DNA of 64,000 nt. Source: Bdellovibrionota bacterium (lineage in GTDB: Bacteria > Bdellovibrionota > Bdellovibrionia > Bdellovibrionales > Bdellovibrionaceae). The stretch lies in contig CAUJGP010000023.1 in the NCBI GenBank assembly GCA_963170155.1, positions 124,001 to 188,000 on the forward strand. Reading direction: 5' to 3'. Position 1 is the stretch's first letter. Each line of letters starts with the position of its first letter. The translations under genes were made by a program, and so were the position numbers. The notes below the pieces were generated by a model. That model was given only the letters and a program-made list of their open reading frames with translations, was not told the DNA's origin and ran no database searches. Below are positions 1 to 64,000 of the stretch, in pieces.

Positions 1-1760
1 ACCTTGCTGGCTTTATTTTTCAAACCGTCAGCAACATCACTGGTTGCATCTTGATTGTAGAATACAGAAAAATCTTTCAGCTCAATCGCCACACTGTTTT
101 TCTTGTAGTGTGCTTTAGCTTCAATGTAGGCCACGTCATGGAACGAGACTTGGTTGCGCTCTACTGCACGCTTATCAAAAACATCGGCGGGAATATACTT
201 TGCCGAAATATCAATGCCTTTGCGTTTGGCTTCTTCAAGTGAGTCTGGGAAAAGTCCCATCTCAAACTCAAAGCCAAGAATATCAACTTTTGTAATATGT
301 TTTTGACGACACTCCGAGATCACTTCCTCAACAAACAAACGTGACACTGGCATATTGACTGGTCCAATCGCAACGACGCGACCATTCTTTTTGCCTTGAA
401 AAGCTTTAAATCCCGTTGTGCCTTCGGCTTTGTAGGCTTTAAGAATAAGATCAATGAACGCTTGTTCTTTTTCAGCTAACTGTTTTGCTTTTTGTTCTTC
501 GCGCAAGTCAGGATTTACCCCAACATAAAGCTGTCGCTCATATCTACCAAGGTTAAGGATTTCAAAAGCACGGTAGTCCTTCCCTTGCTCCTTTAGCTCG
601 CGTTGTGTGCTGATCATTCGCTTGCGGGCTGTATGAATTGCGAACTTGCCCAAGTCAGCACATATCCACCTTCTGCCTAATTTTTCTGCGACACTGGCAA
701 GAGTTCCTGACCCGCAAAAGAAATCAGCTACCAAATCATCTTTGTTACTGCTTGCCTCAATAATTCTGGCAATGAGTGCTTCGGGTTTTTGAGTGGGGTA
801 ATCAACTCGTTCTTTCGCCTGTGAGTTTACTGGCGGAATGTCGTCCCAAACGGAATCAACAATATCACCTTCAATTTCATCAAGATAAATAATGCGAGTG
901 CCGCCCGCAGTAGGATTCACATCGTCGCGATAGAGACGGCCATCTTTATCTTTCTTCCATCGTTTTAGATATTCTGGGCTGTGCGGTTTGAACTGCGTGT
1001 GCCAGATGAAATTATCTTGGTCTTTTTTGTAAGAAATAATGTTGTCATGTTTCTGTGGAAACTTGCGAGAAGTTTTTCGTTTGAATGAATAGTAAGACCA
1101 AATAATCTCGTTCAAAAAGTTTTCTGGTCCAAATACTTCATCTAAAACATGGCGCAAGTGATGATTTACGCGCCAATCACAGTGAACATAAATCGTTCCG
1201 TCTTCAGCGAGTAAGTCGCGCATAATGACAAGTCGCTCATGTATCATAGCAATAAATGAGTCGGCCCCTTTGCCCCAAGTATCACGATAGGCGATTTCTT
1301 CCAGGATACTTGGTTTTTTCGTGAGCTGTTCGTCACCAATTTCAATATCAATAGAAAAATCAGCGCCAACATCAAAGGGCGGATCAATGTAGATAAGCTT
1401 CAATCCGCCTTGCTTATCAATTTCATCACGGAGTGGGCCATTCTTGAGTGATGAAAGAATGAGTTTGTTGTCGCCCCAAATAAGTTTATTTGTCCAACCA
1501 CGAATCTGACGACCGCGAGCATCCAAGTCAAAAAGACTTTGCTGGAGTTTTGTATCAACTTCCTCGCGTGGTTCGTCCACTTGCTCAATCGTTTGAAAGG
1601 GCAACGCAATGTTGGTGACTTCGTTCGTTTTGCCATTCCAAACAAGTTCCACTTCGCGTTTATCTTCAAAAAGTAAAAAGCGGTATTTATCTGGAAGTGG
1701 TTTTCCAGCTTCAATAAATCGTGTGACCTCTTGTTGTTCTTGTTCTGTTAGCTTTGCCAT
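1..1760 (-). CDS. Site-specific DNA adenine methyltransferase (3' part outside window)
   Basis: The frame is open from an ATG at 1760 to the left edge with no stop, so at least 586 residues are visible and the C-terminus is missing. It contains the methyltransferase motif IV as IDPPFD about 115 residues in, then a long target-recognition region, and the SAM-binding motif I as FFCGSGT near residue 345. DPPF before FxGSGT is the order of beta-class N6-adenine methylases such as type III Mod subunits. The N-terminus (YRFLLFEDKREVELVW) resembles stand-alone methylases found with helicase/nuclease partners in restriction or defence loci; that comparison is from memory. The start overlaps the end of the HTH gene by 13 bases, so the two are probably cotranscribed. 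A partner nuclease or helicase, if present, lies left of the window. Confidence 0.88.
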   Translation of the reverse strand, partial: MAKLTEQEQQEVTRFIEAGKPLPDKYRFLLFEDKREVELVWNGKTNEVTNIALPFQTIEQVDEPREEVDTKLQQSLFDLDARGRQIRGWTNKLIWGDNKLILSSLKNGPLRDEIDKQGGLKLIYIDPPFDVGADFSIDIEIGDEQLTKKPSILEEIAYRDTWGKGADSFIAMIHERLVIMRDLLAEDGTIYVHCDWRVNHHLRHVLDEVFGPENFLNEIIWSYYSFKRKTSRKFPQKHDNIISYKKDQDNFIWHTQFKPHSPEYLKRWKKDKDGRLYRDDVNPTAGGTRIIYLDEIEGDIVDSVWDDIPPVNSQAKERVDYPTQKPEALIARIIEASSNKDDLVADFFCGSGTLASVAEKLGRRWICADLGKFAIHTARKRMISTQRELKEQGKDYRAFEILNLGRYERQLYVGVNPDLREEQKAKQLAEKEQAFIDLILKAYKAEGTTGFKAFQGKKNGRVVAIGPVNMPVSRLFVEEVISECRQKHITKVDILGFEFEMGLFPDSLEEAKRKGIDISAKYIPADVFDKRAVERNQVSFHDVAYIEAKAHYKKNSVAIELKDFSVFYNQDATSDVADGLKNKASK

Positions 1761-1972
1761 ACATTCCCTTGTTGTTTTTCTTCGGTGGAGTGTGAAGTTG
1801 CGCCGCCGTCCATGACCCATTGATCTACTTCGCGGGTTTTGAACTTCCACAAACGACCCACGCGATGAGCGGGAATCTTTTTCTTTTCAAGCCAACGGTA
1901 AATCGTTTCCTTTGAGACACCTAAATGCGCCCCAATTTCTTCTACCGATAGCCAACGATCTGATTCGCCCAC
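1748..1972 (-). CDS. Excisionase-family helix-turn-helix regulator
   Basis: A 74-residue protein that is almost entirely a MerR/Xis-like winged helix: RWLSVEEIGAHLGVSKETIY, then the wing RVGRLWKFKTREVDQW. Proteins of this type act as excisionases or as small DNA-binding regulators of neighbouring mobile-element or defence genes. I chose the GTG at 1972 because GGAGG stands eight bases upstream. An in-frame ATG at 2056 would add 28 residues, but it lies upstream of the promoter-like elements at 2018-2046. The stop falls inside the start of the methylase gene, which indicates translational coupling. It could regulate its own operon or help excise the element; the sequence does not decide. Confidence 0.8.
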   Translation of the reverse strand: MGESDRWLSVEEIGAHLGVSKETIYRWLEKKKIPAHRVGRLWKFKTREVDQWVMDGGATSHSTEEKQQGNVWQS

Positions 1973-2017
1973 GTGCGACCCCTCCAAAAACAAATCTCTC
2001 TTGTTGTTGTCCCGAAA

Positions 2018-2046
2018 ATTAGAACAGTAGAGGCATTTTTTGACAA
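2018..2046 (-). promoter_or_regulatory. Sigma-70-like promoter for the HTH-methylase operon
   Basis: On the minus strand TTGTCA (2041-2046) and TCTAAT (2018-2023) are separated by exactly 17 bases. This is a good match to the -35/-10 consensus. It lies about 45 bases upstream of the GTG start of the HTH gene. Confidence 0.55.
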
Positions 2047-2056
2047 GAACATACAA

Positions 2057-2428
2057 TGACAGACAGTGAAAGAATTAAGAGCTGCGCGTCATGCTTTGGG
2101 CTGATTTTTAATAATCTGCTGTGCTGTTTTTAAAGGCACGGGCTGACTTGGGAGGGGGGTAACGCAGGGATCAGCCCCGAAAATGCGACCACGGGCAAAC
2201 CAAGGCCGTTTAAATGCGCACGGTTCGGGCTATGTGAAGCCAGTTCAGTGGGGATTTTATTAAAAATTAGAGGTGGGATTATTAAAAAAGCCTGTCTTTG
2301 GCCTTGTTTTATTTCCCTGGGCGCACGGGACAAAGCGCGCTACTAATGCCCAAGCAAAATAATCTGGATTTTTGGTTGTTAAGGATTGGAGTTTAGCACC
2401 CGAAAAGGTGGATTGAGGGAGTGGGCTT
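2057..2428. other. Intergenic region of the element, no gene seen
   Basis: About 370 bases lie between the divergent HTH and integrase genes. The stretch is more GC-rich than its surroundings around 2135-2240. It contains a 7-base inverted repeat (GGGCTGA at 2140-2146, TCAGCCC at 2171-2177) with a G-rich loop. Minus-strand reading frames here lack convincing ribosome-binding sites and look like shadows. The integrase promoter must lie here, but I could not place it. Confidence 0.5.
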
Positions 2429-3778
2429 TTGAAGTATAAGAAAATACCTAAAATCAACAGAGCAACGGGCAAGCAAGATGGCTGGAGGTGGGACATTCGT
2501 CGCTACAACCAGCAAAAGCGCCGCTACGAACCCGTGCCTGTGGACGGTATTCCCGAACACATCCGAAAAACTCAAGATGAGGAAGTGATCAAAACCTACT
2601 GTCAGTCAAAAAGCGCCGAAGAGGATGCCGTTCGCTATCGCGCGCAACTTCGGGTTGAGTGGAAGAAAAAATATAAAGACTTCACCAAACAACTTGAACT
2701 TTTTGAAGCCTATCAAAAAGAGCGCGCACCAAACAGCTACGAAAATGACGTCTATTACTTGGAAAGCTACGCCTTTCATTTTTTCTTGGATCACAAAGAA
2801 GCCAACAACCATTTGGCTTGGAGCGCGCATTACGACGAGTTTCGCACGTGGCTCAAAGCAGTCAAGCCGCTCAAGTGGAACCGCAACAAATTAAGCCTAA
2901 ACACTCAAAATAAAGTTATTAAAGCCCTTAATGTATTTTTAGAAATGGTGGGTCGCCAAAATGACGAACCCATTAGAAAGTGTCCGCAATACAAGAGATC
3001 CGAAATGGTGCAAGTTTCAGCCTTGGACATTTTGGAAGAGGACGAGATTAAAAAAATCCAAGATGCTTTGCTTGATATTCGTAAAGAATCGCATGACCTT
3101 TTCACCGTGCTTGCCAGAACTGGCATGAGAGAGAACGAAGCCCTTGGGCTTTGTATGGCGTTTATCACCGAGGGGCACTTTAAGGGGAAATCTCTCACTA
3201 AACTTCACGATCAAATATCCCTCTATAAAAAACTTGGAAATTATCACGGCTACATCTGCCTTGAGAGTCAACCCGCACTTGGCAGTATTCGTGCGGATAA
3301 AAAAATCAAAGACCGCTTCGGGCAAACTTGGGATGTCGGAACCGTTCCAAGAAAACCACTTAAATTAAGAAATAGAATTGCTCCTGAACATTATAGGTTC
3401 ATTCCTGTTTTTGATAAAAAGGCATGGAACATTTTGGCAGAACGCTGGAACACCCAGCAGGATCTTTTTGAAAAGAAAACTCACGGAAAAGAAAAGCGGG
3501 ATTATTTGCTATTTGATGGGTTGACCGCATCTATGTTCTATCTTGATGTTCAAAAGGCTTTTGACAAAACCAAGCTCCGCTTTCGCTCGCCCCATAAACT
3601 CCGCCACACTTTTTTAACTTGGTTCTACGGACATACAGACGAAAATCGTTTTTTAGCCCGTAAAGTGGCGGGGCATAACGAAGAAAGATCCGTCCAAATC
3701 TATTCACACATCAATGAACAAATTGGCCGCGAACAAGACCTTAAAGAGCAATCAAAACGGAAAATGAAAATTATATGA
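2429..3778 (+). CDS. Tyrosine recombinase / phage-type integrase
   Basis: A 449-residue integrase with a complete set of catalytic residues. The first arginine is in TGMRENEALG (about residue 233). HKLRHTF carries the histidine and second arginine (about 388). VAGHNE has the third histidine, and the nucleophilic tyrosine is in IYSHIN (about 425). The N-terminal half has the expected arm-binding and SAM-like helical regions. The start is a TTG preceded by GAGGGAG; no ATG is better placed. The gene points toward the tRNA-fMet gene at 4222-4298, the probable attachment site. It appears intact, so the element may still be mobile. It ends ten bases before the convergent small gene at 3788. Confidence 0.92.
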   Translation: MKYKKIPKINRATGKQDGWRWDIRRYNQQKRRYEPVPVDGIPEHIRKTQDEEVIKTYCQSKSAEEDAVRYRAQLRVEWKKKYKDFTKQLELFEAYQKERAPNSYENDVYYLESYAFHFFLDHKEANNHLAWSAHYDEFRTWLKAVKPLKWNRNKLSLNTQNKVIKALNVFLEMVGRQNDEPIRKCPQYKRSEMVQVSALDILEEDEIKKIQDALLDIRKESHDLFTVLARTGMRENEALGLCMAFITEGHFKGKSLTKLHDQISLYKKLGNYHGYICLESQPALGSIRADKKIKDRFGQTWDVGTVPRKPLKLRNRIAPEHYRFIPVFDKKAWNILAERWNTQQDLFEKKTHGKEKRDYLLFDGLTASMFYLDVQKAFDKTKLRFRSPHKLRHTFLTWFYGHTDENRFLARKVAGHNEERSVQIYSHINEQIGREQDLKEQSKRKMKII

Positions 3779-3787
3779 TCACAGCCT

Positions 3788-4102
3788 CTAACCGAGTGTG
3801 GCCATTGCAGCTTGATAGTTTTTCTTCAAATGAAGGCTTGAAGTAGTCGCGCTTAATGTTGCGAGAGTTTCTTGAGCCTGTTTCTTAAAGCGATGAAGTT
3901 CAAGTTGAGAAGCCGATTCAGCAAGAGCTTCCGTCACATCCTGCAAATCAAAACAAGAAGCCACCAATGAGCCATTTTCTATGGAAACTTGGCTCATTAG
4001 CATTGCTGGATCTGAACTTATTTTTTCAATTACTGCGGGAAATAAGGCTTTTTGTGAGGGAGTGAGAGGGATTTTGATTTTTAAATCTTTGGCTGTTGCC
4101 AT
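3788..4102 (-). CDS. Hypothetical small protein between integrase and tRNA
   Basis: A 104-residue protein of unknown function, MATAKDLKIKIPLTPSQKAL at its N-terminus. It is rich in Ala, Ser, Gln and Leu and predicted to be mostly helical (for example TEALAESASQLELHRFKKQA). It has no signal peptide or membrane segment. The ATG at 4102 has GAGGGG three bases upstream, which supports a real gene. It faces the integrase tail to tail and lies within the presumed element. Nothing in it identifies a family. Confidence 0.65.
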   Translation of the reverse strand: MATAKDLKIKIPLTPSQKALFPAVIEKISSDPAMLMSQVSIENGSLVASCFDLQDVTEALAESASQLELHRFKKQAQETLATLSATTSSLHLKKNYQAAMATLG

Positions 4103-4142
4103 TTTCCCCTCGGTGATTTTTCGTTCCGTTTGACCTTTTACA

Positions 4143-4219
4143 TTTTAACATTTTTGGGGAAGACCTTGATTTCACTCTTTTGTGATTTCAACTACTTAAG
4201 CCTTCCCCAAATGTTAAAA
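4143..4219. repeat. Long imperfect inverted repeat beside tRNA-fMet
   Basis: The left arm at 4143-4162 (TTTTAACATTTTTGGGGAAG) and the right arm at 4202-4219 (CTTCCCCAAATGTTAAAA) are inverted copies that differ only by two extra T bases in the left arm. The spacer is 39 bases. The right arm ends three bases from the encoded CCA end of the tRNA. It may be integrase-binding sites of an attachment region or a folded RNA downstream of the tRNA. Confidence 0.75.
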
Positions 4220-4221
4220 AA

Positions 4222-4298
<77 letters not shown>

Positions 4299-4329
4299 AT
4301 TGATTTCTATTTTAAAAGAACGAACGCCT

Positions 4330-4358
4330 ACTCTAGGGGTGATTTGAGGTGTTGTCAA
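4330..4358 (-). promoter_or_regulatory. Sigma-70 promoter of tRNA-fMet
   Basis: On the minus strand TTGACA (4353-4358), a 17-base spacer and TAGAGT (4330-4335) stand 31 bases upstream of the mature tRNA 5' end. The -35 is a perfect consensus. The promoter lies just past the stop codon of the upstream ABC ATPase gene, giving the tRNA its own transcription. Confidence 0.75.
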
Positions 4359-4366
4359 TGATGAAA

Positions 4367-5125
4367 CTAACTTTCGAAGGTGAGAGGACCTTGAAGCTTT
4401 CCTTGAATAAATTGCTGTACGCGTGGATCTGGGTGCGCTTTCGTTTGCTCTTGATCACCTGTGACCAGCACTTCTTGATTGGCGACTAGAGCTATTGTGC
4501 CATTGAGGCGGTAAGCAGCGTTCATGGAGTGAGTCACTACGATGATTGTAGCGTTGTATTTTTGTTTTAAATCAATGATAAGTTCGACAGCCTTATCTGT
4601 ATTGATAGGATCAAGTCCAGCCGTAGGATCATCGTAAAGAACAATATTGGGTTTCATAGCGATAGCTCGAGCAATTCCGAGTCGTTGGCGCATACCACCT
4701 GAGATTTCATGAGGATACAGGTGTGCTGAAGAGCTCAGATTGACAGCATTTAAGCACTCTTTAATGCGTTCATCCATTTGAGCTGCCGAAAAATGCCCGT
4801 GCTCTTTGAGTGGAAAAGCAACGTTTTCATAAACTGTAAGGGAATCAAACAAAGCGCTTTTTTGAAATTGCATTCCTAAGTGCTGGGCGAGTTTATATCT
4901 TTCTGGTTGAGTGAGGGTTGTAAAATCAATTCCTTCACAGATCACTTGGCCTTTCAGTGGGTGATAAATTCCCGCCATGGTTTTGAGAAGTACTGTTTTA
5001 CCTCCACCGCTGGGGCCGATGAGAACAAGAGTGTCCCCATTCTTTACAGAGAGATTCACATTTTTTAAAATAAGGTCATTTCCAAAGCCCACAGAAACAT
5101 TTTTAAGTTCAATCACGGTATCCAT
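4367..5125 (-). CDS. mlaF: ABC transporter ATPase, MlaF-like (phospholipid/organic solvent type)
   Basis: A 252-residue ATPase with Walker A GPSGGGKT (residues 37-44), Q-loop MQFQKSALFDSLTV, signature SGGMRQR and Walker B IVLYDDPTAGLD, followed by the H-loop VVTHSM. ALFDSLTVYENVAFPL and DDPTAGLDPI are typical of the MlaF/Ttg2A family. That family powers MlaE permease-MlaD transport of phospholipids between inner and outer membrane. No mlaE or mlaD is adjacent; the gene is the last of a maf-cdd-mlaF operon with an 8-base gap to cdd, so its partners must be encoded elsewhere. The family call is strong; the exact substrate is inferred. Confidence 0.85.
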   Translation of the reverse strand: MDTVIELKNVSVGFGNDLILKNVNLSVKNGDTLVLIGPSGGGKTVLLKTMAGIYHPLKGQVICEGIDFTTLTQPERYKLAQHLGMQFQKSALFDSLTVYENVAFPLKEHGHFSAAQMDERIKECLNAVNLSSSAHLYPHEISGGMRQRLGIARAIAMKPNIVLYDDPTAGLDPINTDKAVELIIDLKQKYNATIIVVTHSMNAAYRLNGTIALVANQEVLVTGDQEQTKAHPDPRVQQFIQGKLQGPLTFES

Positions 5126-5133
5126 GAAAATGA

Positions 5134-5538
5134 TTATTTCAGAAATTGGGAGTTGAAAGTTTCTGGAAGCATTTCAATCAGAGTTTTGGTGTTAATGACA
5201 GAAAGGCCATCACTCCAATGAATCAAAGTCTGGGGATGAGCAAATTCACTGATAACCTGTCGACAGACTCCACAGGGGGGCCATGGCGGATTCGCTGGAC
5301 TTACAACCAAGATTTCTTTGATTTGACGAAGGTGATTTTCTGAAATTCCTTTCCAAATGGCCACCCTTTCTGCACAGACCGTCGCGCCGTAGGAGGCATT
5401 CTCGATGTTGCACCCACTGGTGATATGGCCATCAGCCCAGAGTACGCTGGCGCCAATTAATTTTGTGGAGTAAGGAGCATAGGCCTGTCGTTGGGCCTCA
5501 ATGGCTGCTGTAAGAAGTGGTGTTTGTGTTATACTCAT
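5134..5538 (-). CDS. cdd: Cytidine deaminase
   Basis: A 134-residue homotetramer-type cytidine deaminase that converts cytidine/deoxycytidine to uridine for pyrimidine salvage. The zinc site is visible as CAERVAIW (zinc Cys and catalytic Glu) and PPCGVCRQVI (two zinc Cys). The substrate segment CNIENASYGATV precedes it. The length fits the short Bacillus-type family rather than the longer E. coli form. It sits between maf and the ABC ATPase with 13- and 8-base gaps, so it is cotranscribed with them. Confidence 0.95.
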   Translation of the reverse strand: MSITQTPLLTAAIEAQRQAYAPYSTKLIGASVLWADGHITSGCNIENASYGATVCAERVAIWKGISENHLRQIKEILVVSPANPPWPPCGVCRQVISEFAHPQTLIHWSDGLSVINTKTLIEMLPETFNSQFLK

Positions 5539-5551
5539 AATGATTAAGCCC

Positions 5552-6130
5552 TTATTTGAAAAAAGAGAAGCCTGCTTCTTTAAGGATGCTAAATAATTTT
5601 AATAAGGGCAAGCCAATGATGCTTTCATAATCTTGGGCGTGGATTTCTTTAAATAAGATAAGTCCTTTTTGCTCGAGCTTGTAGCTACCAGCGCAATCGA
5701 GTGGAAGATCGGCTTCAATATAAGCCTCCAGTTCTGAGCTTGTCCAAGGATGCATCGTCAATGAAACTCGCTCTGTGTGCAGCCATTGGTGGTGAGGAGC
5801 ATGAACATAGAGAGAAGTGACCAATTCATGCGTATGGTTTTGCAGTTCAAGAAGTTGGCTTAGCGCTTGCTTTTTTGTCTTTGGCTTACCAAAGATCTTA
5901 GAGTTAAAATTTAATACCTGATCGCTCCCGATGATGTAAGCATTAGGAAAGCTTTCTTTGAGGCTTTCGGCTTTGGCTTTCGCTAATTTTTGTGTGAGAG
6001 CGATAGCGTCCAGCAAAGGATCCTTTAAATCATCTTCGTTGCAGAGTGGCGCAATGGCTTTAAAGGGAATCCCTCTCGTGTCTAAGAGTTTTTTGCGATA
6101 AGGTGAGGTGCTTGCTAAAATAAGTTCCAT
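5552..6130 (-). CDS. maf: Maf family nucleoside triphosphate pyrophosphatase
   Basis: A 192-residue Maf/YhdE/YceF-type protein. It begins MELILASTSPYRKKLL, where the SxSPxR motif binds phosphate, and IIGSDQVL carries the catalytic aspartate. The family hydrolyses non-canonical or methylated NTPs as housecleaning and is historically linked to septum control. Cys, Tyr and His positions do not clearly say which subgroup it belongs to. It is the first gene of the minus-strand operon. AAGGAC precedes the ATG. Confidence 0.92.
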   Translation of the reverse strand: MELILASTSPYRKKLLDTRGIPFKAIAPLCNEDDLKDPLLDAIALTQKLAKAKAESLKESFPNAYIIGSDQVLNFNSKIFGKPKTKKQALSQLLELQNHTHELVTSLYVHAPHHQWLHTERVSLTMHPWTSSELEAYIEADLPLDCAGSYKLEQKGLILFKEIHAQDYESIIGLPLLKLFSILKEAGFSFFK

Positions 6131-6556
6131 AGATAAAAGTCCTTCTACAAAAAGAGTTATTGCGCGACAGCAAGTTTTGCATTGGTACTATGAGATTAAT
6201 TCCTCGCTATTAAGGAATGGTTTTGTAATTTGAAAATATTACAAAGTGCTAATGGTTTTTGCAACTAACGATTTTTTATAAGTATTAAGAGGGTTCTTAT
6301 TGGGGAAAATTGCATTTTAGATCACACTAACGAGTGAACTGATATTGATAAACTCTTTTTTGGTGTTGCCGATGAATTAACAATTTAGCTTTATGGAAAT
6401 CATGTGAAAAGCTTCTTGAGCATTGAAGGCTAAAATAATCCTATCTTTCATGGATCTTATTCAACTTTAGAATACAAATTTTGCAAAATCAGTATTATAG
6501 TGCCGCGAAATCATCCCTTTGGAGCTTTAAGGGGGTGCTAAAGTGTTAGGATCAAG
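6131..6556. other. Divergent intergenic region between maf and folE2
   Basis: This 426-base AT-rich spacer separates two divergently transcribed units and must hold both promoters. A TATTAT sequence near 6491 is a possible -10 for folE2 without a clear -35. The notable feature is the palindrome at 6222-6245, listed separately. I see no open frame with a ribosome-binding site. Confidence 0.5.
6222..6245. promoter_or_regulatory. AT-rich dyad, possible Zur/Fur-type operator
   Basis: TTTGTAAT (6222-6229) and ATTACAAA (6238-6245) are perfect inverted arms around an 8-base spacer. The size and TGTAAT...ATTACA pattern resemble Zur-type operators, and FolE2 genes are commonly Zur-controlled. It is about 90 bases upstream of maf and 310 upstream of folE2. 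Assignment is inference. Confidence 0.35.
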
Positions 6557-7603
6557 ATGAGTACAAACTTAGAGAAGAAAAATAAGAATTTAGAGAAAGA
6601 TATCAACCACTTGGGTTTGACTTTACCGGATATTGCACGAGAAACCAGAGTAGAGCTTACGGGTCGATTGGATCGAGTGGGTATGCAAGAAATAGAAGTT
6701 CCTGTTCGGCTCAGTGCCCCTAAAGTTGGCAACAAATATCAAAGGAGCACCGATGAAAGTAAAGACCATGGGAGCGACCTTGATGAATCTTCTTTTTTAA
6801 CTCCGGCGCGAGTGAACGCTTTTGTGAGTCTTGATGACCCTCAAGCTAAAGGAATTCACATGTCGCGGCTTTATCTTCAGCTTCAAGAAGGTCTGACTTC
6901 GAAAGTGTTTTCATTCGCCCTTCTTAAAGAATTATTAGAGAAATTCATTGAATCCCATGTTTCTCTCAGTCAATCCAGCGCTATTGAGGTAGCCTTTGAC
7001 TATATGGTCGAGCGTCCTGCCTTGGTGAGTGCCAATGTTGGTTGGAGAAAATATCCCCTTATTTTTGGAGCCACTTTTGATAAGGGCCATTTGTATTTTG
7101 ATTTGCAGTTCACCATCACTTATTCAAGCACATGTCCCTGTTCAGCGGCACTAGCGCGTAAATTGATTCAAGATCATTTTTTGAAAGAATTTACGACAGA
7201 GCAAGTTTCTCGGAACGATGTTCATCATTGGTTGAGTTCGACCCAAGGGATTTTAGCGACTCCGCATTCTCAACGTTCATTAGCACGAATTCAAATTCGC
7301 TTTACGGAGGAATCACTTTTTCAAAGCTCCTTTGAGTGGATTGAGATGATTAATCGTTTGGAGAAAAGTCTGGGAACTCCTGTTCAAGCCGCTGTGAAAA
7401 GAGAAGATGAACAAGAGTTTGCTTTACTCAATGGTCAAAACTTGATGTTTTGCGAGGATGCTGCAAGAAAGTTGAAAAATGCCATCTCATCTATAAACAA
7501 AATTGATGATTACCGCATTGAGGTGAGTCATTTAGAAAGCTTACACCCTCACAACGCTGTTAGTATTGTCACTAAGGGTGTTGAGGGTGGGTTAAAACCG
7601 TAA
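6557..7603 (+). CDS. folE2: GTP cyclohydrolase FolE2 (type IB)
   Basis: A 348-residue GTP cyclohydrolase IB that converts GTP to 7,8-dihydroneopterin triphosphate for folate or queuosine precursors. Family landmarks are visible: NAFVSLDDPQAKGIHMSRLY near the N-terminal third, YSSTCPCSAAL with the metal-binding cysteine, and GTPVQAAVKREDEQ with the catalytic glutamate. C-terminal SLHPHNAVS is also typical. It is longer than many FolE2 proteins because of a charged N-terminal extension (MSTNLEKKNKNLEKD). The Fur-family gene 20 bases downstream suggests metal-responsive regulation, since FolE2 can use metals other than zinc. Confidence 0.95.
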   Translation: MSTNLEKKNKNLEKDINHLGLTLPDIARETRVELTGRLDRVGMQEIEVPVRLSAPKVGNKYQRSTDESKDHGSDLDESSFLTPARVNAFVSLDDPQAKGIHMSRLYLQLQEGLTSKVFSFALLKELLEKFIESHVSLSQSSAIEVAFDYMVERPALVSANVGWRKYPLIFGATFDKGHLYFDLQFTITYSSTCPCSAALARKLIQDHFLKEFTTEQVSRNDVHHWLSSTQGILATPHSQRSLARIQIRFTEESLFQSSFEWIEMINRLEKSLGTPVQAAVKREDEQEFALLNGQNLMFCEDAARKLKNAISSINKIDDYRIEVSHLESLHPHNAVSIVTKGVEGGLKP

Positions 7604-7623
7604 CAGTAACAGATAGAGTTCCA

Positions 7624-8103
7624 ATGAAATTGCCTCGTTCTCAAACTCAGGTTAGTAAATCCGTGAAGGCGGATCGGTTAACCGATGTTGAAATTAAAAA
7701 AATCATTCGTGAGATGCACTTAAAAGTGACTCATCAGCGTCGGGCTATTTTGGAAGTCTTAGCGGTGGGTCGCCATCACTTTACGGCCCAAGAGATTTTT
7801 GATTTGGTCCATAAAAGATTTCCAGAGATTGGTTTTGCTACGGTTTATCGATTTTTAAAAAAATTAACAGAATACAAATTTGTTTCAGAAGTGCGAATGG
7901 GAGGCTTGCCAGCTCGTTATGAATTGGCCCCCACCCATCATCATGACCACATGAGCTGTATAGAATGTGGAAAAATAGTTGAATTTGAAAATTATGCCAT
8001 TGAGAATCTTCAAGAAAAGGTGGCTGCGGAGCTGGGCTTTGAATTAACGGGTCATGTTTTGGAACTTTATGGAATTTGCCCTGATTGTCGCAAGGGAAAG
8101 TGA
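7624..8103 (+). CDS. Fur-family metalloregulator (Fur or Zur)
   Basis: A 159-residue ferric-uptake-regulator family protein. An N-terminal winged helix (VTHQRRAILEVLAVGRHHFT, then GFATVYRFLKKL recognition helix) is followed by the metal site HHHDHMSCIECGKIVEFEN. A second CxxC follows (CPDC), which completes a structural zinc site. The 20-residue N-terminal leader is Lys/Ser-rich. The HHHDH motif is common in Fur itself. The pairing with folE2 raises Zur as an alternative, and the sequence does not settle the metal. It sits 20 bases after folE2, so they are likely cotranscribed. Confidence 0.92.
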   Translation: MKLPRSQTQVSKSVKADRLTDVEIKKIIREMHLKVTHQRRAILEVLAVGRHHFTAQEIFDLVHKRFPEIGFATVYRFLKKLTEYKFVSEVRMGGLPARYELAPTHHHDHMSCIECGKIVEFENYAIENLQEKVAAELGFELTGHVLELYGICPDCRKGK

Positions 8104-8126
8104 AAGTTCCTCTGAGAACTTTTTCT
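8103..8126 (+). terminator. Possible intrinsic terminator after the Fur gene
   Basis: AAAGTTC (8103-8109) pairs with GAACTTT (8116-8122) around a 6-base loop and is followed by TTCT. The 7-base stem is weak, so partial read-through into uvrA is plausible. Confidence 0.45.
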
Positions 8127-8167
8127 AGCCAGTGTCTTAAGCACCTCAAGAATAATGGAAAGAAAAA

Positions 8168-10795
8168 TTGGGGGATAAGCACTTGGAGCATTTGAACGAA
8201 TTTGAAGGCATTGTTGTCAAGGGAGCCAGAGAGCATAATCTCCAGGATGTTTCTGTCAAAATACCCAGAAATAAAATCACGGTGATGACAGGGTTGAGTG
8301 GCAGTGGCAAATCTTCGTTGGCTTTTGAAACTGTTTTTGCAGAAGGTCATCGACGTTATATTGAAAGCCTCTCCCACTATGCGCGGCAATTTTTAGAACA
8401 AATGAAAAAGCCTGAGGTGGACTCCATGACAGGATTATCACCAGCTATTGCCATTGATCAAAAGTCTGTATCAACCAATCCTCGCTCCACTGTGGGAACC
8501 GTCACAGAGGTTTCCGATTTTCTGCGGTTGTTATTTGCTAAAATTGGAATTCCACAGTGCCCTAATCATCATATTCCCTTGATGAGTCAGACTCCGGATC
8601 AAATTGTTTCAACATTGATGGCTTGGCCAGAAAATACAAAATTTTTGCTCTTGGCACCCATGGCAGAAAATAAAAAGGGAGAATTTTTAAAAGAGTTTCA
8701 GCGCTGGGCTCAAATGGGTTTTGTAAAAGCTCGAGTTGATGGTGTGTTTATTGAACTCGCTTCAGCTAAAAAATTAGCGAAAACTAAGGCTCATACTATT
8801 GATTTGGTTGTAGACCAACTGATCATTAAATCAAGTTTAGTTGAACGCTTGAAGAGCAGTGTGAACAAAGCTTTAAGTTTAACTCAGGGGCGATTGATCA
8901 TTGAAAAGCTTAACGGAGAGCGACGATTATTTTCTCTGAAATCTGTATGTAGCCAGTGTGGATTTAGTTTTCCGGAGATCGAACCACGACTTTTCAGTTT
9001 TAATCACCCAAAAGGAGCCTGTGAGGTTTGCCACGGTTTAGGGACCTTGGATGTGGTCGAGGAGACTGAATTTGGCGTCTCTGATGAAGGGCTCCGGCAA
9101 ATTAAAAAAGTGAAGTATCATCGTAAAGATAGAAAAAACTCTGGCGATGAAGACGAAGAGAGTGATTTTGAAGCTCGAGAGAAGCCTTGTGGCGCCTGCG
9201 GGGGAGCACGATTACGAGCAGAGGCTTTAAACGTCAAAATTGATGGGTTCAATATCGCGCAACTTTCGCAATTATCTATCGATGATTTGAAAGAATGGTT
9301 GGAGTCGAGACGGTTTCAATCAAAGCAAAAAATTTTGGGTGAAAAAATAGTCCGTCCTCTTTTAGATAAATTGAGTTTTTTAACTCGAGTGGGAACGGGG
9401 TATCTCAGTGCCAATCGATCGGTGCAGACGCTTTCGGGAGGCGAATCACAACGATTGCGTTTAGCGAGCCAAGTGGGTTCGGCATTGGTTGGAGTCTTGT
9501 ACGTGTTGGATGAACCCAGTATTGGTCTTCATCCTAAAGACCATCATAAGCTCCTCGAGATTATCGGTGAGCTGAGAGATCGTGGTAACACGGTCATTAT
9601 GGTGGAGCATGACGAAGACACCATTCGTTATGCAGATCATATCATAGATTTAGGTCCAAGAGCAGGCAAGCTGGGGGGCCATTTAATGATAGAAGGCTCT
9701 TTGGAGACAATCAAAAATCATCCCGACAGTCTCACGGCTCAGTATTTGCGAGGGGATTTGCGTGTTCCACTTCCACTCCAACGCCGCACGGGTCATGGGC
9801 GTTATCTGGAAGTCAAAGAGGCGACAGGCAATAATTTACAACGAGTGAATTTGAAAGTTCCATTAGGAACGTTTACAGCTGTTACGGGCGTGAGTGGTAG
9901 TGGTAAATCCACATTGATTATGGATACGCTTTATAAAATTTTAGCACGAGAATTGAATGGAGCGGAAGTTGATCCTTCTCCATACCAAAAGGTGCTGGGA
10001 TTGGATTATATCAATAAGGTGATTCATATCAATCAAAAGCCCATCGGTCGGACTCCGCGTTCGACACCAGCTACTTATGTGGGGTTATTTCCGTTAATTC
10101 GGGATCTCTTTGCCCAGTTGCCGGAATCCAAAATCCGGGGATATAAACCAGGTCAATTTAGTTTTAACTTAAAGGGAGGGCGCTGCGAGCATTGTCAGGG
10201 GCAAGGGCAGGTGAAGCTGGAAATGCATTTCTTAAGTGATGTGTTTGTTCCTTGCGATATTTGTGAGGGAAAACGGTACAATCGCGAAGTGTTAGCGATC
10301 AAGCACCGAGGCAAATCCATTTCTGATGTTTTAAATCTATCGGTCGAAGAGGCGTTGGAATATTTTAAAAACCACAATCAGATTTACAGAAAAATCGATA
10401 CTCTTCAGCGCGTGGGACTTGATTATATGACGCTAGGGCAAAGTTCAACCACCTTGAGCGGTGGAGAAGCCCAGCGGATTAAACTCAGCCGCGAGTTATC
10501 CAAGAGAGGATCAGGAAATACCTTGTATATTTTAGATGAGCCGACAACGGGGCTACATTTTGATGATGTTCGTCGCCTTGTAGAATTATTACAAGAATTA
10601 GTGGATCAGGGAAATACTGTTTTGGTGATTGAACATAATTTGGAAGTGATTAAAATTGCAGATTATGTGATTGATCTTGGTCCTGAGGCGGGACGCAAAG
10701 GCGGACTCATTGTCGCAGAAGGCACTCCCGAGAGTTTAGTGAAAAATTCAAAAAGTGTGACGGGGCCTTTTTTAAAACCTTTATTACAAAAATAA
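8168..10795 (+). CDS. uvrA: UvrABC excinuclease subunit A, short form
   Basis: An 875-residue UvrA, the damage-sensing ATPase of nucleotide excision repair. Both ABC halves are intact: Walker A GLSGSGKSSL and GVSGSGKSTL, signatures LSGGESQRLRLA and LSGGEAQRIKLS. Zinc modules are present as CSQC...CEVC, CGACGG and CEHC...CDIC. The UvrB-binding region (about residues 115-250) is present. The segment between GLGT (about 288) and CGACGG (about 340) is only about 50 residues, against about 120 in E. coli. This is where the DNA-contacting insertion domain normally sits, and here a Lys- then Asp/Glu-rich linker replaces it. The TTG at 8168 has only a weak ribosome site; the TTG at 8183 has GGGGGA seven bases upstream and may be the true start. 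Confidence 0.96.
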   Translation: MGDKHLEHLNEFEGIVVKGAREHNLQDVSVKIPRNKITVMTGLSGSGKSSLAFETVFAEGHRRYIESLSHYARQFLEQMKKPEVDSMTGLSPAIAIDQKSVSTNPRSTVGTVTEVSDFLRLLFAKIGIPQCPNHHIPLMSQTPDQIVSTLMAWPENTKFLLLAPMAENKKGEFLKEFQRWAQMGFVKARVDGVFIELASAKKLAKTKAHTIDLVVDQLIIKSSLVERLKSSVNKALSLTQGRLIIEKLNGERRLFSLKSVCSQCGFSFPEIEPRLFSFNHPKGACEVCHGLGTLDVVEETEFGVSDEGLRQIKKVKYHRKDRKNSGDEDEESDFEAREKPCGACGGARLRAEALNVKIDGFNIAQLSQLSIDDLKEWLESRRFQSKQKILGEKIVRPLLDKLSFLTRVGTGYLSANRSVQTLSGGESQRLRLASQVGSALVGVLYVLDEPSIGLHPKDHHKLLEIIGELRDRGNTVIMVEHDEDTIRYADHIIDLGPRAGKLGGHLMIEGSLETIKNHPDSLTAQYLRGDLRVPLPLQRRTGHGRYLEVKEATGNNLQRVNLKVPLGTFTAVTGVSGSGKSTLIMDTLYKILARELNGAEVDPSPYQKVLGLDYINKVIHINQKPIGRTPRSTPATYVGLFPLIRDLFAQLPESKIRGYKPGQFSFNLKGGRCEHCQGQGQVKLEMHFLSDVFVPCDICEGKRYNREVLAIKHRGKSISDVLNLSVEEALEYFKNHNQIYRKIDTLQRVGLDYMTLGQSSTTLSGGEAQRIKLSRELSKRGSGNTLYILDEPTTGLHFDDVRRLVELLQELVDQGNTVLVIEHNLEVIKIADYVIDLGPEAGRKGGLIVAEGTPESLVKNSKSVTGPFLKPLLQK

Positions 10796-11452
10796 AGAAA
10801 ATGTTTTTTTCTGAGGGTTACTAAGGTTGTCATTGCGGTAAATAATGGTCCCAATGCAAGTGTTCTTATTTTTAATAATCCCATCGGCTTCATGTAAATC
10901 TCTTTCTGTGTATCCGACAGTGATATGAGGATAATAGTGATGAGGATTAAAGGCGGAAGGGTTTCCGCCGCGTGAAATGAATAATTGGTGGATTGCAACT
11001 CTTAGATTGAGAAGCTCCGTGGAGCTGACAATCACGTAGAATGTGGACGCTTGTTTTGCTTTTCCTTCTCCTAAACACAAAATATTAAATTTGGATGACT
11101 GAACATGAGCGTTCATCGCTATTTGATTTATTTCATGAATGGAGATTTTTTCTTTTAAAACTTGAGTGTATTCAACTGGAGTGATGATGGTAATATGCGC
11201 TTCGCCACGATGCTTCAGTTTTTGAGGGTGAGATTTTTCAATTTGTGAGCGGAGGTGAGCGATGGGAGCAAACGGGATTTCCATAGAAAGATAATGGCTC
11301 AAAGGAGCATGGCCTTCATGAACTTGAAAAGGAATATCGGATGTTCGGTGCACTTCTGGGTCCAACTCATATGTGATGTCATGGCTCCACAAAGGAGTGG
11401 TAAAAACAGGGATTAGAAAAAAATACAAAAGTAAAAAGTAATAGAAATTCAT
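10784..11452 (-). CDS. Secreted 2H phosphoesterase-like protein
   Basis: A 222-residue protein with a hydrophobic signal peptide (about 1-23, ending near PLWSHD). It carries two HxT motifs about 110 residues apart, EAHITIITP and PHITVGY. Paired HxT/S motifs are the catalytic signature of the 2H superfamily: 2'-5' RNA ligase, cyclic phosphodiesterase and 'Swiss army knife' RNA-repair-like proteins. Those enzymes hydrolyse 2',3'-cyclic or 2'-5' phosphodiesters and are mostly cytoplasmic, so export is unusual. Its 3' end overlaps the convergent uvrA end by 12 bases. Fold assignment is good; substrate is unknown. Confidence 0.72.
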   Translation of the reverse strand: MNFYYFLLLYFFLIPVFTTPLWSHDITYELDPEVHRTSDIPFQVHEGHAPLSHYLSMEIPFAPIAHLRSQIEKSHPQKLKHRGEAHITIITPVEYTQVLKEKISIHEINQIAMNAHVQSSKFNILCLGEGKAKQASTFYVIVSSTELLNLRVAIHQLFISRGGNPSAFNPHHYYPHITVGYTERDLHEADGIIKNKNTCIGTIIYRNDNLSNPQKKTFSLFL

Positions 11453-11688
11453 ATTTATTATTATAGGATTCCTTTTTTAAGAGATAAATTCTAAGAGATA
11501 AAATAGTGACACTGTTTATGTTGATTATCAACTTTAATGAAATTTCAAAGAAATAAATTCATCATTAGCACTTAAAACCGTCAAAAAATAAACCTAAAGA
11601 GCATTCAAAGTTAATATATTTTATTTGAATATTAAATTGTCATGGCACATGAATTGAAATGAGTGATCGAAGATGTAAGGAGTTCTTC

Positions 11689-13347
11689 GTGCTTTGCTTA
11701 GTTCGCAATAAAATTAAAACTAAACTTAGTTTAATTTATAGTGTTAATTTTACAATTTTATTGTCTCTTGTGTTGCAAGGAGCAATGGTTTTTGCTGCTG
11801 AATCTCAAACGGCAGACTCACTTAATTTTAACAATAAGTTCAAAAAAACGACTTCTGTTTCTGTCGATTTTTGCCCTAAAACCAGCAAATTTGATTTTAG
11901 AAATGCTTATTGGCTTGGGACTTTTTCTTATCAAGCTTATAAAGAGCCCAAGTATGTTGTTCCGATTTTATCTGGTTTAGCAGATGCTTTAATGGCTAAT
12001 TTACCGCAGTGGGATGAAAAAGAACCTCTTCTTGAGGATGTAATTTCAAGCTTTAATTTTGGGATAGACCCTAAAAATATAAAATTTTATACAAGTACCA
12101 AACAAAAATTAGGAGAAGGAACCGATAATAGACAGGATAATATCTATACTCGCTGGATTACGCCTCTTCCCGCGGAGGCTTGTATTAGACCTGAATGCAC
12201 GGAATGCTTTTTGGTCTCTACGGCTCACTCTTTTAACAAGAAAAACCGTGAGCTATGTAATAAAAGATGTGGGGTAAAGAATACAGCGGCTTATCACGAT
12301 AAAAAAATTCTTCTCGGAATTCTTAATAAAATAAAAGCGTCCATAGCTTTAACTCCTGATGAAAGACGAATTAAAAATCAGATTGATCGTTATGTGAGTA
12401 AATTCAAATCCATGAAAAAGTACGAAGGGAAGACCTTAGAGATCGATAGGATTCCTATTTGGAATGATCTTAGGACAGCAGAGCGTTGTGAACAGCATAC
12501 TTTGAATAAAAATGTGGTGGCGGATACTCAGGCTTACATTGTTGAAAGTGATCAGGCTATTTTTATTTTATTTCGAGGAACAGAGTACAACCCGGCAGAC
12601 ATAAAGTTGAATCTTATGGCTTTGGATCAATTGTCTTTTGAAGAGAAAGAGAGGCGAGGGGATGTGCACAAGGGTTTTTATATTGCTCATGTGGCGTTAA
12701 GAAACTTTATTCAAGAGACCCTTGAAGAGTCACTTAAGAAAGCACCCCATAAGCCCATCTTTATCACGGGTCATAGTTTGGGAGGAGCTATTGGCCATAT
12801 TGCCATGTATTCCTTACTCACTTCTAAAAATGTTGGTTTTAAAGGGAATCTTAAAGCCATTTACACTTTTGGAGCACCTCGCGTAGGAAACCGAGAATTT
12901 GCCATTCACTACACACAAAAAGCAAAGGAATTTGGTGTAGGGGTTTATAATTTAGCAAATGAAAATGATTTAGTTCCAAACGTACCTTGTGTTGATTATG
13001 CCCATGCAGGGGCTATGATTTATTTGAGTGGTACTGAAGCTAAAAAGTCCACGAAGGCAACTTACAAATACAAAGATCTTAGCCAGGTTAGTTTTTTTCC
13101 GAATCCAGGATCCTGTGGTTATTCAACCATGATTAAAAATGTTTTTTCAGCAAAATACATACTCCATGAACACAAAATGACGACTTATTTAGAAAAACTG
13201 ATAGATTTAAAAAATCAATTGAATGACTACAAGGTGTCGTGTGCAGACGATGGACTTTCCTTGCCAGCGAATCACGTGCAATTACCAGAAAATATTAAGT
13301 TGAATTTTCAGAGCCTTTCTGCGGATATTGAAGAAGTAAAATATTAA
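11689..13347 (+). CDS. Secreted class-3 lipase-like hydrolase
   Basis: A 552-residue exported alpha/beta hydrolase of the fungal lipase (class 3) family. The nucleophile elbow is GHSLGGAIGH (about residue 360), the catalytic aspartate is likely in NENDLVPNVP, and the histidine in HEHKMTTYL. An upstream oxyanion segment FRGTEYN is also typical. The N-terminal 160 residues are lineage-specific and include a Cys cluster (CIRPECTECF, then CNKRC) suited to disulfides outside the cytoplasm. I chose the GTG at 11689, which has AAGGAG six bases upstream and begins a signal peptide ending near MVFAAES; an ATG at 11659 would add ten residues. It may act on prey or environmental lipids, which is inference. 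Confidence 0.82.
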   Translation: MLCLVRNKIKTKLSLIYSVNFTILLSLVLQGAMVFAAESQTADSLNFNNKFKKTTSVSVDFCPKTSKFDFRNAYWLGTFSYQAYKEPKYVVPILSGLADALMANLPQWDEKEPLLEDVISSFNFGIDPKNIKFYTSTKQKLGEGTDNRQDNIYTRWITPLPAEACIRPECTECFLVSTAHSFNKKNRELCNKRCGVKNTAAYHDKKILLGILNKIKASIALTPDERRIKNQIDRYVSKFKSMKKYEGKTLEIDRIPIWNDLRTAERCEQHTLNKNVVADTQAYIVESDQAIFILFRGTEYNPADIKLNLMALDQLSFEEKERRGDVHKGFYIAHVALRNFIQETLEESLKKAPHKPIFITGHSLGGAIGHIAMYSLLTSKNVGFKGNLKAIYTFGAPRVGNREFAIHYTQKAKEFGVGVYNLANENDLVPNVPCVDYAHAGAMIYLSGTEAKKSTKATYKYKDLSQVSFFPNPGSCGYSTMIKNVFSAKYILHEHKMTTYLEKLIDLKNQLNDYKVSCADDGLSLPANHVQLPENIKLNFQSLSADIEEVKY

Positions 13348-13361
13348 TGTTAATGTTAATG
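13344..13361 (+). repeat. Hexamer tandem repeat at the lipase stop codon
   Basis: Three exact copies of TTAATG, the first of which contains the TAA stop of the lipase gene (13345-13347). Other genes here carry comparable short repeats just downstream. Confidence 0.7.
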
Positions 13362-13444
13362 CGATATTGGTAAATTGGTACCGCCGCTTCATCAAAAGCG
13401 AGTTTTGTATTAATCCAGTGAAGGATTGAAGGGGGAATGCTGCC

Positions 13445-13918
13445 ATGGCTTATTGGCTTATGAAGTCAGAACCAGAAGTTTATTCTATCGAGGATTTAAA
13501 GAGCGATGGTCGTACGGAGTGGGAAGGGGTCCGCAACTATCAAGCAAGAAATTACATGATGAAAGAAATGAAGGTGGGGGATATTGTTTTGTTTTATCAC
13601 TCAAACGCTCAGCCTCCTGGAGTTGCTGGCTTGGGAACTGTATCGAGGTTAGCAAAGCCAGATGCCTCCAGTTGGAATAAAAAAACCCCCTATTACGATG
13701 AAAAATCAACCCCTGAGTCACCACGATGGTTTTGTGTGGAAGTGGCCTTTAAGGCGGAATTTTCCAAAATCATTTCACTTGAGGATCTTCGAGAAGAGCC
13801 CAGGCTTTCCAAAATGGAAGTATTAAAAAAAGGTCAGAGACTTTCAATTATGCCTGTTCGAAATGAGGAATTCAAAATCATTGAAAAAATGGCGCAAATA
13901 AATTCGAAAATAAAATAA
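13445..13918 (+). CDS. EVE domain-containing protein
   Basis: A 157-residue single-domain EVE/THYN1-type protein, a PUA-related fold that recognises modified bases. It begins MAYWLMKSEPEVYSIEDL, the diagnostic start of the family, followed by WEGVRNYQARNYM, VGDIVLFYHSN and a late PRWFCVEV strand. Eukaryotic relatives bind modified cytosines; bacterial roles are unsettled. GGGGGA stands eight bases before the ATG. It is monocistronic, with long spacers on both sides. Confidence 0.93.
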   Translation: MAYWLMKSEPEVYSIEDLKSDGRTEWEGVRNYQARNYMMKEMKVGDIVLFYHSNAQPPGVAGLGTVSRLAKPDASSWNKKTPYYDEKSTPESPRWFCVEVAFKAEFSKIISLEDLREEPRLSKMEVLKKGQRLSIMPVRNEEFKIIEKMAQINSKIK

Positions 13919-14060
13919 GAGCATACGAAACAATACAAGATATCGAAGCCGTTTGATAAAATAGCTTTAGAATTTTTTGGATGTATTTTCAGAGGCTATT
14001 TGAGAAATAAGATTGATGAGGTGGATGCTCTCATCGCAGTAGAAAAATTCTGCATGGGAA

Positions 14061-14085
14061 TAAGTGCTTTTAAAGCAAGCACTTA
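14061..14085. repeat. Perfect 9-base inverted repeat
   Basis: TAAGTGCTT (14061-14069) and AAGCACTTA (14077-14085) are perfect inverted copies with a 7-base loop. No T-tract follows on the plus strand, so it does not look like a simple terminator for the EVE gene 140 bases upstream. Confidence 0.75.
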
Positions 14086-14149
14086 ACCAGTATGATCTTA
14101 ATGGCAAAGCTCTGTATTGTTATTGAATTAAGGGTTATTGTCCTTGGGT

Positions 14150-14177
14150 GTTATGATTTTTGAACAAAGATCATAAC
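14150..14177. repeat. Hairpin with 12-base arms
   Basis: GTTATGATTTTT (14150-14161) and AAAGATCATAAC (14166-14177) pair at 11 of 12 positions around a GAAC tetraloop. It lies about 150 bases upstream of the prfB start. Confidence 0.75.
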
Positions 14178-14328
14178 TTGAGCTTCCACTAAGAAAATGG
14201 GTATAGTTTGGCAATGCCGAAAAGAGTTTCGCAATAGCGATGAGTGTGTCGGTGTCTCGAAATTAAAAACTGAATCAATGATAAGGTCAAAACATGGTTT
14301 ATCGTTGGCATTTATAGCGGAGTGAAAT

Positions 14329-15466
14329 GTGTCCCTAGTCACAGAATCTTATGAAGTTAAAATTAAAACTCAACAGCTGCAGGAGCTGACAATCGAAATA
14401 CGGGGGTATCTTTGACGTCGATAAAAAGCAAAAACGTCTTAAGGAGCTCGAACTAGCCGCTGAAAATCCTGATCTTTGGAACAAACCAGCAGAAATGCAA
14501 AAACTCAATAAAGAAAAATCTTTTTTAGAAAAAACCATTCAAGAATATGAAAGTTTTCAACAAAGAGTTGATGATGCTCAAGTGCTCTTAGAGATGAGTT
14601 TGGAAGCTCAGGATGAGGCTACTTTCAAAGAAGCAAAAATGGAAGTGCTTGCTTTAGAACGCTTAGGGAGAGAATTAGAGCTTAAGAGGGTATTGAGTGG
14701 AGAGCTGGATGCCAATGGGACTTATTTAACGATTAATTCGGGAGCTGGAGGAACAGAGTCTTGCGATTGGGCGTCCATGTTGATGAGAATGTATTTGAGA
14801 TATGCGGAAAAGCATGGATATGCGACAGAAATTTTAGAAATGACAGAAGGAGAGGGTGCCGGAATAAAATCAGTGACGGTTCATATTCAAGGGCCCTACG
14901 CTTATGGTTACTTGAATGCAGAGTCTGGAGTTCATCGCTTGGTGAGGATTTCTCCGTTCGACTCTAATGCTCGACGACACACAAGTTTTGCTTCAGTCTT
15001 TGCTTGGGCTGAAGTTGATGATGATATTAAAATTGATCTTAAGATGGAAGAAGTTAAAGTTGATACGTATCGTGCTGGTGGAGCCGGGGGTCAGCACGTC
15101 AATAAAACAGATTCAGCAGTGAGAATGACCCACATTCCAACAGGTATCGTTGTTCAATGCCAGAATGAGCGCAGTCAGATTCAGAACCGAGAGCGAGCTA
15201 TTAAAATGCTTAAAGCAGCCCTTTATGAAAAAGAGCTTGAAGCGCGCAATAAAGAAAAAGAAAATTTAGAGTCCCAGAAAATGGCGAATGAGTGGGGAAG
15301 CCAAATTCGTTCTTATGTCATGCACCCTTATCACATGGTTAAAGATCATCGAACCGATTACGAGACCTCTCAGGTGGAAGATGTTATGGATGGAGATCTC
15401 GAAGGTTTTATTATGGCCTTTTTGAAATCAAAGATGACATTAGCCTCATCATCAGCGGGAGTTTAA
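14329..15466 (+). CDS. prfB: Peptide chain release factor 2 with programmed +1 frameshift
   Basis: Release factor 2 terminates translation at UGA and UAA. It is encoded in two frames: GTG at 14329 to the in-frame TGA at 14413-14415, then +1 shift and continuation from GAC at 14414 to the TAA ending at 15466, giving about 378 residues. The start has GGAG six bases upstream. The protein shows the stop-recognition tripeptide in RISPFDSNARR and the catalytic GGQ in GGAGGQHVNKTDSAV. The internal UGA makes synthesis autoregulated: low RF2 favours frameshifting. A caller that ignores the shift would start the gene too late. It is followed by lolC after two bases. Confidence 0.97.
14401..14416 (+). 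promoter_or_regulatory. prfB programmed frameshift site
   Basis: CGG GGG TAT CTT TGA C, with the GGGGG internal Shine-Dalgarno-like stretch, the CTT slip codon and the in-frame TGA followed by C. This matches the classical RF2 recoding site. Confidence 0.96.
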
Positions 15467-15468
15467 GA

Positions 15469-16689
15469 GTGAGTTCTTGGCTTTGGTTTTCATTGAGAAT
15501 TTTAAAATCGGGGCAAAAGAAAGCGGGGATTGCCTCGTGGTTTTCTTTTGTAGGTTTAATTTTAGGAGTGGCCAGCATGACTGTGGCCATGGCCGTCGTC
15601 AGTGGCTTTGAGACAACTTTGAAAAATGCAATTATTGATGTTCGCGGGCACCTTATTGTTTTTAAGCAGGGCAAGAGCATTGAGAAGCCCTCTCAATTTG
15701 AATCAAAGTTGAAATCCATTGTCCCAGAAATCACGGCCACAGTTCCATTTGTTATGGTTGAAGCCGTGGCCGCTCACAAGGGACGAATTCAAGGCGTGAT
15801 GATTCAGGGAGTGGATACCAAAAAAGCTGTTGAACATCTCGGTATTCGCAAACGATTGGTGGAAGGAAGTTTTAGCTTTCCCAGGAGTGACGAGGGGATG
15901 GGGGTTATTGTCGGTAAGGGCTTTGCTCGGACCTTTAATCTCAAGGTAGGAGACGTGTTTCGTTTGGTATTGCCTACAGCCAATGAATTGAATCCTGTCG
16001 ATTTTAAAAGAAAGATGGGAAAGTTTCTGGTGAGTGGCATCGTGGATCTGGGCAAGCACCAATACAATGAACGTTATCTGATCACGGATCTTAAAATTGC
16101 CCAGGAGTTTGCAATGCTGGGAGATCGATATCTGGGGCTTATGGTGAAAATAAAAGAGAGTGAAAAGGCCCGTGCCTACGGTTTACGTTTGGCCGCAGAG
16201 TTAGGAGCTCGTTATTGGGTTCAAGATTGGGAAGACGATAATCTTTTTGAAGCCATTAAAATTGAAAAACCAATTTTATTTGTAGTTTTATTAATTATTG
16301 TCATTGTGGCCGCACTCAATATTTCGAGTACTTTATTTATCAATGTTGTTCAAAGGTATTCGGATATTGGTATTTTAAAGGCAATGGGAGCTTCACCTCG
16401 GTGGATTTGCAAAGTTTTTTATGCTCAAGGAGGATTGATTGGCCTTATTGGGAATATTCTCGGCTTTCTCTTAGGGTTAGTCTTTTGCGGAATTTTTGCT
16501 TTGCTTCAGAAAAGTTTAGGTGTGATTGATGGAAGCGTTTACAATGTGGATGGAATTTCCATTCAGATTCGGATCTTCGATACTTTTTGTATCTTTTTCT
16601 TCACCATGATGATCTGTTTTTTATCTACTTTAGCTCCTGCATGGAGAGGTGCAAAGTTGAGTCCTGTTGAGGGGTTGAGATATGAATAA
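15469..16689 (+). CDS. lolC: Lipoprotein-releasing ABC transporter permease LolC/LolE
   Basis: A 406-residue inner-membrane permease of the MacB/LolCE fold. TM1 lies in the N-terminal region (SWFSFVGLILGVASMTVAMA), followed by a large periplasmic domain (about 45-260) and three C-terminal TM segments (for example ILFVVLLIIVIVAALNI, then GLIGLIGNILGFLLGLVF). With LolD it extracts lipoproteins from the inner membrane and hands them to LolA for the outer membrane. The GTG start has GGGAG upstream inside the prfB end. Its last codons overlap the lolD start by eight bases. One LolC-type subunit is seen here, as in many non-enterobacteria with a LolF-like homodimer. Confidence 0.93.
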   Translation: MSSWLWFSLRILKSGQKKAGIASWFSFVGLILGVASMTVAMAVVSGFETTLKNAIIDVRGHLIVFKQGKSIEKPSQFESKLKSIVPEITATVPFVMVEAVAAHKGRIQGVMIQGVDTKKAVEHLGIRKRLVEGSFSFPRSDEGMGVIVGKGFARTFNLKVGDVFRLVLPTANELNPVDFKRKMGKFLVSGIVDLGKHQYNERYLITDLKIAQEFAMLGDRYLGLMVKIKESEKARAYGLRLAAELGARYWVQDWEDDNLFEAIKIEKPILFVVLLIIVIVAALNISSTLFINVVQRYSDIGILKAMGASPRWICKVFYAQGGLIGLIGNILGFLLGLVFCGIFALLQKSLGVIDGSVYNVDGISIQIRIFDTFCIFFFTMMICFLSTLAPAWRGAKLSPVEGLRYE

Positions 16690-17461
16690 TGGGAACGGCA
16701 TGGGTAATATGAATAATGGTAATTTGAATACGAACACTACGAGTTCTTCGAATCTTCATAAAAAAACTCTGATGAGTGCTCAGGGCATTCATAAAATATA
16801 CTCTCAAGGAAGTGGGCAGTTGCATATCCTCAAGGGTGTGGATCTGCATATTTATGAAGGTGAGGCTTTGTGCATCGTTGGCGCTTCTGGTGCGGGTAAA
16901 AGTACTTTGATGCATATCTTGGGAGCGTTGGATAGCCCTGATCAAGGCAAGGTGCTCTTCAAAAATAAAGATTTATCGCAACTCAGTGATGAGGATTTGG
17001 CAATTTACCGTAATAGTTCTTTGGGATTTGTTTTTCAGGCTCATCATTTATTGGCTGAGTTTAATGCTCTTGAAAATGTAATGTTGCCGGCGAGATTGAA
17101 AGGATTGAGTCTCCCCGATGCTGAGCAAAAGGCTGAAGCACTTCTCTCTAAGGTTGGTTTAAAAGGTCGAATGGATCATTTTCCAAATCAGTTGAGCGGA
17201 GGTGAGCTTCAGCGTGTTGCCATTGCGAGGGCTCTGGTTAACGATCCTGAAATCCTGTTTGCTGATGAACCAACTGGAAATTTGGATTCACAGAACGGTA
17301 AAATTATTCAAGATCTCTTTTTTGATTTAATAAAACAAATGAGACTCACTTTAGTCGTTGTGACTCATGATCTTAAATTTTCCGAACGATTCCCACGAGT
17401 TCTTCGCATGCAAGATGGTCGTTGGGTTGCTCAGCAAAATAACAAACAATTGCAACTTTAA
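16682..17461 (+). CDS. lolD: Lipoprotein-releasing ABC transporter ATPase LolD
   Basis: A 259-residue ATPase with Walker A GASGAGKST, LolD-typical HHLLAEFNALENVMLPA, signature LSGGELQRVAIARAL and Walker B LFADEPTGNLD. It energises LolC. The ATG at 16682 overlaps the lolC stop. The first 25 or so residues are an Asn/Gly/Met-rich stretch (MNNGNGMGNMNNGNLNTN) produced by a short DNA repeat (ATGAATAATGG appears twice). The conserved domain begins at MSAQGIHKIYSQ, so an internal start at about residue 31 is possible. Confidence 0.94.
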   Translation: MNNGNGMGNMNNGNLNTNTTSSSNLHKKTLMSAQGIHKIYSQGSGQLHILKGVDLHIYEGEALCIVGASGAGKSTLMHILGALDSPDQGKVLFKNKDLSQLSDEDLAIYRNSSLGFVFQAHHLLAEFNALENVMLPARLKGLSLPDAEQKAEALLSKVGLKGRMDHFPNQLSGGELQRVAIARALVNDPEILFADEPTGNLDSQNGKIIQDLFFDLIKQMRLTLVVVTHDLKFSERFPRVLRMQDGRWVAQQNNKQLQL

Positions 17462-17481
17462 ATTACGAATTGAGAAAATGA

Positions 17482-18699
17482 TTATTTCAGTAAATCCCAA
17501 AATTCAGGAAAACTTTTAGTAACGACGTCAGGATGCAGAATTTCAATGGGAATAGCTTGGGATTGAACTAGGGCTGCGGCAAAGGCAAGGCGATGGTCGT
17601 GATCGGTGTCGTAAGCAAAAGGATTTATTTTTTGATGTATCATTGGTGAGGGTTTAATGATCATGCCATCGGGTTTAACTTCATGAGAGACATTCAGTTG
17701 ATTAAGAAGTTCGGAGATTTTGGCTATACGGTTTGATTCTTTATGAATGAGTTGAGGAGCATCGTAGAGCCTAGAGGGTGTTTGAGCAAAAGCACAGAGC
17801 ACCGCTAAGACAGGAAATAGATCAGGACATGACTGTAGAGGGTACTCAATACCTTGAAAATGAGACGATTTTTTGATCTTGAGTTGGTAAAATGGGGATT
17901 CGGATTGCGAATGAGGTGGAAGAAGTTCGATATTCACTCCCATTTTTTGTAAAATAGAAACAAACTCTGCATCAGGTTGTAAGCTGGGGTGAGGAAATCG
18001 TTCAAAGAGAGCCTCTCCATTTAAAGCTGCATAGGCAGCAATGGCAAAGGCCGAGCTTAAATCGCTTTCGACGTGATAAGGCGTCTCAGTAATCACTGAA
18101 CTTTGTTTTAAAATTCGATAAGAGGTTCCCTGATTTGTTTGTCTTTCTTCAATTTGCATCCCTAAGTTTTTGACAACCTTTAAGGTCATTTCTAAGTAGC
18201 CTTCACTAATAGGATGCCCTAATGTTTCTAGGGTCAAGTCTGTTTCTAAATCCCAAGCATTGAGAATCAAGCTAGAAGCAAATTGGCTAGAGACGCTTCG
18301 TTGCACTTGAACGGGTTGATTTAAATTCTGCCAACCCTTTGACTCCAGGATAAGGGAATCATCTGTTGTAGAAGATTGAACACCCAGACGTTTTAAAACA
18401 TCGAGTAAATCTTGTTGAGGCCTTTGCATGAGGCGTTTTGTTCCCTTGAGAACGTGGCGGCCTGGAATTCGTGAGAGTCGTAGCGCCAAAAATCTTAAAG
18501 TGGTGCCAGCGGCCCCACAATTATAAATAATATTTGTTTTTGATGGATCGAATTCCTCAATCGCTTTTTTCATCATTAGGACATCATCGCATTGAGAGTC
18601 TCCCAGCAGCTTTAATTTTCCGTCATAGGATTTGCAAATTAAAGCTCGGTTCATTAACGATTTTGATGCAGGGATGATTCCTTTATAAAAAAAACTCAC
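17482..18699 (-). CDS. aroA: 3-phosphoshikimate 1-carboxyvinyltransferase (EPSP synthase)
   Basis: A 405-residue EPSP synthase, the sixth shikimate step, condensing shikimate 3-phosphate with phosphoenolpyruvate. It has PASKSLMNRALI near residue 10 (phosphate and shikimate binding), CGAAGTTLRFLA, KRLMQRPQQDL, and near the end DHDHRLAFAAAL in place of the usual DHRMAM. It is slightly shorter than E. coli AroA and diverged, with the N-terminal strand trimmed. Its ATG overlaps the DAHP synthase stop as ATGA. It is the last gene of the aromatic operon. Confidence 0.93.
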   Translation of the reverse strand: MSFFYKGIIPASKSLMNRALICKSYDGKLKLLGDSQCDDVLMMKKAIEEFDPSKTNIIYNCGAAGTTLRFLALRLSRIPGRHVLKGTKRLMQRPQQDLLDVLKRLGVQSSTTDDSLILESKGWQNLNQPVQVQRSVSSQFASSLILNAWDLETDLTLETLGHPISEGYLEMTLKVVKNLGMQIEERQTNQGTSYRILKQSSVITETPYHVESDLSSAFAIAAYAALNGEALFERFPHPSLQPDAEFVSILQKMGVNIELLPPHSQSESPFYQLKIKKSSHFQGIEYPLQSCPDLFPVLAVLCAFAQTPSRLYDAPQLIHKESNRIAKISELLNQLNVSHEVKPDGMIIKPSPMIHQKINPFAYDTDHDHRLAFAAALVQSQAIPIEILHPDVVTKSFPEFWDLLK

Positions 18700-19745
18700 G
18701 AAGCTATTCCTTTTTTGGATATTTCAGTTTGAAATGTTTTGCCGATAGCTTCACCGACTTTTTCGAGTTTGGACATTAAAACTTCAAAATCAGAAGGTAA
18801 GAGGGCCTGGGGACCATCGGAAAGAGCTTCCGCAGGTTTGTCATGCACTTCTATAATAAGGGCGTCGGCACCAGCTGCCATTCCAGCGATGGCCATAGGA
18901 GAAACCAAATGACGAAATCCTGTACCATGACTAGGGTCGACCACGACGGGAAGATGAGTGAGTGACTTGAGTATGGGAACAATGTTCAGATCCAAAGTAT
19001 TTCTAGAGTATTGAGTGTCAAATGTACGAATGCCTCTCTCGCAAAGAATAACCTTGTGGTTACCCCCTGCAAGGATATACTCCGCACTCATGAGCCACTC
19101 CTCAACGGTGGCAGACATTCCCCGTTTTAATAAAATAGGTTTATCGATTTTTCCAAGCTCTTTAAGAAGAGCAAAATTTTGCATATTTCGGGCTCCTATT
19201 TGGATGATGTCAACATAGTCCATCATCATCTCCACCCCATCAAGGTCCATGGCTTCTGAGACGATGGGAAGCCCTGTTTCTCTTGAAGCCATTTGAAGAA
19301 TCTCAAGACCCTTTTTTCCAAGACCTTGAAAAGAGTAAGGAGAGCTGCGAGGCTTGAACGCTCCTCCTCGAATCACTGTGGCCCCCATTTTTTTGACCGC
19401 TCTTGCAATTCGTAAGGTTTGATCTTCGCTTTCCACAGAGCAAGGACCAGCCATGACACAAAAATTATTTTGTCCAATGTGGACCCCTTTCACATCAATC
19501 ACGGTTCCTTCAGGGATAACGTCTTTCGACGCTAATTTGAAAGGTTTCGAGATACGCATGACATTTTCAATTTCAGGAAATACTTCAAAGTATTTTAACG
19601 AAATTTTCTCGGTTTTTCCCAATACGCTGACTGTTAATTGTTCTTTGCCTTCCACAACATGGGGGTGGCCACCGAGTTCTTCGATTTTCTTCAATAGGGT
19701 TTGAATATTCTCTTTTTTATATCCTTTTTTTACGACGACGATCAT
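18696..19745 (-). CDS. aroF: 3-deoxy-7-phosphoheptulonate synthase, type I-beta with ferredoxin-like N-domain
   Basis: A 349-residue DAHP synthase that makes the first shikimate intermediate from PEP and erythrose 4-phosphate. Residues 1-75 (MIVVVKKGYKKENIQTLL) form the regulatory ferredoxin-like domain seen in Thermotoga-type enzymes. The barrel follows with MAGPCSVES, GGAFKPRSSPYSFQG, LKRGMSATVEEWL and VVDPSHGTG, which carry the PEP and metal residues. The N-domain predicts allosteric inhibition by Tyr or Phe, which is inferred from family members. It overlaps both neighbours by four bases. Confidence 0.95.
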   Translation of the reverse strand: MIVVVKKGYKKENIQTLLKKIEELGGHPHVVEGKEQLTVSVLGKTEKISLKYFEVFPEIENVMRISKPFKLASKDVIPEGTVIDVKGVHIGQNNFCVMAGPCSVESEDQTLRIARAVKKMGATVIRGGAFKPRSSPYSFQGLGKKGLEILQMASRETGLPIVSEAMDLDGVEMMMDYVDIIQIGARNMQNFALLKELGKIDKPILLKRGMSATVEEWLMSAEYILAGGNHKVILCERGIRTFDTQYSRNTLDLNIVPILKSLTHLPVVVDPSHGTGFRHLVSPMAIAGMAAGADALIIEVHDKPAEALSDGPQALLPSDFEVLMSKLEKVGEAIGKTFQTEISKKGIAS

Positions 19746-20947
19746 AATGGACTTCCTTTTTGGTAAATGTTTTTATAGATTTCTAAACATTGAGAAAAGA
19801 GAAGTTGCAGCTCCTCTTTGTTTTTATTTTTTAGATGAAATTCTATTTTATCGATTTCTTTTTTTAATTCACCGATAGAGTTTAAAATGAATTTTTGGTT
19901 TTTTTCGAGGATGGGAATCCACATATCTGTATTGGACCCATTAAGTCTGAGTAGATTAAGTGCATTCAATGGAAGTAGCTCTAAAGCATTATCCCAATTC
20001 TTTTGCTTGAGGCAAAGTCCGTAAGCCATACCAAGGAGTTGAATCAAATGGCTACTGTAAGCGAGACTTTCATTGTGGTGTTGTGTCTCACCGACCCAGG
20101 GAGTTGCTCCAAGGGCAGCGACTAAATTTTGGAGCAGTAAAAGTTGATCACTTTGTTGGGAAGAAATATTAGTGAGGCAGATTGTTTTACCAAAAAATAA
20201 ATCCTCTTGAGCGGATTGAAAATTGGATTCTTCTTTACCTGCTAGAGGATGAAATCCGTAAACGGAAGGAAGGTCAATGAGGACACTTCCCACATTAAGA
20301 ATCACTTTATTGTTTTGAGCGAGAAAAAGAGCTTTTTCTTCATTCACGGAAAGAGGGGCGCACAAAAAAACAATATCACATTTTGTAAGCTGGTCTTCAG
20401 GAATGAGCTGAAAATGAGGTGCTTTTTGAGACTGACACCATACTGTGAATTCATGTGGATCAATAAAAGGATCAGAAATACAAAATGTCCAGTGAGGGCA
20501 TTGATTTTTCAGTGCTAAGCCGATGGAAGCACCAATAAGGCCAAATCCCAGAAAGCCTACTTGATAGGATGATGGTAGCGAAGAGGCTTGGGCACGTCGG
20601 GTATGATTTGCCTCAATGGCTCTGAAGTTCGCAATTAAATTAAAGAAAAGATTTTTAACTTCTGAATCTAAAAGATGGATATGAGGTTCTTTCACGATAG
20701 TATTTAGAATATCTTGTTCACGCTGAGGATCGCGGATTTTTTTGTTTTCTCTCTTCTTTAAATCACCGACTTGTTTAACGATGGCAGCTCTTTGATCTAA
20801 AAGTTGAAGCAGATTTTTGTCAATTTTATCAATTTGATTTCTTAAACTTGAAAGGTCAGCGCTTGGATTTGAATGATCGTTTGGTAGGGAATGATCATTG
20901 GGAAGCCTATTCATAATAATAGAAGCTTTTGAGTTTATTTGCGACAA
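19742..20947 (-). CDS. tyrA: Bifunctional chorismate mutase / prephenate dehydrogenase
   Basis: A 401-residue T-protein-like fusion. Residues 27-120 are an AroQ chorismate mutase (LRNQIDKIDKNLLQLLDQRA, then KIRDPQREQDIL). From about 128 comes an NAD-binding dehydrogenase (VGFLGFGLIGASIGLAL), leading from chorismate to 4-hydroxyphenylpyruvate for tyrosine. The likely start is TTG at 20947 with AAAGGTG upstream; an ATG at 20914 is an alternative. The N-terminal leader contains a tandem duplication, LPNDHSLPNDHS, from an 18-base direct repeat. It is the first gene of the tyrA-aroF-aroA operon. Confidence 0.93.
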   Translation of the reverse strand: MSQINSKASIIMNRLPNDHSLPNDHSNPSADLSSLRNQIDKIDKNLLQLLDQRAAIVKQVGDLKKRENKKIRDPQREQDILNTIVKEPHIHLLDSEVKNLFFNLIANFRAIEANHTRRAQASSLPSSYQVGFLGFGLIGASIGLALKNQCPHWTFCISDPFIDPHEFTVWCQSQKAPHFQLIPEDQLTKCDIVFLCAPLSVNEEKALFLAQNNKVILNVGSVLIDLPSVYGFHPLAGKEESNFQSAQEDLFFGKTICLTNISSQQSDQLLLLQNLVAALGATPWVGETQHHNESLAYSSHLIQLLGMAYGLCLKQKNWDNALELLPLNALNLLRLNGSNTDMWIPILEKNQKFILNSIGELKKEIDKIEFHLKNKNKEELQLLFSQCLEIYKNIYQKGSPL

Positions 20948-21312
20948 GTTACACCTTTATGGGTTAAAATCACTTTCATTTATCGGTGTCTTTCTTGTTT
21001 CTTTGAGATGTATTTACAGTTTAGTATTCATTTTTCTTCTCTTGCTTATTTCTCTAACATTTTTATGTCTCATTTTTGGAAAATAAGTTGTAATAAAGGA
21101 TCTACACGATTCTAAGATTTCTTATGGACCAGGGACTTTAATTTTTGTGGAACTCAGCTCTTTACTTTAAAAGCAGTACAGATCTTTAGAAAAATGACAC
21201 GGATCATTTTGATATGGCGATGAAGCCAGAAGTTCAGAGAACCCGTGAGCGCCTCTTGAATCAGAAAATAACGTCAATTTTTCTGTTGTCAGTGCTGTAA
21301 TGCATATTTTTT
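20948..21312. other. Leader region of the aromatic operon
   Basis: A 365-base spacer between trmJ and tyrA. It holds a small dyad, AAAATGA (21191-21197) and TCATTTT (21204-21210), which on the minus strand is followed by TCT and could end trmJ transcription. A short T-rich hydrophobic plus-strand frame is not convincing. I could not find a leader peptide rich in Tyr or Phe codons. Confidence 0.4.
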
Positions 21313-22224
21313 CTATTTTTTATTTTGCCGGTGCTCTTTGAGTTTGCGGATTGTTTGTTGTAAGACGGCTTCAAAAATTCTGAGTTCTTTAGGAGTTGGA
21401 ACATTATGAAGAAGAATCCGTCTCATAACGGTGAAAGCATTAATGCGTCTTTTTTTGAGGTCAAATCCAAGCACTTCGATCCACTCATAGAGTGTTTTGT
21501 CGGGAGAGTTTTTATTTTTTTTCGCCTTTGTCGTGGAAGATAATTTTTTCTCATTTTCTTGAACCAAGGGGTTGATTTTTGAGGGGGTTGTTTCATTCAA
21601 AAAGAATTCTTTTGTAGGTAAAGAATCTAAAGAAGGGATGAAGAGGTCTTTCGTTGGATTTGGCCGCTGGGGTGATTTTTGTCCATTGAGAGGGGTGCGC
21701 GCGCCTCCCCACTGATCTCTCACAATAAAAAGAGCCAAGAGTACTGCTTGTGCTAAGTTCAGGCTCCAGTTAGGGCCATAGGTGGGTATGGAACAAGCAT
21801 AGTGAGCTTGATCCACGTCAAATCCAGAAAGGCCGCAATCTTCAGGGCCAAAAATAAGATAAATTTTATTTAATTTTGATCGTTGTATATTTGGTAATCC
21901 AGAAATTTTACCGAGTCCTTCTTGTAAGTCCAACAACTTTCGAGCTCTGCCATCACGGGCCGTAAAGGCGATTCGAACGCCCTCGGGGTTTTGCTCTAAA
22001 AACTCATTCCAAGAAGCGTATTCGCGTCGATGGTTGAGAGCTTCTTGGCCATTGGCAGCCATTTGCTGAGCAGCGTAGGTGAGAGCACACTGGGGTTGGA
22101 TGAGGTGTAATTGTATGGCTCCCATATTGCTCATGGCTCTAGATACAGAGCCGATATTGAGAGCGTAGAGGGTTTTAACCAGCACAACATGAATTTCGTA
22201 AGAAATGATAGGGTTCGTTTGCAT
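21313..22224 (-). CDS. trmJ: SpoU/TrmH-family RNA 2'-O-methyltransferase, TrmJ-like
   Basis: A 303-residue SPOUT methyltransferase. The trefoil-knot motifs are intact: NIGSVSRAMSNMG near the N-terminus, YLIFGPEDCGLS and SLNLAQAVLLALF. These match TrmJ, which methylates tRNA position 32. A linker (about residues 165-225, Lys/Ser/Pro-rich) joins a C-terminal helical region (YEWIEVLGFDLKKRRINAF) that in TrmJ aids dimerisation and tRNA binding. It starts five bases after the hldD stop and is probably translationally coupled. Confidence 0.9.
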   Translation of the reverse strand: MQTNPIISYEIHVVLVKTLYALNIGSVSRAMSNMGAIQLHLIQPQCALTYAAQQMAANGQEALNHRREYASWNEFLEQNPEGVRIAFTARDGRARKLLDLQEGLGKISGLPNIQRSKLNKIYLIFGPEDCGLSGFDVDQAHYACSIPTYGPNWSLNLAQAVLLALFIVRDQWGGARTPLNGQKSPQRPNPTKDLFIPSLDSLPTKEFFLNETTPSKINPLVQENEKKLSSTTKAKKNKNSPDKTLYEWIEVLGFDLKKRRINAFTVMRRILLHNVPTPKELRIFEAVLQQTIRKLKEHRQNKK

Positions 22225-22229
22225 TTGAT

Positions 22230-23219
22230 TTAGAGAGGCTTTTGGAAAATATTTTTTTCAGCCAGTAAATAATTTTTGATGTAATCAAAAACACCTTGCT
22301 GGAGAGACCACTGAGGAGGGCTCATATTATTGTGTTGCCAACGACTCATATCGGCTTCTGTAAAATTTTGATATTGATTTTTGATGCTTTCGGGAATTTC
22401 TAACCATTTGATTTTCATGGGCTTATGCAGGGATGAAAACACGTTTTCAGCAAGGTCCAGCCACGAACGGGCTTTTCCGTATCCAATATTGTAAATTCCT
22501 GAGGTTGGTTTTTTTTCTAAAAGTTCCCACATCCAGCGAGTCACATCTTTAACGTACACAAAATCTCGCAGTTGCATCCCATCTTTATAATCAGGATGGT
22601 TGCTTTTAAATAAACCTAATTCATTTGTTTCACAAATTTGATGAAAGGCTTTGTAAACCAAGCTGCTCATGGCGCCCTTATGAAACTCATTGGGACCATA
22701 AACATTGAAGAAGCGCAGTCCATACCATGATGGAGTGCCGGAGACTTGTTCTTGCTGCATCACCCACCGGTCAAAAGCCACTTTGGATTCACCATAGGGA
22801 TTGAGAGGTTTTAGTTTTTCTGAATCGATGGAATCTGAAAAACCAAGTTCCCCTTGGCCGTAAGTAGCACCACTACTCGCATAGATAAGAGTGATTCCGT
22901 GTTTTCGGCACCATTCAAAAATTTTTTGTGTGTAAAGCGTGTTGTTTTGATAGAGGAAGTCTTTATCCATTTCTGTTGTTGAAGAACAGGCTCCCATGTG
23001 GATAACAGCCGTAACGGAAGAGGGATCTATGCTTTTAAAGAGATAATCTATAAAAGGAGTGGTTGAAATAAATTGGGTATACTGAGCTCCATTGAGAGGA
23101 ATGGGACGTTCTTCGGGTGAAACAGTATCGACGCAAAGAATATTTGAAATACCTTTTTGATTGAGTTCATAAACCATGGCACTTCCAATAAAACCATTGG
23201 CTCCAGTTACTATGTACAT
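22230..23219 (-). CDS. hldD: ADP-L-glycero-D-manno-heptose 6-epimerase
   Basis: A 329-residue short-chain dehydrogenase-fold epimerase that makes the heptose donor of the LPS inner core. It shows the Rossmann motif YIVTGANGFIGSAMVYELN, HMGACSSTTEMD, the catalytic pair in YASSGATYG and PYGESK, and GLRFFNVYGPNEFHKGAMSS, the HldD-specific stretch. GAGGAGG stands nine bases before the ATG. Its presence supports a heptose-containing LPS. It is the first gene of a two-gene unit with trmJ. Confidence 0.96.
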   Translation of the reverse strand: MYIVTGANGFIGSAMVYELNQKGISNILCVDTVSPEERPIPLNGAQYTQFISTTPFIDYLFKSIDPSSVTAVIHMGACSSTTEMDKDFLYQNNTLYTQKIFEWCRKHGITLIYASSGATYGQGELGFSDSIDSEKLKPLNPYGESKVAFDRWVMQQEQVSGTPSWYGLRFFNVYGPNEFHKGAMSSLVYKAFHQICETNELGLFKSNHPDYKDGMQLRDFVYVKDVTRWMWELLEKKPTSGIYNIGYGKARSWLDLAENVFSSLHKPMKIKWLEIPESIKNQYQNFTEADMSRWQHNNMSPPQWSLQQGVFDYIKNYLLAEKNIFQKPL

Positions 23220-23257
23220 CTCTGAAAGCCCTCCTCTTGTGTAGAAAAGGGATTCTA

Positions 23258-24589
23258 TTATGGTTCTGGATGAAAGTAAATTGATTCTTTATCCAGTTTG
23301 ATTACAGAAGGAATTTTACTTGTGAAAGTCACGGTAAGGCCTTCCGTATAAGGTGATTCTTTTGAGGTTATGGTATTTTCAAAAGTAATTTTAATTTTTC
23401 CTCTTCCATTGTTGTAATCCAACAGGGCCACGTCAAATAGCGAGTTCAAATCTGTTTTTGTTTTATTTTTTTCGTTAAAGACCTTGAAGTCTGGGTTTTT
23501 TGCCACAGGGTATTTGATGGGAATGGCATTCCCTAATCCTGTAACTAGTGGGCCACCGATTGAGATCGATTCTGCTTTGTTTGTTTCAAGTTCTAGTTTA
23601 AATTCTGATATTCCATCAACGACCGCAAGGCTGTGTATTTTGATGAGTTTATCTTCGAAATGATGATCACTGTTTGTTTTATTGAACAAGTCCAACAAAC
23701 GAGTTGTATTTGAGGAGAGAGCTTGATCGTTATCTTTATTGACCGTGATCTCATTGATGTTGGCAACAGCCGATCGGACAATAATTTCCGCTTGGGCTTC
23801 AGTTCCATCACTTTTAGTGCGAGTCAGCTGCAGAAAATAATTTGAACACTTATTTTGAAATTCTAAATCTAAACAACGTAATTCTGCTTTCATTTCGGAA
23901 TCAGATAAATCTTGGGCCTCTTTATTAGAGTTAGATTTCATTTCTACAAGAGTGGCGTAACGTCCACCCTCTTGTGAAAGGCCCGAAAGTTTTTTTGTCT
24001 GAATGGTGATCATTTCTTTTTTTTGTTCATTTTGATTGAGTTCAGAGCTCCAAACTTCATAATAGCGGTTTACTTCGTATTGGACCAGGATTGAAAAGCG
24101 AGCGCTTGGCGAACTCTGTATTTTTACATTTTTAATTTCTTTAGCAAATTCTGAAGAAAGTTGTTTTTGTTTTAAAGAGAGTGACGGATCTCTTTTTAAA
24201 ACTCTCAGTTTACTCATCAAAAAATCAGGGCTGGAATCCGTGTAAGCAAAGTCTTTGAGGGCGCCTTTTTCGTCAAAATCTATTTTGTGGCCCGTAAGTC
24301 TTTTCCATTCAGGTCTTTCTTTGGTTCTTTCTGCTTGCTCTCGAGCTTCCATGTCAGTGGGATTATAAAAGGTTTCCCAATCCATTTGTCCCTGTGGCTC
24401 CAGGTGGCTTGGTCTATTTTTATAAGGATTCTTGATCAGAGTGGGGTCTGATGTTGCATCAAAAAGGGGGTTTTCTTGCTTATTAGCATTTTCATCTTTG
24501 GGTTGATCTCGTCTCTTTAATACACAAGAAGCACTTGTTGATAAAAGTATTAATATTAATGAAAACTTCCCAAAATCTGTGAGACGCAC
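23258..24589 (-). CDS. Predicted lipoprotein of unknown function
   Basis: A 443-residue protein with a lipoprotein signal peptide: MRLTDFGKFSLILILLSTSA then the lipobox cysteine (SASC, about residue 22). After the cysteine comes a charged linker, then a mixed alpha/beta region with no motif I recognise. The C-terminal 150 residues look strand-rich. The start is GTG with AGGAGG five bases upstream, a strong site. It is isolated from hldD by 38 bases but on the same strand. Function unknown. Confidence 0.78.
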   Translation of the reverse strand: MRLTDFGKFSLILILLSTSASCVLKRRDQPKDENANKQENPLFDATSDPTLIKNPYKNRPSHLEPQGQMDWETFYNPTDMEAREQAERTKERPEWKRLTGHKIDFDEKGALKDFAYTDSSPDFLMSKLRVLKRDPSLSLKQKQLSSEFAKEIKNVKIQSSPSARFSILVQYEVNRYYEVWSSELNQNEQKKEMITIQTKKLSGLSQEGGRYATLVEMKSNSNKEAQDLSDSEMKAELRCLDLEFQNKCSNYFLQLTRTKSDGTEAQAEIIVRSAVANINEITVNKDNDQALSSNTTRLLDLFNKTNSDHHFEDKLIKIHSLAVVDGISEFKLELETNKAESISIGGPLVTGLGNAIPIKYPVAKNPDFKVFNEKNKTKTDLNSLFDVALLDYNNGRGKIKITFENTITSKESPYTEGLTVTFTSKIPSVIKLDKESIYFHPEP

Positions 24590-25034
24590 AAAGACCTCCT
24601 AATAATCGCGATAAGCACTGTCGAAAAACAAGACACATTTGATGGTACTAACAAAGATGTATCCTCCTATTATATAGAGCAATAAATGAGCCAAAATGAG
24701 GAGGGATGATGGAATCCGCGAGGAGCTGAGTTTTATTTTTCCAAAAATAAAATTTTTTTATATTAAAAGAGCCAAATAGTAATTATTTGGAAATGAGATC
24801 AACAAAATCAATGGTGGGATAATGTTTTCTTATACAAGGGTGTAAGAGTTATAGAGATAAGGCATTTTTTGTTGAGGCGACCGAAGTTCAAAATATTAAA
24901 AATGGACAAAAAAAGTCATTTTATTTGAAGAAATCTCAATGTATCGGAGCATTTAATATCAATTAAAGACTCCGAGTTAAAACGATGGTTATCATATTCA
25001 AAAAGAATAAAGCTCTTCGCGGCCTAGGGACCTT
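24590..25034. other. AT-rich intergenic region with two dyads
   Basis: A 445-base spacer without a supported gene. It contains a perfect 10-base inverted repeat TTTTATTTTT (24731-24740) / AAAAATAAAA (24743-24752) followed by seven T, too tight a loop for a normal hairpin. A second dyad CCAAATA (24772-24778) / TATTTGG (24784-24790) looks operator-like. The promoter of the lipoprotein gene is probably here. Confidence 0.5.
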
Positions 25035-25433
25035 TTAGTCTTCCATGTCCTCGTCATTATCTTCGTCTTCGTCGTCGTCATCCATGTCATCATCTTCGTC
25101 TTCGTCGTCGCTGTAGTCTTCTTCAGCGGAAAACTTAATGAGCCAGCCTTCTCCGTAGGGATCTTCCATGAGAACAGAAGGATCATCCATGAGTGTGGTG
25201 TTGACCTCTGTCACAGTTCCGTCGACGGGACAATAAATATCAATAGGGCCATCGTTTGTTTCAATAGTTCCACAGACTTCATCAGCTTCTACGTTTTGTT
25301 GTTCTTCGGGAAAATCAAAAGAAAGAATTTCGTCAAAATCAGCAAGAGTTTCTTCTGTTAACCCTAAAGTAAGGGTGCCACTTTCGTTTAGCACCCAAAA
25401 GTTCCCCATATATATTTTTAAATTTTCATTCAT
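25035..25433 (-). CDS. GcvH-like lipoyl-domain protein lacking the lipoyl lysine, acidic tail
   Basis: A 132-residue protein. Residues 10-105 align by eye with glycine cleavage H protein: LGLTEETLADFDEILSFDFP, ADEVCGTIE, IDIYCPVDGTVTEVN, LMDDPSVLMEDPYGEGWLIK. In true GcvH the hairpin reads ESVKA with the lipoylated lysine; here the same place reads ETNDG, so the lysine is an aspartate. The last 26 residues are almost pure Asp/Glu. It therefore cannot carry lipoate at the usual site and may be a scaffold or regulatory paralogue. No gcvT or gcvP is adjacent. GGTGGA precedes the ATG. Confidence 0.82.
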   Translation of the reverse strand: MNENLKIYMGNFWVLNESGTLTLGLTEETLADFDEILSFDFPEEQQNVEADEVCGTIETNDGPIDIYCPVDGTVTEVNTTLMDDPSVLMEDPYGEGWLIKFSAEEDYSDDEDEDDDMDDDDEDEDNDEDMED

Positions 25434-25505
25434 TGTTCCACCATTTGTTTTGATTCATTATTCATAGTTATTTTATTTTTTCAAGCAGAAACACAGGCCT
25501 AGATT

Positions 25506-26570
25506 TCAGAGGGAGAGAGGGATTGTTGTTTCGTTTTGTTTCCATTCTTCTTCATCACGGGTTGGCGATTTTGACGGCAATAAAGTATTTTTCAAGGGAG
25601 ATTTGTTATTGATGGTTGCTGTGGGAGGCCAGTAAATATCGATTCCAATAAAAAAACGTGTTCCATGACTACTGTTTTTTCCCAGGATACTAGTTCCCCA
25701 GCCCCCATTAAAACCAAATTGATTGGTTACTTCATATTTCATTTGAAAATCCAGAAAATATCGAGTGGGATTCGCACTTCGATACATCCAGCTCCCAGCA
25801 TTACTACGTTGGAGATAGGAGTGTCTTTGATTTTCCCCCATTGTATCGGCAGAAATAGGAATAGTGCCATCGAGAACACTGCTCAATGTCCATGGAGAAA
25901 ACCGCCAATGAAGTCCTACTTGGTGGGGGAGATGACTGGAAAGACCATCAGAGCGAAAGAGAAGACCCGCTTTTCCATGCCAGTAAAATGCACCAAACTT
26001 TTGTAAGATCCAAAAGCTTCCGCCCCCTTCGTGGGCGCCATCGCCATAGAGTGGCTTCAGGATAGCTTCGTTAGGTTTATAGAGAGAGAGTTGAAAATGA
26101 CCTTCAGCAATAAAGTCAGCAAAAGTACTGGGTATTTTATATTCAATGCTCCCACGAAAATTTTGAACGCCTTCATTGTATCGAGTCGTGGAGGCTTGGT
26201 TCGCTTGAGAGTTCACAAAGCTTAGCCCCGTTGTTGCTGCTAAGCGATGAGAAAAGACGTAGCGTCCTGCAAAATCAAATCCAGTAGAGGCCCAAAAGCC
26301 GCCAGCGCTGGGGAGGGGTGCCACTTTTCCTGTTTTATCATAGTTAGCCGTGGAGTGATAACTTTCAAATTGCAAAAGGGTTTCTCCCCATTGGGGACGA
26401 AAGGATTTTGAGAGTTGGGGTTTTGCAAGAAGAGGTGAGACTAGGAACACAATAAAAAAAGGAGAGAGTAAGATGAGCTTTACTCTCCTTCTTAGAGGGG
26501 TTTGATCGCTGCAAGTCAATTTGAGGGTGTTTTTTAAAATTATAAAAATCAGATTTTGCATGAACTTCAT
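25506..26570 (-). CDS. Predicted outer-membrane beta-barrel protein
   Basis: About 354 residues. A signal segment (VKLILLSPFFIVFLVSPLLA) is followed by alternating, aromatic-rich strands through to a region rich in Gly, Trp and Tyr (for example FGFNGGWGTSILG, FFIGIDIYWPPT), typical of an outer-membrane barrel. The reading frame extends to 26741 but would then overlap the divergent MFS gene, so I placed the start at the ATG at 26570; TTG codons nearer the signal segment are possible. After the last strand there is a 40-residue hydrophilic tail, unusual for a barrel that normally ends in an aromatic residue. No specific family recognised. Confidence 0.65.
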   Translation of the reverse strand: MKFMQNLIFIILKNTLKLTCSDQTPLRRRVKLILLSPFFIVFLVSPLLAKPQLSKSFRPQWGETLLQFESYHSTANYDKTGKVAPLPSAGGFWASTGFDFAGRYVFSHRLAATTGLSFVNSQANQASTTRYNEGVQNFRGSIEYKIPSTFADFIAEGHFQLSLYKPNEAILKPLYGDGAHEGGGSFWILQKFGAFYWHGKAGLLFRSDGLSSHLPHQVGLHWRFSPWTLSSVLDGTIPISADTMGENQRHSYLQRSNAGSWMYRSANPTRYFLDFQMKYEVTNQFGFNGGWGTSILGKNSSHGTRFFIGIDIYWPPTATINNKSPLKNTLLPSKSPTRDEEEWKQNETTIPLSL

Positions 26571-26616
26571 TAAATTATTGTACAAACTTAACAGATAATG
26601 ACAATATCCCAAGTGA

Positions 26617-27843
26617 ATGAATTTAAAAGTTTCTTCGCAAAAAGCACTAATATTTGCCACCGTATTTCTATATTTAGTGGGGTTTGGAGTCATTATTCCC
26701 ATCCTGCCCTTGCTTGGTCGTGAATTGGGGGGATCAGCCACTCAAGTGGGTTGGTTGATGGCGGTTTTTTCACTGATGCAGTTTTTATTTGCTCCTTTTT
26801 GGGGACAGTTGAGCGATCGTTTTGGTCGCCGAAAAATTTTAGTGGGTTGTTTATTCGCTGAAGCATTCACTTATTTGTGGTTTGCTTTTGCGAGGGATTA
26901 TTGGTCACTGTTCTTTGCTCGTGCTCTTGCCGGATTTTTTGGAGCAAGTATTTCAACAGCCTCTGCTTATATTTCAGATATCACCTCTCCTAAAGAACGC
27001 TCTAAAGGAATGGCTTTGATTGGAGTGGCCTTCGGTTTAGGATTTGTGATTGGGCCAGCTATTGGAGGAGGAGTGATCCATGTGGCTCAACAGTTTTCAT
27101 CTGAGCCGCTGATTGGATCTACAGCCGCTGCTCTTTTTGTGGGTTTACTTTGTTTGGCAACTTTTACTTTTGCCTATTTTAAGTTACCGGAGTCGTTGCC
27201 TCCAGAAAAACGATCGCCTTCTTTTAAAAAATCAGAAAATCGCTTTTTAAGAATTATTAAAAAATTTAAGTTAGAAAACTTACGTTCTCTTTTGAGTCTT
27301 TTTTTATTAGCAGGTCTGGCGATGTCGGCGGTGGAATCAACCTTGGTCTTTTATGTGGGTCAGGTTTATGGATGGGGAGCGGATAAAGTCAGTTATGGTT
27401 TTGTTTATATCGGAGTTATCATTATTTTAACCCAAGGTTATTTAGTGAGAAAGTTAGTTCCCGTTGTAGGGGAACGAAGATTATTAGTGATGGGTTTGGT
27501 GTTATTTTCTTTTGGGTCTCTAGGAATTGCACTTGCTGATGCTCTCCCTTACTTAACCATAGCAATCACTTTATTCTCTGTGGGAAATGGGTTTATCAAT
27601 CCTTCTATTCTGGGGAGCATTAGTCTGGTGAGCTCAGAGTTAGAGCAAGGGGAAAACCTCGGTGTGGCCCAGAGCCTGGCTTCTTTAGGACGAATTCTTG
27701 GACCTCTTTTGGGAGGTGTCCTCTATGATTCTGTTTCTGTGAAGTCTCCTTTTGCAGCGTCTTGTTTGCTATCCAGTGTTGGCTTACTGATCGCACTCAT
27801 GCAATTCAGTCAACTTCCGGACTCACGAGGAGTAAAAGCATGA
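26617..27843 (+). CDS. Major facilitator superfamily transporter (TetA-like drug efflux)
   Basis: A 408-residue, 12-segment MFS protein. Motif A is GQLSDRFGRRKIL between TM2 and TM3, preceded by ELGGSATQVGWLMAVFS. A central cytoplasmic loop (about 190-225) is Lys/Ser-rich, and GFVIGPAIGG lies in TM5 (motif C-like), typical of drug/H+ antiporters. The closest style is the Tet/DHA1 family. Substrate unknown. Its stop overlaps the rhodanese ATG as ATGA, so they are coupled. Confidence 0.9.
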   Translation: MNLKVSSQKALIFATVFLYLVGFGVIIPILPLLGRELGGSATQVGWLMAVFSLMQFLFAPFWGQLSDRFGRRKILVGCLFAEAFTYLWFAFARDYWSLFFARALAGFFGASISTASAYISDITSPKERSKGMALIGVAFGLGFVIGPAIGGGVIHVAQQFSSEPLIGSTAAALFVGLLCLATFTFAYFKLPESLPPEKRSPSFKKSENRFLRIIKKFKLENLRSLLSLFLLAGLAMSAVESTLVFYVGQVYGWGADKVSYGFVYIGVIIILTQGYLVRKLVPVVGERRLLVMGLVLFSFGSLGIALADALPYLTIAITLFSVGNGFINPSILGSISLVSSELEQGENLGVAQSLASLGRILGPLLGGVLYDSVSVKSPFAASCLLSSVGLLIALMQFSQLPDSRGVKA

Positions 27844-28166
27844 ATCACCAAGTAGGAGAAATTGGCTATTTTCAATTGAATAATTTAGTAAGGAATAAAG
27901 TACCATTTGCATTGTTGCTTGTTGATATGAATGTTTCAGAAAATTTAGAGGAGCCGATTGCCATGGTGATGCGCTCTGGAGTTTGCCTTACAGCTCAGAA
28001 TTTTTGGGCTCACGTAGAACACATGAATTGTCCTTTGGAACATCCGTTTGTTTTAATGTGTCCAGAAGGAGATATCAGTTTGTCATTGGCCTCTGAAATG
28101 GTAGAGAAGGGCTATAAGAATATTTATTGTATTAAGGGTGGTTGGAAATCCTTTCATTCTATTTAG
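27840..28166 (+). CDS. Rhodanese-like domain protein
   Basis: A 108-residue single rhodanese-like domain: VPFALLLVDMNV early, then FVLMCPEGDISLSLASEM and a terminal GYKNIYCIKGGWKSF, which matches the family's conserved GG and W. The active-site cysteine is present, but the loop reads CPEGDIS rather than the usual CxxGxRS, and the strong aspartate-arginine (DVR) of strand two is DMN. It may therefore bind sulfur compounds poorly or act as a sensor. The start overlaps the MFS stop; valS begins 13 bases later. Confidence 0.78.
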   Translation: MNHQVGEIGYFQLNNLVRNKVPFALLLVDMNVSENLEEPIAMVMRSGVCLTAQNFWAHVEHMNCPLEHPFVLMCPEGDISLSLASEMVEKGYKNIYCIKGGWKSFHSI

Positions 28167-28178
28167 GGTGGTCGAAGT

Positions 28179-30863
28179 ATGTCAGAGCAGTTATCAGATC
28201 GTTATAATCCACAAGAAGTTGAAGATAAGATTTATCAATGGTGGGAGTCTTCTGGATTTTTCAAGGCGCAGGACCAATCAACAAAGCCGCCTTTTTCAGT
28301 CATTCTTCCTCCCCCGAATGTCACGGGCTTTCTGCATATGGGGCATGCGCTTGATCATACGATTCAAGATGTCTTAATACGATGGAAGCGAATGAGTGGA
28401 TTCAATGCCCTGTGGTTGCCAGGAACGGATCATGCGGGAATTGCTACGCAATCAGTGGTGGAGCGAGAGCTCAAAAAAATAGGGGAAACAAGAACTCATC
28501 TAGGACGAGAAAAATTTTTAGAGAAAGTTTGGGAATGGAAGCACACTTATGGTGATCGGATTTACAAACAAATGCGGCGCTTGGGTGATTCGTGTGATTG
28601 GGATCGAGCGGTGTTCACGCTCGATGAGAATGTATCTCAGTCCGTTCGAAAGGTGTTTGTTTCACTTTTTAAGAAAGGCTGGATATATCGAGGTCAAAGA
28701 TTAGTGAACTGGAGTGGCCCTCTGGAGACTGCAATCAGTGATCTTGAAGTTGAGCATAAGAGCGTGAAGGGCTCCATGTATCACATCAAATATCCTCTTG
28801 AGAGTGGAAAGGGTTTTTTGATTGTGGCAACAACCCGTCCGGAAACTCTTTTGGGAGATGTGGCGGTCGCCGTTCATCCTGAAGACTCTCGCTATTCCTC
28901 TTTGATTGGGCAAAAAGTTCGTTTACCCTTAACTCATCGAACGATTCCCATTATTGCGGATACTTATGTGGATCAAGAGTTTGGTTCTGGAGTTGTTAAG
29001 ATTACTCCCGCTCATGATTTTAATGATTACAAAGTTGGGAAGCGACATGAGCTTCCTCTCATTAATATTTTAGATCGTCAGTGTCGTTTAAATGAACAAG
29101 CAGGAGAAGCTTATCAAGGGCTTTCAGTTTCCGAAGGTCGCAAAAAAATTCTAGAAAATTTGAAAGCTCAAGAACTTCTTGAAAAAGAAGAACCCCATGT
29201 TCATTCTGTGGGGCATTGTTCCCGCTCGGGTGCGGTCGTTGAGCCTTTTTTATCAGAGCAATGGTTTGTTAAAACAGAAAATTTAGCGACTCCAGCAAAG
29301 CGAGTGGTTGAAAGTGGAACAATTCGTTTCAATCCGGAATCTTGGACGAAGACATATTTACATTGGATGAACATCATTGAAGACTGGTGTATTTCTCGAC
29401 AGCTTTGGTGGGGGCACCGTATTCCCGCATGGCACTGTCAATCTTGCCAACATATCATGGTTGAGGAAAATGCACCTTCTCGCTGTGAAAAATGTCAAAG
29501 TTCTGAGTTAGTTCAAGATGAGGATGTTCTGGACACTTGGTTTAGTTCGGCTCTCTGGCCTTTTAGCACTATGGGTTGGCCTCTTGAAAATGAAACTCAA
29601 AAAACTTTTTATCCCACCAGTGTTTTAGTGACGGGCCATGATATTATTTTCTTTTGGGTGGCTCGCATGATTATGATGGGCCTTGAATTCAAACGAGATG
29701 TTCCTTTTCGTGAGATTATCATTCATGGTTTGGTGCGCGACTCCCAAGGACGAAAAATGTCCAAAAGCCTCAATAATTCTATCGATCCCGTTGAATTGAT
29801 TGAAAAGCATGGAGCCGATGCCCTGCGATTTACTCTGATGGCTTTAACAGCATCGGGACGAGACCTCAAGTTCAGCGAGCAGCGGTTGGAGGGGTATCGT
29901 AATTTCATGAATAAGATTTGGAATGCAACGCGATTCAGCCTTCAAAATCTAGTGGACTTTGAAGTCCCATCAGCGGGAATCCATGCTTTGCCAAGCAAAG
30001 CCCATCTATCGCCTTATGATCAATGGATTATTGCTAAGACCGGAGATGTGGAGGCTGCGGTTCAATCCGGTTTGGATTCCCATCGATTTTCAGATGCGGC
30101 GAATGCTCTTTATAAGTTTATTTGGAATGAGTTTTGTGATTGGTACATTGAGTTTATTAAACCCATTATGTCTGGTGAAAAAACACTTGAAAAGCAAACG
30201 ACACAATTGGTACTCGCTCAGACTCTCAATCGAATTATGAGATTGTTGCATCCTTTTGCACCTTTTATCACTGAGGAGCTTTATCAAAAACTTCCCATTC
30301 GAAATAAAGCTTGCATCGTGGATTCATTTCCCACCATTGGAAATGATAAGGAATGGTTGCAGTTTGCAAATGCACAGGCCGCTTTTGAAATCGATTTGAT
30401 AAAAGAAACTATTTCTGCCATCCGAAACATTCGCGGTGAAAATCGAATCAAGCCAGGAGAAAAAATTTCTGTTCGTCTTGCCCCCAAGGATGAAATTGTT
30501 CAGAAAATCATTGGGAATAATCGCACAGTTATTGAGGTTTTAGGACGAGTGGGTGATTTGATCATCGGTGAAGAAGGAAATCTGTCTAAGTGTGCTGTTG
30601 CTCCCGTCGTGCTTGGGAGCTCTAAATTGGTGGTTGTGGTGCCTCTTGAGGGACTTGTGGATATTGAAGAAGAAATCAAACGATTAGAAAAAACCCTTGA
30701 GAAACTTAAAAAAGATATTGCTGGTCTTTCTGGGCGCCTGAATAATGAGAATTTCATCAAAAACGCGGCCGAAGATGTCGTTGAAGCTGACCGTATTTTA
30801 CTGCAACAAGCTCAAGCTCAAGCGTCTTCTCTTGACGAAGCCTTGATGCGTTTAAGGAATTAA
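28179..30863 (+). CDS. valS: Valyl-tRNA synthetase
   Basis: An 894-residue class Ia synthetase that charges tRNA-Val. The HIGH motif is in PPPNVTGFLHMGHAL (about residue 50), the KMSKS loop in GRKMSKSLNNSI (about 525). The editing domain CP1 (about 190-330) includes TTRPETLLGDVAVAVHP. A zinc-ribbon-like pair CQSCQ...CEKC lies near 425. A C-terminal coiled coil (IEEEIKRLEKTLEKLKKDI) binds the tRNA corner. The gene follows the rhodanese gene by 13 bases. Confidence 0.98.
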   Translation: MSEQLSDRYNPQEVEDKIYQWWESSGFFKAQDQSTKPPFSVILPPPNVTGFLHMGHALDHTIQDVLIRWKRMSGFNALWLPGTDHAGIATQSVVERELKKIGETRTHLGREKFLEKVWEWKHTYGDRIYKQMRRLGDSCDWDRAVFTLDENVSQSVRKVFVSLFKKGWIYRGQRLVNWSGPLETAISDLEVEHKSVKGSMYHIKYPLESGKGFLIVATTRPETLLGDVAVAVHPEDSRYSSLIGQKVRLPLTHRTIPIIADTYVDQEFGSGVVKITPAHDFNDYKVGKRHELPLINILDRQCRLNEQAGEAYQGLSVSEGRKKILENLKAQELLEKEEPHVHSVGHCSRSGAVVEPFLSEQWFVKTENLATPAKRVVESGTIRFNPESWTKTYLHWMNIIEDWCISRQLWWGHRIPAWHCQSCQHIMVEENAPSRCEKCQSSELVQDEDVLDTWFSSALWPFSTMGWPLENETQKTFYPTSVLVTGHDIIFFWVARMIMMGLEFKRDVPFREIIIHGLVRDSQGRKMSKSLNNSIDPVELIEKHGADALRFTLMALTASGRDLKFSEQRLEGYRNFMNKIWNATRFSLQNLVDFEVPSAGIHALPSKAHLSPYDQWIIAKTGDVEAAVQSGLDSHRFSDAANALYKFIWNEFCDWYIEFIKPIMSGEKTLEKQTTQLVLAQTLNRIMRLLHPFAPFITEELYQKLPIRNKACIVDSFPTIGNDKEWLQFANAQAAFEIDLIKETISAIRNIRGENRIKPGEKISVRLAPKDEIVQKIIGNNRTVIEVLGRVGDLIIGEEGNLSKCAVAPVVLGSSKLVVVVPLEGLVDIEEEIKRLEKTLEKLKKDIAGLSGRLNNENFIKNAAEDVVEADRILLQQAQAQASSLDEALMRLRN

Positions 30864-30940
30864 AAAAATAGAGACTAAGACTAAGCTGGTTATTATTTTT
30901 CATTAGTTTCATTAGATTGTTGGGATTACTTAAATTCATT

Positions 30941-30976
30941 TGAAAGATTTTCATAGTTTAAACCATAAATCTTTCA
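30941..30976. repeat. Perfect 10-base inverted repeat downstream of valS
   Basis: TGAAAGATTT (30941-30950) and AAATCTTTCA (30967-30976) with a 16-base spacer that itself contains the palindrome GTTTAAAC. No T-tract follows, so it is not a standard terminator. Confidence 0.75.
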
Positions 30977-31346
30977 GATGATTCCTGTTAATGCCGACTT
31001 CATCAAAAACAACGTAAATGTGACACCCTTAAAAATTGTATTCAATAAAATTTTGATTATAAGCATCCACAGTTGATGGCTGATAAAGGTTTTAGCTTCG
31101 ATCAGTGATCATGAAAATCTTTTTAATAAACAGTATTTTTGTAAATAATGTAAATTTAAATTTTTTAATAGATGAGAGATAAGAAGTGTACTAGTAGCTT
31201 TTTGAGTTCATAAGAATAATTTCTAAAGCTTGGGGTTACGAACACAATTTGATTAGAGATCATACCTTTTTAACGAAGGCATATGATTTTAATCTGTTAA
31301 TAAATATTTAAAAATAAAAGAAGAAGAAATCGTGTGTTTTAAACAA

Positions 31347-31365
31347 GTCTTTATTCAGTAAAGAC
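31347..31365 (+). promoter_or_regulatory. 5' leader hairpin before a strong ribosome-binding site
   Basis: GTCTTTA (31347-31353) and TAAAGAC (31359-31365) form a perfect 7-base stem with a 5-base loop. It ends seven bases before the AAGGAG site at 31373-31378 that serves the ATG at 31386. It could stabilise the mRNA or gate translation. Confidence 0.6.
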
Positions 31366-31385
31366 AAATAAAAAGGAGAGAAAAT

Positions 31386-32249
31386 ATGAAAAAATTAATG
31401 TTAGGGTTACTTATGGCTTTGGCGCCAGCACTGGGAATGGCTAATGAGACACCATTTATAAAGACAGAAATTTCTATTCGTCCACTCCAACCAGGCGTGA
31501 GTGTGGAAACTGGAGTTCTTGGTCAGCAAGTTTTTGTTGATGTGAATGGAAGAAAAATTATTCATGATGCTATTTACCTTACGGGAGCTGCAGCGAAGAT
31601 GGCTGTTACTAATGCTAATAATCTTTTAATCGCGGCAGGAAAAACAGCTGTGTATACCTTTGACAGCACTAGACAAATGATTGTGGTTACTGGAGCTTTG
31701 GCTACAGAAATTTTAAAAGGAGTAGGAAAAGGTGCTTCGTACCTTGGAAAAGAGCTTTATAACGGAGCTCAAGTTGTTCTTTATGAAACATATCGATTGA
31801 CCAATATTACTATCACAGCTGTGGGCACAGGGTTGGCAGAAGTTTATGCTTTTTCATCCAAAAGCTTAACAACGGTCATAGCTAAAGTTAAAATTATTGC
31901 TGCAGAAACAACAGATACAGTTAAAGATCTAGCTAGCTTTGCTTATGAAAATTTAAGATTAGCTGCTGAAGCTTCAATTAATCTTGTTGTGAATGCCGCT
32001 AGTGCATCGATGACATTAGCTCGCGCGGCTCTAGTACTTGTCACTGATGCGGGTATGTTTGTTTATGATCACGCTAAAAGTGGACTTGTCCAATTGGGAA
32101 CATGGGGAAAAGCAGGACTTAAGCTTGCCAACAAAGGGATTCATTTGGGAGTGAAAGCAACTGGAGCAGTAGTAAAAGTGGTTTTTAATAGCCTAAAAGC
32201 AATTTACAGCATTATTCCTTCTGTTCGAGTTTCAATTGAAGTTCAATAA
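31386..32249 (+). CDS. Secreted helical protein of unknown function
   Basis: A 287-residue protein with a clean signal peptide (MKKLMLGLLMALAPALGMA, cleaved before NETPF). From residue 65 on it is Ala/Val/Thr/Lys-rich amphipathic sequence with a tyrosine or phenylalanine every 20-25 residues (for example KGASYLGKELYNGAQVVLYE, LAEVYAFSSKSLTTVIAKV), suggesting degenerate helical repeats. It has an excellent AAGGAG ribosome site seven bases upstream, a leader hairpin and a strong terminator, and stands alone. These signs point to a single, well-expressed transcript. I do not recognise a family. Confidence 0.8.
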   Translation: MKKLMLGLLMALAPALGMANETPFIKTEISIRPLQPGVSVETGVLGQQVFVDVNGRKIIHDAIYLTGAAAKMAVTNANNLLIAAGKTAVYTFDSTRQMIVVTGALATEILKGVGKGASYLGKELYNGAQVVLYETYRLTNITITAVGTGLAEVYAFSSKSLTTVIAKVKIIAAETTDTVKDLASFAYENLRLAAEASINLVVNAASASMTLARAALVLVTDAGMFVYDHAKSGLVQLGTWGKAGLKLANKGIHLGVKATGAVVKVVFNSLKAIYSIIPSVRVSIEVQ

Positions 32250-32304
32250 TAATTGAATTATTTAAAATAAAAAACTTCATATTGTCATAAATATGAAATT
32301 AAGG

Positions 32305-32338
32305 CGGAGTCTTCAGAGAAGGCTCCGTTTTTATTTTT
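32305..32338 (+). terminator. Strong intrinsic terminator
   Basis: CGGAGTCTT (32305-32313) pairs with AAGGCTCCG (32319-32327) in a 9-base stem with one G-T pair and a CAGAG loop. It is followed by TTTTTATTTTT. It lies 56 bases after the stop of the secreted helical protein. Confidence 0.9.
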
Positions 32339-32645
32339 GTGTTACAATGAAAACGCTTTATTGATGATTCTAGGTTTAAAAATAGCCGTTTAATTAAAAT
32401 AGAGTGCCAATAAATGGCTTGTGAATTCATAATATGTAACAACTTTTTCAAAGTGACTTTTTTTGCTCTCAATTTTAATGAATTTACGATGCTTTCTTGA
32501 ATTATATCTAATTTAAATTTATTTATATGATTAAGTGTGATAAAATCCACAAGGCTCCTCTTTTGTTGGAGGAGTCGGGATACGTTGCATGACATTTTTT
32601 TAGAAAAAGCGCTGAGCTTGACTAAAAAATATTTGGGAGTTCTTG

Positions 32646-35489
32646 ATGAAGTTAAAAAAATTAAATCTTTCCACTGCAAGTACTTTAAAGTTAAGCTTTA
32701 TCTTGGTTTTTATTCACTTGGGTACGTCTGGATGTTCTAATCAAAAAGAAACTTTTCATTATACCACGTATGAATCTCATCCGAAAGTTCGTGCAAAAGA
32801 TAAAATTGAGCATTCTTTCCATATTCCGACCTCAGCAGCATCTATAAAAAGAATCCAAGTTCAGCAAAATCTAAAACCGGAACCAATAGCCTTTCCAAAA
32901 AGAGAAGCTTCTAAAAAAGAGCCTATTTCTGAAGTTGTTGAAACCTCTGAGGTAAATCCTCTCTCAGTGCCTGAAGTTAATCCTTCTTCAGCTAATGTAT
33001 CTAAAGATAATGATTCGGGCTTAGGAACTTCAGGTTATAAAGTAGAAATTCGCAGAAGCGCTTTAAATAAGGAGTTTTTGCTTCAATCATCAATGATTGT
33101 GCAGCCTCGTGTGGCTCTGGGTTCTGGTCTCAAAAGCCGCATTGTTCGATTTATTGAAAGAGGCGATCAAATTGTGTTGCTGGATTCTGTGGATGGAAAT
33201 TCTGTTTCTAAGGATATTCCTCAAAACTTGGTTCTCGCTGTATTTCCTGTATTGAAGCGAACTAAAGATAACATTGATGAGATCATTCAATTTGATTTTA
33301 ATAAAGGAATGAGTGAACTTTTTGTTACGGAGGATTGGAGGGCTAGTGATATCAGTGGAATTGGTTATAACCCTGGTCTTGAGTATGCCTCCCAAACGAT
33401 TCAGCAAGCTTACATTGAAGAGATGTTCTTTGAAGAGAATCATTTAATACTAAGACAAGTTGCAAGATTGAGCACTATGGGACGAGAAAGAAACTTGGGA
33501 TTAGTTCCGACAGAAGTTAAATATTATTTGAGCCCTTACCGACCCAGCTCTAGTTTTAAACCAGTTGCATTAAAACAAAATTTTGAGTGGATGGGTTTTT
33601 TTGAAGCGGCTCCTTATCAGAGTGAAAATGCTCCAGAGCATATTCATATTTCTAAATTTGATGAAACAAAGCCTATTATTTTTGCTGTATCAGCGAATAC
33701 CCCAGAGCCATTTAAACAAGCGGTTATTGATGGAATTCTCTATTGGAATAAAGCTTATGGGAAAGAAATTATTAAAGTTATCGATGCACCCAAAGGGGTT
33801 TCGGCTCCTGATTTAAAGTACAATGTGGTGCAATGGGTGAATTGGGATAATGCGGGGTTTGCTTATGCAGATGCTCAAATGGACCCTCGAACGGGAGAAA
33901 TTCTTCATGCGCAAGTTTACTTTACAAGTATATTTGCTGTCAGCGGAAAAAGGTCTGCCCGCAAGTTATTAAAAAAATTTAGTGAAGAGCAGGCTCTTCA
34001 AAAAGAAAGAGTCCATCAGGTTGGTCTTAATGGTTTCATAAAAAAACCTTTGTGTAATTTATCCATAACAAATTCTTTTATTTCTTCTTTATCTAATATG
34101 GTGAATTCAGGGGTTGATGATGCGCAAATTCTTAAAGCCTCTCAAGATTACGTTAGAGAGGTTTCAGCTCATGAAATTGGGCACACTTTAGGGCTAAGGC
34201 ATAATTTTGCCGGATCTTTAGCCGCAAATTATGCAGGTGAAGAAAGACCCCAGATCATCAGAAATTACTTCAATAACGGAAAGACAGATGATGGGTTGAT
34301 CACATCCAGTTCTGTCATGGAATACCAAGTCTTTGAAGAGTCTATTATGACGGGAGATCAAATTGCAAAATTGAGTACAGCTTTGCCCTACGATGAAAAA
34401 GCCATTCAGACACTTTATTATGGAAAAGTTTATAACCCCGAAGAACTTCCGCTTTTTTGCACGGATTCCCATGTTTCTAAGAGACAGTTTATAGATTGTG
34501 CTCAATTCGATGTTGGTTCTTCCATTGTGGATGCCAAAGGTTGGAACCCTGAAAAAGCAGGGCGGACCTTATTAGAATCCATTATATCTACATATATTTA
34601 TGCTAAGGCGCCTTTGCGCGGAGAAAAACCAATTTCTATTCAAAAAGTCGCTTTGCCAGAAGCGAAGCTTTTTGGAATGAATTCGCTCAGGACTCATTTC
34701 GAATTTTTAAAACTACTGAATGGAAAGTCACAATTTTTGAAAATTCAACGCCAATACCCTGTGGTTGACGGGGGAAACTCAGAGGCTGTGAAAAAAGAAG
34801 AAATAGAGTATGTTCTTGCTGAAATTAACAAACGTGGCGGAGTTAAAAAGTTTCTTTTTGATTTGGAGCCAAACATAACCGAAGCTTGGATTCAATCTTT
34901 TGAAAGGATTTTAGAATCTAATAGAAAAGGCGTTGGCTTTGACGATCAAGAGTATGAGTTTTCTGATGCTGAGATGACTTATATTAAAAGCAAGGTCACT
35001 CATTATCTCAAACAAATAGGTCTTGAAATGCAAAAGATTAATTTGGGTATTTTAAGTGGAACCGCCGCCTTTGCTGAGCAAAAAATAACAGAAACTCTTG
35101 TTTTTTCAAATCCTGATTTGTTTTCGGAGATTCCCAGTCATCTAGGGGAGATAGCACGAAAGTATTTGTTTAGTGAAACAGGTGAAAAGCAAGATGTCGA
35201 AATTGAAGTGGGAACCACTGAGAAAGATAAAAAGAAGGTGGTTGTTCAGTTACCAACATACAGATACCCTCATGTTTTGCGAGCGATGGCTCTAGGGATG
35301 TTGAAGCATAAAACAGAGGAAAATCAGTTTTTATTTGTGTTGGAGAGGAAAAAAACAGAAAAGCTATTCAATGAAACTATGACTAAGATCTTTACGGTTC
35401 CCCTCTCTTCTATCAAAGCAGAGAATATGCCAACGCCAGCTGCGGCTCAATGGGTTTTGGAAAATCAGTCTCTGAACTCATCTTTGTAG
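32646..35489 (+). CDS. Zinc metalloprotease lipoprotein (metzincin)
   Basis: A 947-residue predicted lipoprotein: signal peptide then HLGTSGCSNQ with the lipid cysteine near residue 29. After a Pro/Ser/Glu-rich linker (about 60-110) comes a large domain with the metzincin site HEIGHTLGLRHNF near residue 508. Downstream, SSSVMEYQVF near 560 supplies the Met-turn. This resembles the zinc-dependent metalloproteases of the DUF5117/DUF4953 type. The ATG at 32646 has GGGAG upstream. It is probably anchored in the outer membrane or periplasm and cleaves proteins there; substrate unknown. Confidence 0.88.
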   Translation: MKLKKLNLSTASTLKLSFILVFIHLGTSGCSNQKETFHYTTYESHPKVRAKDKIEHSFHIPTSAASIKRIQVQQNLKPEPIAFPKREASKKEPISEVVETSEVNPLSVPEVNPSSANVSKDNDSGLGTSGYKVEIRRSALNKEFLLQSSMIVQPRVALGSGLKSRIVRFIERGDQIVLLDSVDGNSVSKDIPQNLVLAVFPVLKRTKDNIDEIIQFDFNKGMSELFVTEDWRASDISGIGYNPGLEYASQTIQQAYIEEMFFEENHLILRQVARLSTMGRERNLGLVPTEVKYYLSPYRPSSSFKPVALKQNFEWMGFFEAAPYQSENAPEHIHISKFDETKPIIFAVSANTPEPFKQAVIDGILYWNKAYGKEIIKVIDAPKGVSAPDLKYNVVQWVNWDNAGFAYADAQMDPRTGEILHAQVYFTSIFAVSGKRSARKLLKKFSEEQALQKERVHQVGLNGFIKKPLCNLSITNSFISSLSNMVNSGVDDAQILKASQDYVREVSAHEIGHTLGLRHNFAGSLAANYAGEERPQIIRNYFNNGKTDDGLITSSSVMEYQVFEESIMTGDQIAKLSTALPYDEKAIQTLYYGKVYNPEELPLFCTDSHVSKRQFIDCAQFDVGSSIVDAKGWNPEKAGRTLLESIISTYIYAKAPLRGEKPISIQKVALPEAKLFGMNSLRTHFEFLKLLNGKSQFLKIQRQYPVVDGGNSEAVKKEEIEYVLAEINKRGGVKKFLFDLEPNITEAWIQSFERILESNRKGVGFDDQEYEFSDAEMTYIKSKVTHYLKQIGLEMQKINLGILSGTAAFAEQKITETLVFSNPDLFSEIPSHLGEIARKYLFSETGEKQDVEIEVGTTEKDKKKVVVQLPTYRYPHVLRAMALGMLKHKTEENQFLFVLERKKTEKLFNETMTKIFTVPLSSIKAENMPTPAAAQWVLENQSLNSSL

Positions 35490-35663
35490 AGTGTAAGGGA
35501 GTGTAAAGCTAAAACTAAGGCTAAGTTATTATCAAAAATGAGATTTTACAACTTGGAGAGACCAGATTTGTTGTCGAGGTGTTAGTTTAAGAATCTCGTT
35601 GGCACCTATGGTTCCTTATGTTATGGAATTTCCTAATAGATTGAAGTTACTTTTGGAGTATCC

Positions 35664-36752
35664 ATGATGTTGTCTCAAACCCCATTTTTTGATTTGACCC
35701 TTGAGGACCTCGAGCAGCTGCTGAAGGGGTTGGGTAAGGAAAAATTTCGCGCCCAACAACTTTTTAAGTGGGTTTATGAGCGTCGAATTTATGATTTTGA
35801 TCAGATGACGAATCTGTCAAAGGAGTTTCGAGAAGAGTTACCGCAGTTTCTCGATCTTTCTCTCCCCAAGATGGTCAGTCATGTAAAAAGTTCTATTGAT
35901 GGCACCCAAAAATTTCTTTTTGATGTGGGTGATAATGAAACAATTGAATCCGTTCTTATTCCCTCCGATGACCGCTTAACTTTGTGCGTGTCCAGCGAAG
36001 TGGGTTGCAACATGGCTTGTAAATTTTGTTTTACAGCAAAACAAAAGCTAAAAAAACGTTTGAGTGCAGGGCAGATTGTAGGTCAATTCGTTCAAGTTCT
36101 TGGGACTCTCCCTGAGGGGCAAAGGATCAGTAATATTGTTTTTATGGGAATGGGTGAACCTTTGGATAATCCTGACGCTGTTTTTAAGGCTATTGACGTT
36201 CTTCACAACGATTGGGGCTTGAATGTTTCCCGACGAAAAATCACGGTTTCAACTTCAGGCTTGGTTCCAGAAATGTGGCGTGTGGCCGCCGCTAAAGTGA
36301 GATTGGCCGTGAGTCTTAATGGATCTTCTGATGATATTCGTTCTCAAGTCATGCCAATCAATCGTAAATATCCTCTTAAAGATCTTCTAGAGGCTTGTCG
36401 TGAGCATGCTAGGGTGACGCGTGATAAAATTACTTTTGAATATGTTTTATTAAAAGGGGTGACTGACTCCTTAGAAGATGCACGGCGGTTGTATCAACTC
36501 ACCAAGAGCATTCCTTGTAAGATTAACATTATTCCATTCAACGAGCATCCTCAATCAGGTTACTCGCGTCCGACAGAGGCTGCCGTTAAGCTTTTTCAAG
36601 ATGAATTGATTCGTTTGGGCGCTCATGTTCTTTTAAGAAAGACTATGGGTCGTGATATTTATGCGGCTTGTGGTCAGCTCAATGCGACTTACAAGGGTCA
36701 CCCAGGACGTCTTAATGTTCTAGAACCCAATTTCCATGCTCCATTAAATTAA
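35664..36752 (+). CDS. rlmN: Dual-specificity RNA methyltransferase RlmN
   Basis: A 362-residue radical-SAM enzyme that methylates A2503 of 23S rRNA and A37 of some tRNAs at C2. The iron-sulfur motif is GCNMACKFCFT (CxxxCxxC), followed by VFMGMGEPLDNP and SLNGSSDDIR. The conserved C-terminal cysteine is in YAACGQLN. The N-terminal helix-hairpin domain KFRAQQLFKWVYER is also typical. GGAG stands five bases before the ATG. It is followed by the pfkB-family gene after 20 bases. Confidence 0.96.
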   Translation: MMLSQTPFFDLTLEDLEQLLKGLGKEKFRAQQLFKWVYERRIYDFDQMTNLSKEFREELPQFLDLSLPKMVSHVKSSIDGTQKFLFDVGDNETIESVLIPSDDRLTLCVSSEVGCNMACKFCFTAKQKLKKRLSAGQIVGQFVQVLGTLPEGQRISNIVFMGMGEPLDNPDAVFKAIDVLHNDWGLNVSRRKITVSTSGLVPEMWRVAAAKVRLAVSLNGSSDDIRSQVMPINRKYPLKDLLEACREHARVTRDKITFEYVLLKGVTDSLEDARRLYQLTKSIPCKINIIPFNEHPQSGYSRPTEAAVKLFQDELIRLGAHVLLRKTMGRDIYAACGQLNATYKGHPGRLNVLEPNFHAPLN

Positions 36753-36772
36753 TTCAATAGAAAAGAGTCATT

Positions 36773-37699
36773 ATGAAAAATCACATCGTTGTTGTTGGAA
36801 GTTTGGCCTATGATAGCATTGAAACTCCTCGGGGAAAAGTTGAGAAAACTCTTGGAGGTTCAGCGAATTATTTTTCTGTTGCCGCTTCTCTTTTTTCTCC
36901 TGTTCGTATTGTTGGAGTCGTGGGAGAAGATTACGCTTCTTCGGATTTAGAGCTTCTTCAAACAAGAAATATTGACACTCAGGGAATGATAACTGCGAAA
37001 GGTAAGACTTTCCATTGGGAAGGCTCTTACGAAAACGATATGAATGAAGCTAAAACACTTAAAACAGACTTGAATGTCTTTGAGCATTTTAATCCAGAGC
37101 TTCCTGAGAGCTATCGAAACAGTGAGTTTGTATTTTTGGCTAATATTCACCCTCAGTTGCAGCTTAGGGTTTTGGATCAGGTTAAGAACCCTTTATTTGT
37201 TGCATCGGATACCATGAATCTTTGGATCAATGCTGCACGTGCTGATTTACTCAAAGTTTTATCTCGTGTTCATACATTATTGATTAACGAGGGAGAGGCA
37301 AAGCTATTAACGGGAGCTTCTAATGCCATCGCGGCGGCATCTCTAATTTTGCAAATGGGTCCGCGATTTGTGGTGATTAAGCGGGGTGAGTACGGGTTTT
37401 TAATGTATGGCCCTGAGGGTTATTTTATGCTTCCCGCAGTTCCGGTGAGCGACGTGATCGACCCAACAGGAGCTGGTGATACTTTTGCCGGAGGCTTTTT
37501 TGGTTATTTAGCGAGCCGAGCTCATTCTTCTTTCACAACGAACGATTTAAAGTGGGCGTGTGTTTTTGGATCAGTGATGGCTAGTTTTACGGTGCAAGGG
37601 TTTGGGTTGTCTTCACTCCTTAAAGTGAACTCTCAAGATGTTGAAACTCGATTGAATTTATTTGAAAAAGCAACCAAACTTTCTAAAGCAGAGAATTAA
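36773..37699 (+). CDS. PfkB/ribokinase-family sugar or nucleoside kinase
   Basis: A 308-residue kinase of the ribokinase superfamily. An N-terminal VVGSLAYDSIETPRGKVEKT strand and the GGSANYFSVAASLF motif bind the substrate. The C-terminal DPTGAGDTFAGGFFGYLA holds the catalytic Asp and anion hole. Adenosine, ribose or fructose kinases share this pattern; no residue decides the substrate here. It is coupled to rlmN and ends at a terminator-like hairpin. Confidence 0.88.
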   Translation: MKNHIVVVGSLAYDSIETPRGKVEKTLGGSANYFSVAASLFSPVRIVGVVGEDYASSDLELLQTRNIDTQGMITAKGKTFHWEGSYENDMNEAKTLKTDLNVFEHFNPELPESYRNSEFVFLANIHPQLQLRVLDQVKNPLFVASDTMNLWINAARADLLKVLSRVHTLLINEGEAKLLTGASNAIAAASLILQMGPRFVVIKRGEYGFLMYGPEGYFMLPAVPVSDVIDPTGAGDTFAGGFFGYLASRAHSSFTTNDLKWACVFGSVMASFTVQGFGLSSLLKVNSQDVETRLNLFEKATKLSKAEN

Positions 37700-37711
37700 C
37701 GTTCAAGATCG

Positions 37712-37752
37712 ACCCTCCTGACCATGATCACAGAGGGTTACTTTTTATTTTT
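37712..37752 (+). terminator. Probable intrinsic terminator of rlmN-pfkB unit
   Basis: ACCCTC (37712-37717) and GAGGGT (37733-37738) form a 6-base stem around a 15-base loop, followed by TACTTTTTATTTTTTT. It overlaps the end of the convergent small gene at 37728. Confidence 0.5.
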
Positions 37753-38123
37753 TTAGGGAATTTAATGGCTGGCGCTAATAAAAAACGAGGATCTTTTTTT
37801 CTTCGCTCTAAGAAGGATTTGACTTTAGAGGCCGCTAAACGAGGACTTTTTTTATAGATCAGTGGATCAAAACCACATTGGCGGCAAATAAGTGCTAGTC
37901 TCCAACGAAAGTGAAGAATTAACTCACTTAAAAACAAGCTTAAAAGCAAAAGAGGAATGGCTTGTAAATTCCAAGAGTTCCAATAGCTCCACATAAAACT
38001 GACGGTGAGAGTGAGTGCAACTACAAACTGCCAGAAACCCAATCCCTTTTTTTTATAAATACGATGAGGAGTTTTGCAAAAAGCACAGTAACACATTAGT
38101 TTAGAGGAAGTTTTATCGCCCAT
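37728..38123 (-). CDS. Small membrane protein with two CxxC knuckles
   Basis: A 131-residue protein. CYCAFCKTPHRIYKKKG near the N-terminus and CRQCGFDPLIYKK near residue 85 look like two halves of a zinc site on either side of two hydrophobic segments (about 32-52 and 58-75). The C-terminus is basic (KSFLERRKKD, KFPKKIKSN). This layout places both zinc halves on the same side of the membrane. Function unknown. It converges on the pfkB-family gene. Confidence 0.72.
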   Translation of the reverse strand: MGDKTSSKLMCYCAFCKTPHRIYKKKGLGFWQFVVALTLTVSFMWSYWNSWNLQAIPLLLLSLFLSELILHFRWRLALICRQCGFDPLIYKKSPRLAASKVKSFLERRKKDPRFLLAPAIKFPKKIKSNPL

Positions 38124-38194
38124 GGACCTCTCCAGAAAAGCCAGACAAGTCTAAAGTCTTGTCTATTCTCTTAATTTTAATATTTTATTATCCA

Positions 38195-38872
38195 TTAAAA
38201 AAAATTATCAAACCTTGTTATAACACTGAGACCGTGACGATCGATTGTTTCATGGACCAACGTGAGGTGGCCTTGGACTTCCACACTGAGGTCAAAGTGA
38301 TTACCCACAGGAATGACTAAACCCGCTCCCAATAAATAAACAGGTGTTGTTTGGAACTGAGAGGCTCCTGAGAGCTTATCTGTATAGCGCAGATAACGAG
38401 CACCCAATCCATTGGAAAGCCGGAATTTCATTTTGTTTTGTGGGGTGGATTGCAAGTAATTTAAGCGCAGATCAAATTCACGCAAAGATAAATGGGAATC
38501 ATTTTGTGTCGAGCGACCGTAGTTTTTGAGAATTCCCTCTGCAATCCACTGAGGAGAGAATAAATCAATCCCTAAGCCCAATTGTATCCCATCCTCTAAG
38601 CGGTTGGTGGAGCGATCTTCAATTTGAAGCAAACTGACAGTTTGTATAAAGCCAAGAGAGAGATGAATTCGAAGACTTTCGAAGGGGTCTTTTGATTCAG
38701 GATTCATATTCACGCGGCTTTGTGAATTCACTTTAGAATTGAGTTCTTTGACGAGTTCATCAAAAGAAATTTCTTCAGTATTTGAAGAGGTACTGGGCGA
38801 CGCTGATTGTGCCCAGTGAGTTTTCAACCCTAAACTGATTAAAATAAGGAAGAGTCCTATTTTTTTCTTCAT
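38195..38872 (-). CDS. Predicted periplasmic/outer-membrane barrel protein
   Basis: A 225-residue exported protein (signal peptide MKKKIGLFLILISLGLKTHW, cleavage near AQSA). A Ser/Asn-rich linker (about 25-65) is followed by alternating strands such as LRIHLSLGFIQTVSLLQI, MKFRLSNGLGARYL and NHFDLSVEVQGHLTLVHE, ending in FDNFF, the terminal aromatic typical of barrels. No specific family seen. It is monocistronic. Confidence 0.68.
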   Translation of the reverse strand: MKKKIGLFLILISLGLKTHWAQSASPSTSSNTEEISFDELVKELNSKVNSQSRVNMNPESKDPFESLRIHLSLGFIQTVSLLQIEDRSTNRLEDGIQLGLGIDLFSPQWIAEGILKNYGRSTQNDSHLSLREFDLRLNYLQSTPQNKMKFRLSNGLGARYLRYTDKLSGASQFQTTPVYLLGAGLVIPVGNHFDLSVEVQGHLTLVHETIDRHGLSVITRFDNFF

Positions 38873-39105
38873 AATACTTTAAATGATAAAGCAATCTTTA
38901 CTTGGAGCCAAAGAGCATTCCCACTTCTAGCCCTTTATCAAGTTCTCAGAATAGCCATGGAGATAGGGAGAGGAGGGTGCCGCCGACTTTATTACTTCGC
39001 TTATCGTCGACAGAAATTTTTTTGAAGCTTTGTTTGGCATTATTTTTGAGAATCCTTCTCGGAATAAGGATTGCACCTTTGTAACTTTTCGATAGAATAG
39101 GCTTT

Positions 39106-39651
39106 ATGATAATTCTTGGCGTTGACTTAAAAGATTTAACTTCGACTCTCATTCGTTATTTTAAAAATCCAGTAGCAGTTATGAAGAATATGCCTGTGTG
39201 GGATTGGAAAACACTCATTGTTTTGCAAATTTTAACGAGTCTTATTTCGGGAATTATCGCCAGCTTTATCAACTTCAGCATTTGGAGAATTCTTCAAGCA
39301 GTCCTTGTCATCCCTCCCATTGCTTTAGTTACAGCGGGAATTACGAGTTTGTTTCTTTACTATTCCTTTCTTTTTTTAGTGCAGCAAAATCTTCCTCATA
39401 AAGACTTACTGACCTTGGTGATTTTATCTAACATTCCTTTCTTTATTTTTCACACACTAAGCCCCTTTTTTCCTCCTATTACTTTGCTAGGTTTTTTATT
39501 TTCCGCTCTTTTATTGATTGTAGGGTTGGTGGAGCGATTTAGTTTACCACGCACATTAGTTTTTAAAGTGGTTGGTTCTATATGGGTTATTTATTTGATC
39601 ATTTGGGGATTAGGACAAATGGAATCTTATGAGTTAGGGCATCGTTTTTAA
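39106..39651 (+). CDS. Yip1-like polytopic membrane protein
   Basis: A 181-residue protein with about five hydrophobic segments (for example VLQILTSLISGIIASFI, VLVIPPIALVTAGITSLFL, VVGSIWVIYLIIWGLGQM). The LIRYFKNPVAVMKNMPVWDW start and the overall layout resemble the YIP1/DUF1282 family. Function unknown. It ends two bases before murD and is probably cotranscribed. Confidence 0.7.
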   Translation: MIILGVDLKDLTSTLIRYFKNPVAVMKNMPVWDWKTLIVLQILTSLISGIIASFINFSIWRILQAVLVIPPIALVTAGITSLFLYYSFLFLVQQNLPHKDLLTLVILSNIPFFIFHTLSPFFPPITLLGFLFSALLLIVGLVERFSLPRTLVFKVVGSIWVIYLIIWGLGQMESYELGHRF

Positions 39652-39653
39652 TC

Positions 39654-40955
39654 ATGACTTCTGCATTTTTTTCAGACCTCCCTCTTCCTTGTGCCATTGT
39701 AGGAATGGGAGTGACTGGCACTGCTGTCAAAAAGCTTTTAGAGGCTGCTGGGGTTTCCAACAAATCCATCCTTACATTTGATCATAATTCTGTAGAGGCT
39801 CAATTTCATTCAAGTGCGGAACTCTTGACTCAAGGTCAGCCAAAGAGTTTGATTGTTTCTCCTGGCGTTCCACTTCAATCTTCTTGGATTATGGAAGCCA
39901 AAAAAACAGGAATTTTTATCACGAGTGAGTTAAGTTTGGCGTCTCGGCTTTTAACAACAGAGTCCTTGATTGCCATTACGGGTTCTGTGGGGAAAAGCAC
40001 GACTACTTGCTTATTGAACGCTGTCCTTGAACAATTTTGTTCATCTTTTTTTGTGGGTGGTAATCTTGGAACACCCTTGGCTATATATGCTATGGAAGTG
40101 TTACAAAAAAAACGTCCCCGCGCCGAGCGGGTGGTCTTGGAGCTTTCAAGTTATCAGTTAGAAAACTTTCCGGAGCTCAACGCTGATCATTCAATACTGA
40201 CCTATCTTACCGCCAATCATTTAGAACGATACAATAGTAAACATGATTACTTTGAAACAAAGTGGGTTATTGAAAAACAGACCCAAAAATCTTTGATTCT
40301 TAATTCTAATGGGGGAGAGTTGCAATCTTGGTTACAGAAAAGAGAGCCACGCCTTCCGTGGATTTGGACAAATCGTCAAGACCCTCTAATGGCTCAACAT
40401 TCTTTAACCCAATGTGAACTGCTGGGCTCTCACAACTTGGATAATATTGCTATGGCGGCACAGTTGATTGATCAAGCGGGTTGGCCAGAGGCTGCGTTTG
40501 AAGGGCTTAAGAAGTTTCCAGGACTTCCTCATCGAGTGGAAAACTTGGGGGTGCATGGCGGTGTAAGGTATATTAATGATAGTAAAGCAACAACAATGGA
40601 AAGCGTTAAGATTGCGGTACAAAGCGTATTAGAGTCTTTGAATCATCATCAAAAAACCTTGCATTTGCTTTTGGGAGGAAGGGATAAAAATTTACCTTGG
40701 GAAGAGCTCTCTACCATGAGAATGAACCCCTATATTCAGACTTATTTTTTTGGTGAGTGCAGAGAGAAGGCGAAATACTTGAGCCAACTTGGTGGTTCCA
40801 TGAGTGTGACGATGCTGGAGGCGCTGAAACTTGCTCAGAAAAAAGCTCAATGGGGTGATGCCATTCTTCTGAGCCCTGGAGGAACAAGTCTTGATGAATT
40901 TAAAAACTTTGAACATCGTGGCGAGATCTTTCGATCTTTTGCACTCAATCAATAA
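39654..40955 (+). CDS. murD: UDP-N-acetylmuramoylalanine--D-glutamate ligase
   Basis: A 433-residue Mur ligase that adds D-Glu to UDP-MurNAc-L-Ala. The ATP-binding motif is ITGSVGKSTTT (about residue 105), followed by GGNLGTPL, VLELSSYQLEN and LGSHNLDNIAMA. The C-terminal domain has YINDSKATTMES and LLGGRDKNLPWEEL, both MurD landmarks. The N-terminal Rossmann domain starts PCAIVGMGVTG. Unusually it is not beside other mur genes; it follows only the Yip1-like gene. A perfect terminator follows directly. Confidence 0.96.
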   Translation: MTSAFFSDLPLPCAIVGMGVTGTAVKKLLEAAGVSNKSILTFDHNSVEAQFHSSAELLTQGQPKSLIVSPGVPLQSSWIMEAKKTGIFITSELSLASRLLTTESLIAITGSVGKSTTTCLLNAVLEQFCSSFFVGGNLGTPLAIYAMEVLQKKRPRAERVVLELSSYQLENFPELNADHSILTYLTANHLERYNSKHDYFETKWVIEKQTQKSLILNSNGGELQSWLQKREPRLPWIWTNRQDPLMAQHSLTQCELLGSHNLDNIAMAAQLIDQAGWPEAAFEGLKKFPGLPHRVENLGVHGGVRYINDSKATTMESVKIAVQSVLESLNHHQKTLHLLLGGRDKNLPWEELSTMRMNPYIQTYFFGECREKAKYLSQLGGSMSVTMLEALKLAQKKAQWGDAILLSPGGTSLDEFKNFEHRGEIFRSFALNQ

Positions 40956-40990
40956 AAAGTAATGCCAATTTAAAAGTGGCATTACTTTTA
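40955..40990. terminator. Bidirectional intrinsic terminator after murD
   Basis: AAAAGTAATGCCA (40955-40967) and TGGCATTACTTTT (40977-40989) form a perfect 13-base stem with a 9-base loop. The A-tract on one side and T-tract on the other would terminate transcripts from both strands. Confidence 0.92.
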
Positions 40991-41187
40991 TCACTGAACG
41001 TGTTTCAAGTGTTATTTTTGATAAAAAATAAAGGTTCAGAGAGTGTTTGAAGAGGATCTGGATTCAAAATGCGCGATGCTCAGAGCATCCAAAGAAACAG
41101 GTTATCCATATTGGTGTCCACCTGATTTGAGCGACAAAATAAAAAAATACAGACACTCAATCAAACACACTCTTAAATATAATTTTA

Positions 41188-41556
41188 TTAAGCTGTCGTT
41201 GGATATAACGCTTTTTCTCGGGGTTTAATATTCCCCTTGCGTAGTTTATCAATATAGGTTTGTAGGTTTCTTTTCGCGACTTTAAAGGCATCACGAATAG
41301 CCAAACCCATATCATTGTGTCGACCGTTTTTTCCGGGCTCTCTAGTGACTGTGACCACATTGCCAGGAATGTGCAAGTCAATATGGACGTGATACACGTT
41401 TCCATTTTGATGTCGGTTGTGAGGTCTAGAAATCACAACATGACAAGACGTAATCCTATCAAAATACCTCTCAAGTCTTGCAACTTGCCTTTCTATAATA
41501 GAGTTTAAATCAGGACGCCGATCGAAGTTTTTATAGTCTACTTGTAATGGGACCAT
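41188..41556 (-). CDS. hpf: Ribosome hibernation promoting factor (HPF/RaiA)
   Basis: A 122-residue HPF-type protein: MVPLQVDYKNFDRRPDLNSI, then IERQVARLERYFDRITSCHV, VVTVTREPGK and DMGLAIRDAFKVAKRNL. These helices and strands bind the 30S decoding centre and inactivate ribosomes in stationary phase or starvation. It is a short to medium form without the long C-terminal dimerisation domain. AAAGGAG precedes the ATG. A 12-base palindrome lies about 80 bases upstream. Confidence 0.9.
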   Translation of the reverse strand: MVPLQVDYKNFDRRPDLNSIIERQVARLERYFDRITSCHVVISRPHNRHQNGNVYHVHIDLHIPGNVVTVTREPGKNGRHNDMGLAIRDAFKVAKRNLQTYIDKLRKGNIKPREKALYPTTA

Positions 41557-41631
41557 ATCTTTCTCCTTTCTCTTAATTTTAGATTGAACTTTTTTGAGGA
41601 ATGTTCAAGTCGAGGAGGTAAATTAAATTTC

Positions 41632-41643
41632 TTTGGCGCCAAA
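41632..41643. promoter_or_regulatory. 12-base palindrome upstream of hpf
   Basis: TTTGGCGCCAAA is a perfect palindrome about 75 bases upstream of the hpf start. It resembles a transcription-factor site; the factor is unknown. Being only 12 bases, it could occur by chance, though its GC core stands out in AT-rich sequence. Confidence 0.35.
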
Positions 41644-41743
41644 TTGTCTCGTTCGTTTAATGGCCGTCTCAAAGATAAAAATAAAATAAAATTTTCATCG
41701 CTAAATTGAAAAAAATAAGAGAAAATACTGTGTTTTTTCGCTT

Positions 41744-42931
41744 CTAAGCTGCAACTTTTTCACTGAGTTTAAAACCACATTCACCACAGAATTTTTGTTG
41801 ATGATTAATGAGTGCTTTGCATTCAGGACAGTGAATTTCTGATATAGACGCTGTTGGGGATGGCGAAGGGGCTTGCGGCGGAAATTCAGGTTCTTTAGGG
41901 TTAATAGCGCCAAGTATATTCCACTTGTTGATTTCTCTTAAAAAACGCCAGGCTAAAAATGTTTTTTGAAAATCGTCTAAGTGAAAGGAAATATAGAACT
42001 TGCCATCGGCTCCTTGAGCTCTCTTAGAAAAGAGCCCTTTGTTCTCTAATACTTGCCAGTGACTTGCTGAGACAGCCAACTGGTAGTTATTTTTTAAATG
42101 ATCTAATAGTTGATTTAAATCCAATTTGACCATACCCGATCTATCGGGAACGACACTGGTGGATAGGGTTACTAACCCTCTGAGAATATTAAAAATGGGT
42201 TCTTCATATTTTAAAATGTCTTGTTTACCGCTTTTAAAAAAATAAAATTGATAAAATTCAAAGAAAGACTCTAATACTTTATAATTTTTGTAATAAATTT
42301 TTGTTAACTGCTCAATCGTCTCTTGGTCTTCTTCTATTTTTTCAATTTTAAGTTCTGCATGTCCAAATTTAACAAGAAGATTATTGACCGCTTCAACTTT
42401 GTCTTGAGCGAGATTAAAGATACGATGGGTGTACTTTTTCATGACAGTCCAATCAACTTCCAGAGATTGGTCTGACATGAGTTTTCCTGTATGCTTGATC
42501 GTGTGGAACACTCCTCCAAAAAGCCGAGGAATGAGCTCTGGTGGACAAGGCGTCTGATCCTGTTCAATTTTAAAGCTTTTGAGCTCGTTAATGACAACTT
42601 TCAATTGCTCTGTTAATCCTTTTGTTAAGGTCTTGAAAAATTGAGAAGCTCCATCCAGAGTTTGTTTGGCTGATTCTATAGGGATTTCAAAGGCAGAAAC
42701 TTCAGAAAGAGCGATGGCAGAGTAGGGGTATCGACTGGTGGAGTAGAGTGCAATTTCTCCAGTGACAAAAGGAGCGTTCATGATTTGAATATCAAGTCCT
42801 TTGCCTCGAGAAAGAAAGTACTTAACTCGACCGGATTGAATAAATAAAAGAGAAGAGACCGTGTCATTCTCTGTAAATAAAATCTCTCCCTTTTTAAATT
42901 TTTTAGCACCACTTTGAGACATAGAAATCAT
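41744..42931 (-). CDS. Cyclic-nucleotide-binding domain / zinc-ribbon fusion
   Basis: A 395-residue protein. Residues 10-110 look like a CRP-type cNMP-binding domain (KKGEILFTENDTVSSLLFIQ, TGEIALYSTSRYPYSAIALS). The middle 250 residues are helical, with no HTH I can name. A Pro-rich linker (about 340-360) leads to a zinc ribbon, CPECKALI...FCGECGFKL. There is no typical CRP DNA-binding domain. It may signal through protein contacts. An ATG at 42922 is an alternative start. It has long spacers on both sides. Function unknown. Confidence 0.82.
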   Translation of the reverse strand: MISMSQSGAKKFKKGEILFTENDTVSSLLFIQSGRVKYFLSRGKGLDIQIMNAPFVTGEIALYSTSRYPYSAIALSEVSAFEIPIESAKQTLDGASQFFKTLTKGLTEQLKVVINELKSFKIEQDQTPCPPELIPRLFGGVFHTIKHTGKLMSDQSLEVDWTVMKKYTHRIFNLAQDKVEAVNNLLVKFGHAELKIEKIEEDQETIEQLTKIYYKNYKVLESFFEFYQFYFFKSGKQDILKYEEPIFNILRGLVTLSTSVVPDRSGMVKLDLNQLLDHLKNNYQLAVSASHWQVLENKGLFSKRAQGADGKFYISFHLDDFQKTFLAWRFLREINKWNILGAINPKEPEFPPQAPSPSPTASISEIHCPECKALINHQQKFCGECGFKLSEKVAA

Positions 42932-43341
42932 TACCTTTCATTAATTAAAAACAAAAACACTCTTGGTCTTATCAATTCATCACTTAAGAACGGAAGGTCC
43001 TGCTGGACCCACAATCTTTACTTTTCTTGAGTTAAGATTGCTGTCTCAGACTCACCTTTCGGCTTAATTAATTCTTAACTTTAAGGTATGAAGCTTCATT
43101 TCTCTAAAATTTTAAAAAATTATTATTTTCGTGACAATATGAAGGGTCATTTTCTCCAGTAGAAGGGGTGTTGCAATTTTAGACAAAATAATCAAACGAG
43201 GCGTGGTAGGAAGCCAGACTATAGACTAGTTTTGCAAAAGGAATATTTTCGTACCTTCCCATCTCAAAGGGAGATCCTTACGCTAATCTCTATAGGACAG
43301 TCTCACTGATTGTTGTCGCAAAATTGAAAGGAAATAAGGAT
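42932..43341. other. Divergent intergenic region
   Basis: About 410 bases between the divergent CNB-ribbon and Cache lipoprotein genes. It contains a small hairpin, GGTCC (42996-43000) TGCT GGACC (43005-43009), without a T-tract. I looked for known riboswitch and sigma-28 motifs here and saw none. Promoters for both genes should lie here. Confidence 0.45.
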
Positions 43342-43875
43342 ATGTCTTTTTTTAAAGTATTTTTAGCTGCAGTTATTATAAGTTCTGTGGGCTGTATCAA
43401 GACTTCACCTCCACAGTCAGAAGTATCTCAGAGAAGCCCGAAAGATGGTGTGATGGCTCTGCAGAAGGCGTTTACCAAAGATGGAAAAGAAACTCCTATC
43501 TTGGTAGTAGAACCAAAGGTAAAAGTTGGAGATGTCATGGCTCCAGATATTAATTTTGGTAAAGTTGGCGTGGCTAATAATGACGATCAATTGAAAAAAG
43601 TGGCTTATGCTCAAGGTTCGGGTTCTGCAGCAACTGTATTTGTGAGAGATGGCAGTGATTTTGTCAGGATTAGTACGACGATCTTGAATGCTCAAGGTAA
43701 AAAAGTACTTGGAACTAAGTTGGCAGTGGATTCTCCAGCTTATGGACCAGCAAGCAGAGGTGAAGCATACTGTGGAGAAGCCAAGATTGTCGATTTTATG
43801 TTTGATACTTGTTATGAGCCCATTAGATCTAATGGTGAAACGATTGGTCTTTATTTATTTGCAATTAGAAAATAA
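43342..43875 (+). CDS. Lipoprotein with a Cache-type sensor domain
   Basis: A 177-residue predicted lipoprotein: MSFFKVFLAAVIISSVGCIK, lipobox SSVGC. Residues 90-177 resemble the Cache_3/Cache_2 ligand-binding fold: TVFVRDGSDFVRISTTI, LGTKLAVDSPAY, RGEAYCGEAKI, YEPIRSNGETIGLYLFAI. These domains normally sit in chemoreceptors and histidine kinases between two TM segments; here the domain is alone on a lipid anchor. It faces an MCP gene tail to tail. It may present a ligand to a receptor. The start at 43342 gives a normal lipoprotein leader. Confidence 0.78.
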   Translation: MSFFKVFLAAVIISSVGCIKTSPPQSEVSQRSPKDGVMALQKAFTKDGKETPILVVEPKVKVGDVMAPDINFGKVGVANNDDQLKKVAYAQGSGSAATVFVRDGSDFVRISTTILNAQGKKVLGTKLAVDSPAYGPASRGEAYCGEAKIVDFMFDTCYEPIRSNGETIGLYLFAIRK

Positions 43876-43879
43876 ATAA

Positions 43880-43909
43880 AAAAGAGATTTCCTTTCGGAA
43901 ATCTCTTTT
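43880..43909. terminator. Bidirectional terminator between Cache lipoprotein and MCP
   Basis: AAAAGAGATTTCC (43880-43892) and GGAAATCTCTTTT (43897-43909) form a perfect 13-base stem with a TTTC loop. The A-tract and T-tract serve both convergent genes. Confidence 0.92.
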
Positions 43910-43940
43910 GAGTTTTTTAAGTTTGATGGAAGAAAGATTC

Positions 43941-45587
43941 TTATGAAACTTTCCAGTTTTTCAATCGATCTTCCATTTCTGAGTAATGTCCTTTTTTTCT
44001 ATTATTTCTTTCTTCATCCATAGAAATAGTTTTGTTTATTGAACTGTTGTCAAGTCCACCTTGGCTTCCACGGCTTCCGTTGACGACGTATCTTAATTCA
44101 TCAACCAGATCCATTAAGCTTCCAGATTGACCCTTAAGTTCATCGCTGCTGCTTGAAGTCTCTTCAGACATATTGGCTGACTTTTGGGTGATAACATTCA
44201 AATTTTCCATGCTGATAGAAACTTGTTCCAAACCAGATCGTTGTTCTCGGCTGGCTGTTACAATCAGTTTGTTAGCATTTAAAACTTCCTCAATTTTGCT
44301 GATAACAATGTTCATTTGATCTTGAGTTTGGAGGGCTAATTTGTCTCCAACGACCACTCGTGATTTGTTTTCATTAGAAACCTGATCGGCTTCACGAATG
44401 CTGGCTTTAACAATGGAAGCAATTTCTGTTGCTGCCTTGCCGCTCATTTGTGCTAGGTTCCCAACCTCTTGCGCCACCACAGCGAAACCTCGTCCATGCT
44501 CTCCCGCTCTTTCTGCTTCAACAGAGGCATTGAAAGAGAGAAGCTGAGTTTTAAATACGATTTCATCAATAATTTCTGTTTTTTCACCAATTTCGCCAAT
44601 GATTCGAACCAGGTTTTCAATTTTCTGATTTGACTCTAGGATGGACTTCATAGCGTCTGACAAATCTCCCATAAGGCCCTTCGTTTTTTGACTTAAGCCA
44701 TGAATTTCTTCTGACATTTGCGTGGCATTTTCAGAGGCATTCACGTTGGCATCAACGGCCCTGGAAATCTCAGTCACTGCGGCAGAAGTTTCTACGATCG
44801 CTGAGGCTTGAGATTGAGCGTCAGCAGAAAGTTGCTCTGCTGAACTGGATAAGTTTTGGCTGGCAGCGGAAACTTGTCCACTGGCCTCTGCAACTCGATT
44901 CGTAATGCTTGTAAAGTTCCTGACAAGTTTGTTGGAAAGAAAGATAGAAACCAAGGTTGCAATGATGGATGCAATGATGGACGTCACTACGGTTTGCATC
45001 AAAGTCAATGTGTATGTGCGATCTGAATCTTTAATAGTTTTTTCACTCATGGCTTCAAAGCCCAGTGACAGAGTTTCAACATAGTCATCGATCGCTGTGG
45101 TAATGCTGGGCAGATCATTTAAGATAATCGCCCGTACCTCATTATCGAGTTCTCCATTCATTTTTTCTAATTTACCAAAGACATTCGGCAGCTTGCTTTC
45201 AAGTTCTCCTACAGTTGAACGAAGGCTGCTGATCAGTTGCTTTTGATCCTCAGAGGCATCATTAATAACGAGTCTATTAATACTGCTTTTAATGATGTCG
45301 ATATGGACATTAACTCTTTCCATATACATAGCGCGTACGTTTTCACTGCTGGTATTTGCATAAGCCTGCCAAAGAGCCCTTGGGACGGCTTGGCTGGACG
45401 CTTTCATTTGCCCTAAAATAAGCATTTGTGGCATTTTTTCTTTAGATAAATCATCAATTGTAACTTTTAACGAATGTAATGATCGATAAGATGCAAACGT
45501 TAATATGATGAAGAAGAAAACCATGATACCGCTGATGATCAACACCTGTCCTCTGAGTCCCTTGAAAAAAGAAAACTGATTCGACAT
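43941..45587 (-). CDS. Methyl-accepting chemotaxis protein
   Basis: A 548-residue chemoreceptor. TM1 (about 12-32, LIISGIMVFFFIILTF) and TM2 (about 180-205, VVTSIIASIIATLVSIFL) bracket a helical 4HB-type periplasmic sensor of about 145 residues. The cytoplasmic signalling hairpin is FKTQLLSFNASVEAERAGEH then GRGFAVVAQEV, the conserved kinase-contact tip. A HAMP domain is not obvious after TM2. There is no C-terminal NWETF-type pentapeptide. The ATG at 45587 has AAGGAG seven bases upstream; an upstream frame start at 45605 is less likely. A sigma-28-like promoter precedes it. Confidence 0.93.
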   Translation of the reverse strand: MSNQFSFFKGLRGQVLIISGIMVFFFIILTFASYRSLHSLKVTIDDLSKEKMPQMLILGQMKASSQAVPRALWQAYANTSSENVRAMYMERVNVHIDIIKSSINRLVINDASEDQKQLISSLRSTVGELESKLPNVFGKLEKMNGELDNEVRAIILNDLPSITTAIDDYVETLSLGFEAMSEKTIKDSDRTYTLTLMQTVVTSIIASIIATLVSIFLSNKLVRNFTSITNRVAEASGQVSAASQNLSSSAEQLSADAQSQASAIVETSAAVTEISRAVDANVNASENATQMSEEIHGLSQKTKGLMGDLSDAMKSILESNQKIENLVRIIGEIGEKTEIIDEIVFKTQLLSFNASVEAERAGEHGRGFAVVAQEVGNLAQMSGKAATEIASIVKASIREADQVSNENKSRVVVGDKLALQTQDQMNIVISKIEEVLNANKLIVTASREQRSGLEQVSISMENLNVITQKSANMSEETSSSSDELKGQSGSLMDLVDELRYVVNGSRGSQGGLDNSSINKTISMDEERNNRKKGHYSEMEDRLKNWKVS

Positions 45588-45607
45588 ACTCACACTCCTT
45601 GTCACTC

Positions 45608-45634
45608 TTTTCGGTGAATATGAGAAATACTTTA
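45608..45634 (-). promoter_or_regulatory. Sigma-28 (FliA)-like promoter for the MCP gene
   Basis: On the minus strand TAAAGTAT (45627-45634), an 11-base spacer and ACCGAAAA (45608-45615) match the TAAAGTTT-N11-GCCGATAA consensus at 13 of 16 positions. This would tie the receptor to the flagellar regulon. The implied leader is short (about 15 bases), placing the ribosome site at its 5' end. Confidence 0.55.
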
Positions 45635-45693
45635 TAGATTTTCTAGAACTTTTTAGGGATTAATAATTACAATAACTTGATGCGGATTGTAAT

Positions 45694-48042
45694 TTAAAAA
45701 TCAGGATCGGGAGGATTTAAAATGACGCCACTAATGCTTTCTCCTCCTAAGTGAGGAATGGTATTAGAGAGAAATTTTTTTGAAACCAGTTTAACAGAAA
45801 AACCCGTTCGCCCTCCTCGAAGGCATCCTCCGGGCGTCCATGGTTCTGATTGAGCGGGTAGTCGAGTTGAGCAGTCGGCCATTTTATGACTGGAGATTGA
45901 AGGGTCATAATCTATAATGGAAGTCTCTGCCCATGAGGTCAGGAGATGTGCGGGGTTAGTGATATTTTGAAAAACCTGTTGACCTGTAATTCTGTAGAAA
46001 TCATGAAGCTTAAACAATTCAACTTGATTTTCAATATTGGCTGATCCATCTCCAAATCTTGGTTCACCAGGAAAATTGGGGGACCTCCAACCTAAATCCC
46101 CTCGAACAAGAAGAGAAGGCCTTTTGCTGTTATAGGTCCGGATGAAGCTTTGCAAATTTGGCAATAAGAATTCATTGAAGCGTGGTTCGATGGGGTAATA
46201 GCTGATATCAAAGAGATCTGGCGCGACAGCTGCCATTTCTGATTTTCGCATTTCATTGGCAAATTGTTTTGCTTGATTAACGTTCGTTGCGAGAGCAAAA
46301 AATTTATTTTGATAAGGATCTGCTAAAATATCTCCACTCAATGGGCCCATAAAGAAGGGAGATGAGAAATCAGAATTTTTATTGATGGCTTCGAAAGAGG
46401 GTTCTTTCCACATGGATGTCCAGAAAGGCGGCTTTGTGGGTCTTGTCTTCCAGTAGAACCGACCATAGGCCCATCGGGCCGCTTGGGAGAGAAATCCAAA
46501 GCGATCTCCAGGAAATCGAGAGTAATTAGGGAGAAAGCGAATCTGATCAGCGGCAGCTAAAGAAGGTTTATTTGATGCTCCTTCAAAAAGACGGGGAGGA
46601 AGCCGCATATCAATACGGTTGGCATCATTAGTATCGGAGGTCGAGTTAATGGTTCGTCCTGGCCAAGTTTTTCCGTACCATGGACCCACTTGGCTTCCAA
46701 AGGGCTTGGCAAATGTTTTTGCATGAAGCGTGGGAGAAAAGCGAGCAGGCATGAAAGGGAGCTTAGGAGAGCTGGAGACTTTGATTCCAATATAGGGCAT
46801 GCACCAAGGATTTTTTTCTACTCCTACCGTTGTCGTCCATCGTCCCGCTTCATGCTTTGGGAGACCTTGAGCACCAAGAAAACTATTAATAATTAAAAAT
46901 CCATTGTAGCTGCCTTGATTGGGTTTGATGGTAGAAGGAATAGACGCTTCATGGTTTCTACCGATGTAGCGGAGAGCTTGTGCTGCTTTTTCTGGTCCAT
47001 CTAAGATGTTTTCATTGATTTCACTATCCATGTAAGGAAGATCCGTAAGGACATCCACTTCTTTGAGCCAGTGAGGGAGAGCTTCAATATCAGGATTGGA
47101 ACCACCACAGCCTGGGTTTGCGAGAGAGTTATAAAACTCGAATTGCACGTCTGGTGTGTTATTTTGATCGGCAAGGTTTTTAGAAAATACTTTCGCAGAT
47201 CCTTCTGCAACGCTTTTCCCTTCGATGTCGGCAAAGTCATGGAGATTTTTACTCATGGTGTTGGCTAAGACAGCGATTACTTTACGGCGGTTCATGCTGT
47301 CAGCTCTAAAGAGATAAATGAAATAGGCCAGAGTGAGATAATTTCTCACTCCACCCCCTGAAAATTCTCCCAAGAATTGATCTTGAAGGGCAATCGCTCC
47401 TTCTCTGATTTTTTGATTGGTTCCAGGAAGAGTCCAAATCACATCTGGGATCTTAAATCCACTCAATGCAAGTCCTCTGAAACGACGGCATTGGTTGTCG
47501 TCCATGTTGATAATTTTTTTTGTATTATCATCACCGACGCCAATAAGATTGACGTAGAGCTCAGAAATTGTAATGCAAAATACAGGCAATAAAGGCTCTC
47601 CGGTTGTATCAGCATAAATGGTTTCGGTGGGAGGAGGTTTAAAGCTGTCTGAATTCGGAGTGAGTGGGCGGGCAGGATGGTTATCAGGTCCAAGGCTGCC
47701 AAGAATCAGGGATCGATAAGCCAAAAGTTTCCAGCTTTGGCGAATTTGATAATTGACGTGACCAATAGTATTAAGCATTTCCGCTTGCTTCATAGCTCCG
47801 TAATAAGCGGCGAGATCAACGGAATTTTGTAAATTAATTTTATAGTAAACTAAAAGACCAACATTGACGACCATTGCAAAAAAAACAAAAAATATTTGAA
47901 AAAGAAAAACTAGAAACAGAGAGACTTGCCCTGATGAGCCTTTAGTCCTGGGATTGCAAAATCTTGTGACCAGAAAAGATTTCATAGCTCCATTGTGATT
48001 GATTTTAGGGGCATTGTTCAAACTTAAATAAACATTTTTCAT
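45694..48042 (-). CDS. Large TadE/G-like protein of unknown function
   Basis: About 782 residues. After a short leader, GQVSLFLVFLFQIFFVFFAM then VVNVGLLVYYKINLQNSVDL is a single hydrophobic segment typical of TadE/TadG-like Flp-pilus proteins, followed by AAYYGAMKQAEMLN. The remaining 700 residues are presumably extracytoplasmic and unfamiliar, rich in Pro, Asn and aromatic residues. No tad/flp genes are adjacent. The ATG at 48042 has no strong ribosome site; an ATG at 47985 with GGAG very close is possible. Function unknown. Confidence 0.72.
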   Translation of the reverse strand: MKNVYLSLNNAPKINHNGAMKSFLVTRFCNPRTKGSSGQVSLFLVFLFQIFFVFFAMVVNVGLLVYYKINLQNSVDLAAYYGAMKQAEMLNTIGHVNYQIRQSWKLLAYRSLILGSLGPDNHPARPLTPNSDSFKPPPTETIYADTTGEPLLPVFCITISELYVNLIGVGDDNTKKIINMDDNQCRRFRGLALSGFKIPDVIWTLPGTNQKIREGAIALQDQFLGEFSGGGVRNYLTLAYFIYLFRADSMNRRKVIAVLANTMSKNLHDFADIEGKSVAEGSAKVFSKNLADQNNTPDVQFEFYNSLANPGCGGSNPDIEALPHWLKEVDVLTDLPYMDSEINENILDGPEKAAQALRYIGRNHEASIPSTIKPNQGSYNGFLIINSFLGAQGLPKHEAGRWTTTVGVEKNPWCMPYIGIKVSSSPKLPFMPARFSPTLHAKTFAKPFGSQVGPWYGKTWPGRTINSTSDTNDANRIDMRLPPRLFEGASNKPSLAAADQIRFLPNYSRFPGDRFGFLSQAARWAYGRFYWKTRPTKPPFWTSMWKEPSFEAINKNSDFSSPFFMGPLSGDILADPYQNKFFALATNVNQAKQFANEMRKSEMAAVAPDLFDISYYPIEPRFNEFLLPNLQSFIRTYNSKRPSLLVRGDLGWRSPNFPGEPRFGDGSANIENQVELFKLHDFYRITGQQVFQNITNPAHLLTSWAETSIIDYDPSISSHKMADCSTRLPAQSEPWTPGGCLRGGRTGFSVKLVSKKFLSNTIPHLGGESISGVILNPPDPDF

Positions 48043-48132
48043 CAATACGTCTAGTTTATTGTCAGGAATCGCGGTTTATCGATTTTCTAAATTCAAAAAA
48101 TAATAATTCAAGGAATTCTGTATTCATGGGAT

Positions 48133-48151
48133 AATGAGCTAGCGGCTCATT
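48133..48151. repeat. Short perfect hairpin
   Basis: AATGAGC (48133-48139) and GCTCATT (48145-48151) pair around a 5-base loop in the spacer between two divergent genes. Confidence 0.55.
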
Positions 48152-48287
48152 GGCGATGAGTTTCTAGGAATGGACTTAGAAAAACTTTGAAATGAAGAGT
48201 CTCTTTTGAGAAAATAAAATTGGTATTTTCAAACAAAAATTTATTTTATGTGAAATTAAAATTTTATATGCAAAATGAAGAGGATTT

Positions 48288-49232
48288 ATGAATTTATGTA
48301 AAAGAAGCTTTAGCCTTATATCGTGGTTATTATTCATTTTTTTACTGACCCAGGATATTCAGGCCCAGGTTTTGTTTGAAGGTTATTCGAAGATCACTTT
48401 AGGAGGTCAATTTATCGGATTTACTATCCAAAAATATGAATTTGATCCTCAAAAGAAACAATTTATCTCTACCAGTCTTATTAAATACAATGAATTTGGT
48501 GGTAATATCACGGAAAGCCTAAAAGCTTATGCCGGGGAAGCTTTGGAGCCAGTGAGTTATTCTTATAACCTTCTTGGGCCCGAGGGAACCAAGACCATTG
48601 ATGCTCGTTTTTCAAAAGGGATTCTCGCGGTGAAAACAACTCACAAAGGTATTACAACCAAAAAAGATTTAAAATTGCCCAAGGGAAGTTTTTTTAGCAC
48701 CTTTCTGGCTTATGCTATTTTGCAAAATCCTCAAGGATTAAAAGCAGGGAATAAATACGAATATCAAGCCGTGGCGGAAGAGGACGGGGACGTTTACAAA
48801 GGAACAGCAATTGTTCAATCAGAAGAAACTTATAAAGGTTTGCCTGTTTACAAGATTTTGAATGATTACAAGGGAGCTCAATTCCTTGCGTATGCAACAA
48901 ATAAGGGTGAAATGATCAGCACAACTGCTCCTCAAAAAAATTTGAATCTGGATTTGGTGGCGAAACCTTCTTTAGCGGTGGGTGGACTCTCTGTGGGGGC
49001 AGATAATTTACGACTTTTATTTGGAAATATTCCAGAAGGTAAAGTTCATGCTCTTGCGGATAAGGATGCGACATCTTCAGCTTCGTCGGTTGCTTCTCCA
49101 GGGGCTTCATCTTCCGTTACCAGTAAAGCGGGGACAAAATTAAAAAAATTAGAACCGAAACTTTCTGATAAAGAAAAAGGAAAAAAAGGGGCTCGTCCCG
49201 GCTTAGGAATACAAACAAAACAAGATGAGTAG
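48288..49232 (+). CDS. Secreted hypothetical protein
   Basis: A 314-residue exported protein (signal peptide SLISWLLFIFLLTQDIQAQ, cleavage near QAQ). The core (about 25-245) is strand-rich (VLFEGYSKITLGGQFIGFTI, KYEYQAVAEEDGDVYKGTAI), perhaps a DUF3108-like or lipocalin-like barrel, but I do not recognise it. The last 65 residues are a low-complexity Ser/Ala then Lys/Glu tail (TSSASSVASPGASSSVTS). It is followed after 117 bases by nagZ on the same strand. Confidence 0.7.
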   Translation: MNLCKRSFSLISWLLFIFLLTQDIQAQVLFEGYSKITLGGQFIGFTIQKYEFDPQKKQFISTSLIKYNEFGGNITESLKAYAGEALEPVSYSYNLLGPEGTKTIDARFSKGILAVKTTHKGITTKKDLKLPKGSFFSTFLAYAILQNPQGLKAGNKYEYQAVAEEDGDVYKGTAIVQSEETYKGLPVYKILNDYKGAQFLAYATNKGEMISTTAPQKNLNLDLVAKPSLAVGGLSVGADNLRLLFGNIPEGKVHALADKDATSSASSVASPGASSSVTSKAGTKLKKLEPKLSDKEKGKKGARPGLGIQTKQDE

Positions 49233-49349
49233 GAAACAACACTTGAAAATTTATTTTTTTTGAGTTTCAGTGACAGGTGTTTTTCATGTTGTTGTCTGCT
49301 TTAGAGACCTTTCAGACGGCGCCTAAGTACCGAAGATGATGGAGGATGT

Positions 49350-50462
49350 GTGGTCTTAAGAGAGAAGTTGGGGCAGTTGCTCATTGTGGGTGTTGCGGGA
49401 ACCGAGTTAACGAAAAATGAAGAATCTTTTTTGATTAAAAATAATATTGGCGGTGTGGTTTTGATGGGACGCAATACCCATTCCCCAGAACAAATACACA
49501 GTCTTTGCTCTTCTATTCAAAAACTGAGACATCAAACAAAATTTAAGACTCCTTTTTTCATTTCTATCGATATGGAGGGAGGGCGAGTGGCACGGTTAAA
49601 AGCTCCCTTTACCCAGTGGCCCCCACTTAAAAAATTGGGTGAAATTGATTCTCCTTCATTGGCCTTTAACATGGCTATGTCCATGGGAAATGAGCTTCGA
49701 GCGGTTGGAATTAATATTGATTTTGCACCCTGTGTGGATGTCTTGACGAATCTAAATAATACTGTGATTGGTGATCGGGCGCTTTCTTCAGATGCTGAGA
49801 TCGTGGCTAAAATGTCTTCGGCTCTGATTCGAGGATACATGAAAGCTGAAATGATCGCTTGTGCAAAGCATTTTCCAGGGCATGGTAATACAATGCTGGA
49901 TAGTCATGAAGAGCTTCCCATTGAACAAGTAAGCATGGAGCGTCTCAATGAAGTTGAGTTAGTTCCTTTTCGTAAAGCCATTCGCTCTAGAGTGGATCTG
50001 ATTATGATGTCTCATGTTTTATTTAAATCGATTGATGCTCAGTACCCAGCTTCATTATCCCAGCCGATGAATCACTTGTTACGGCAGGAACTGCGATATC
50101 GAGGTCTTATTATTACGGATGATTTGGAGATGAAGGCTTTGACACATCATTGGTCGACGGAAGAGATTGCGATCAGAGCGTTGGAGGTGGGGAACGATCT
50201 CTTGCTTTATTGTAATGAGCTAAAGACGTCAGAGACAGCTTTAGATGCCTTAGAGAAAGCGGTTTCACAGGAGAGGATTTCCTTGGCCCGAATAGAAGAT
50301 TCTTTTCAGAAAATAGCTAAAGTGAAGAGAGATTCTTTACGAACGATAGATCCACTGCCGTGGTCCGAGGCTAAGGAAATAATAGGGCACGAAGATCATC
50401 TTAAAATAGCAAAAGCGATAGAAGAGGGAAGAATTCCTGAAGGATTAGCGCAAGGAGCTTAG
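49350..50462 (+). CDS. nagZ: Beta-N-acetylhexosaminidase NagZ
   Basis: A 370-residue glycoside hydrolase family 3 enzyme that removes GlcNAc from muropeptides during cell-wall recycling. Signature elements are MGRNTHSP, ISIDMEGGRVARL, CAKHFPGHGNTMLDSHEELP (the KHFPGHG loop with the catalytic His) and IITDDLEMKAL with the nucleophilic Asp. There is no signal peptide, fitting a cytoplasmic recycling enzyme. The GTG start has GGAGG four bases upstream, a short spacing. Confidence 0.93.
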   Translation: MVLREKLGQLLIVGVAGTELTKNEESFLIKNNIGGVVLMGRNTHSPEQIHSLCSSIQKLRHQTKFKTPFFISIDMEGGRVARLKAPFTQWPPLKKLGEIDSPSLAFNMAMSMGNELRAVGINIDFAPCVDVLTNLNNTVIGDRALSSDAEIVAKMSSALIRGYMKAEMIACAKHFPGHGNTMLDSHEELPIEQVSMERLNEVELVPFRKAIRSRVDLIMMSHVLFKSIDAQYPASLSQPMNHLLRQELRYRGLIITDDLEMKALTHHWSTEEIAIRALEVGNDLLLYCNELKTSETALDALEKAVSQERISLARIEDSFQKIAKVKRDSLRTIDPLPWSEAKEIIGHEDHLKIAKAIEEGRIPEGLAQGA

Positions 50463-50655
50463 CCCATGAGAGAGCGTATCTTTCTTTGTTGAGCCCTTCT
50501 TGGGGGATTACAGAAAAGAGTAAAACCTCGAAAAAATATGAATCCTTGATATATATCTTGGTTATTATGATTTTGTTTTGATTTAACTGAATAAGGGTTC
50601 GCGCCTATATTAGAATTGAACTGCGAACACCTTTTTTCAGTTGAGAGGCTTAGAA

Positions 50656-50787
50656 CTAATTATCCCCAAAAAGGTCTTTAGGTTTTTTTGTAGTTCCTTT
50701 TGCTCTTAAGGCTGCTTTGCGCTTTCGACCCATTTTAGAGTCTCTTTTACTTCTTTTTTTCTCAGTTGCTATCGTTTTTGAAGCCAT
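50656..50787 (-). CDS. Small highly basic protein (43 residues)
   Basis: A 43-residue frame beginning MASKTIATEKKRSKRDSKMG and ending KPKDLFGDN, with about 15 Lys/Arg. AAGGTGG stands four bases before the ATG, a good ribosome site. Small basic proteins of this kind often bind RNA, ribosomes or DNA, but I cannot place it in a family. It is alone in a 470-base spacer between nagZ and a barrel gene, and the rest of the spacer shows nothing else. Confidence 0.72.
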   Translation of the reverse strand: MASKTIATEKKRSKRDSKMGRKRKAALRAKGTTKKPKDLFGDN

Positions 50788-50930
50788 TTTTCCACCTTCT
50801 ACTAAAGATTACCGCAAAGGCTGATGAAAGAAGCTTTTCATCAGATTTTACATTATTATTAATAATGAACCATAATTTAAGATCGTGACCAAAAATTAGA
50901 AATTAAGTGATCAACGAAGCGAGAAGGCTA

Positions 50931-51875
50931 TCAAAAGGGTATGACTAAGTCAAGATTATGCTCTTGTCCTTGTTGAGCTTGCTGATATAGTTGAAGAGCA
51001 TAGTGAACACCAAAGCGGGGACCAGAAAAACCAAGACCAAAACTGTATTTTCTAACAAGTTCATTCGTTTCATTTGTTTGTTGCGCCACTCCAATACGGG
51101 AGAAGAGCCAATCCGACAGAGAGGTTTCTAAACCCAAGGATACTTGATTGTAGGATAATGATTCAAGACTGTGATTTTTCTGGGTATAATCGAATCGGAG
51201 TCTTAGATAATCTTTAAAAATATAAAGAAGACCCAGCCCTGAAGTGCTTCCTAGAGTATAGGCGATGGGAACGTCTTTAGGTGGAGAGTTAAAGTTAAGA
51301 AAACTCAATCCTACGCCCAGATTTTCTACTGGAGTCCAGAGAAAGCCAATGCCAAAATTGTGTTCCTGATAACTTTGTAGCGAGTTACGGGTATCTCGGT
51401 AATGGTAACTCAGGCCTGTTGCCAGGTGAGGCGATACAAAGTTGCCTAGAGTTAGCCAGGCATCATTAAAAAACAGAGAGGTTTGTCCCCCTTGAGCATT
51501 GTTTTCGCGACTCTGGGATTGATTGATGAAGATAGATGAAGCCATGAATGAATCGGGGGAGTTTTCATTCATACTGAGGTGCCATCCCTTCTGCGAAGAA
51601 GAAGCAGATGCATTGGCTTGATCCTTAAAGGTGGATTTATGGTCGCTTGTTCCGAATGTTATGGTTGCTCCACGTAAATGGGCGATAGCACCAGGGTTTA
51701 GAATATAACTTTCTCCCGGATCCACTGACGAGACACCTGCTCCCGCAAGGCCCCCAGAGACCGCACCATAGGTGGTGGGTGTAGTGATTCGTGATTGAGA
51801 TGATTTTACAATGGAAGCAACACTAATGGTGGTGTGAACGAGTAGGAGTAATTGAATCCACAAGACATGCCCCAT
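50931..51875 (-). CDS. Outer-membrane barrel protein, FadL/PorV-like layout
   Basis: A 314-residue exported protein (signal peptide MGHVLWIQLLLLVHTTISVA). After TYGAVSGGLAGAGVSSVDPG, which resembles the N-terminal hatch region of FadL/PorV-type porins, it has regular amphipathic strands (LATGLSYHYRDTRNSLQSY, NLGVGLSFLNFNSPP, LRLRFDYTQKN) and ends in VIPF, a terminal aromatic for BAM recognition. Possibly hydrophobic-compound uptake or a secretion accessory. Function unknown. Confidence 0.72.
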   Translation of the reverse strand: MGHVLWIQLLLLVHTTISVASIVKSSQSRITTPTTYGAVSGGLAGAGVSSVDPGESYILNPGAIAHLRGATITFGTSDHKSTFKDQANASASSSQKGWHLSMNENSPDSFMASSIFINQSQSRENNAQGGQTSLFFNDAWLTLGNFVSPHLATGLSYHYRDTRNSLQSYQEHNFGIGFLWTPVENLGVGLSFLNFNSPPKDVPIAYTLGSTSGLGLLYIFKDYLRLRFDYTQKNHSLESLSYNQVSLGLETSLSDWLFSRIGVAQQTNETNELVRKYSFGLGFSGPRFGVHYALQLYQQAQQGQEHNLDLVIPF

Positions 51876-51946
51876 GTGTTTTCCTCTTTTTGAAGTTATC
51901 AGAACTGATAGTTGAGGTTACCTTTGGGGTGTTTTGAAGGCAAGTG

Positions 51947-53272
51947 TCAATTTCTGAGGCAGACGCTCACGTACTCGGCGCAATCACGATGAAGATAATT
52001 ATTATTATCGTCTAAACCACAACGCGAAGCACTTCCATAATAATCAATGGGATTAAAAGCTCTGTTTCCGTAGCAGTCTAAATGAGTTTTTCTGGGAGAA
52101 ATACATTCCATTTCGGGATCGATGATCCACTCAGAAGAAGGCAGATGTCTGCGCAAAATGGTGAGTGTATTCATTTGTTGAGGGGTGAGTTGGGATTCAT
52201 TGGGGTCTTTGCAGGGGTAAGCTCCTCCTGGATTACGATCCTGAGGAGAAACGATCAGATAGCGGAAGTGACTGGGACAGCTCCAGGTGGAGGCCGCCAT
52301 CGTATTAAAATTGGAGAGATCGGATTCTGTTACAGATTTAAGAATATTTTCCTTCCAACGCGTTCCATTTGTTGCGCTTTGGAATTTAAGGTTAAAACCA
52401 GTTCCCCAAACTCGATTACTGGAATCGAGGGAATGGGTTCCCCTGGCTTCGTAACTAGTTTGTAGATTTTCTACTACGCGAAGATCTTTAGAGTAGGTGA
52501 CCGTTAAAATTTGAGAAAGTCCGGCCTCCGAACTTAATTGGTCACGGATCTGTTGGGCTGCCATTTCATCATAATGACTCAGACTTTGATAATTTATTGC
52601 CCCTTCCAATCGGTAGGTTTGTAAAGAGGCTGTGCCTAAAGTGGTCAGTCTTGGAAGGGGTTTTTTAAAAAGTTGAAGAAGTTGAGGAAGAAATTCATTG
52701 CTCGTAAGAAGAAGATTTTGGGGGATGAGGTCATAATCCACACTTTTTACAGGAGATCCACCTCCGCTAAAATAAACAAGACTGGAAGCAATGGGTGTGG
52801 ATTCGCGAATACCAAATTGGAGAGCCGCTCCTCCATGGGCCGTGGCATTCGTGATGGCATTTTGAATGTTGGTATCAGTGATAGTGCCTTTGTGGGTGAG
52901 GTTGGCAATAACATAGTCGATGAATTCTTTCCTGAAGGTGAGCCCGGCCGCATCCATACTGCTAGTGGGGTAGGATCCCATTTTAAAGGTGAAAAAAACG
53001 GAAGGATTGTTTAAGTGAGTCGTGCTCGATTGAAGATTCCCTACTTTATCTTTACTGCGACTACAGCTCATATAAGTGATTTGATTAACGCGATAATCGA
53101 AGGCAAATGGGATCTCATCGGCATTATTGGCATTAACATCAGGTGTTGATGGAAGACCTAAGGAGTCAGAGTAGTCTTGAGTCCCACAATTTTGAAAGCT
53201 GGTCAGTATGATTATGATTCCTACAAAAAAACCACTAAAAATAAGTTGGGTTCGAGAAGGTTTCAATTTCAT
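51947..53272 (-). CDS. Probable lipoprotein with FQNCG cleavage site
   Basis: A 441-residue protein with leader MKLKPSRTQLIFSGFFVGII then IILTSFQNCGTQDYS. The cysteine at about 29 follows a hydrophobic stretch, but the residues before it (FQN) do not match the standard lipobox; FQNCG leaders are, as I recall, frequent in Bdellovibrio relatives. The mature protein contains several cysteines, including a C-terminal set (CISPRKTHLDCYGN, SRCGLDDN, HRDCAEYVSVCL) likely to form disulfides. No recognised domain. It lies 71 bases upstream of the barrel gene on the same strand and may be cotranscribed. Confidence 0.72.
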   Translation of the reverse strand: MKLKPSRTQLIFSGFFVGIIIILTSFQNCGTQDYSDSLGLPSTPDVNANNADEIPFAFDYRVNQITYMSCSRSKDKVGNLQSSTTHLNNPSVFFTFKMGSYPTSSMDAAGLTFRKEFIDYVIANLTHKGTITDTNIQNAITNATAHGGAALQFGIRESTPIASSLVYFSGGGSPVKSVDYDLIPQNLLLTSNEFLPQLLQLFKKPLPRLTTLGTASLQTYRLEGAINYQSLSHYDEMAAQQIRDQLSSEAGLSQILTVTYSKDLRVVENLQTSYEARGTHSLDSSNRVWGTGFNLKFQSATNGTRWKENILKSVTESDLSNFNTMAASTWSCPSHFRYLIVSPQDRNPGGAYPCKDPNESQLTPQQMNTLTILRRHLPSSEWIIDPEMECISPRKTHLDCYGNRAFNPIDYYGSASRCGLDDNNNYLHRDCAEYVSVCLRN

Positions 53273-53458
53273 TTAGAATTCCCCTGCATTTTCGTGATTA
53301 TAACTCACATTCTTAGGATACCCTTGGTTTTATAAAAAACATCATAAAAATTTAATTTTGACTCAAGTTGAGAATCAGTTCAAATTCATAGTTTTAAAGT
53401 CCCATGGATCGCAAAGTCGTATGGGATCCTATTTGAAAACGAATGAGAAAGGAATTTT

Positions 53459-54358
53459 ATGCTGAATAAGGCCCCTCAGGTTACAAAAGCAATTATTCCG
53501 GCGGCAGGGTTAGGAACCCGATTTTTGCCAGCCACCAAGAGCATTCCTAAAGAGATGCTGACTTTAGTGGACTCTCCCATCATTTTTTATGTTGTTGAAG
53601 AAGCTGTTTTAGCAGGAATTAGTGATATTGTTTTGATTCAAGGACGTGGAAAGGCAGCCATTGAAGACTTCTTTGATGTTTCTTATGAGCTTGAGGATAA
53701 ATTAGCACAAAGAGGTGAGCTCGCTGTCTTGGATCGCCTCAATCGTATTAAAAATATGGCTAATATTATCAGCATTCGTCAAAAGCAACCCTTGGGGCTT
53801 GGACACGCGGTTCTTTGTGGCAAACCCATTGTGGGTGATGAACCTTTTGCTGTTCTTTTGGGGGATGAAGTGATGGTTCAAAAAGCAACTGAGCCCAGTG
53901 TGACAAAACTTTTAGTTGATAATTTTTGCCGGACAGGTCTTTCTAGTGTCGCGGTTATGCCTGTTGCCGATGAAGATGTTTCTAAATACGGTATTGCTAA
54001 CGTGGAACCCATGGATTCTGGAGTGACAAATGAGTTTCATATTCGTAGTCTTATTGAAAAACCAAAGCCCACAGAAACTCAGTCGCGTTGGGCTTTGCCC
54101 GGAAGATATGTGTTTGATACTCAAATTTTTGAATTTTTAGAAAAAACAAAACCAGGTAAAAATGGTGAAATTCAATTGACGGATGCCATGGCGCAAATGT
54201 TGCTTAAGTGCGGAATGAGAGCTGTTGCTATTGAGAGTCGAAGATTTGATGCGGGCGATCCTTTGGGGTTCATCAAGGCTAATATTGAAATGGCGTTATT
54301 ACATCCTGAGTTGGGTTCAGAGGTAAAGGCTTATCTTAGAGAGATTGTGACTCGATAG
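53459..54358 (+). CDS. galU: UTP--glucose-1-phosphate uridylyltransferase
   Basis: A 299-residue nucleotidyltransferase making UDP-glucose for LPS, exopolysaccharide or glycogen-type metabolism. The N-terminal AIIPAAGLGTRFLPATKSIP is the NTP-binding loop, followed by KEMLTLVDSPIIFYVVEEAV, ILLGDEV-type AVLLGDEVMV, SLIEKPKP and GRYVFDTQIFE. AAAGGA precedes the ATG. It is single or leads the next two genes (29-base gap). Confidence 0.96.
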   Translation: MLNKAPQVTKAIIPAAGLGTRFLPATKSIPKEMLTLVDSPIIFYVVEEAVLAGISDIVLIQGRGKAAIEDFFDVSYELEDKLAQRGELAVLDRLNRIKNMANIISIRQKQPLGLGHAVLCGKPIVGDEPFAVLLGDEVMVQKATEPSVTKLLVDNFCRTGLSSVAVMPVADEDVSKYGIANVEPMDSGVTNEFHIRSLIEKPKPTETQSRWALPGRYVFDTQIFEFLEKTKPGKNGEIQLTDAMAQMLLKCGMRAVAIESRRFDAGDPLGFIKANIEMALLHPELGSEVKAYLREIVTR

Positions 54359-54386
54359 TAAAGAGGCATTTAACAAATAAAAAGAA

Positions 54387-55310
54387 ATGGATGAGGAAAT
54401 GATCTTGATGCAATTTTTTTTAATAAGAAGATGGTGTTGGAAATGCATTCAATTTCTTAGTCTTTCAAAAACTGTGGTTTTTATATTGGGGATGAGTGGC
54501 GGGGTTTCTTTGGCTTATATCCCCAGTGCAAAAATGATTTTGAGCAAAGTGGTGGAAGGTGCCATCAAAACTCCTTTGCATGTTGAGCAATTGGTGCAAT
54601 TGTCATCGGCGCAGGGCACTGTTTTTTTAAAAGAACAGTGGCTTTTTGAGAATGAAAACTCCATTCGATTGATTGTTCAAGGAGAGAAAGATCTCCAAGA
54701 GCTGATTTCTTTTCAGGTTCACTATTCGGATCATCAGCGAACAAGTTCTTTATCCGGAGGAGCACAAACCAGTAAGTTATCCCGACCTCTCTTTGAAAAA
54801 ATGTTTTTCATTAAAAATACAGAGAATTTCATGCGTTTTTTAGTGCAGCATGGGGTGGTTGGCCAGGAGATTTTCAACTCCCATAATTTTAAAAAAATTC
54901 CAGGGAATAATGGCTTTCAATACCAACCGGAAAGTTTTTTGAGATTAGGACGAACTGGTGGTGTTGTAGCGTATATTTTTGGCCCCTCACCGCGAGATGA
55001 AAGACTCACTCCAGGGTTGTGGGTGGAACAAGATCTCTTTCATCTTTTAAAAATGAGAAATATTCAGGGAGAAGAATTAAATTTTAATAAGCTGGTTTCC
55101 TTTGGACGAGGAGCCCGGTGGTCCAAAGAAATGCAATTGACATGGGGAACACCTCTTTCCACAGCGCAAATTCAAGCCACTTCTGTTAAGGCTGCTGATT
55201 TAAATAAACTTCGTCCTGTATTTCAAAAGAAAATAAATCGCAGAAGTCCAGAGTTTGAACGGCATTTTGGTAAAAACTTGATTGAGGAGTTTTATTCGAG
55301 GTTTCGATGA
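54387..55310 (+). CDS. Hypothetical protein upstream of priA
   Basis: A protein of about 300 residues with a hydrophobic segment near the N-terminus (VVFILGMSGGVSLAYIPSA), probably a membrane anchor or signal. The rest is soluble: KVVEGAIKTPLHVEQLVQLS, then a strand-rich middle, and a conserved-looking charged C-terminus (KKINRRSPEFERHFGKNLI). I do not recognise a family. Several in-frame ATGs are possible; the one at 54408 has GAGGA about ten bases upstream. Its stop overlaps the priA start as ATGA. Confidence 0.65.
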   Translation: MDEEMILMQFFLIRRWCWKCIQFLSLSKTVVFILGMSGGVSLAYIPSAKMILSKVVEGAIKTPLHVEQLVQLSSAQGTVFLKEQWLFENENSIRLIVQGEKDLQELISFQVHYSDHQRTSSLSGGAQTSKLSRPLFEKMFFIKNTENFMRFLVQHGVVGQEIFNSHNFKKIPGNNGFQYQPESFLRLGRTGGVVAYIFGPSPRDERLTPGLWVEQDLFHLLKMRNIQGEELNFNKLVSFGRGARWSKEMQLTWGTPLSTAQIQATSVKAADLNKLRPVFQKKINRRSPEFERHFGKNLIEEFYSRFR

Positions 55311-57370
55311 ATGAGCCACCTTGCAGATATTGGCAAGTGGCCGTTGATGCACCACTCTTTGGAACTTTGACTTATTCTGATTCTCAGCTTCCTATCGAAG
55401 CGCAAAAGAGTCTCCAGCGAGGACAATGGGTGCGTATTCCCTTGGGCAATCGCCTGACTCAAGGGCTTGTTCTAGGTCCGGCAATCGCTCCAAAAGGTGA
55501 TTTTGAAGTTAAGAGCATCAATAAAATCAATGGAGAATGGCCACAGGTCGATGAATTTTTTTTAAAGTGGCTAGAGTGGTTGGCGGATTATTATATTCAC
55601 CCCGTGGGCGAAGTCGCTGCGACAATGCTCCCACCCTTAGAAAAAAAAGTAGGTCAGCGCCGAGCTTCTTCACGCAAAAGGCCCCTGATTCAATCCATTG
55701 AGGCGGATCAACCTCCACGACTCACTCAAGAACAAGAGAATGTAGTTTGTTCTGTTCTTGAGAAAAAAAATTTTGGTGTGCATCTTATTTTTGGAGTGAC
55801 CGGCTCCGGTAAAACAGAAGTGTACATGAACGTGTTGGCTCGGCATTTGGAGCAGGGTCAACGGGGTTTGGTGATTGTTCCTGAGATTTCTTTAACTCCT
55901 CAGTTACTTCATCGCTTTACAGCTCGATTTGGAGCGGAAAAGGTGGCAACGATTCATTCTCATTTAACGCCCCGGGAAAAAACCAACCAGTGGTGGCAGA
56001 TTGTGGATGGACACAAATCTATTTTATTGGGTGCGCGCTCAGCTCTTTTTTGCCCTATTCCGAATCTTGGTGTGATCATTGTTGATGAAGAACATGAGCC
56101 CAGTTTTAAGCAAGATGAATATTTAAAATACCATGCCCGTGACGCGGCCATCAAGCTCGCTCATCTTAAGGATATCCCCGCTTTATTGGGTTCAGCCACT
56201 CCGTCATTGGAGAGTTGGAACAATGCTTTACAAGGGCGCTATCATTTGCATCGCTTAAGCCGGCGAGTGGAGGACCGTTCATTACCCAGTGTGGAGGTTG
56301 TGGATCTTAAAAAACAAAAACTATTGAGAAAAGAAAAACCATCTCTTTTGCCGTCCTGGCTCTCAGATGAGTTGTTGCGAGAAATGACGGCGCAGTTGGA
56401 GCAAAAAAAACAAGTGGCTGTTTTTTTGAATCGAAGAGGATTTGCCAATGTGGTTCAATGCCCAGGATGCGCCTTTATTCTTGAATGCCCTAATTGCGAT
56501 ATCAGTTTAACTCTCCATGGTAAACACCATTTAGTTTGTCATTACTGTGATTTTCGGCAAACGCTGAATCCCCTGTGTCCCAGCTGTCAACAAAGTGATT
56601 TGGTCAGTTTGGGGTTGGGGACAGAACAGTTGGAAAGTGATTTACAAATCTTATTTCCAGATAAAAGCATTGCTCGGGCGGATCGTGATGAAATCACATC
56701 TCGAGAGGATATTGAGGATTTAGTGCAGCGAATGGAGAATGGTGAGATTGATATTTTGATAGGAACTCAAATGATTGCAAAAGGCCTTGATTTTCCTAAT
56801 CTTAATTTGGTGGGCATTGTGAACGCGGACGTGGGTTTGCACTTACCCGACTTTCGTGCAGCCGAAAGAGGATTTCAAATCATCACTCAAGTGAGTGGGC
56901 GGGCCGGGCGTCACACCCAAAAAGGAGAACTCCCGGGAAAGGTTGTTATTCAGGCTTATTCTCCGGAACATCCTGCAATTACTTGCGCTAAGAAGACAGA
57001 GTATGAAAATTTCGCGGCGGAAGAGTTGCAAAATCGGAAGGAGCTTTTGTATCCCCCTTTTGGGAGAATGGCGGTCATTCGCATTTCTAGTTCCAAGCTT
57101 GATAAGGTTCAATTGGTTTCACAGCAAGTGGCGGAGAGAGGGCGCGAGCTGCTACGCCGATTTCCAACAAGCTACGGAGAGGTGGAATTGCTCGGGCCCA
57201 GTGAGTATCCATTGGCGCGCCTTCGCAATCAACATCGTTATCAAGTTTTGATCAAGGGGCACAAATCTCAGGTCATCAATACCTTTATTCGTCAATTGAT
57301 GGGAGATCGCAAATGGGTAGTTTCTCAAGTTAAGGTCCATGTGGATATTGATCCATTGAATATGTTGTAA
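55307..57370 (+). CDS. priA: Primosomal replication restart helicase PriA
   Basis: A 687-residue superfamily-2 helicase that reloads the replisome at stalled forks. It has Walker A GVTGSGKTEVYM, DEEH box VDEEHEPSFKQDEY, LLGSATPSLES, the zinc-binding insert (CPGCAFILECPNC, CHYCDFRQ, CPSCQQSD) and motif VI region QVSGRAGRH. The N-terminal 3'-DNA-binding domain is VAVDAPLFGTLTY. Length is a little under E. coli PriA. It is coupled to the preceding hypothetical gene. Confidence 0.96.
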   Translation: MNEPPCRYWQVAVDAPLFGTLTYSDSQLPIEAQKSLQRGQWVRIPLGNRLTQGLVLGPAIAPKGDFEVKSINKINGEWPQVDEFFLKWLEWLADYYIHPVGEVAATMLPPLEKKVGQRRASSRKRPLIQSIEADQPPRLTQEQENVVCSVLEKKNFGVHLIFGVTGSGKTEVYMNVLARHLEQGQRGLVIVPEISLTPQLLHRFTARFGAEKVATIHSHLTPREKTNQWWQIVDGHKSILLGARSALFCPIPNLGVIIVDEEHEPSFKQDEYLKYHARDAAIKLAHLKDIPALLGSATPSLESWNNALQGRYHLHRLSRRVEDRSLPSVEVVDLKKQKLLRKEKPSLLPSWLSDELLREMTAQLEQKKQVAVFLNRRGFANVVQCPGCAFILECPNCDISLTLHGKHHLVCHYCDFRQTLNPLCPSCQQSDLVSLGLGTEQLESDLQILFPDKSIARADRDEITSREDIEDLVQRMENGEIDILIGTQMIAKGLDFPNLNLVGIVNADVGLHLPDFRAAERGFQIITQVSGRAGRHTQKGELPGKVVIQAYSPEHPAITCAKKTEYENFAAEELQNRKELLYPPFGRMAVIRISSSKLDKVQLVSQQVAERGRELLRRFPTSYGEVELLGPSEYPLARLRNQHRYQVLIKGHKSQVINTFIRQLMGDRKWVVSQVKVHVDIDPLNML

Positions 57371-57436
57371 ACGACAAAGACCTTTTCATCTTTTTTAATT
57401 TAGCCACTTGATTCATCTGTAAGATGGAGATGACGA

Positions 57437-57466
57437 TACGACTACGACTACGACTACGACTACGAC
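57437..57466. repeat. Hexanucleotide tandem repeat (five copies)
   Basis: Five exact consecutive copies of TACGAC in the 155-base spacer after priA. No spacer sequences separate the units, so it is a simple-sequence repeat. Confidence 0.95.
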
Positions 57467-57525
57467 TAAAGTGAGAGATTGGATATTCGCTTTATTTAAA
57501 AGAAAGTTTGTTTTATCTTTAAGAC

Positions 57526-58365
57526 ATGACCGAGATGACTTGCCCTCATTGCCAAATGGCTACGAATGCCCTAACACCCGTGAGTTCGGTGTTACGCCAA
57601 AAAATTAAGATTGCCCACTCGACAATGGTTTTACCAAATTCTCTTTGCGCTAATTGTATGAGTGAAATGAATGAATTGGCCGGCCAAGGGTCATCGGTGT
57701 TGATCAATGAAAAGACCAAAGAAGACTCTCGCGCCAAGTTGTGGCGAAGTCGGGTTTCTCTTTTGAAGAAAGCTAGAAACCTAATGAATCGAAAATCCTA
57801 CGGAGAAGCGATCATTAATTATGAAAAGTATCTGAGATTACTGGAAACTGTTTTCGAGGTGAAAGAAGCAGGGTTGAAGCCAGAGTTGTTTAAAGAGCGA
57901 TTAGCTACAAAAGAACTCACCATCATTGCTTCTGTTTATTGGGATTTATTGCGGGTGTATGACACCAATGAGAAATACCGTGCCCGAATGTTAACGACGG
58001 CGCAAAAATTGATTCAATTTGCACCTTATACCCCTATTGTAATTGATCTGGTTAAAAAAGCAGACTCTTACCGTGGCAAAGCGCGCAATCCTGAAATATT
58101 TAAAAATTTGTCTCGGGAGCTGATGTATAAGAAGAATTTTTGTTTCATTGCAACTTGTGTCTTTGAACAACAAAATGAGTGGCATTACATTGAAAAATTC
58201 AGATTGTTTCGAGATCGTTATTTACTTAAAACCCCTTGGGGAAGGAGTTTTATTTCGGTCTACTATCGGTTTTCTCCTTCTATCGTGAAAATCATGGAGA
58301 AGTTCCCGTTGATGAAAAAACCTGTGAGATTTATTTTAAAGGCTCTGTCGCAAGTATTTACTTAA
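57526..58365 (+). CDS. Zinc-ribbon protein with C-terminal CFI box
   Basis: A 279-residue protein. An N-terminal zinc ribbon (MTCPHCQM ... [10 protein letters not shown]) is followed by a helical, TPR-like middle ([20 protein letters not shown]). The C-terminal part is [10 protein letters not shown] then [20 protein letters not shown] and [13 protein letters not shown], matching the CFI-box C-terminal domain found in many surface or regulatory proteins. The CFI-box role is unknown. The gene overlaps panD tail to tail by eight bases. Confidence 0.8.
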
Positions 58366-58699
58366 TTCTATTTTTATTATCTACAAAAGTAACTGTAGGC
58401 TTGTGAAGTTTTGCTTCGTTCAGGGGCATGGTGCAGTAGCTGACAACAATAACAATATCACCTTTATGAACGTGACGAGCTGCCGCTCCATTAAGGCAAA
58501 CTTCTCCCACTTTTCCTTTGATCACATAGGTGGAAAAGCGAGCGCCATTATTACAATTATAAATATCCACTTTTTCATTTAAAAGAAAGTTGCAAGCTTT
58601 GATGAGCTTTGGACAAATGGAAATAGAACCTTCGTAATTTAAATCTGCATCGGTGACAGTAGCACGATGAAGTTTACTCTTTAACATTTCAATATGCAT
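58358..58699 (-). CDS. panD: Aspartate 1-decarboxylase
   Basis: A 113-residue pyruvoyl-dependent decarboxylase that makes beta-alanine for pantothenate. The self-cleavage site is YEGS, with Ser giving the pyruvoyl group; [32 protein letters not shown] and [11 protein letters not shown] are all conserved. AAGGA precedes the ATG by eight bases. It is the last gene of the pantothenate operon, 46 bases after coaX. Confidence 0.96.
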
Positions 58700-58745
58700 A
58701 ATGAATATCCTTTTTTGTTAACAATGATAATGAGTTAAAGTGGAT

Positions 58746-59534
58746 TCAAAAATGATTGAGGCCACTTCTATTTATTTTTAAAGCTTGTATAAGGCCTGTA
58801 ATGACCAGATCAGGGTGGACAACATTAAAAAGATTTTCTTTTTCAAAGAGACCAGCAAATCCACCGGTGCCGATGACAAAAGGTTTTTCATTTTGAAAAC
58901 ACTCTTGAGTGATGCGAGTCGTAATTTCTTTAATTTGCCCCACGTGGCCATAATAAAGTCCTGACTGAAGAGATTCGGTCGTGGAACGCCCTAAAACTGT
59001 AGTCATTGCCATAATTTCAACGGAAGGGAGTTTCGCTGTTTTAGCTTCAAGCGCTTCCATGGAAAGTCGGAGGCCGCCGATAATCACGCCTCCTAAATAA
59101 TCCTTAGCTTTAGTGATGGCACAAAAAGTGGTGGCGGTTCCTAAATCAACGATGATGAGTGGTTTTTCAGGGTAAAGATGGATTCCAGCGATGGCATTGG
59201 CGATTCGATCCGAGCCTACTTCTATAGGGTTACTGTACTTGATCTTGAGTCCAGTTTTGACTCCTGGTTGCAGTAAAAATGGAGTCACTTCAAAATATTT
59301 TCGACAAGCGCCTCGGAGAGAATAAACGACATCCGGCACCACGGAGCAAATAGCGATTTCTTGGATCAGGGATGGATCGATAGAGTTTTCTTTCAAGACG
59401 GATCTTAAAAAAAGACCATACTCATCTGAAGATGCGCCTGTTTTGGAGGTCTTTCTAAACTTTAAAATAATTTTATCTTTGTCAACGACACCACCAAAGA
59501 TTTGGGTGTTTCCAACATCAAGAGCTAGTATCAT
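58746..59534 (-). CDS. coaX: Type III pantothenate kinase
   Basis: A 262-residue CoaX that phosphorylates pantothenate to 4'-phosphopantothenate. It shows the ASKHA phosphate-1 motif [38 protein letters not shown] and [15 protein letters not shown]. Type III kinases are not inhibited by CoA and often replace CoaA. Its start overlaps the coaBC stop by four bases. Confidence 0.96.
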
Positions 59535-60934
59535 GGAGTTCGGCCTTTCTTTGAAAGATTTTTTTGATGGATGGTCTGCTGTATGATTTGTAGTAATGAT
59601 TGGGCTAACACTAAAGGATCCGCAAGAGAAGTTTTTTGATCTTGAAAGTAAAGGGTAAAGGGGTGCTGTCCTTTTTCTTTTTTGATATCAAATCGATCGT
59701 TATGAACAACAACATCGACACCACCTTCGTTAAAAATTTTATTAACAGCTTTGGCTCTTTCATCGATGTTTTGGGTGGAGGTAAATTTAAATCCTACGAC
59801 TAGAGGAGAATCATCATGGTGTTCTATGAGATTTTTCTTGGAGAGAATTGCTGAAGAGCCTTTAGCATTGTGTTGAGCCGAATCTGGTTTTTCTTTTTGA
59901 GAATAGCTTTTTAAAAGGGGGAGAATTTTAAAGTTAGGCTCTAATTCAATAGTCACTTTTTGATGAGATGAAATCTTCGAAGAGGTTGGGTTAAACTGCG
60001 CTTCTGTATTAGAAATTTTAGAGATATGAAAATCACTGACGGCAGCGGCATGGATAACAGCAGCGTAATCATGAGTGGAAAGATGATTTTTTAGTTTTTC
60101 ATTCAAATCATGAAAAGAAGAAAATATTGTTTTAAGACAAGAGTTTTTGGGTTGAACCGCTTGATGGGCACCTAGGTAGTGAACTTCAAAACCTTGATCG
60201 CAAAAAAATTCGGCTAAAAGAGCCCCTGTTTGACCTGTGCTCAGGTTTGTAAGAACCCTCATGGCATCGATGGGTTCTTGAGTGCCTCCGCTTGTAATTA
60301 ATATTTTTTGTTTATTTTCAAAGCTGTTTTTATTGCTTTGGGTTTGAGGGATATCAAGAGCCCTTGCAATTTCCTCTAGTATGTCTTCAGGCTCCATTAA
60401 TCGACCCGCGCCCACTTCTCCACAGGCAAGAGAGCCTTCTTCTGTTTGTAAAATTCGGAGTCCCCATTTTTTTAATCGATCTAAAGATTCTTGAGTAGAG
60501 GGATGCAGATACATGTTCGTATTCATCGCAGGAGCTACAAGAAAAGGTTTTTTAAAGTCATGAGCTAAAAACAAAGTGGAAACGAGGTCATCGGCAATGC
60601 CATGGGCCATTTTATTGATGATATTGGCAGTGGCCGGACAGAGTAAAATAAGGTCAGCCCAGCGAATGAGATAAATATGGTCCATTGCGTGTTGAGACGT
60701 AAAGGTTTCATTGAGAACCGTTTTCCCGGTGAGCCCTTCGAGAGTGGAGGTGCCAATAAAGTGAGAAGTATGAGGAGTCGTGGCGACCTGAACCTCATGA
60801 CCTTCTTGCACGAGTCTTGAAATAACAAAACAAGTTTTATAGGCCGCGATGGATCCGCTGATGAGAATCAAAATATTTTTTCCATTCTTATTGTTGAAAC
60901 TCAGATTATTTTTATTAATGTTCGATTTTGACAT
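59531..60934 (-). CDS. coaBC: Bifunctional phosphopantothenoylcysteine decarboxylase / synthetase
   Basis: About 467 residues. The N-terminal CoaC flavoprotein has [20 protein letters not shown], the catalytic His in [20 protein letters not shown], the substrate clamp [10 protein letters not shown] and the flap Cys in [14 protein letters not shown]. The CoaB half begins [20 protein letters not shown]. It makes phosphopantetheine from phosphopantothenate and cysteine. A low-complexity insert (about 340-370) is unusual. I preferred the ATG at 60934 with GAGG upstream; TTG at 60940 is possible. It overlaps panC by 20 bases. Confidence 0.95.
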
Positions 60935-61676
60935 TATCAATCAACCTCACTGCACCTAAATAGAGAGCGCCCAAGCGCCGATTTTCCCAATCCTCGATAT
61001 ACTCAACTCGAAACCCGTGCTCTTCAAGTTTTTGACGTGCCGCCTGAGCACTGGGTGCTGATTTTAAACATTGGTGGAAGAGCGGTGCACGCTGACGATC
61101 TTTGGGAGTGAGCCTTACATTTCTTGAACTCATGGCTAAACCGTCTGCTTCACGGCAAGTTTCGACAGGAACAATTTGAACTTTTAGAAAAAAGGCTTTT
61201 ACCATTTCTTGGATCAAGCGTAATTGTTGATAATCCTTTTCTCCAAAAAAAGCGGAGTGTGGTTGAACAAGATTCAACAGTTTCAGCACGATTGTTAACA
61301 CCCCATTGAAATGACCTTCTCGGTAGGCTCCGCAAAAAAGATGACTCCATTTTTTTTCAATTACTTCATAGAGATAATGATCTGGGTAGAGATCGTTGTA
61401 TTGGGGAATAAAGAGGGCATCCACGCCTTCTCGTTCAGCTAAAATTTGATCCGTTTCGAGGGTGCGAGGATAGTTTTCTAAATCCTTGGAATCATTAAAT
61501 TGAGTGGGATTAACAAAAATACTGAGAATGACATGATCACTTTGCTTGCGAGCTTGTCGCAGGAGAGAAGCATGTCCTTCATGAAGAGCTCCCATCGTGG
61601 GAACAAAGCCCACGGTGCCAGAAATTTTTTGGCGGAAGTGATTGAGTTCCTCGATTGTTCTTAAAATAGAAATCAT
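60915..61676 (-). CDS. panC: Pantothenate synthetase
   Basis: A 253-residue enzyme joining pantoate and beta-alanine. It shows VGFVPTMGALHEGHASLL with the HxGH ATP-binding motif, SIFVNPTQF, the FGEKDYQQL loop and GLAMSSRNVRL with the KMSKS-like loop. AAAAGGA precedes the ATG, which overlaps the panB stop as ATGA. Confidence 0.97.
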   Translation of the reverse strand: MISILRTIEELNHFRQKISGTVGFVPTMGALHEGHASLLRQARKQSDHVILSIFVNPTQFNDSKDLENYPRTLETDQILAEREGVDALFIPQYNDLYPDHYLYEVIEKKWSHLFCGAYREGHFNGVLTIVLKLLNLVQPHSAFFGEKDYQQLRLIQEMVKAFFLKVQIVPVETCREADGLAMSSRNVRLTPKDRQRAPLFHQCLKSAPSAQAARQKLEEHGFRVEYIEDWENRRLGALYLGAVRLIDNVKIEH

Positions 61677-62479
61677 TTATAAGATTCCTTTTCAGAGGGG
61701 AAATGCCCCTCGTGAGTGTCTCTAACATAGCTCTCAATGGCTTTTTGAAACAATTCTGCGCCGTTGAGATAGTGTCGCACAAACTTAGGTTGAAACTCTT
61801 GATTGAATCCCAAGAGATCATGGAGCACTAGAATTTGGCCATCCGTATTCGCACCAGCGCCAATTCCTATAGTGGGAATGGAGAGGCTTTGAGTCACTGC
61901 TTGCGCCAAGGTGGAAGGAACGCATTCCAAGACGATGGAAAAGCAACCCGCATCTTCAAGAGCAAGAGCTTGATTTTTCAAGTGTTCCGCTGCTTTGGGG
62001 TTTTTTCCTTGAACGCGAAAGCCGCCCATTTGATAGATTGATTGAGGTGTCAAACCAATGTGTCCCATGATTGGGATGCCCGATTGAACGAGATGCTTGA
62101 TGAGTTCGATGTTACCATCAGCGCCTTCTAGTTTGACAGCATGAACTCCTGTTCTCATCAGAGTTTCAGCGGCACTGACGTTGGATTCGAAAGACTTGCG
62201 GTAGCTCATAAAAGGAAGATCTCCCACGAGAAATTGATGAGGAGCCCCTCGAACGACAGCTTCGCAGTGGAGAGCCATCATCGCAAGATTCGCTGGAAGA
62301 GTGGTTTTGTGTCCATGTTGAACCATTGCTAAGCTATCACCAATGAGTAGAGCATCAATAGGAGAAGCATCAAGGAGTTTGGCAGACCAAGAGTCATAAC
62401 AGGTCACCATTGTTATCTTTTGACCGGATTCTTTTTTCAGTTGAAAGTCTGTAACCGATTGGACTTTAATGGGTGTCAT
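61673..62479 (-). CDS. panB: 3-methyl-2-oxobutanoate hydroxymethyltransferase
   Basis: A 268-residue PanB that makes ketopantoate from ketoisovalerate. It shows VTCYDSWSAKLLDASPIDAL, GDSLAMVQHGHKTTLP with the metal site, VKLEGADG, IMGHIGLTPQSIYQMGGFR and TIGIGAGANTDGQILVLHDL. The frame is open further upstream to 62635, but the ATG at 62479 with AGGAG ten bases upstream gives the standard family N-terminus. It overlaps the end of the DUF2520 gene by 14 bases. Confidence 0.97.
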   Translation of the reverse strand: MTPIKVQSVTDFQLKKESGQKITMVTCYDSWSAKLLDASPIDALLIGDSLAMVQHGHKTTLPANLAMMALHCEAVVRGAPHQFLVGDLPFMSYRKSFESNVSAAETLMRTGVHAVKLEGADGNIELIKHLVQSGIPIMGHIGLTPQSIYQMGGFRVQGKNPKAAEHLKNQALALEDAGCFSIVLECVPSTLAQAVTQSLSIPTIGIGAGANTDGQILVLHDLLGFNQEFQPKFVRHYLNGAELFQKAIESYVRDTHEGHFPSEKESYK

Positions 62480-63305
62480 GGGATTTTTTCTCCTGTGTTT
62501 TAATCGGTGAGCCAACGTTGGAACTAAAATATTTAGAGGCGAATTCAGGCCAGGCGAGTTTAATATGGGCTGTGAAAATTTCGTTGAGGTTTGTATTTTT
62601 AAGGGCTTCGAAATTTTTTTCCAAAGTGATTTCATCGCGACGAGCGATGGGTCCTGTTAACGCTTTATTCCAGTTTGTTTTAAGGTTCAGAGTAATGCTT
62701 TCAAGATAAGGCATTAAGATTTGATCATGAATCGCAAAATTCTTTTTAAATTCTTCTAAAGCAGCTTGCCAAAGCAAGACTGTGAGATTTCCACTGGCAA
62801 CACATAGGCCATGGTAGAGGGCTTTAGCATTCTTTGGAATGTAAAAACTGGGATTCGGAAGACCTGGAAGATAGTCCGTTAATTGATGCGACGAAGAATC
62901 AAAATGAGCAAAGGGAATCTGTGGATAAAAATCAGGTTCAAATAAATCATCTCCAAAACTAATAAGAGGATGAATATTAGCGACCCCAGGGATGTCAAGA
63001 CTTCCAGAAAAATGAAGAGTCTTGGACGTGCGTAAAAAAGGATATCGTATTAAAAACTCTTCGATGGCAGAGTCTTTGATCAACAAGAGGGTATGATGAC
63101 TTGTTTCATGAAGACTTCGGAGCTCTACCATTTTTTGCTGTAGTTCTTTATCAGATGTTGAAGGAAAAGAAATGGATCTCGGGTTTAAGTCTTTAGAGTG
63201 CCAATGACAAATATCGAAGTGAAGTTGTGTGAGATAAAAATGAATGTGTTTGGCCGCACGGCCATTTCCAATAATTAAAATTTTTTCGCGTGGTACCTGT
63301 CTCAT
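62466..63305 (-). CDS. DUF2520 Rossmann-fold protein, candidate ketopantoate reductase
   Basis: A 279-residue protein. Residues 8-30 form a nucleotide-binding strand and loop (KILIIGNGRAAKHIHFYL). The C-terminal helical half has ALYHGLCVASGNLTVLLWQA and LTGPIARRDEITLEKNFEAL, hallmarks of the DUF2520 family, which resembles 6-phosphogluconate dehydrogenase-like and ketopantoate reductases. It heads a panB-panC-coaBC-coaX-panD operon that otherwise lacks the reductase between PanB and PanC. It is not a classical PanE. The loop reads GNGRAAK rather than GxGxxG, so NAD(P) binding needs to be proven. AAGGAC precedes the ATG. Confidence 0.85.
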   Translation of the reverse strand: MRQVPREKILIIGNGRAAKHIHFYLTQLHFDICHWHSKDLNPRSISFPSTSDKELQQKMVELRSLHETSHHTLLLIKDSAIEEFLIRYPFLRTSKTLHFSGSLDIPGVANIHPLISFGDDLFEPDFYPQIPFAHFDSSSHQLTDYLPGLPNPSFYIPKNAKALYHGLCVASGNLTVLLWQAALEEFKKNFAIHDQILMPYLESITLNLKTNWNKALTGPIARRDEITLEKNFEALKNTNLNEIFTAHIKLAWPEFASKYFSSNVGSPIKTQEKKSHDTH

Positions 63306-63440
63306 GGGATCAAGTCCTTATGTTAGAATGCATCCAAACTAATCGTAGAACTTTAAAATGTCGAGGAATTTTCTTGATAAAGAGGAAATTTGGGCTATTT
63401 TACAGCACCAAGAAAATGATTCTTTGAGAAGAGAAAAGCT

Positions 63441-64000
63441 ATGAAAAAAATTTATGCTGTGTTTATTGGAACTCTCACTATTATCGCATTGGTTTGGGTC
63501 ATTCAATTGACTTTAGAGGGTAAACCTGTCGCTAAAATTAAACTCAGTGAGTTTGAACAGCCACAAAAATTCAGTGATGCGATTCGAATGAGGCTCCGAC
63601 AAGAAATTAAAGATCATGCAGTTGTTTTTTTGGGTGTTGATCCTGAGGAACCGTTGCATTTTGAAATTTGGAAAGCATTTCTTCAAGAGACGGTGGAGCC
63701 AGGGTGGAAATTCGATGAAATTTTGATTGAGCAAGGTTTGAAAAAAGGAGAATCTTGGGGCCTAGGCGAAAAGCCTATTGATTTAAAGGAAAACGAAGAT
63801 TTATTGAAAGCGGATTGGAATTCACCTACAGGTAAAGAAATGCGACGAGTCGTTTTGGTACCCCACGTATTTTCATCTCAATTGATCAAAGATAATCCTG
63901 TGCAGAGGTTAAAATATCATCCTAATGAAGCCCGTTTTTTGTCCCTGAGCCTGGTGCCATTGGGAAGCAATGCTCAGGAGCCAGAAATCCAAAGGTTGCC
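63441..64000 (+). CDS. Hypothetical membrane-anchored protein (3' part outside window)
   Basis: A frame open from ATG at 63441 to the right edge, at least 186 residues. It starts with an uncleaved-looking hydrophobic segment (MKKIYAVFIGTLTIIALVWV) followed by a soluble region with no motif I recognise (EPLHFEIWKAFLQETVEPGW, KPIDLKENEDLLKADW). It is divergent from the pantothenate operon across a 135-base spacer. The ribosome site is weak. Confidence 0.7.
   Translation, partial: MKKIYAVFIGTLTIIALVWVIQLTLEGKPVAKIKLSEFEQPQKFSDAIRMRLRQEIKDHAVVFLGVDPEEPLHFEIWKAFLQETVEPGWKFDEILIEQGLKKGESWGLGEKPIDLKENEDLLKADWNSPTGKEMRRVVLVPHVFSSQLIKDNPVQRLKYHPNEARFLSLSLVPLGSNAQEPEIQRL

Follow-up and report, generated by a model that had tools for sequence, protein, structure and literature searches.

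Which protein reduces ketopantoate in a bacterium whose pantothenate operon seems to lack a gene for precisely this step? The question is raised by the window analysed here, a stretch of 64,000 nucleotides from a member of the Bdellovibrionota, in which an operon on the minus strand runs in the order panG-panB-panC-coaBC-coaX-panD. The gene at its head, which we propose to name panG, was delimited as an open reading frame of 279 codons at 62466-63305 (minus strand; 279 amino acids) and assigned as a putative ketopantoate reductase of the DUF2520 family (PF10728) by Pfam, alignment and a held-out profile. It is followed, on the same strand, by panB (ketopantoate hydroxymethyltransferase, 61673-62479, 6e-105), panC (pantoate--beta-alanine ligase, 60915-61676, 7e-87), coaBC (59531-60940, 4e-85), coaX (type III pantothenate kinase, 58746-59534, 2e-96) and panD (aspartate 1-decarboxylase, 58358-58699, 3e-46). 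Each of these five genes is matched in both Pfam and NCBIfam, which bears out the first-pass annotation in its description of a complete pan operon with a DUF2520 gene in first place. The coupling to panB that it described also agrees with the coordinates, as the stop codon of panG (62466-62468) falls within panB, whose start codon lies at 62477-62479, giving an overlap of 14 bases. An AGGAG motif located 10 bases 5' of the panB ATG (62490-62494, minus strand), and hence inside the DUF2520 gene, is likely to serve as the ribosome-binding site of panB. The coaBC gene is single in the window, and appears to be split into two adjacent reading frames, coaC and coaB, in several relatives (L077, L083, L076 and L089).

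We consider it highly probable that panG encodes an NAD(P)H-dependent ketopantoate reductase that converts 2-dehydropantoate into D-pantoate, and that it is the sole enzyme of a recognised family to do so in this genome. According to this proposal, PanB would make 2-dehydropantoate, PanG would reduce it to D-pantoate, presumably with NADPH as the cofactor, and PanC would join D-pantoate to the beta-alanine supplied by PanD.

The genome that holds the window comprises 2.85 Mb and is listed as 100% complete. A search of the whole of it for panE and ilvC found neither, since ApbA_C, the C-terminal domain of PanE, and KARI_C, which marks ilvC, are both without a match. The earlier remark that no PanE-like gene is seen can therefore be extended to the entire genome. 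The single weak ApbA match was rejected as a PanE candidate, as it sits in a ProC-like protein that reads as a pyrroline-5-carboxylate reductase. Judged by family membership, the organism has no recognised ketopantoate reductase besides PanG. The genome is also devoid of ilvD, and canonical valine synthesis is thus missing; 2-ketoisovalerate would probably be obtained from valine by transamination and not de novo. One class IV aminotransferase is encoded; among the NCBIfam models, those of branched-chain aminotransferases fit it best, each with a score below its cut-off.

The family assignment rests on residues 149-245 of the window protein, which match DUF2520 with an E-value of 4e-12 and 46.4 bits against a gathering cut-off of 25. 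Pfam returns no match of this protein to PF02558 (ApbA), PF08546 (ApbA_C), KARI_N or KARI_C, and NCBIfam contains no model for the PanG family. A search of solved structures with a single PanG sequence gave no useful match, so that a family profile was needed; this profile matches 3D1L (1.9e-25) and 2I76 (3e-19), whose annotations go no further than putative NADP oxidoreductase and hypothetical protein, respectively.

In order to place the protein within this family, we reached a Francisella operon by way of the PanC sequence of the solved chain 3n8h, which we took to be of Francisella origin; its 88% identity to PanC of Francisella philomiragia bears this out. The F. philomiragia operon reads panG-panB-panC-panD-coaX, and its first protein is a DUF2520 member (8.7e-16) which, on the grounds of operon slot, family and genus, we regard as the orthologue of FTT1388. 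The window protein and this F. philomiragia protein share an identity of 36%, a modest value, over 249 aligned columns (E 2e-49), and the tree leaves the place of the Francisella protein and the inner branching of the PanG family unsettled. A profile of 35 further sequences, with both the window and the Francisella proteins excluded, gives 249 bits to the former and 250 to the latter, as compared with 92 and 72 bits for the DUF2520 chains 3D1L and 2I76. As far as sequence can settle the matter, the window protein is very probably an orthologue of PanG, and the comparison with PanG that the first-pass annotation had left undecided thus comes out in favour of orthology.

The activity of the Francisella enzyme and the connection of PanG to DUF2520 are already published: a genome paper describes a Corynebacterium DUF2520 protein as homologous to Francisella PanG (FTT1388), which, in the passage of that paper citing Miller et al. 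(2013), has been shown to convert 2-dehydropantoate to pantoate (PMC4572677). With PanG and its place in DUF2520 already in the literature, the window gene does not represent a new discovery. The name calls for some caution, as the 'PanG' of a Bacillus subtilis paper is YkpB, which is placed there in the PanE orthologous group and hence differs from the DUF2520 PanG (PMC11487621). Both Francisella genomes examined also carry ilvC, so that in these two PanG may share the reduction with a second enzyme.

The distribution of PanG was followed across 144 genomes of the phylum with a completeness of at least 90%, 128 of which carry panB. PanG is found in 66 of the 144, and all 66 have panB, none has ilvC and two have panE; the 16 genomes that lack panB lack PanG as well. 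Its gene immediately precedes panB in 65 of these 66 genomes, an arrangement that can therefore not be due to chance, and 64 of the 66 encode no ketopantoate reductase of any other recognised family. A homologue of ketol-acid reductoisomerase (KARI) occurs in 56 of the 128 panB genomes, of which none carries PanG and one carries panE. Three of the 128 have panE alone, and three have none of PanG, KARI or panE by Pfam; one of the latter (G055) does carry panG upstream of panB, which leaves two. The mutual exclusion of PanG and KARI among panB genomes is strong, with a Fisher value of 7e-30, to be read with the relatedness of the genomes in mind, as this deprives the counts of independence. The two remaining genomes, G072 (locus L070) and G091 (L071), encode panB and panC with no PanG, PanE or KARI found, which may reflect gaps in the draft assemblies or yet another ketopantoate reductase. 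Outside the phylum, DUF2520 and PanC are fused into one protein in two actinobacterial MAGs, with panD as the next gene (L040:5137-6939 and L039:5137-7080).

This pattern bears directly on an alternative reading, in which the DUF2520 protein acts as a reductase in a different pathway and is merely co-transcribed with the pan genes, while some unrecognised promiscuous dehydrogenase reduces ketopantoate. The breadth of the DUF2520 family and the vague annotation of its two solved members would accommodate such a role, which we nevertheless hold to be very unlikely in view of the strict co-occurrence with panB, the mutual exclusion with ilvC, the near-invariant place upstream of panB, the same slot in Francisella and the fusion of DUF2520 to PanC. 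Taken together, the lack of panE and ilvC in the genome, the homology to the Francisella protein, the phylum-wide pattern and the fusions support the earlier proposal that PanG is the missing ketopantoate reductase.

The protein also keeps the residues that mark the family. The N-terminal GxGxxA Rossmann motif is present as IIGNGRAA at residues 11-18, and G13, G15, D78, S100, H112, P113 and F117, all invariant in 37 aligned PanG proteins, are kept in the window protein, as are the likewise invariant N151, Y164, H165, G218, P219, R222 and D224. The pair G13 and G15 is part of the dinucleotide motif, and the active site may comprise the GPxxRxD stretch and YH. The Pfam score (4e-12, below that of most relatives) and the low-confidence C-terminal tail of about 20 residues might suggest a pseudo-enzyme that no longer catalyses a reaction and acts in the pan operon as a regulator or in the manner of a chaperone, but this is hardly credible for a protein that keeps all 14 invariant family positions from G13 to D224 in a genome with no other ketopantoate reductase family. 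The structure of PanG was modelled from two sequences, those of the window and of Francisella; with a mean pLDDT of 60 the model is poor, and it supports no more than a beta-alpha-beta order in the N-terminal half and helices after it. Foldseek found no significant fold match with this model, and its top matches, to KARI, were not counted as evidence. Given the quality of the model, the dinucleotide site is supported only by the sequence motif and by homology.

The lineages without PanG point to a second solution for the same slot. Among the 56 genomes with a KARI homologue, 39 of a sister lineage have it immediately upstream of panB (for example L056:4845-5813, minus strand; L057:4704-5588, minus strand; L065:3581-4516, plus strand; and 36 further genomes), giving an operon of the form KARI-panB-coaX-coaBC-panC. 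All 39 are without ilvD and PanG, and all but one are without panE; ilvD is in fact absent from the 144 phylum genomes, as opposed to 14 of 14 control genomes that have it. The one protein of this kind compared with the ilvC equivalog model of NCBIfam, from L056, reaches 178 bits against a cut-off of 226. The 23 panB-adjacent KARI proteins examined keep the expected metal-site residues, and in all of them the second proline of the APKxP motif is replaced by isoleucine. A further 17 genomes, also without ilvD, have their KARI homologue away from panB (such as L067:3448-4383, L096:5139-6092 and L097:3935-4786), with alanine at that proline position in six of the seven examined. Since IlvC reduces ketopantoate as a side activity (PMC4306246), the KARI of the slot resembles one turned into a dedicated ketopantoate reductase, and may be a candidate for such repurposing. 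We find it likely that the phylum, with no ilvD in any sampled genome and hence no canonical valine synthesis, fills the reductase slot ahead of panB with two unrelated and mutually exclusive enzymes, either PanG or, in sister lineages, this divergent KARI as a dedicated ketopantoate reductase. In many of the KARI-type operons coaX is very divergent and matches the family profile with E-values between 1e-8 and 1e-20 (L056:3439-4164; L058-L060; L103-L115); NCBIfam nevertheless identifies the one tested as a type III pantothenate kinase.

Altogether, these observations account for the step that seemed to be absent from vitamin B5 synthesis in this organism, which would be filled by a known kind of enzyme. 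They also give strong genomic grounds for extending the name PanG to DUF2520 proteins encoded ahead of panB, and the contrast between PanG and the KARI-bearing sister lineages would be a clean example of a single operon slot filled by non-orthologous displacement.

Among known systems, the closest is Francisella PanG (FTT1388), with which the window protein shares the DUF2520 family, the slot directly upstream of panB, the invariant residues and the identity measured against F. philomiragia. The two differ in what follows panB, namely panC-panD-coaX in Francisella and panC-coaBC-coaX-panD in the window, and in an insertion near residues 40-60 and the C-terminal tail of the window protein. The solved chains 3D1L and 2I76 belong to the same family by profile, but fall by score outside the pan-operon subfamily. 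IlvC may have the reaction in common with PanG (PMC4306246), but belongs to a different family that is absent from the window genome. PanE/ApbA differs in its Pfam domains, yet resembles PanG in the proposed reaction and in the predicted succession of a Rossmann domain and a helical C-terminal half.
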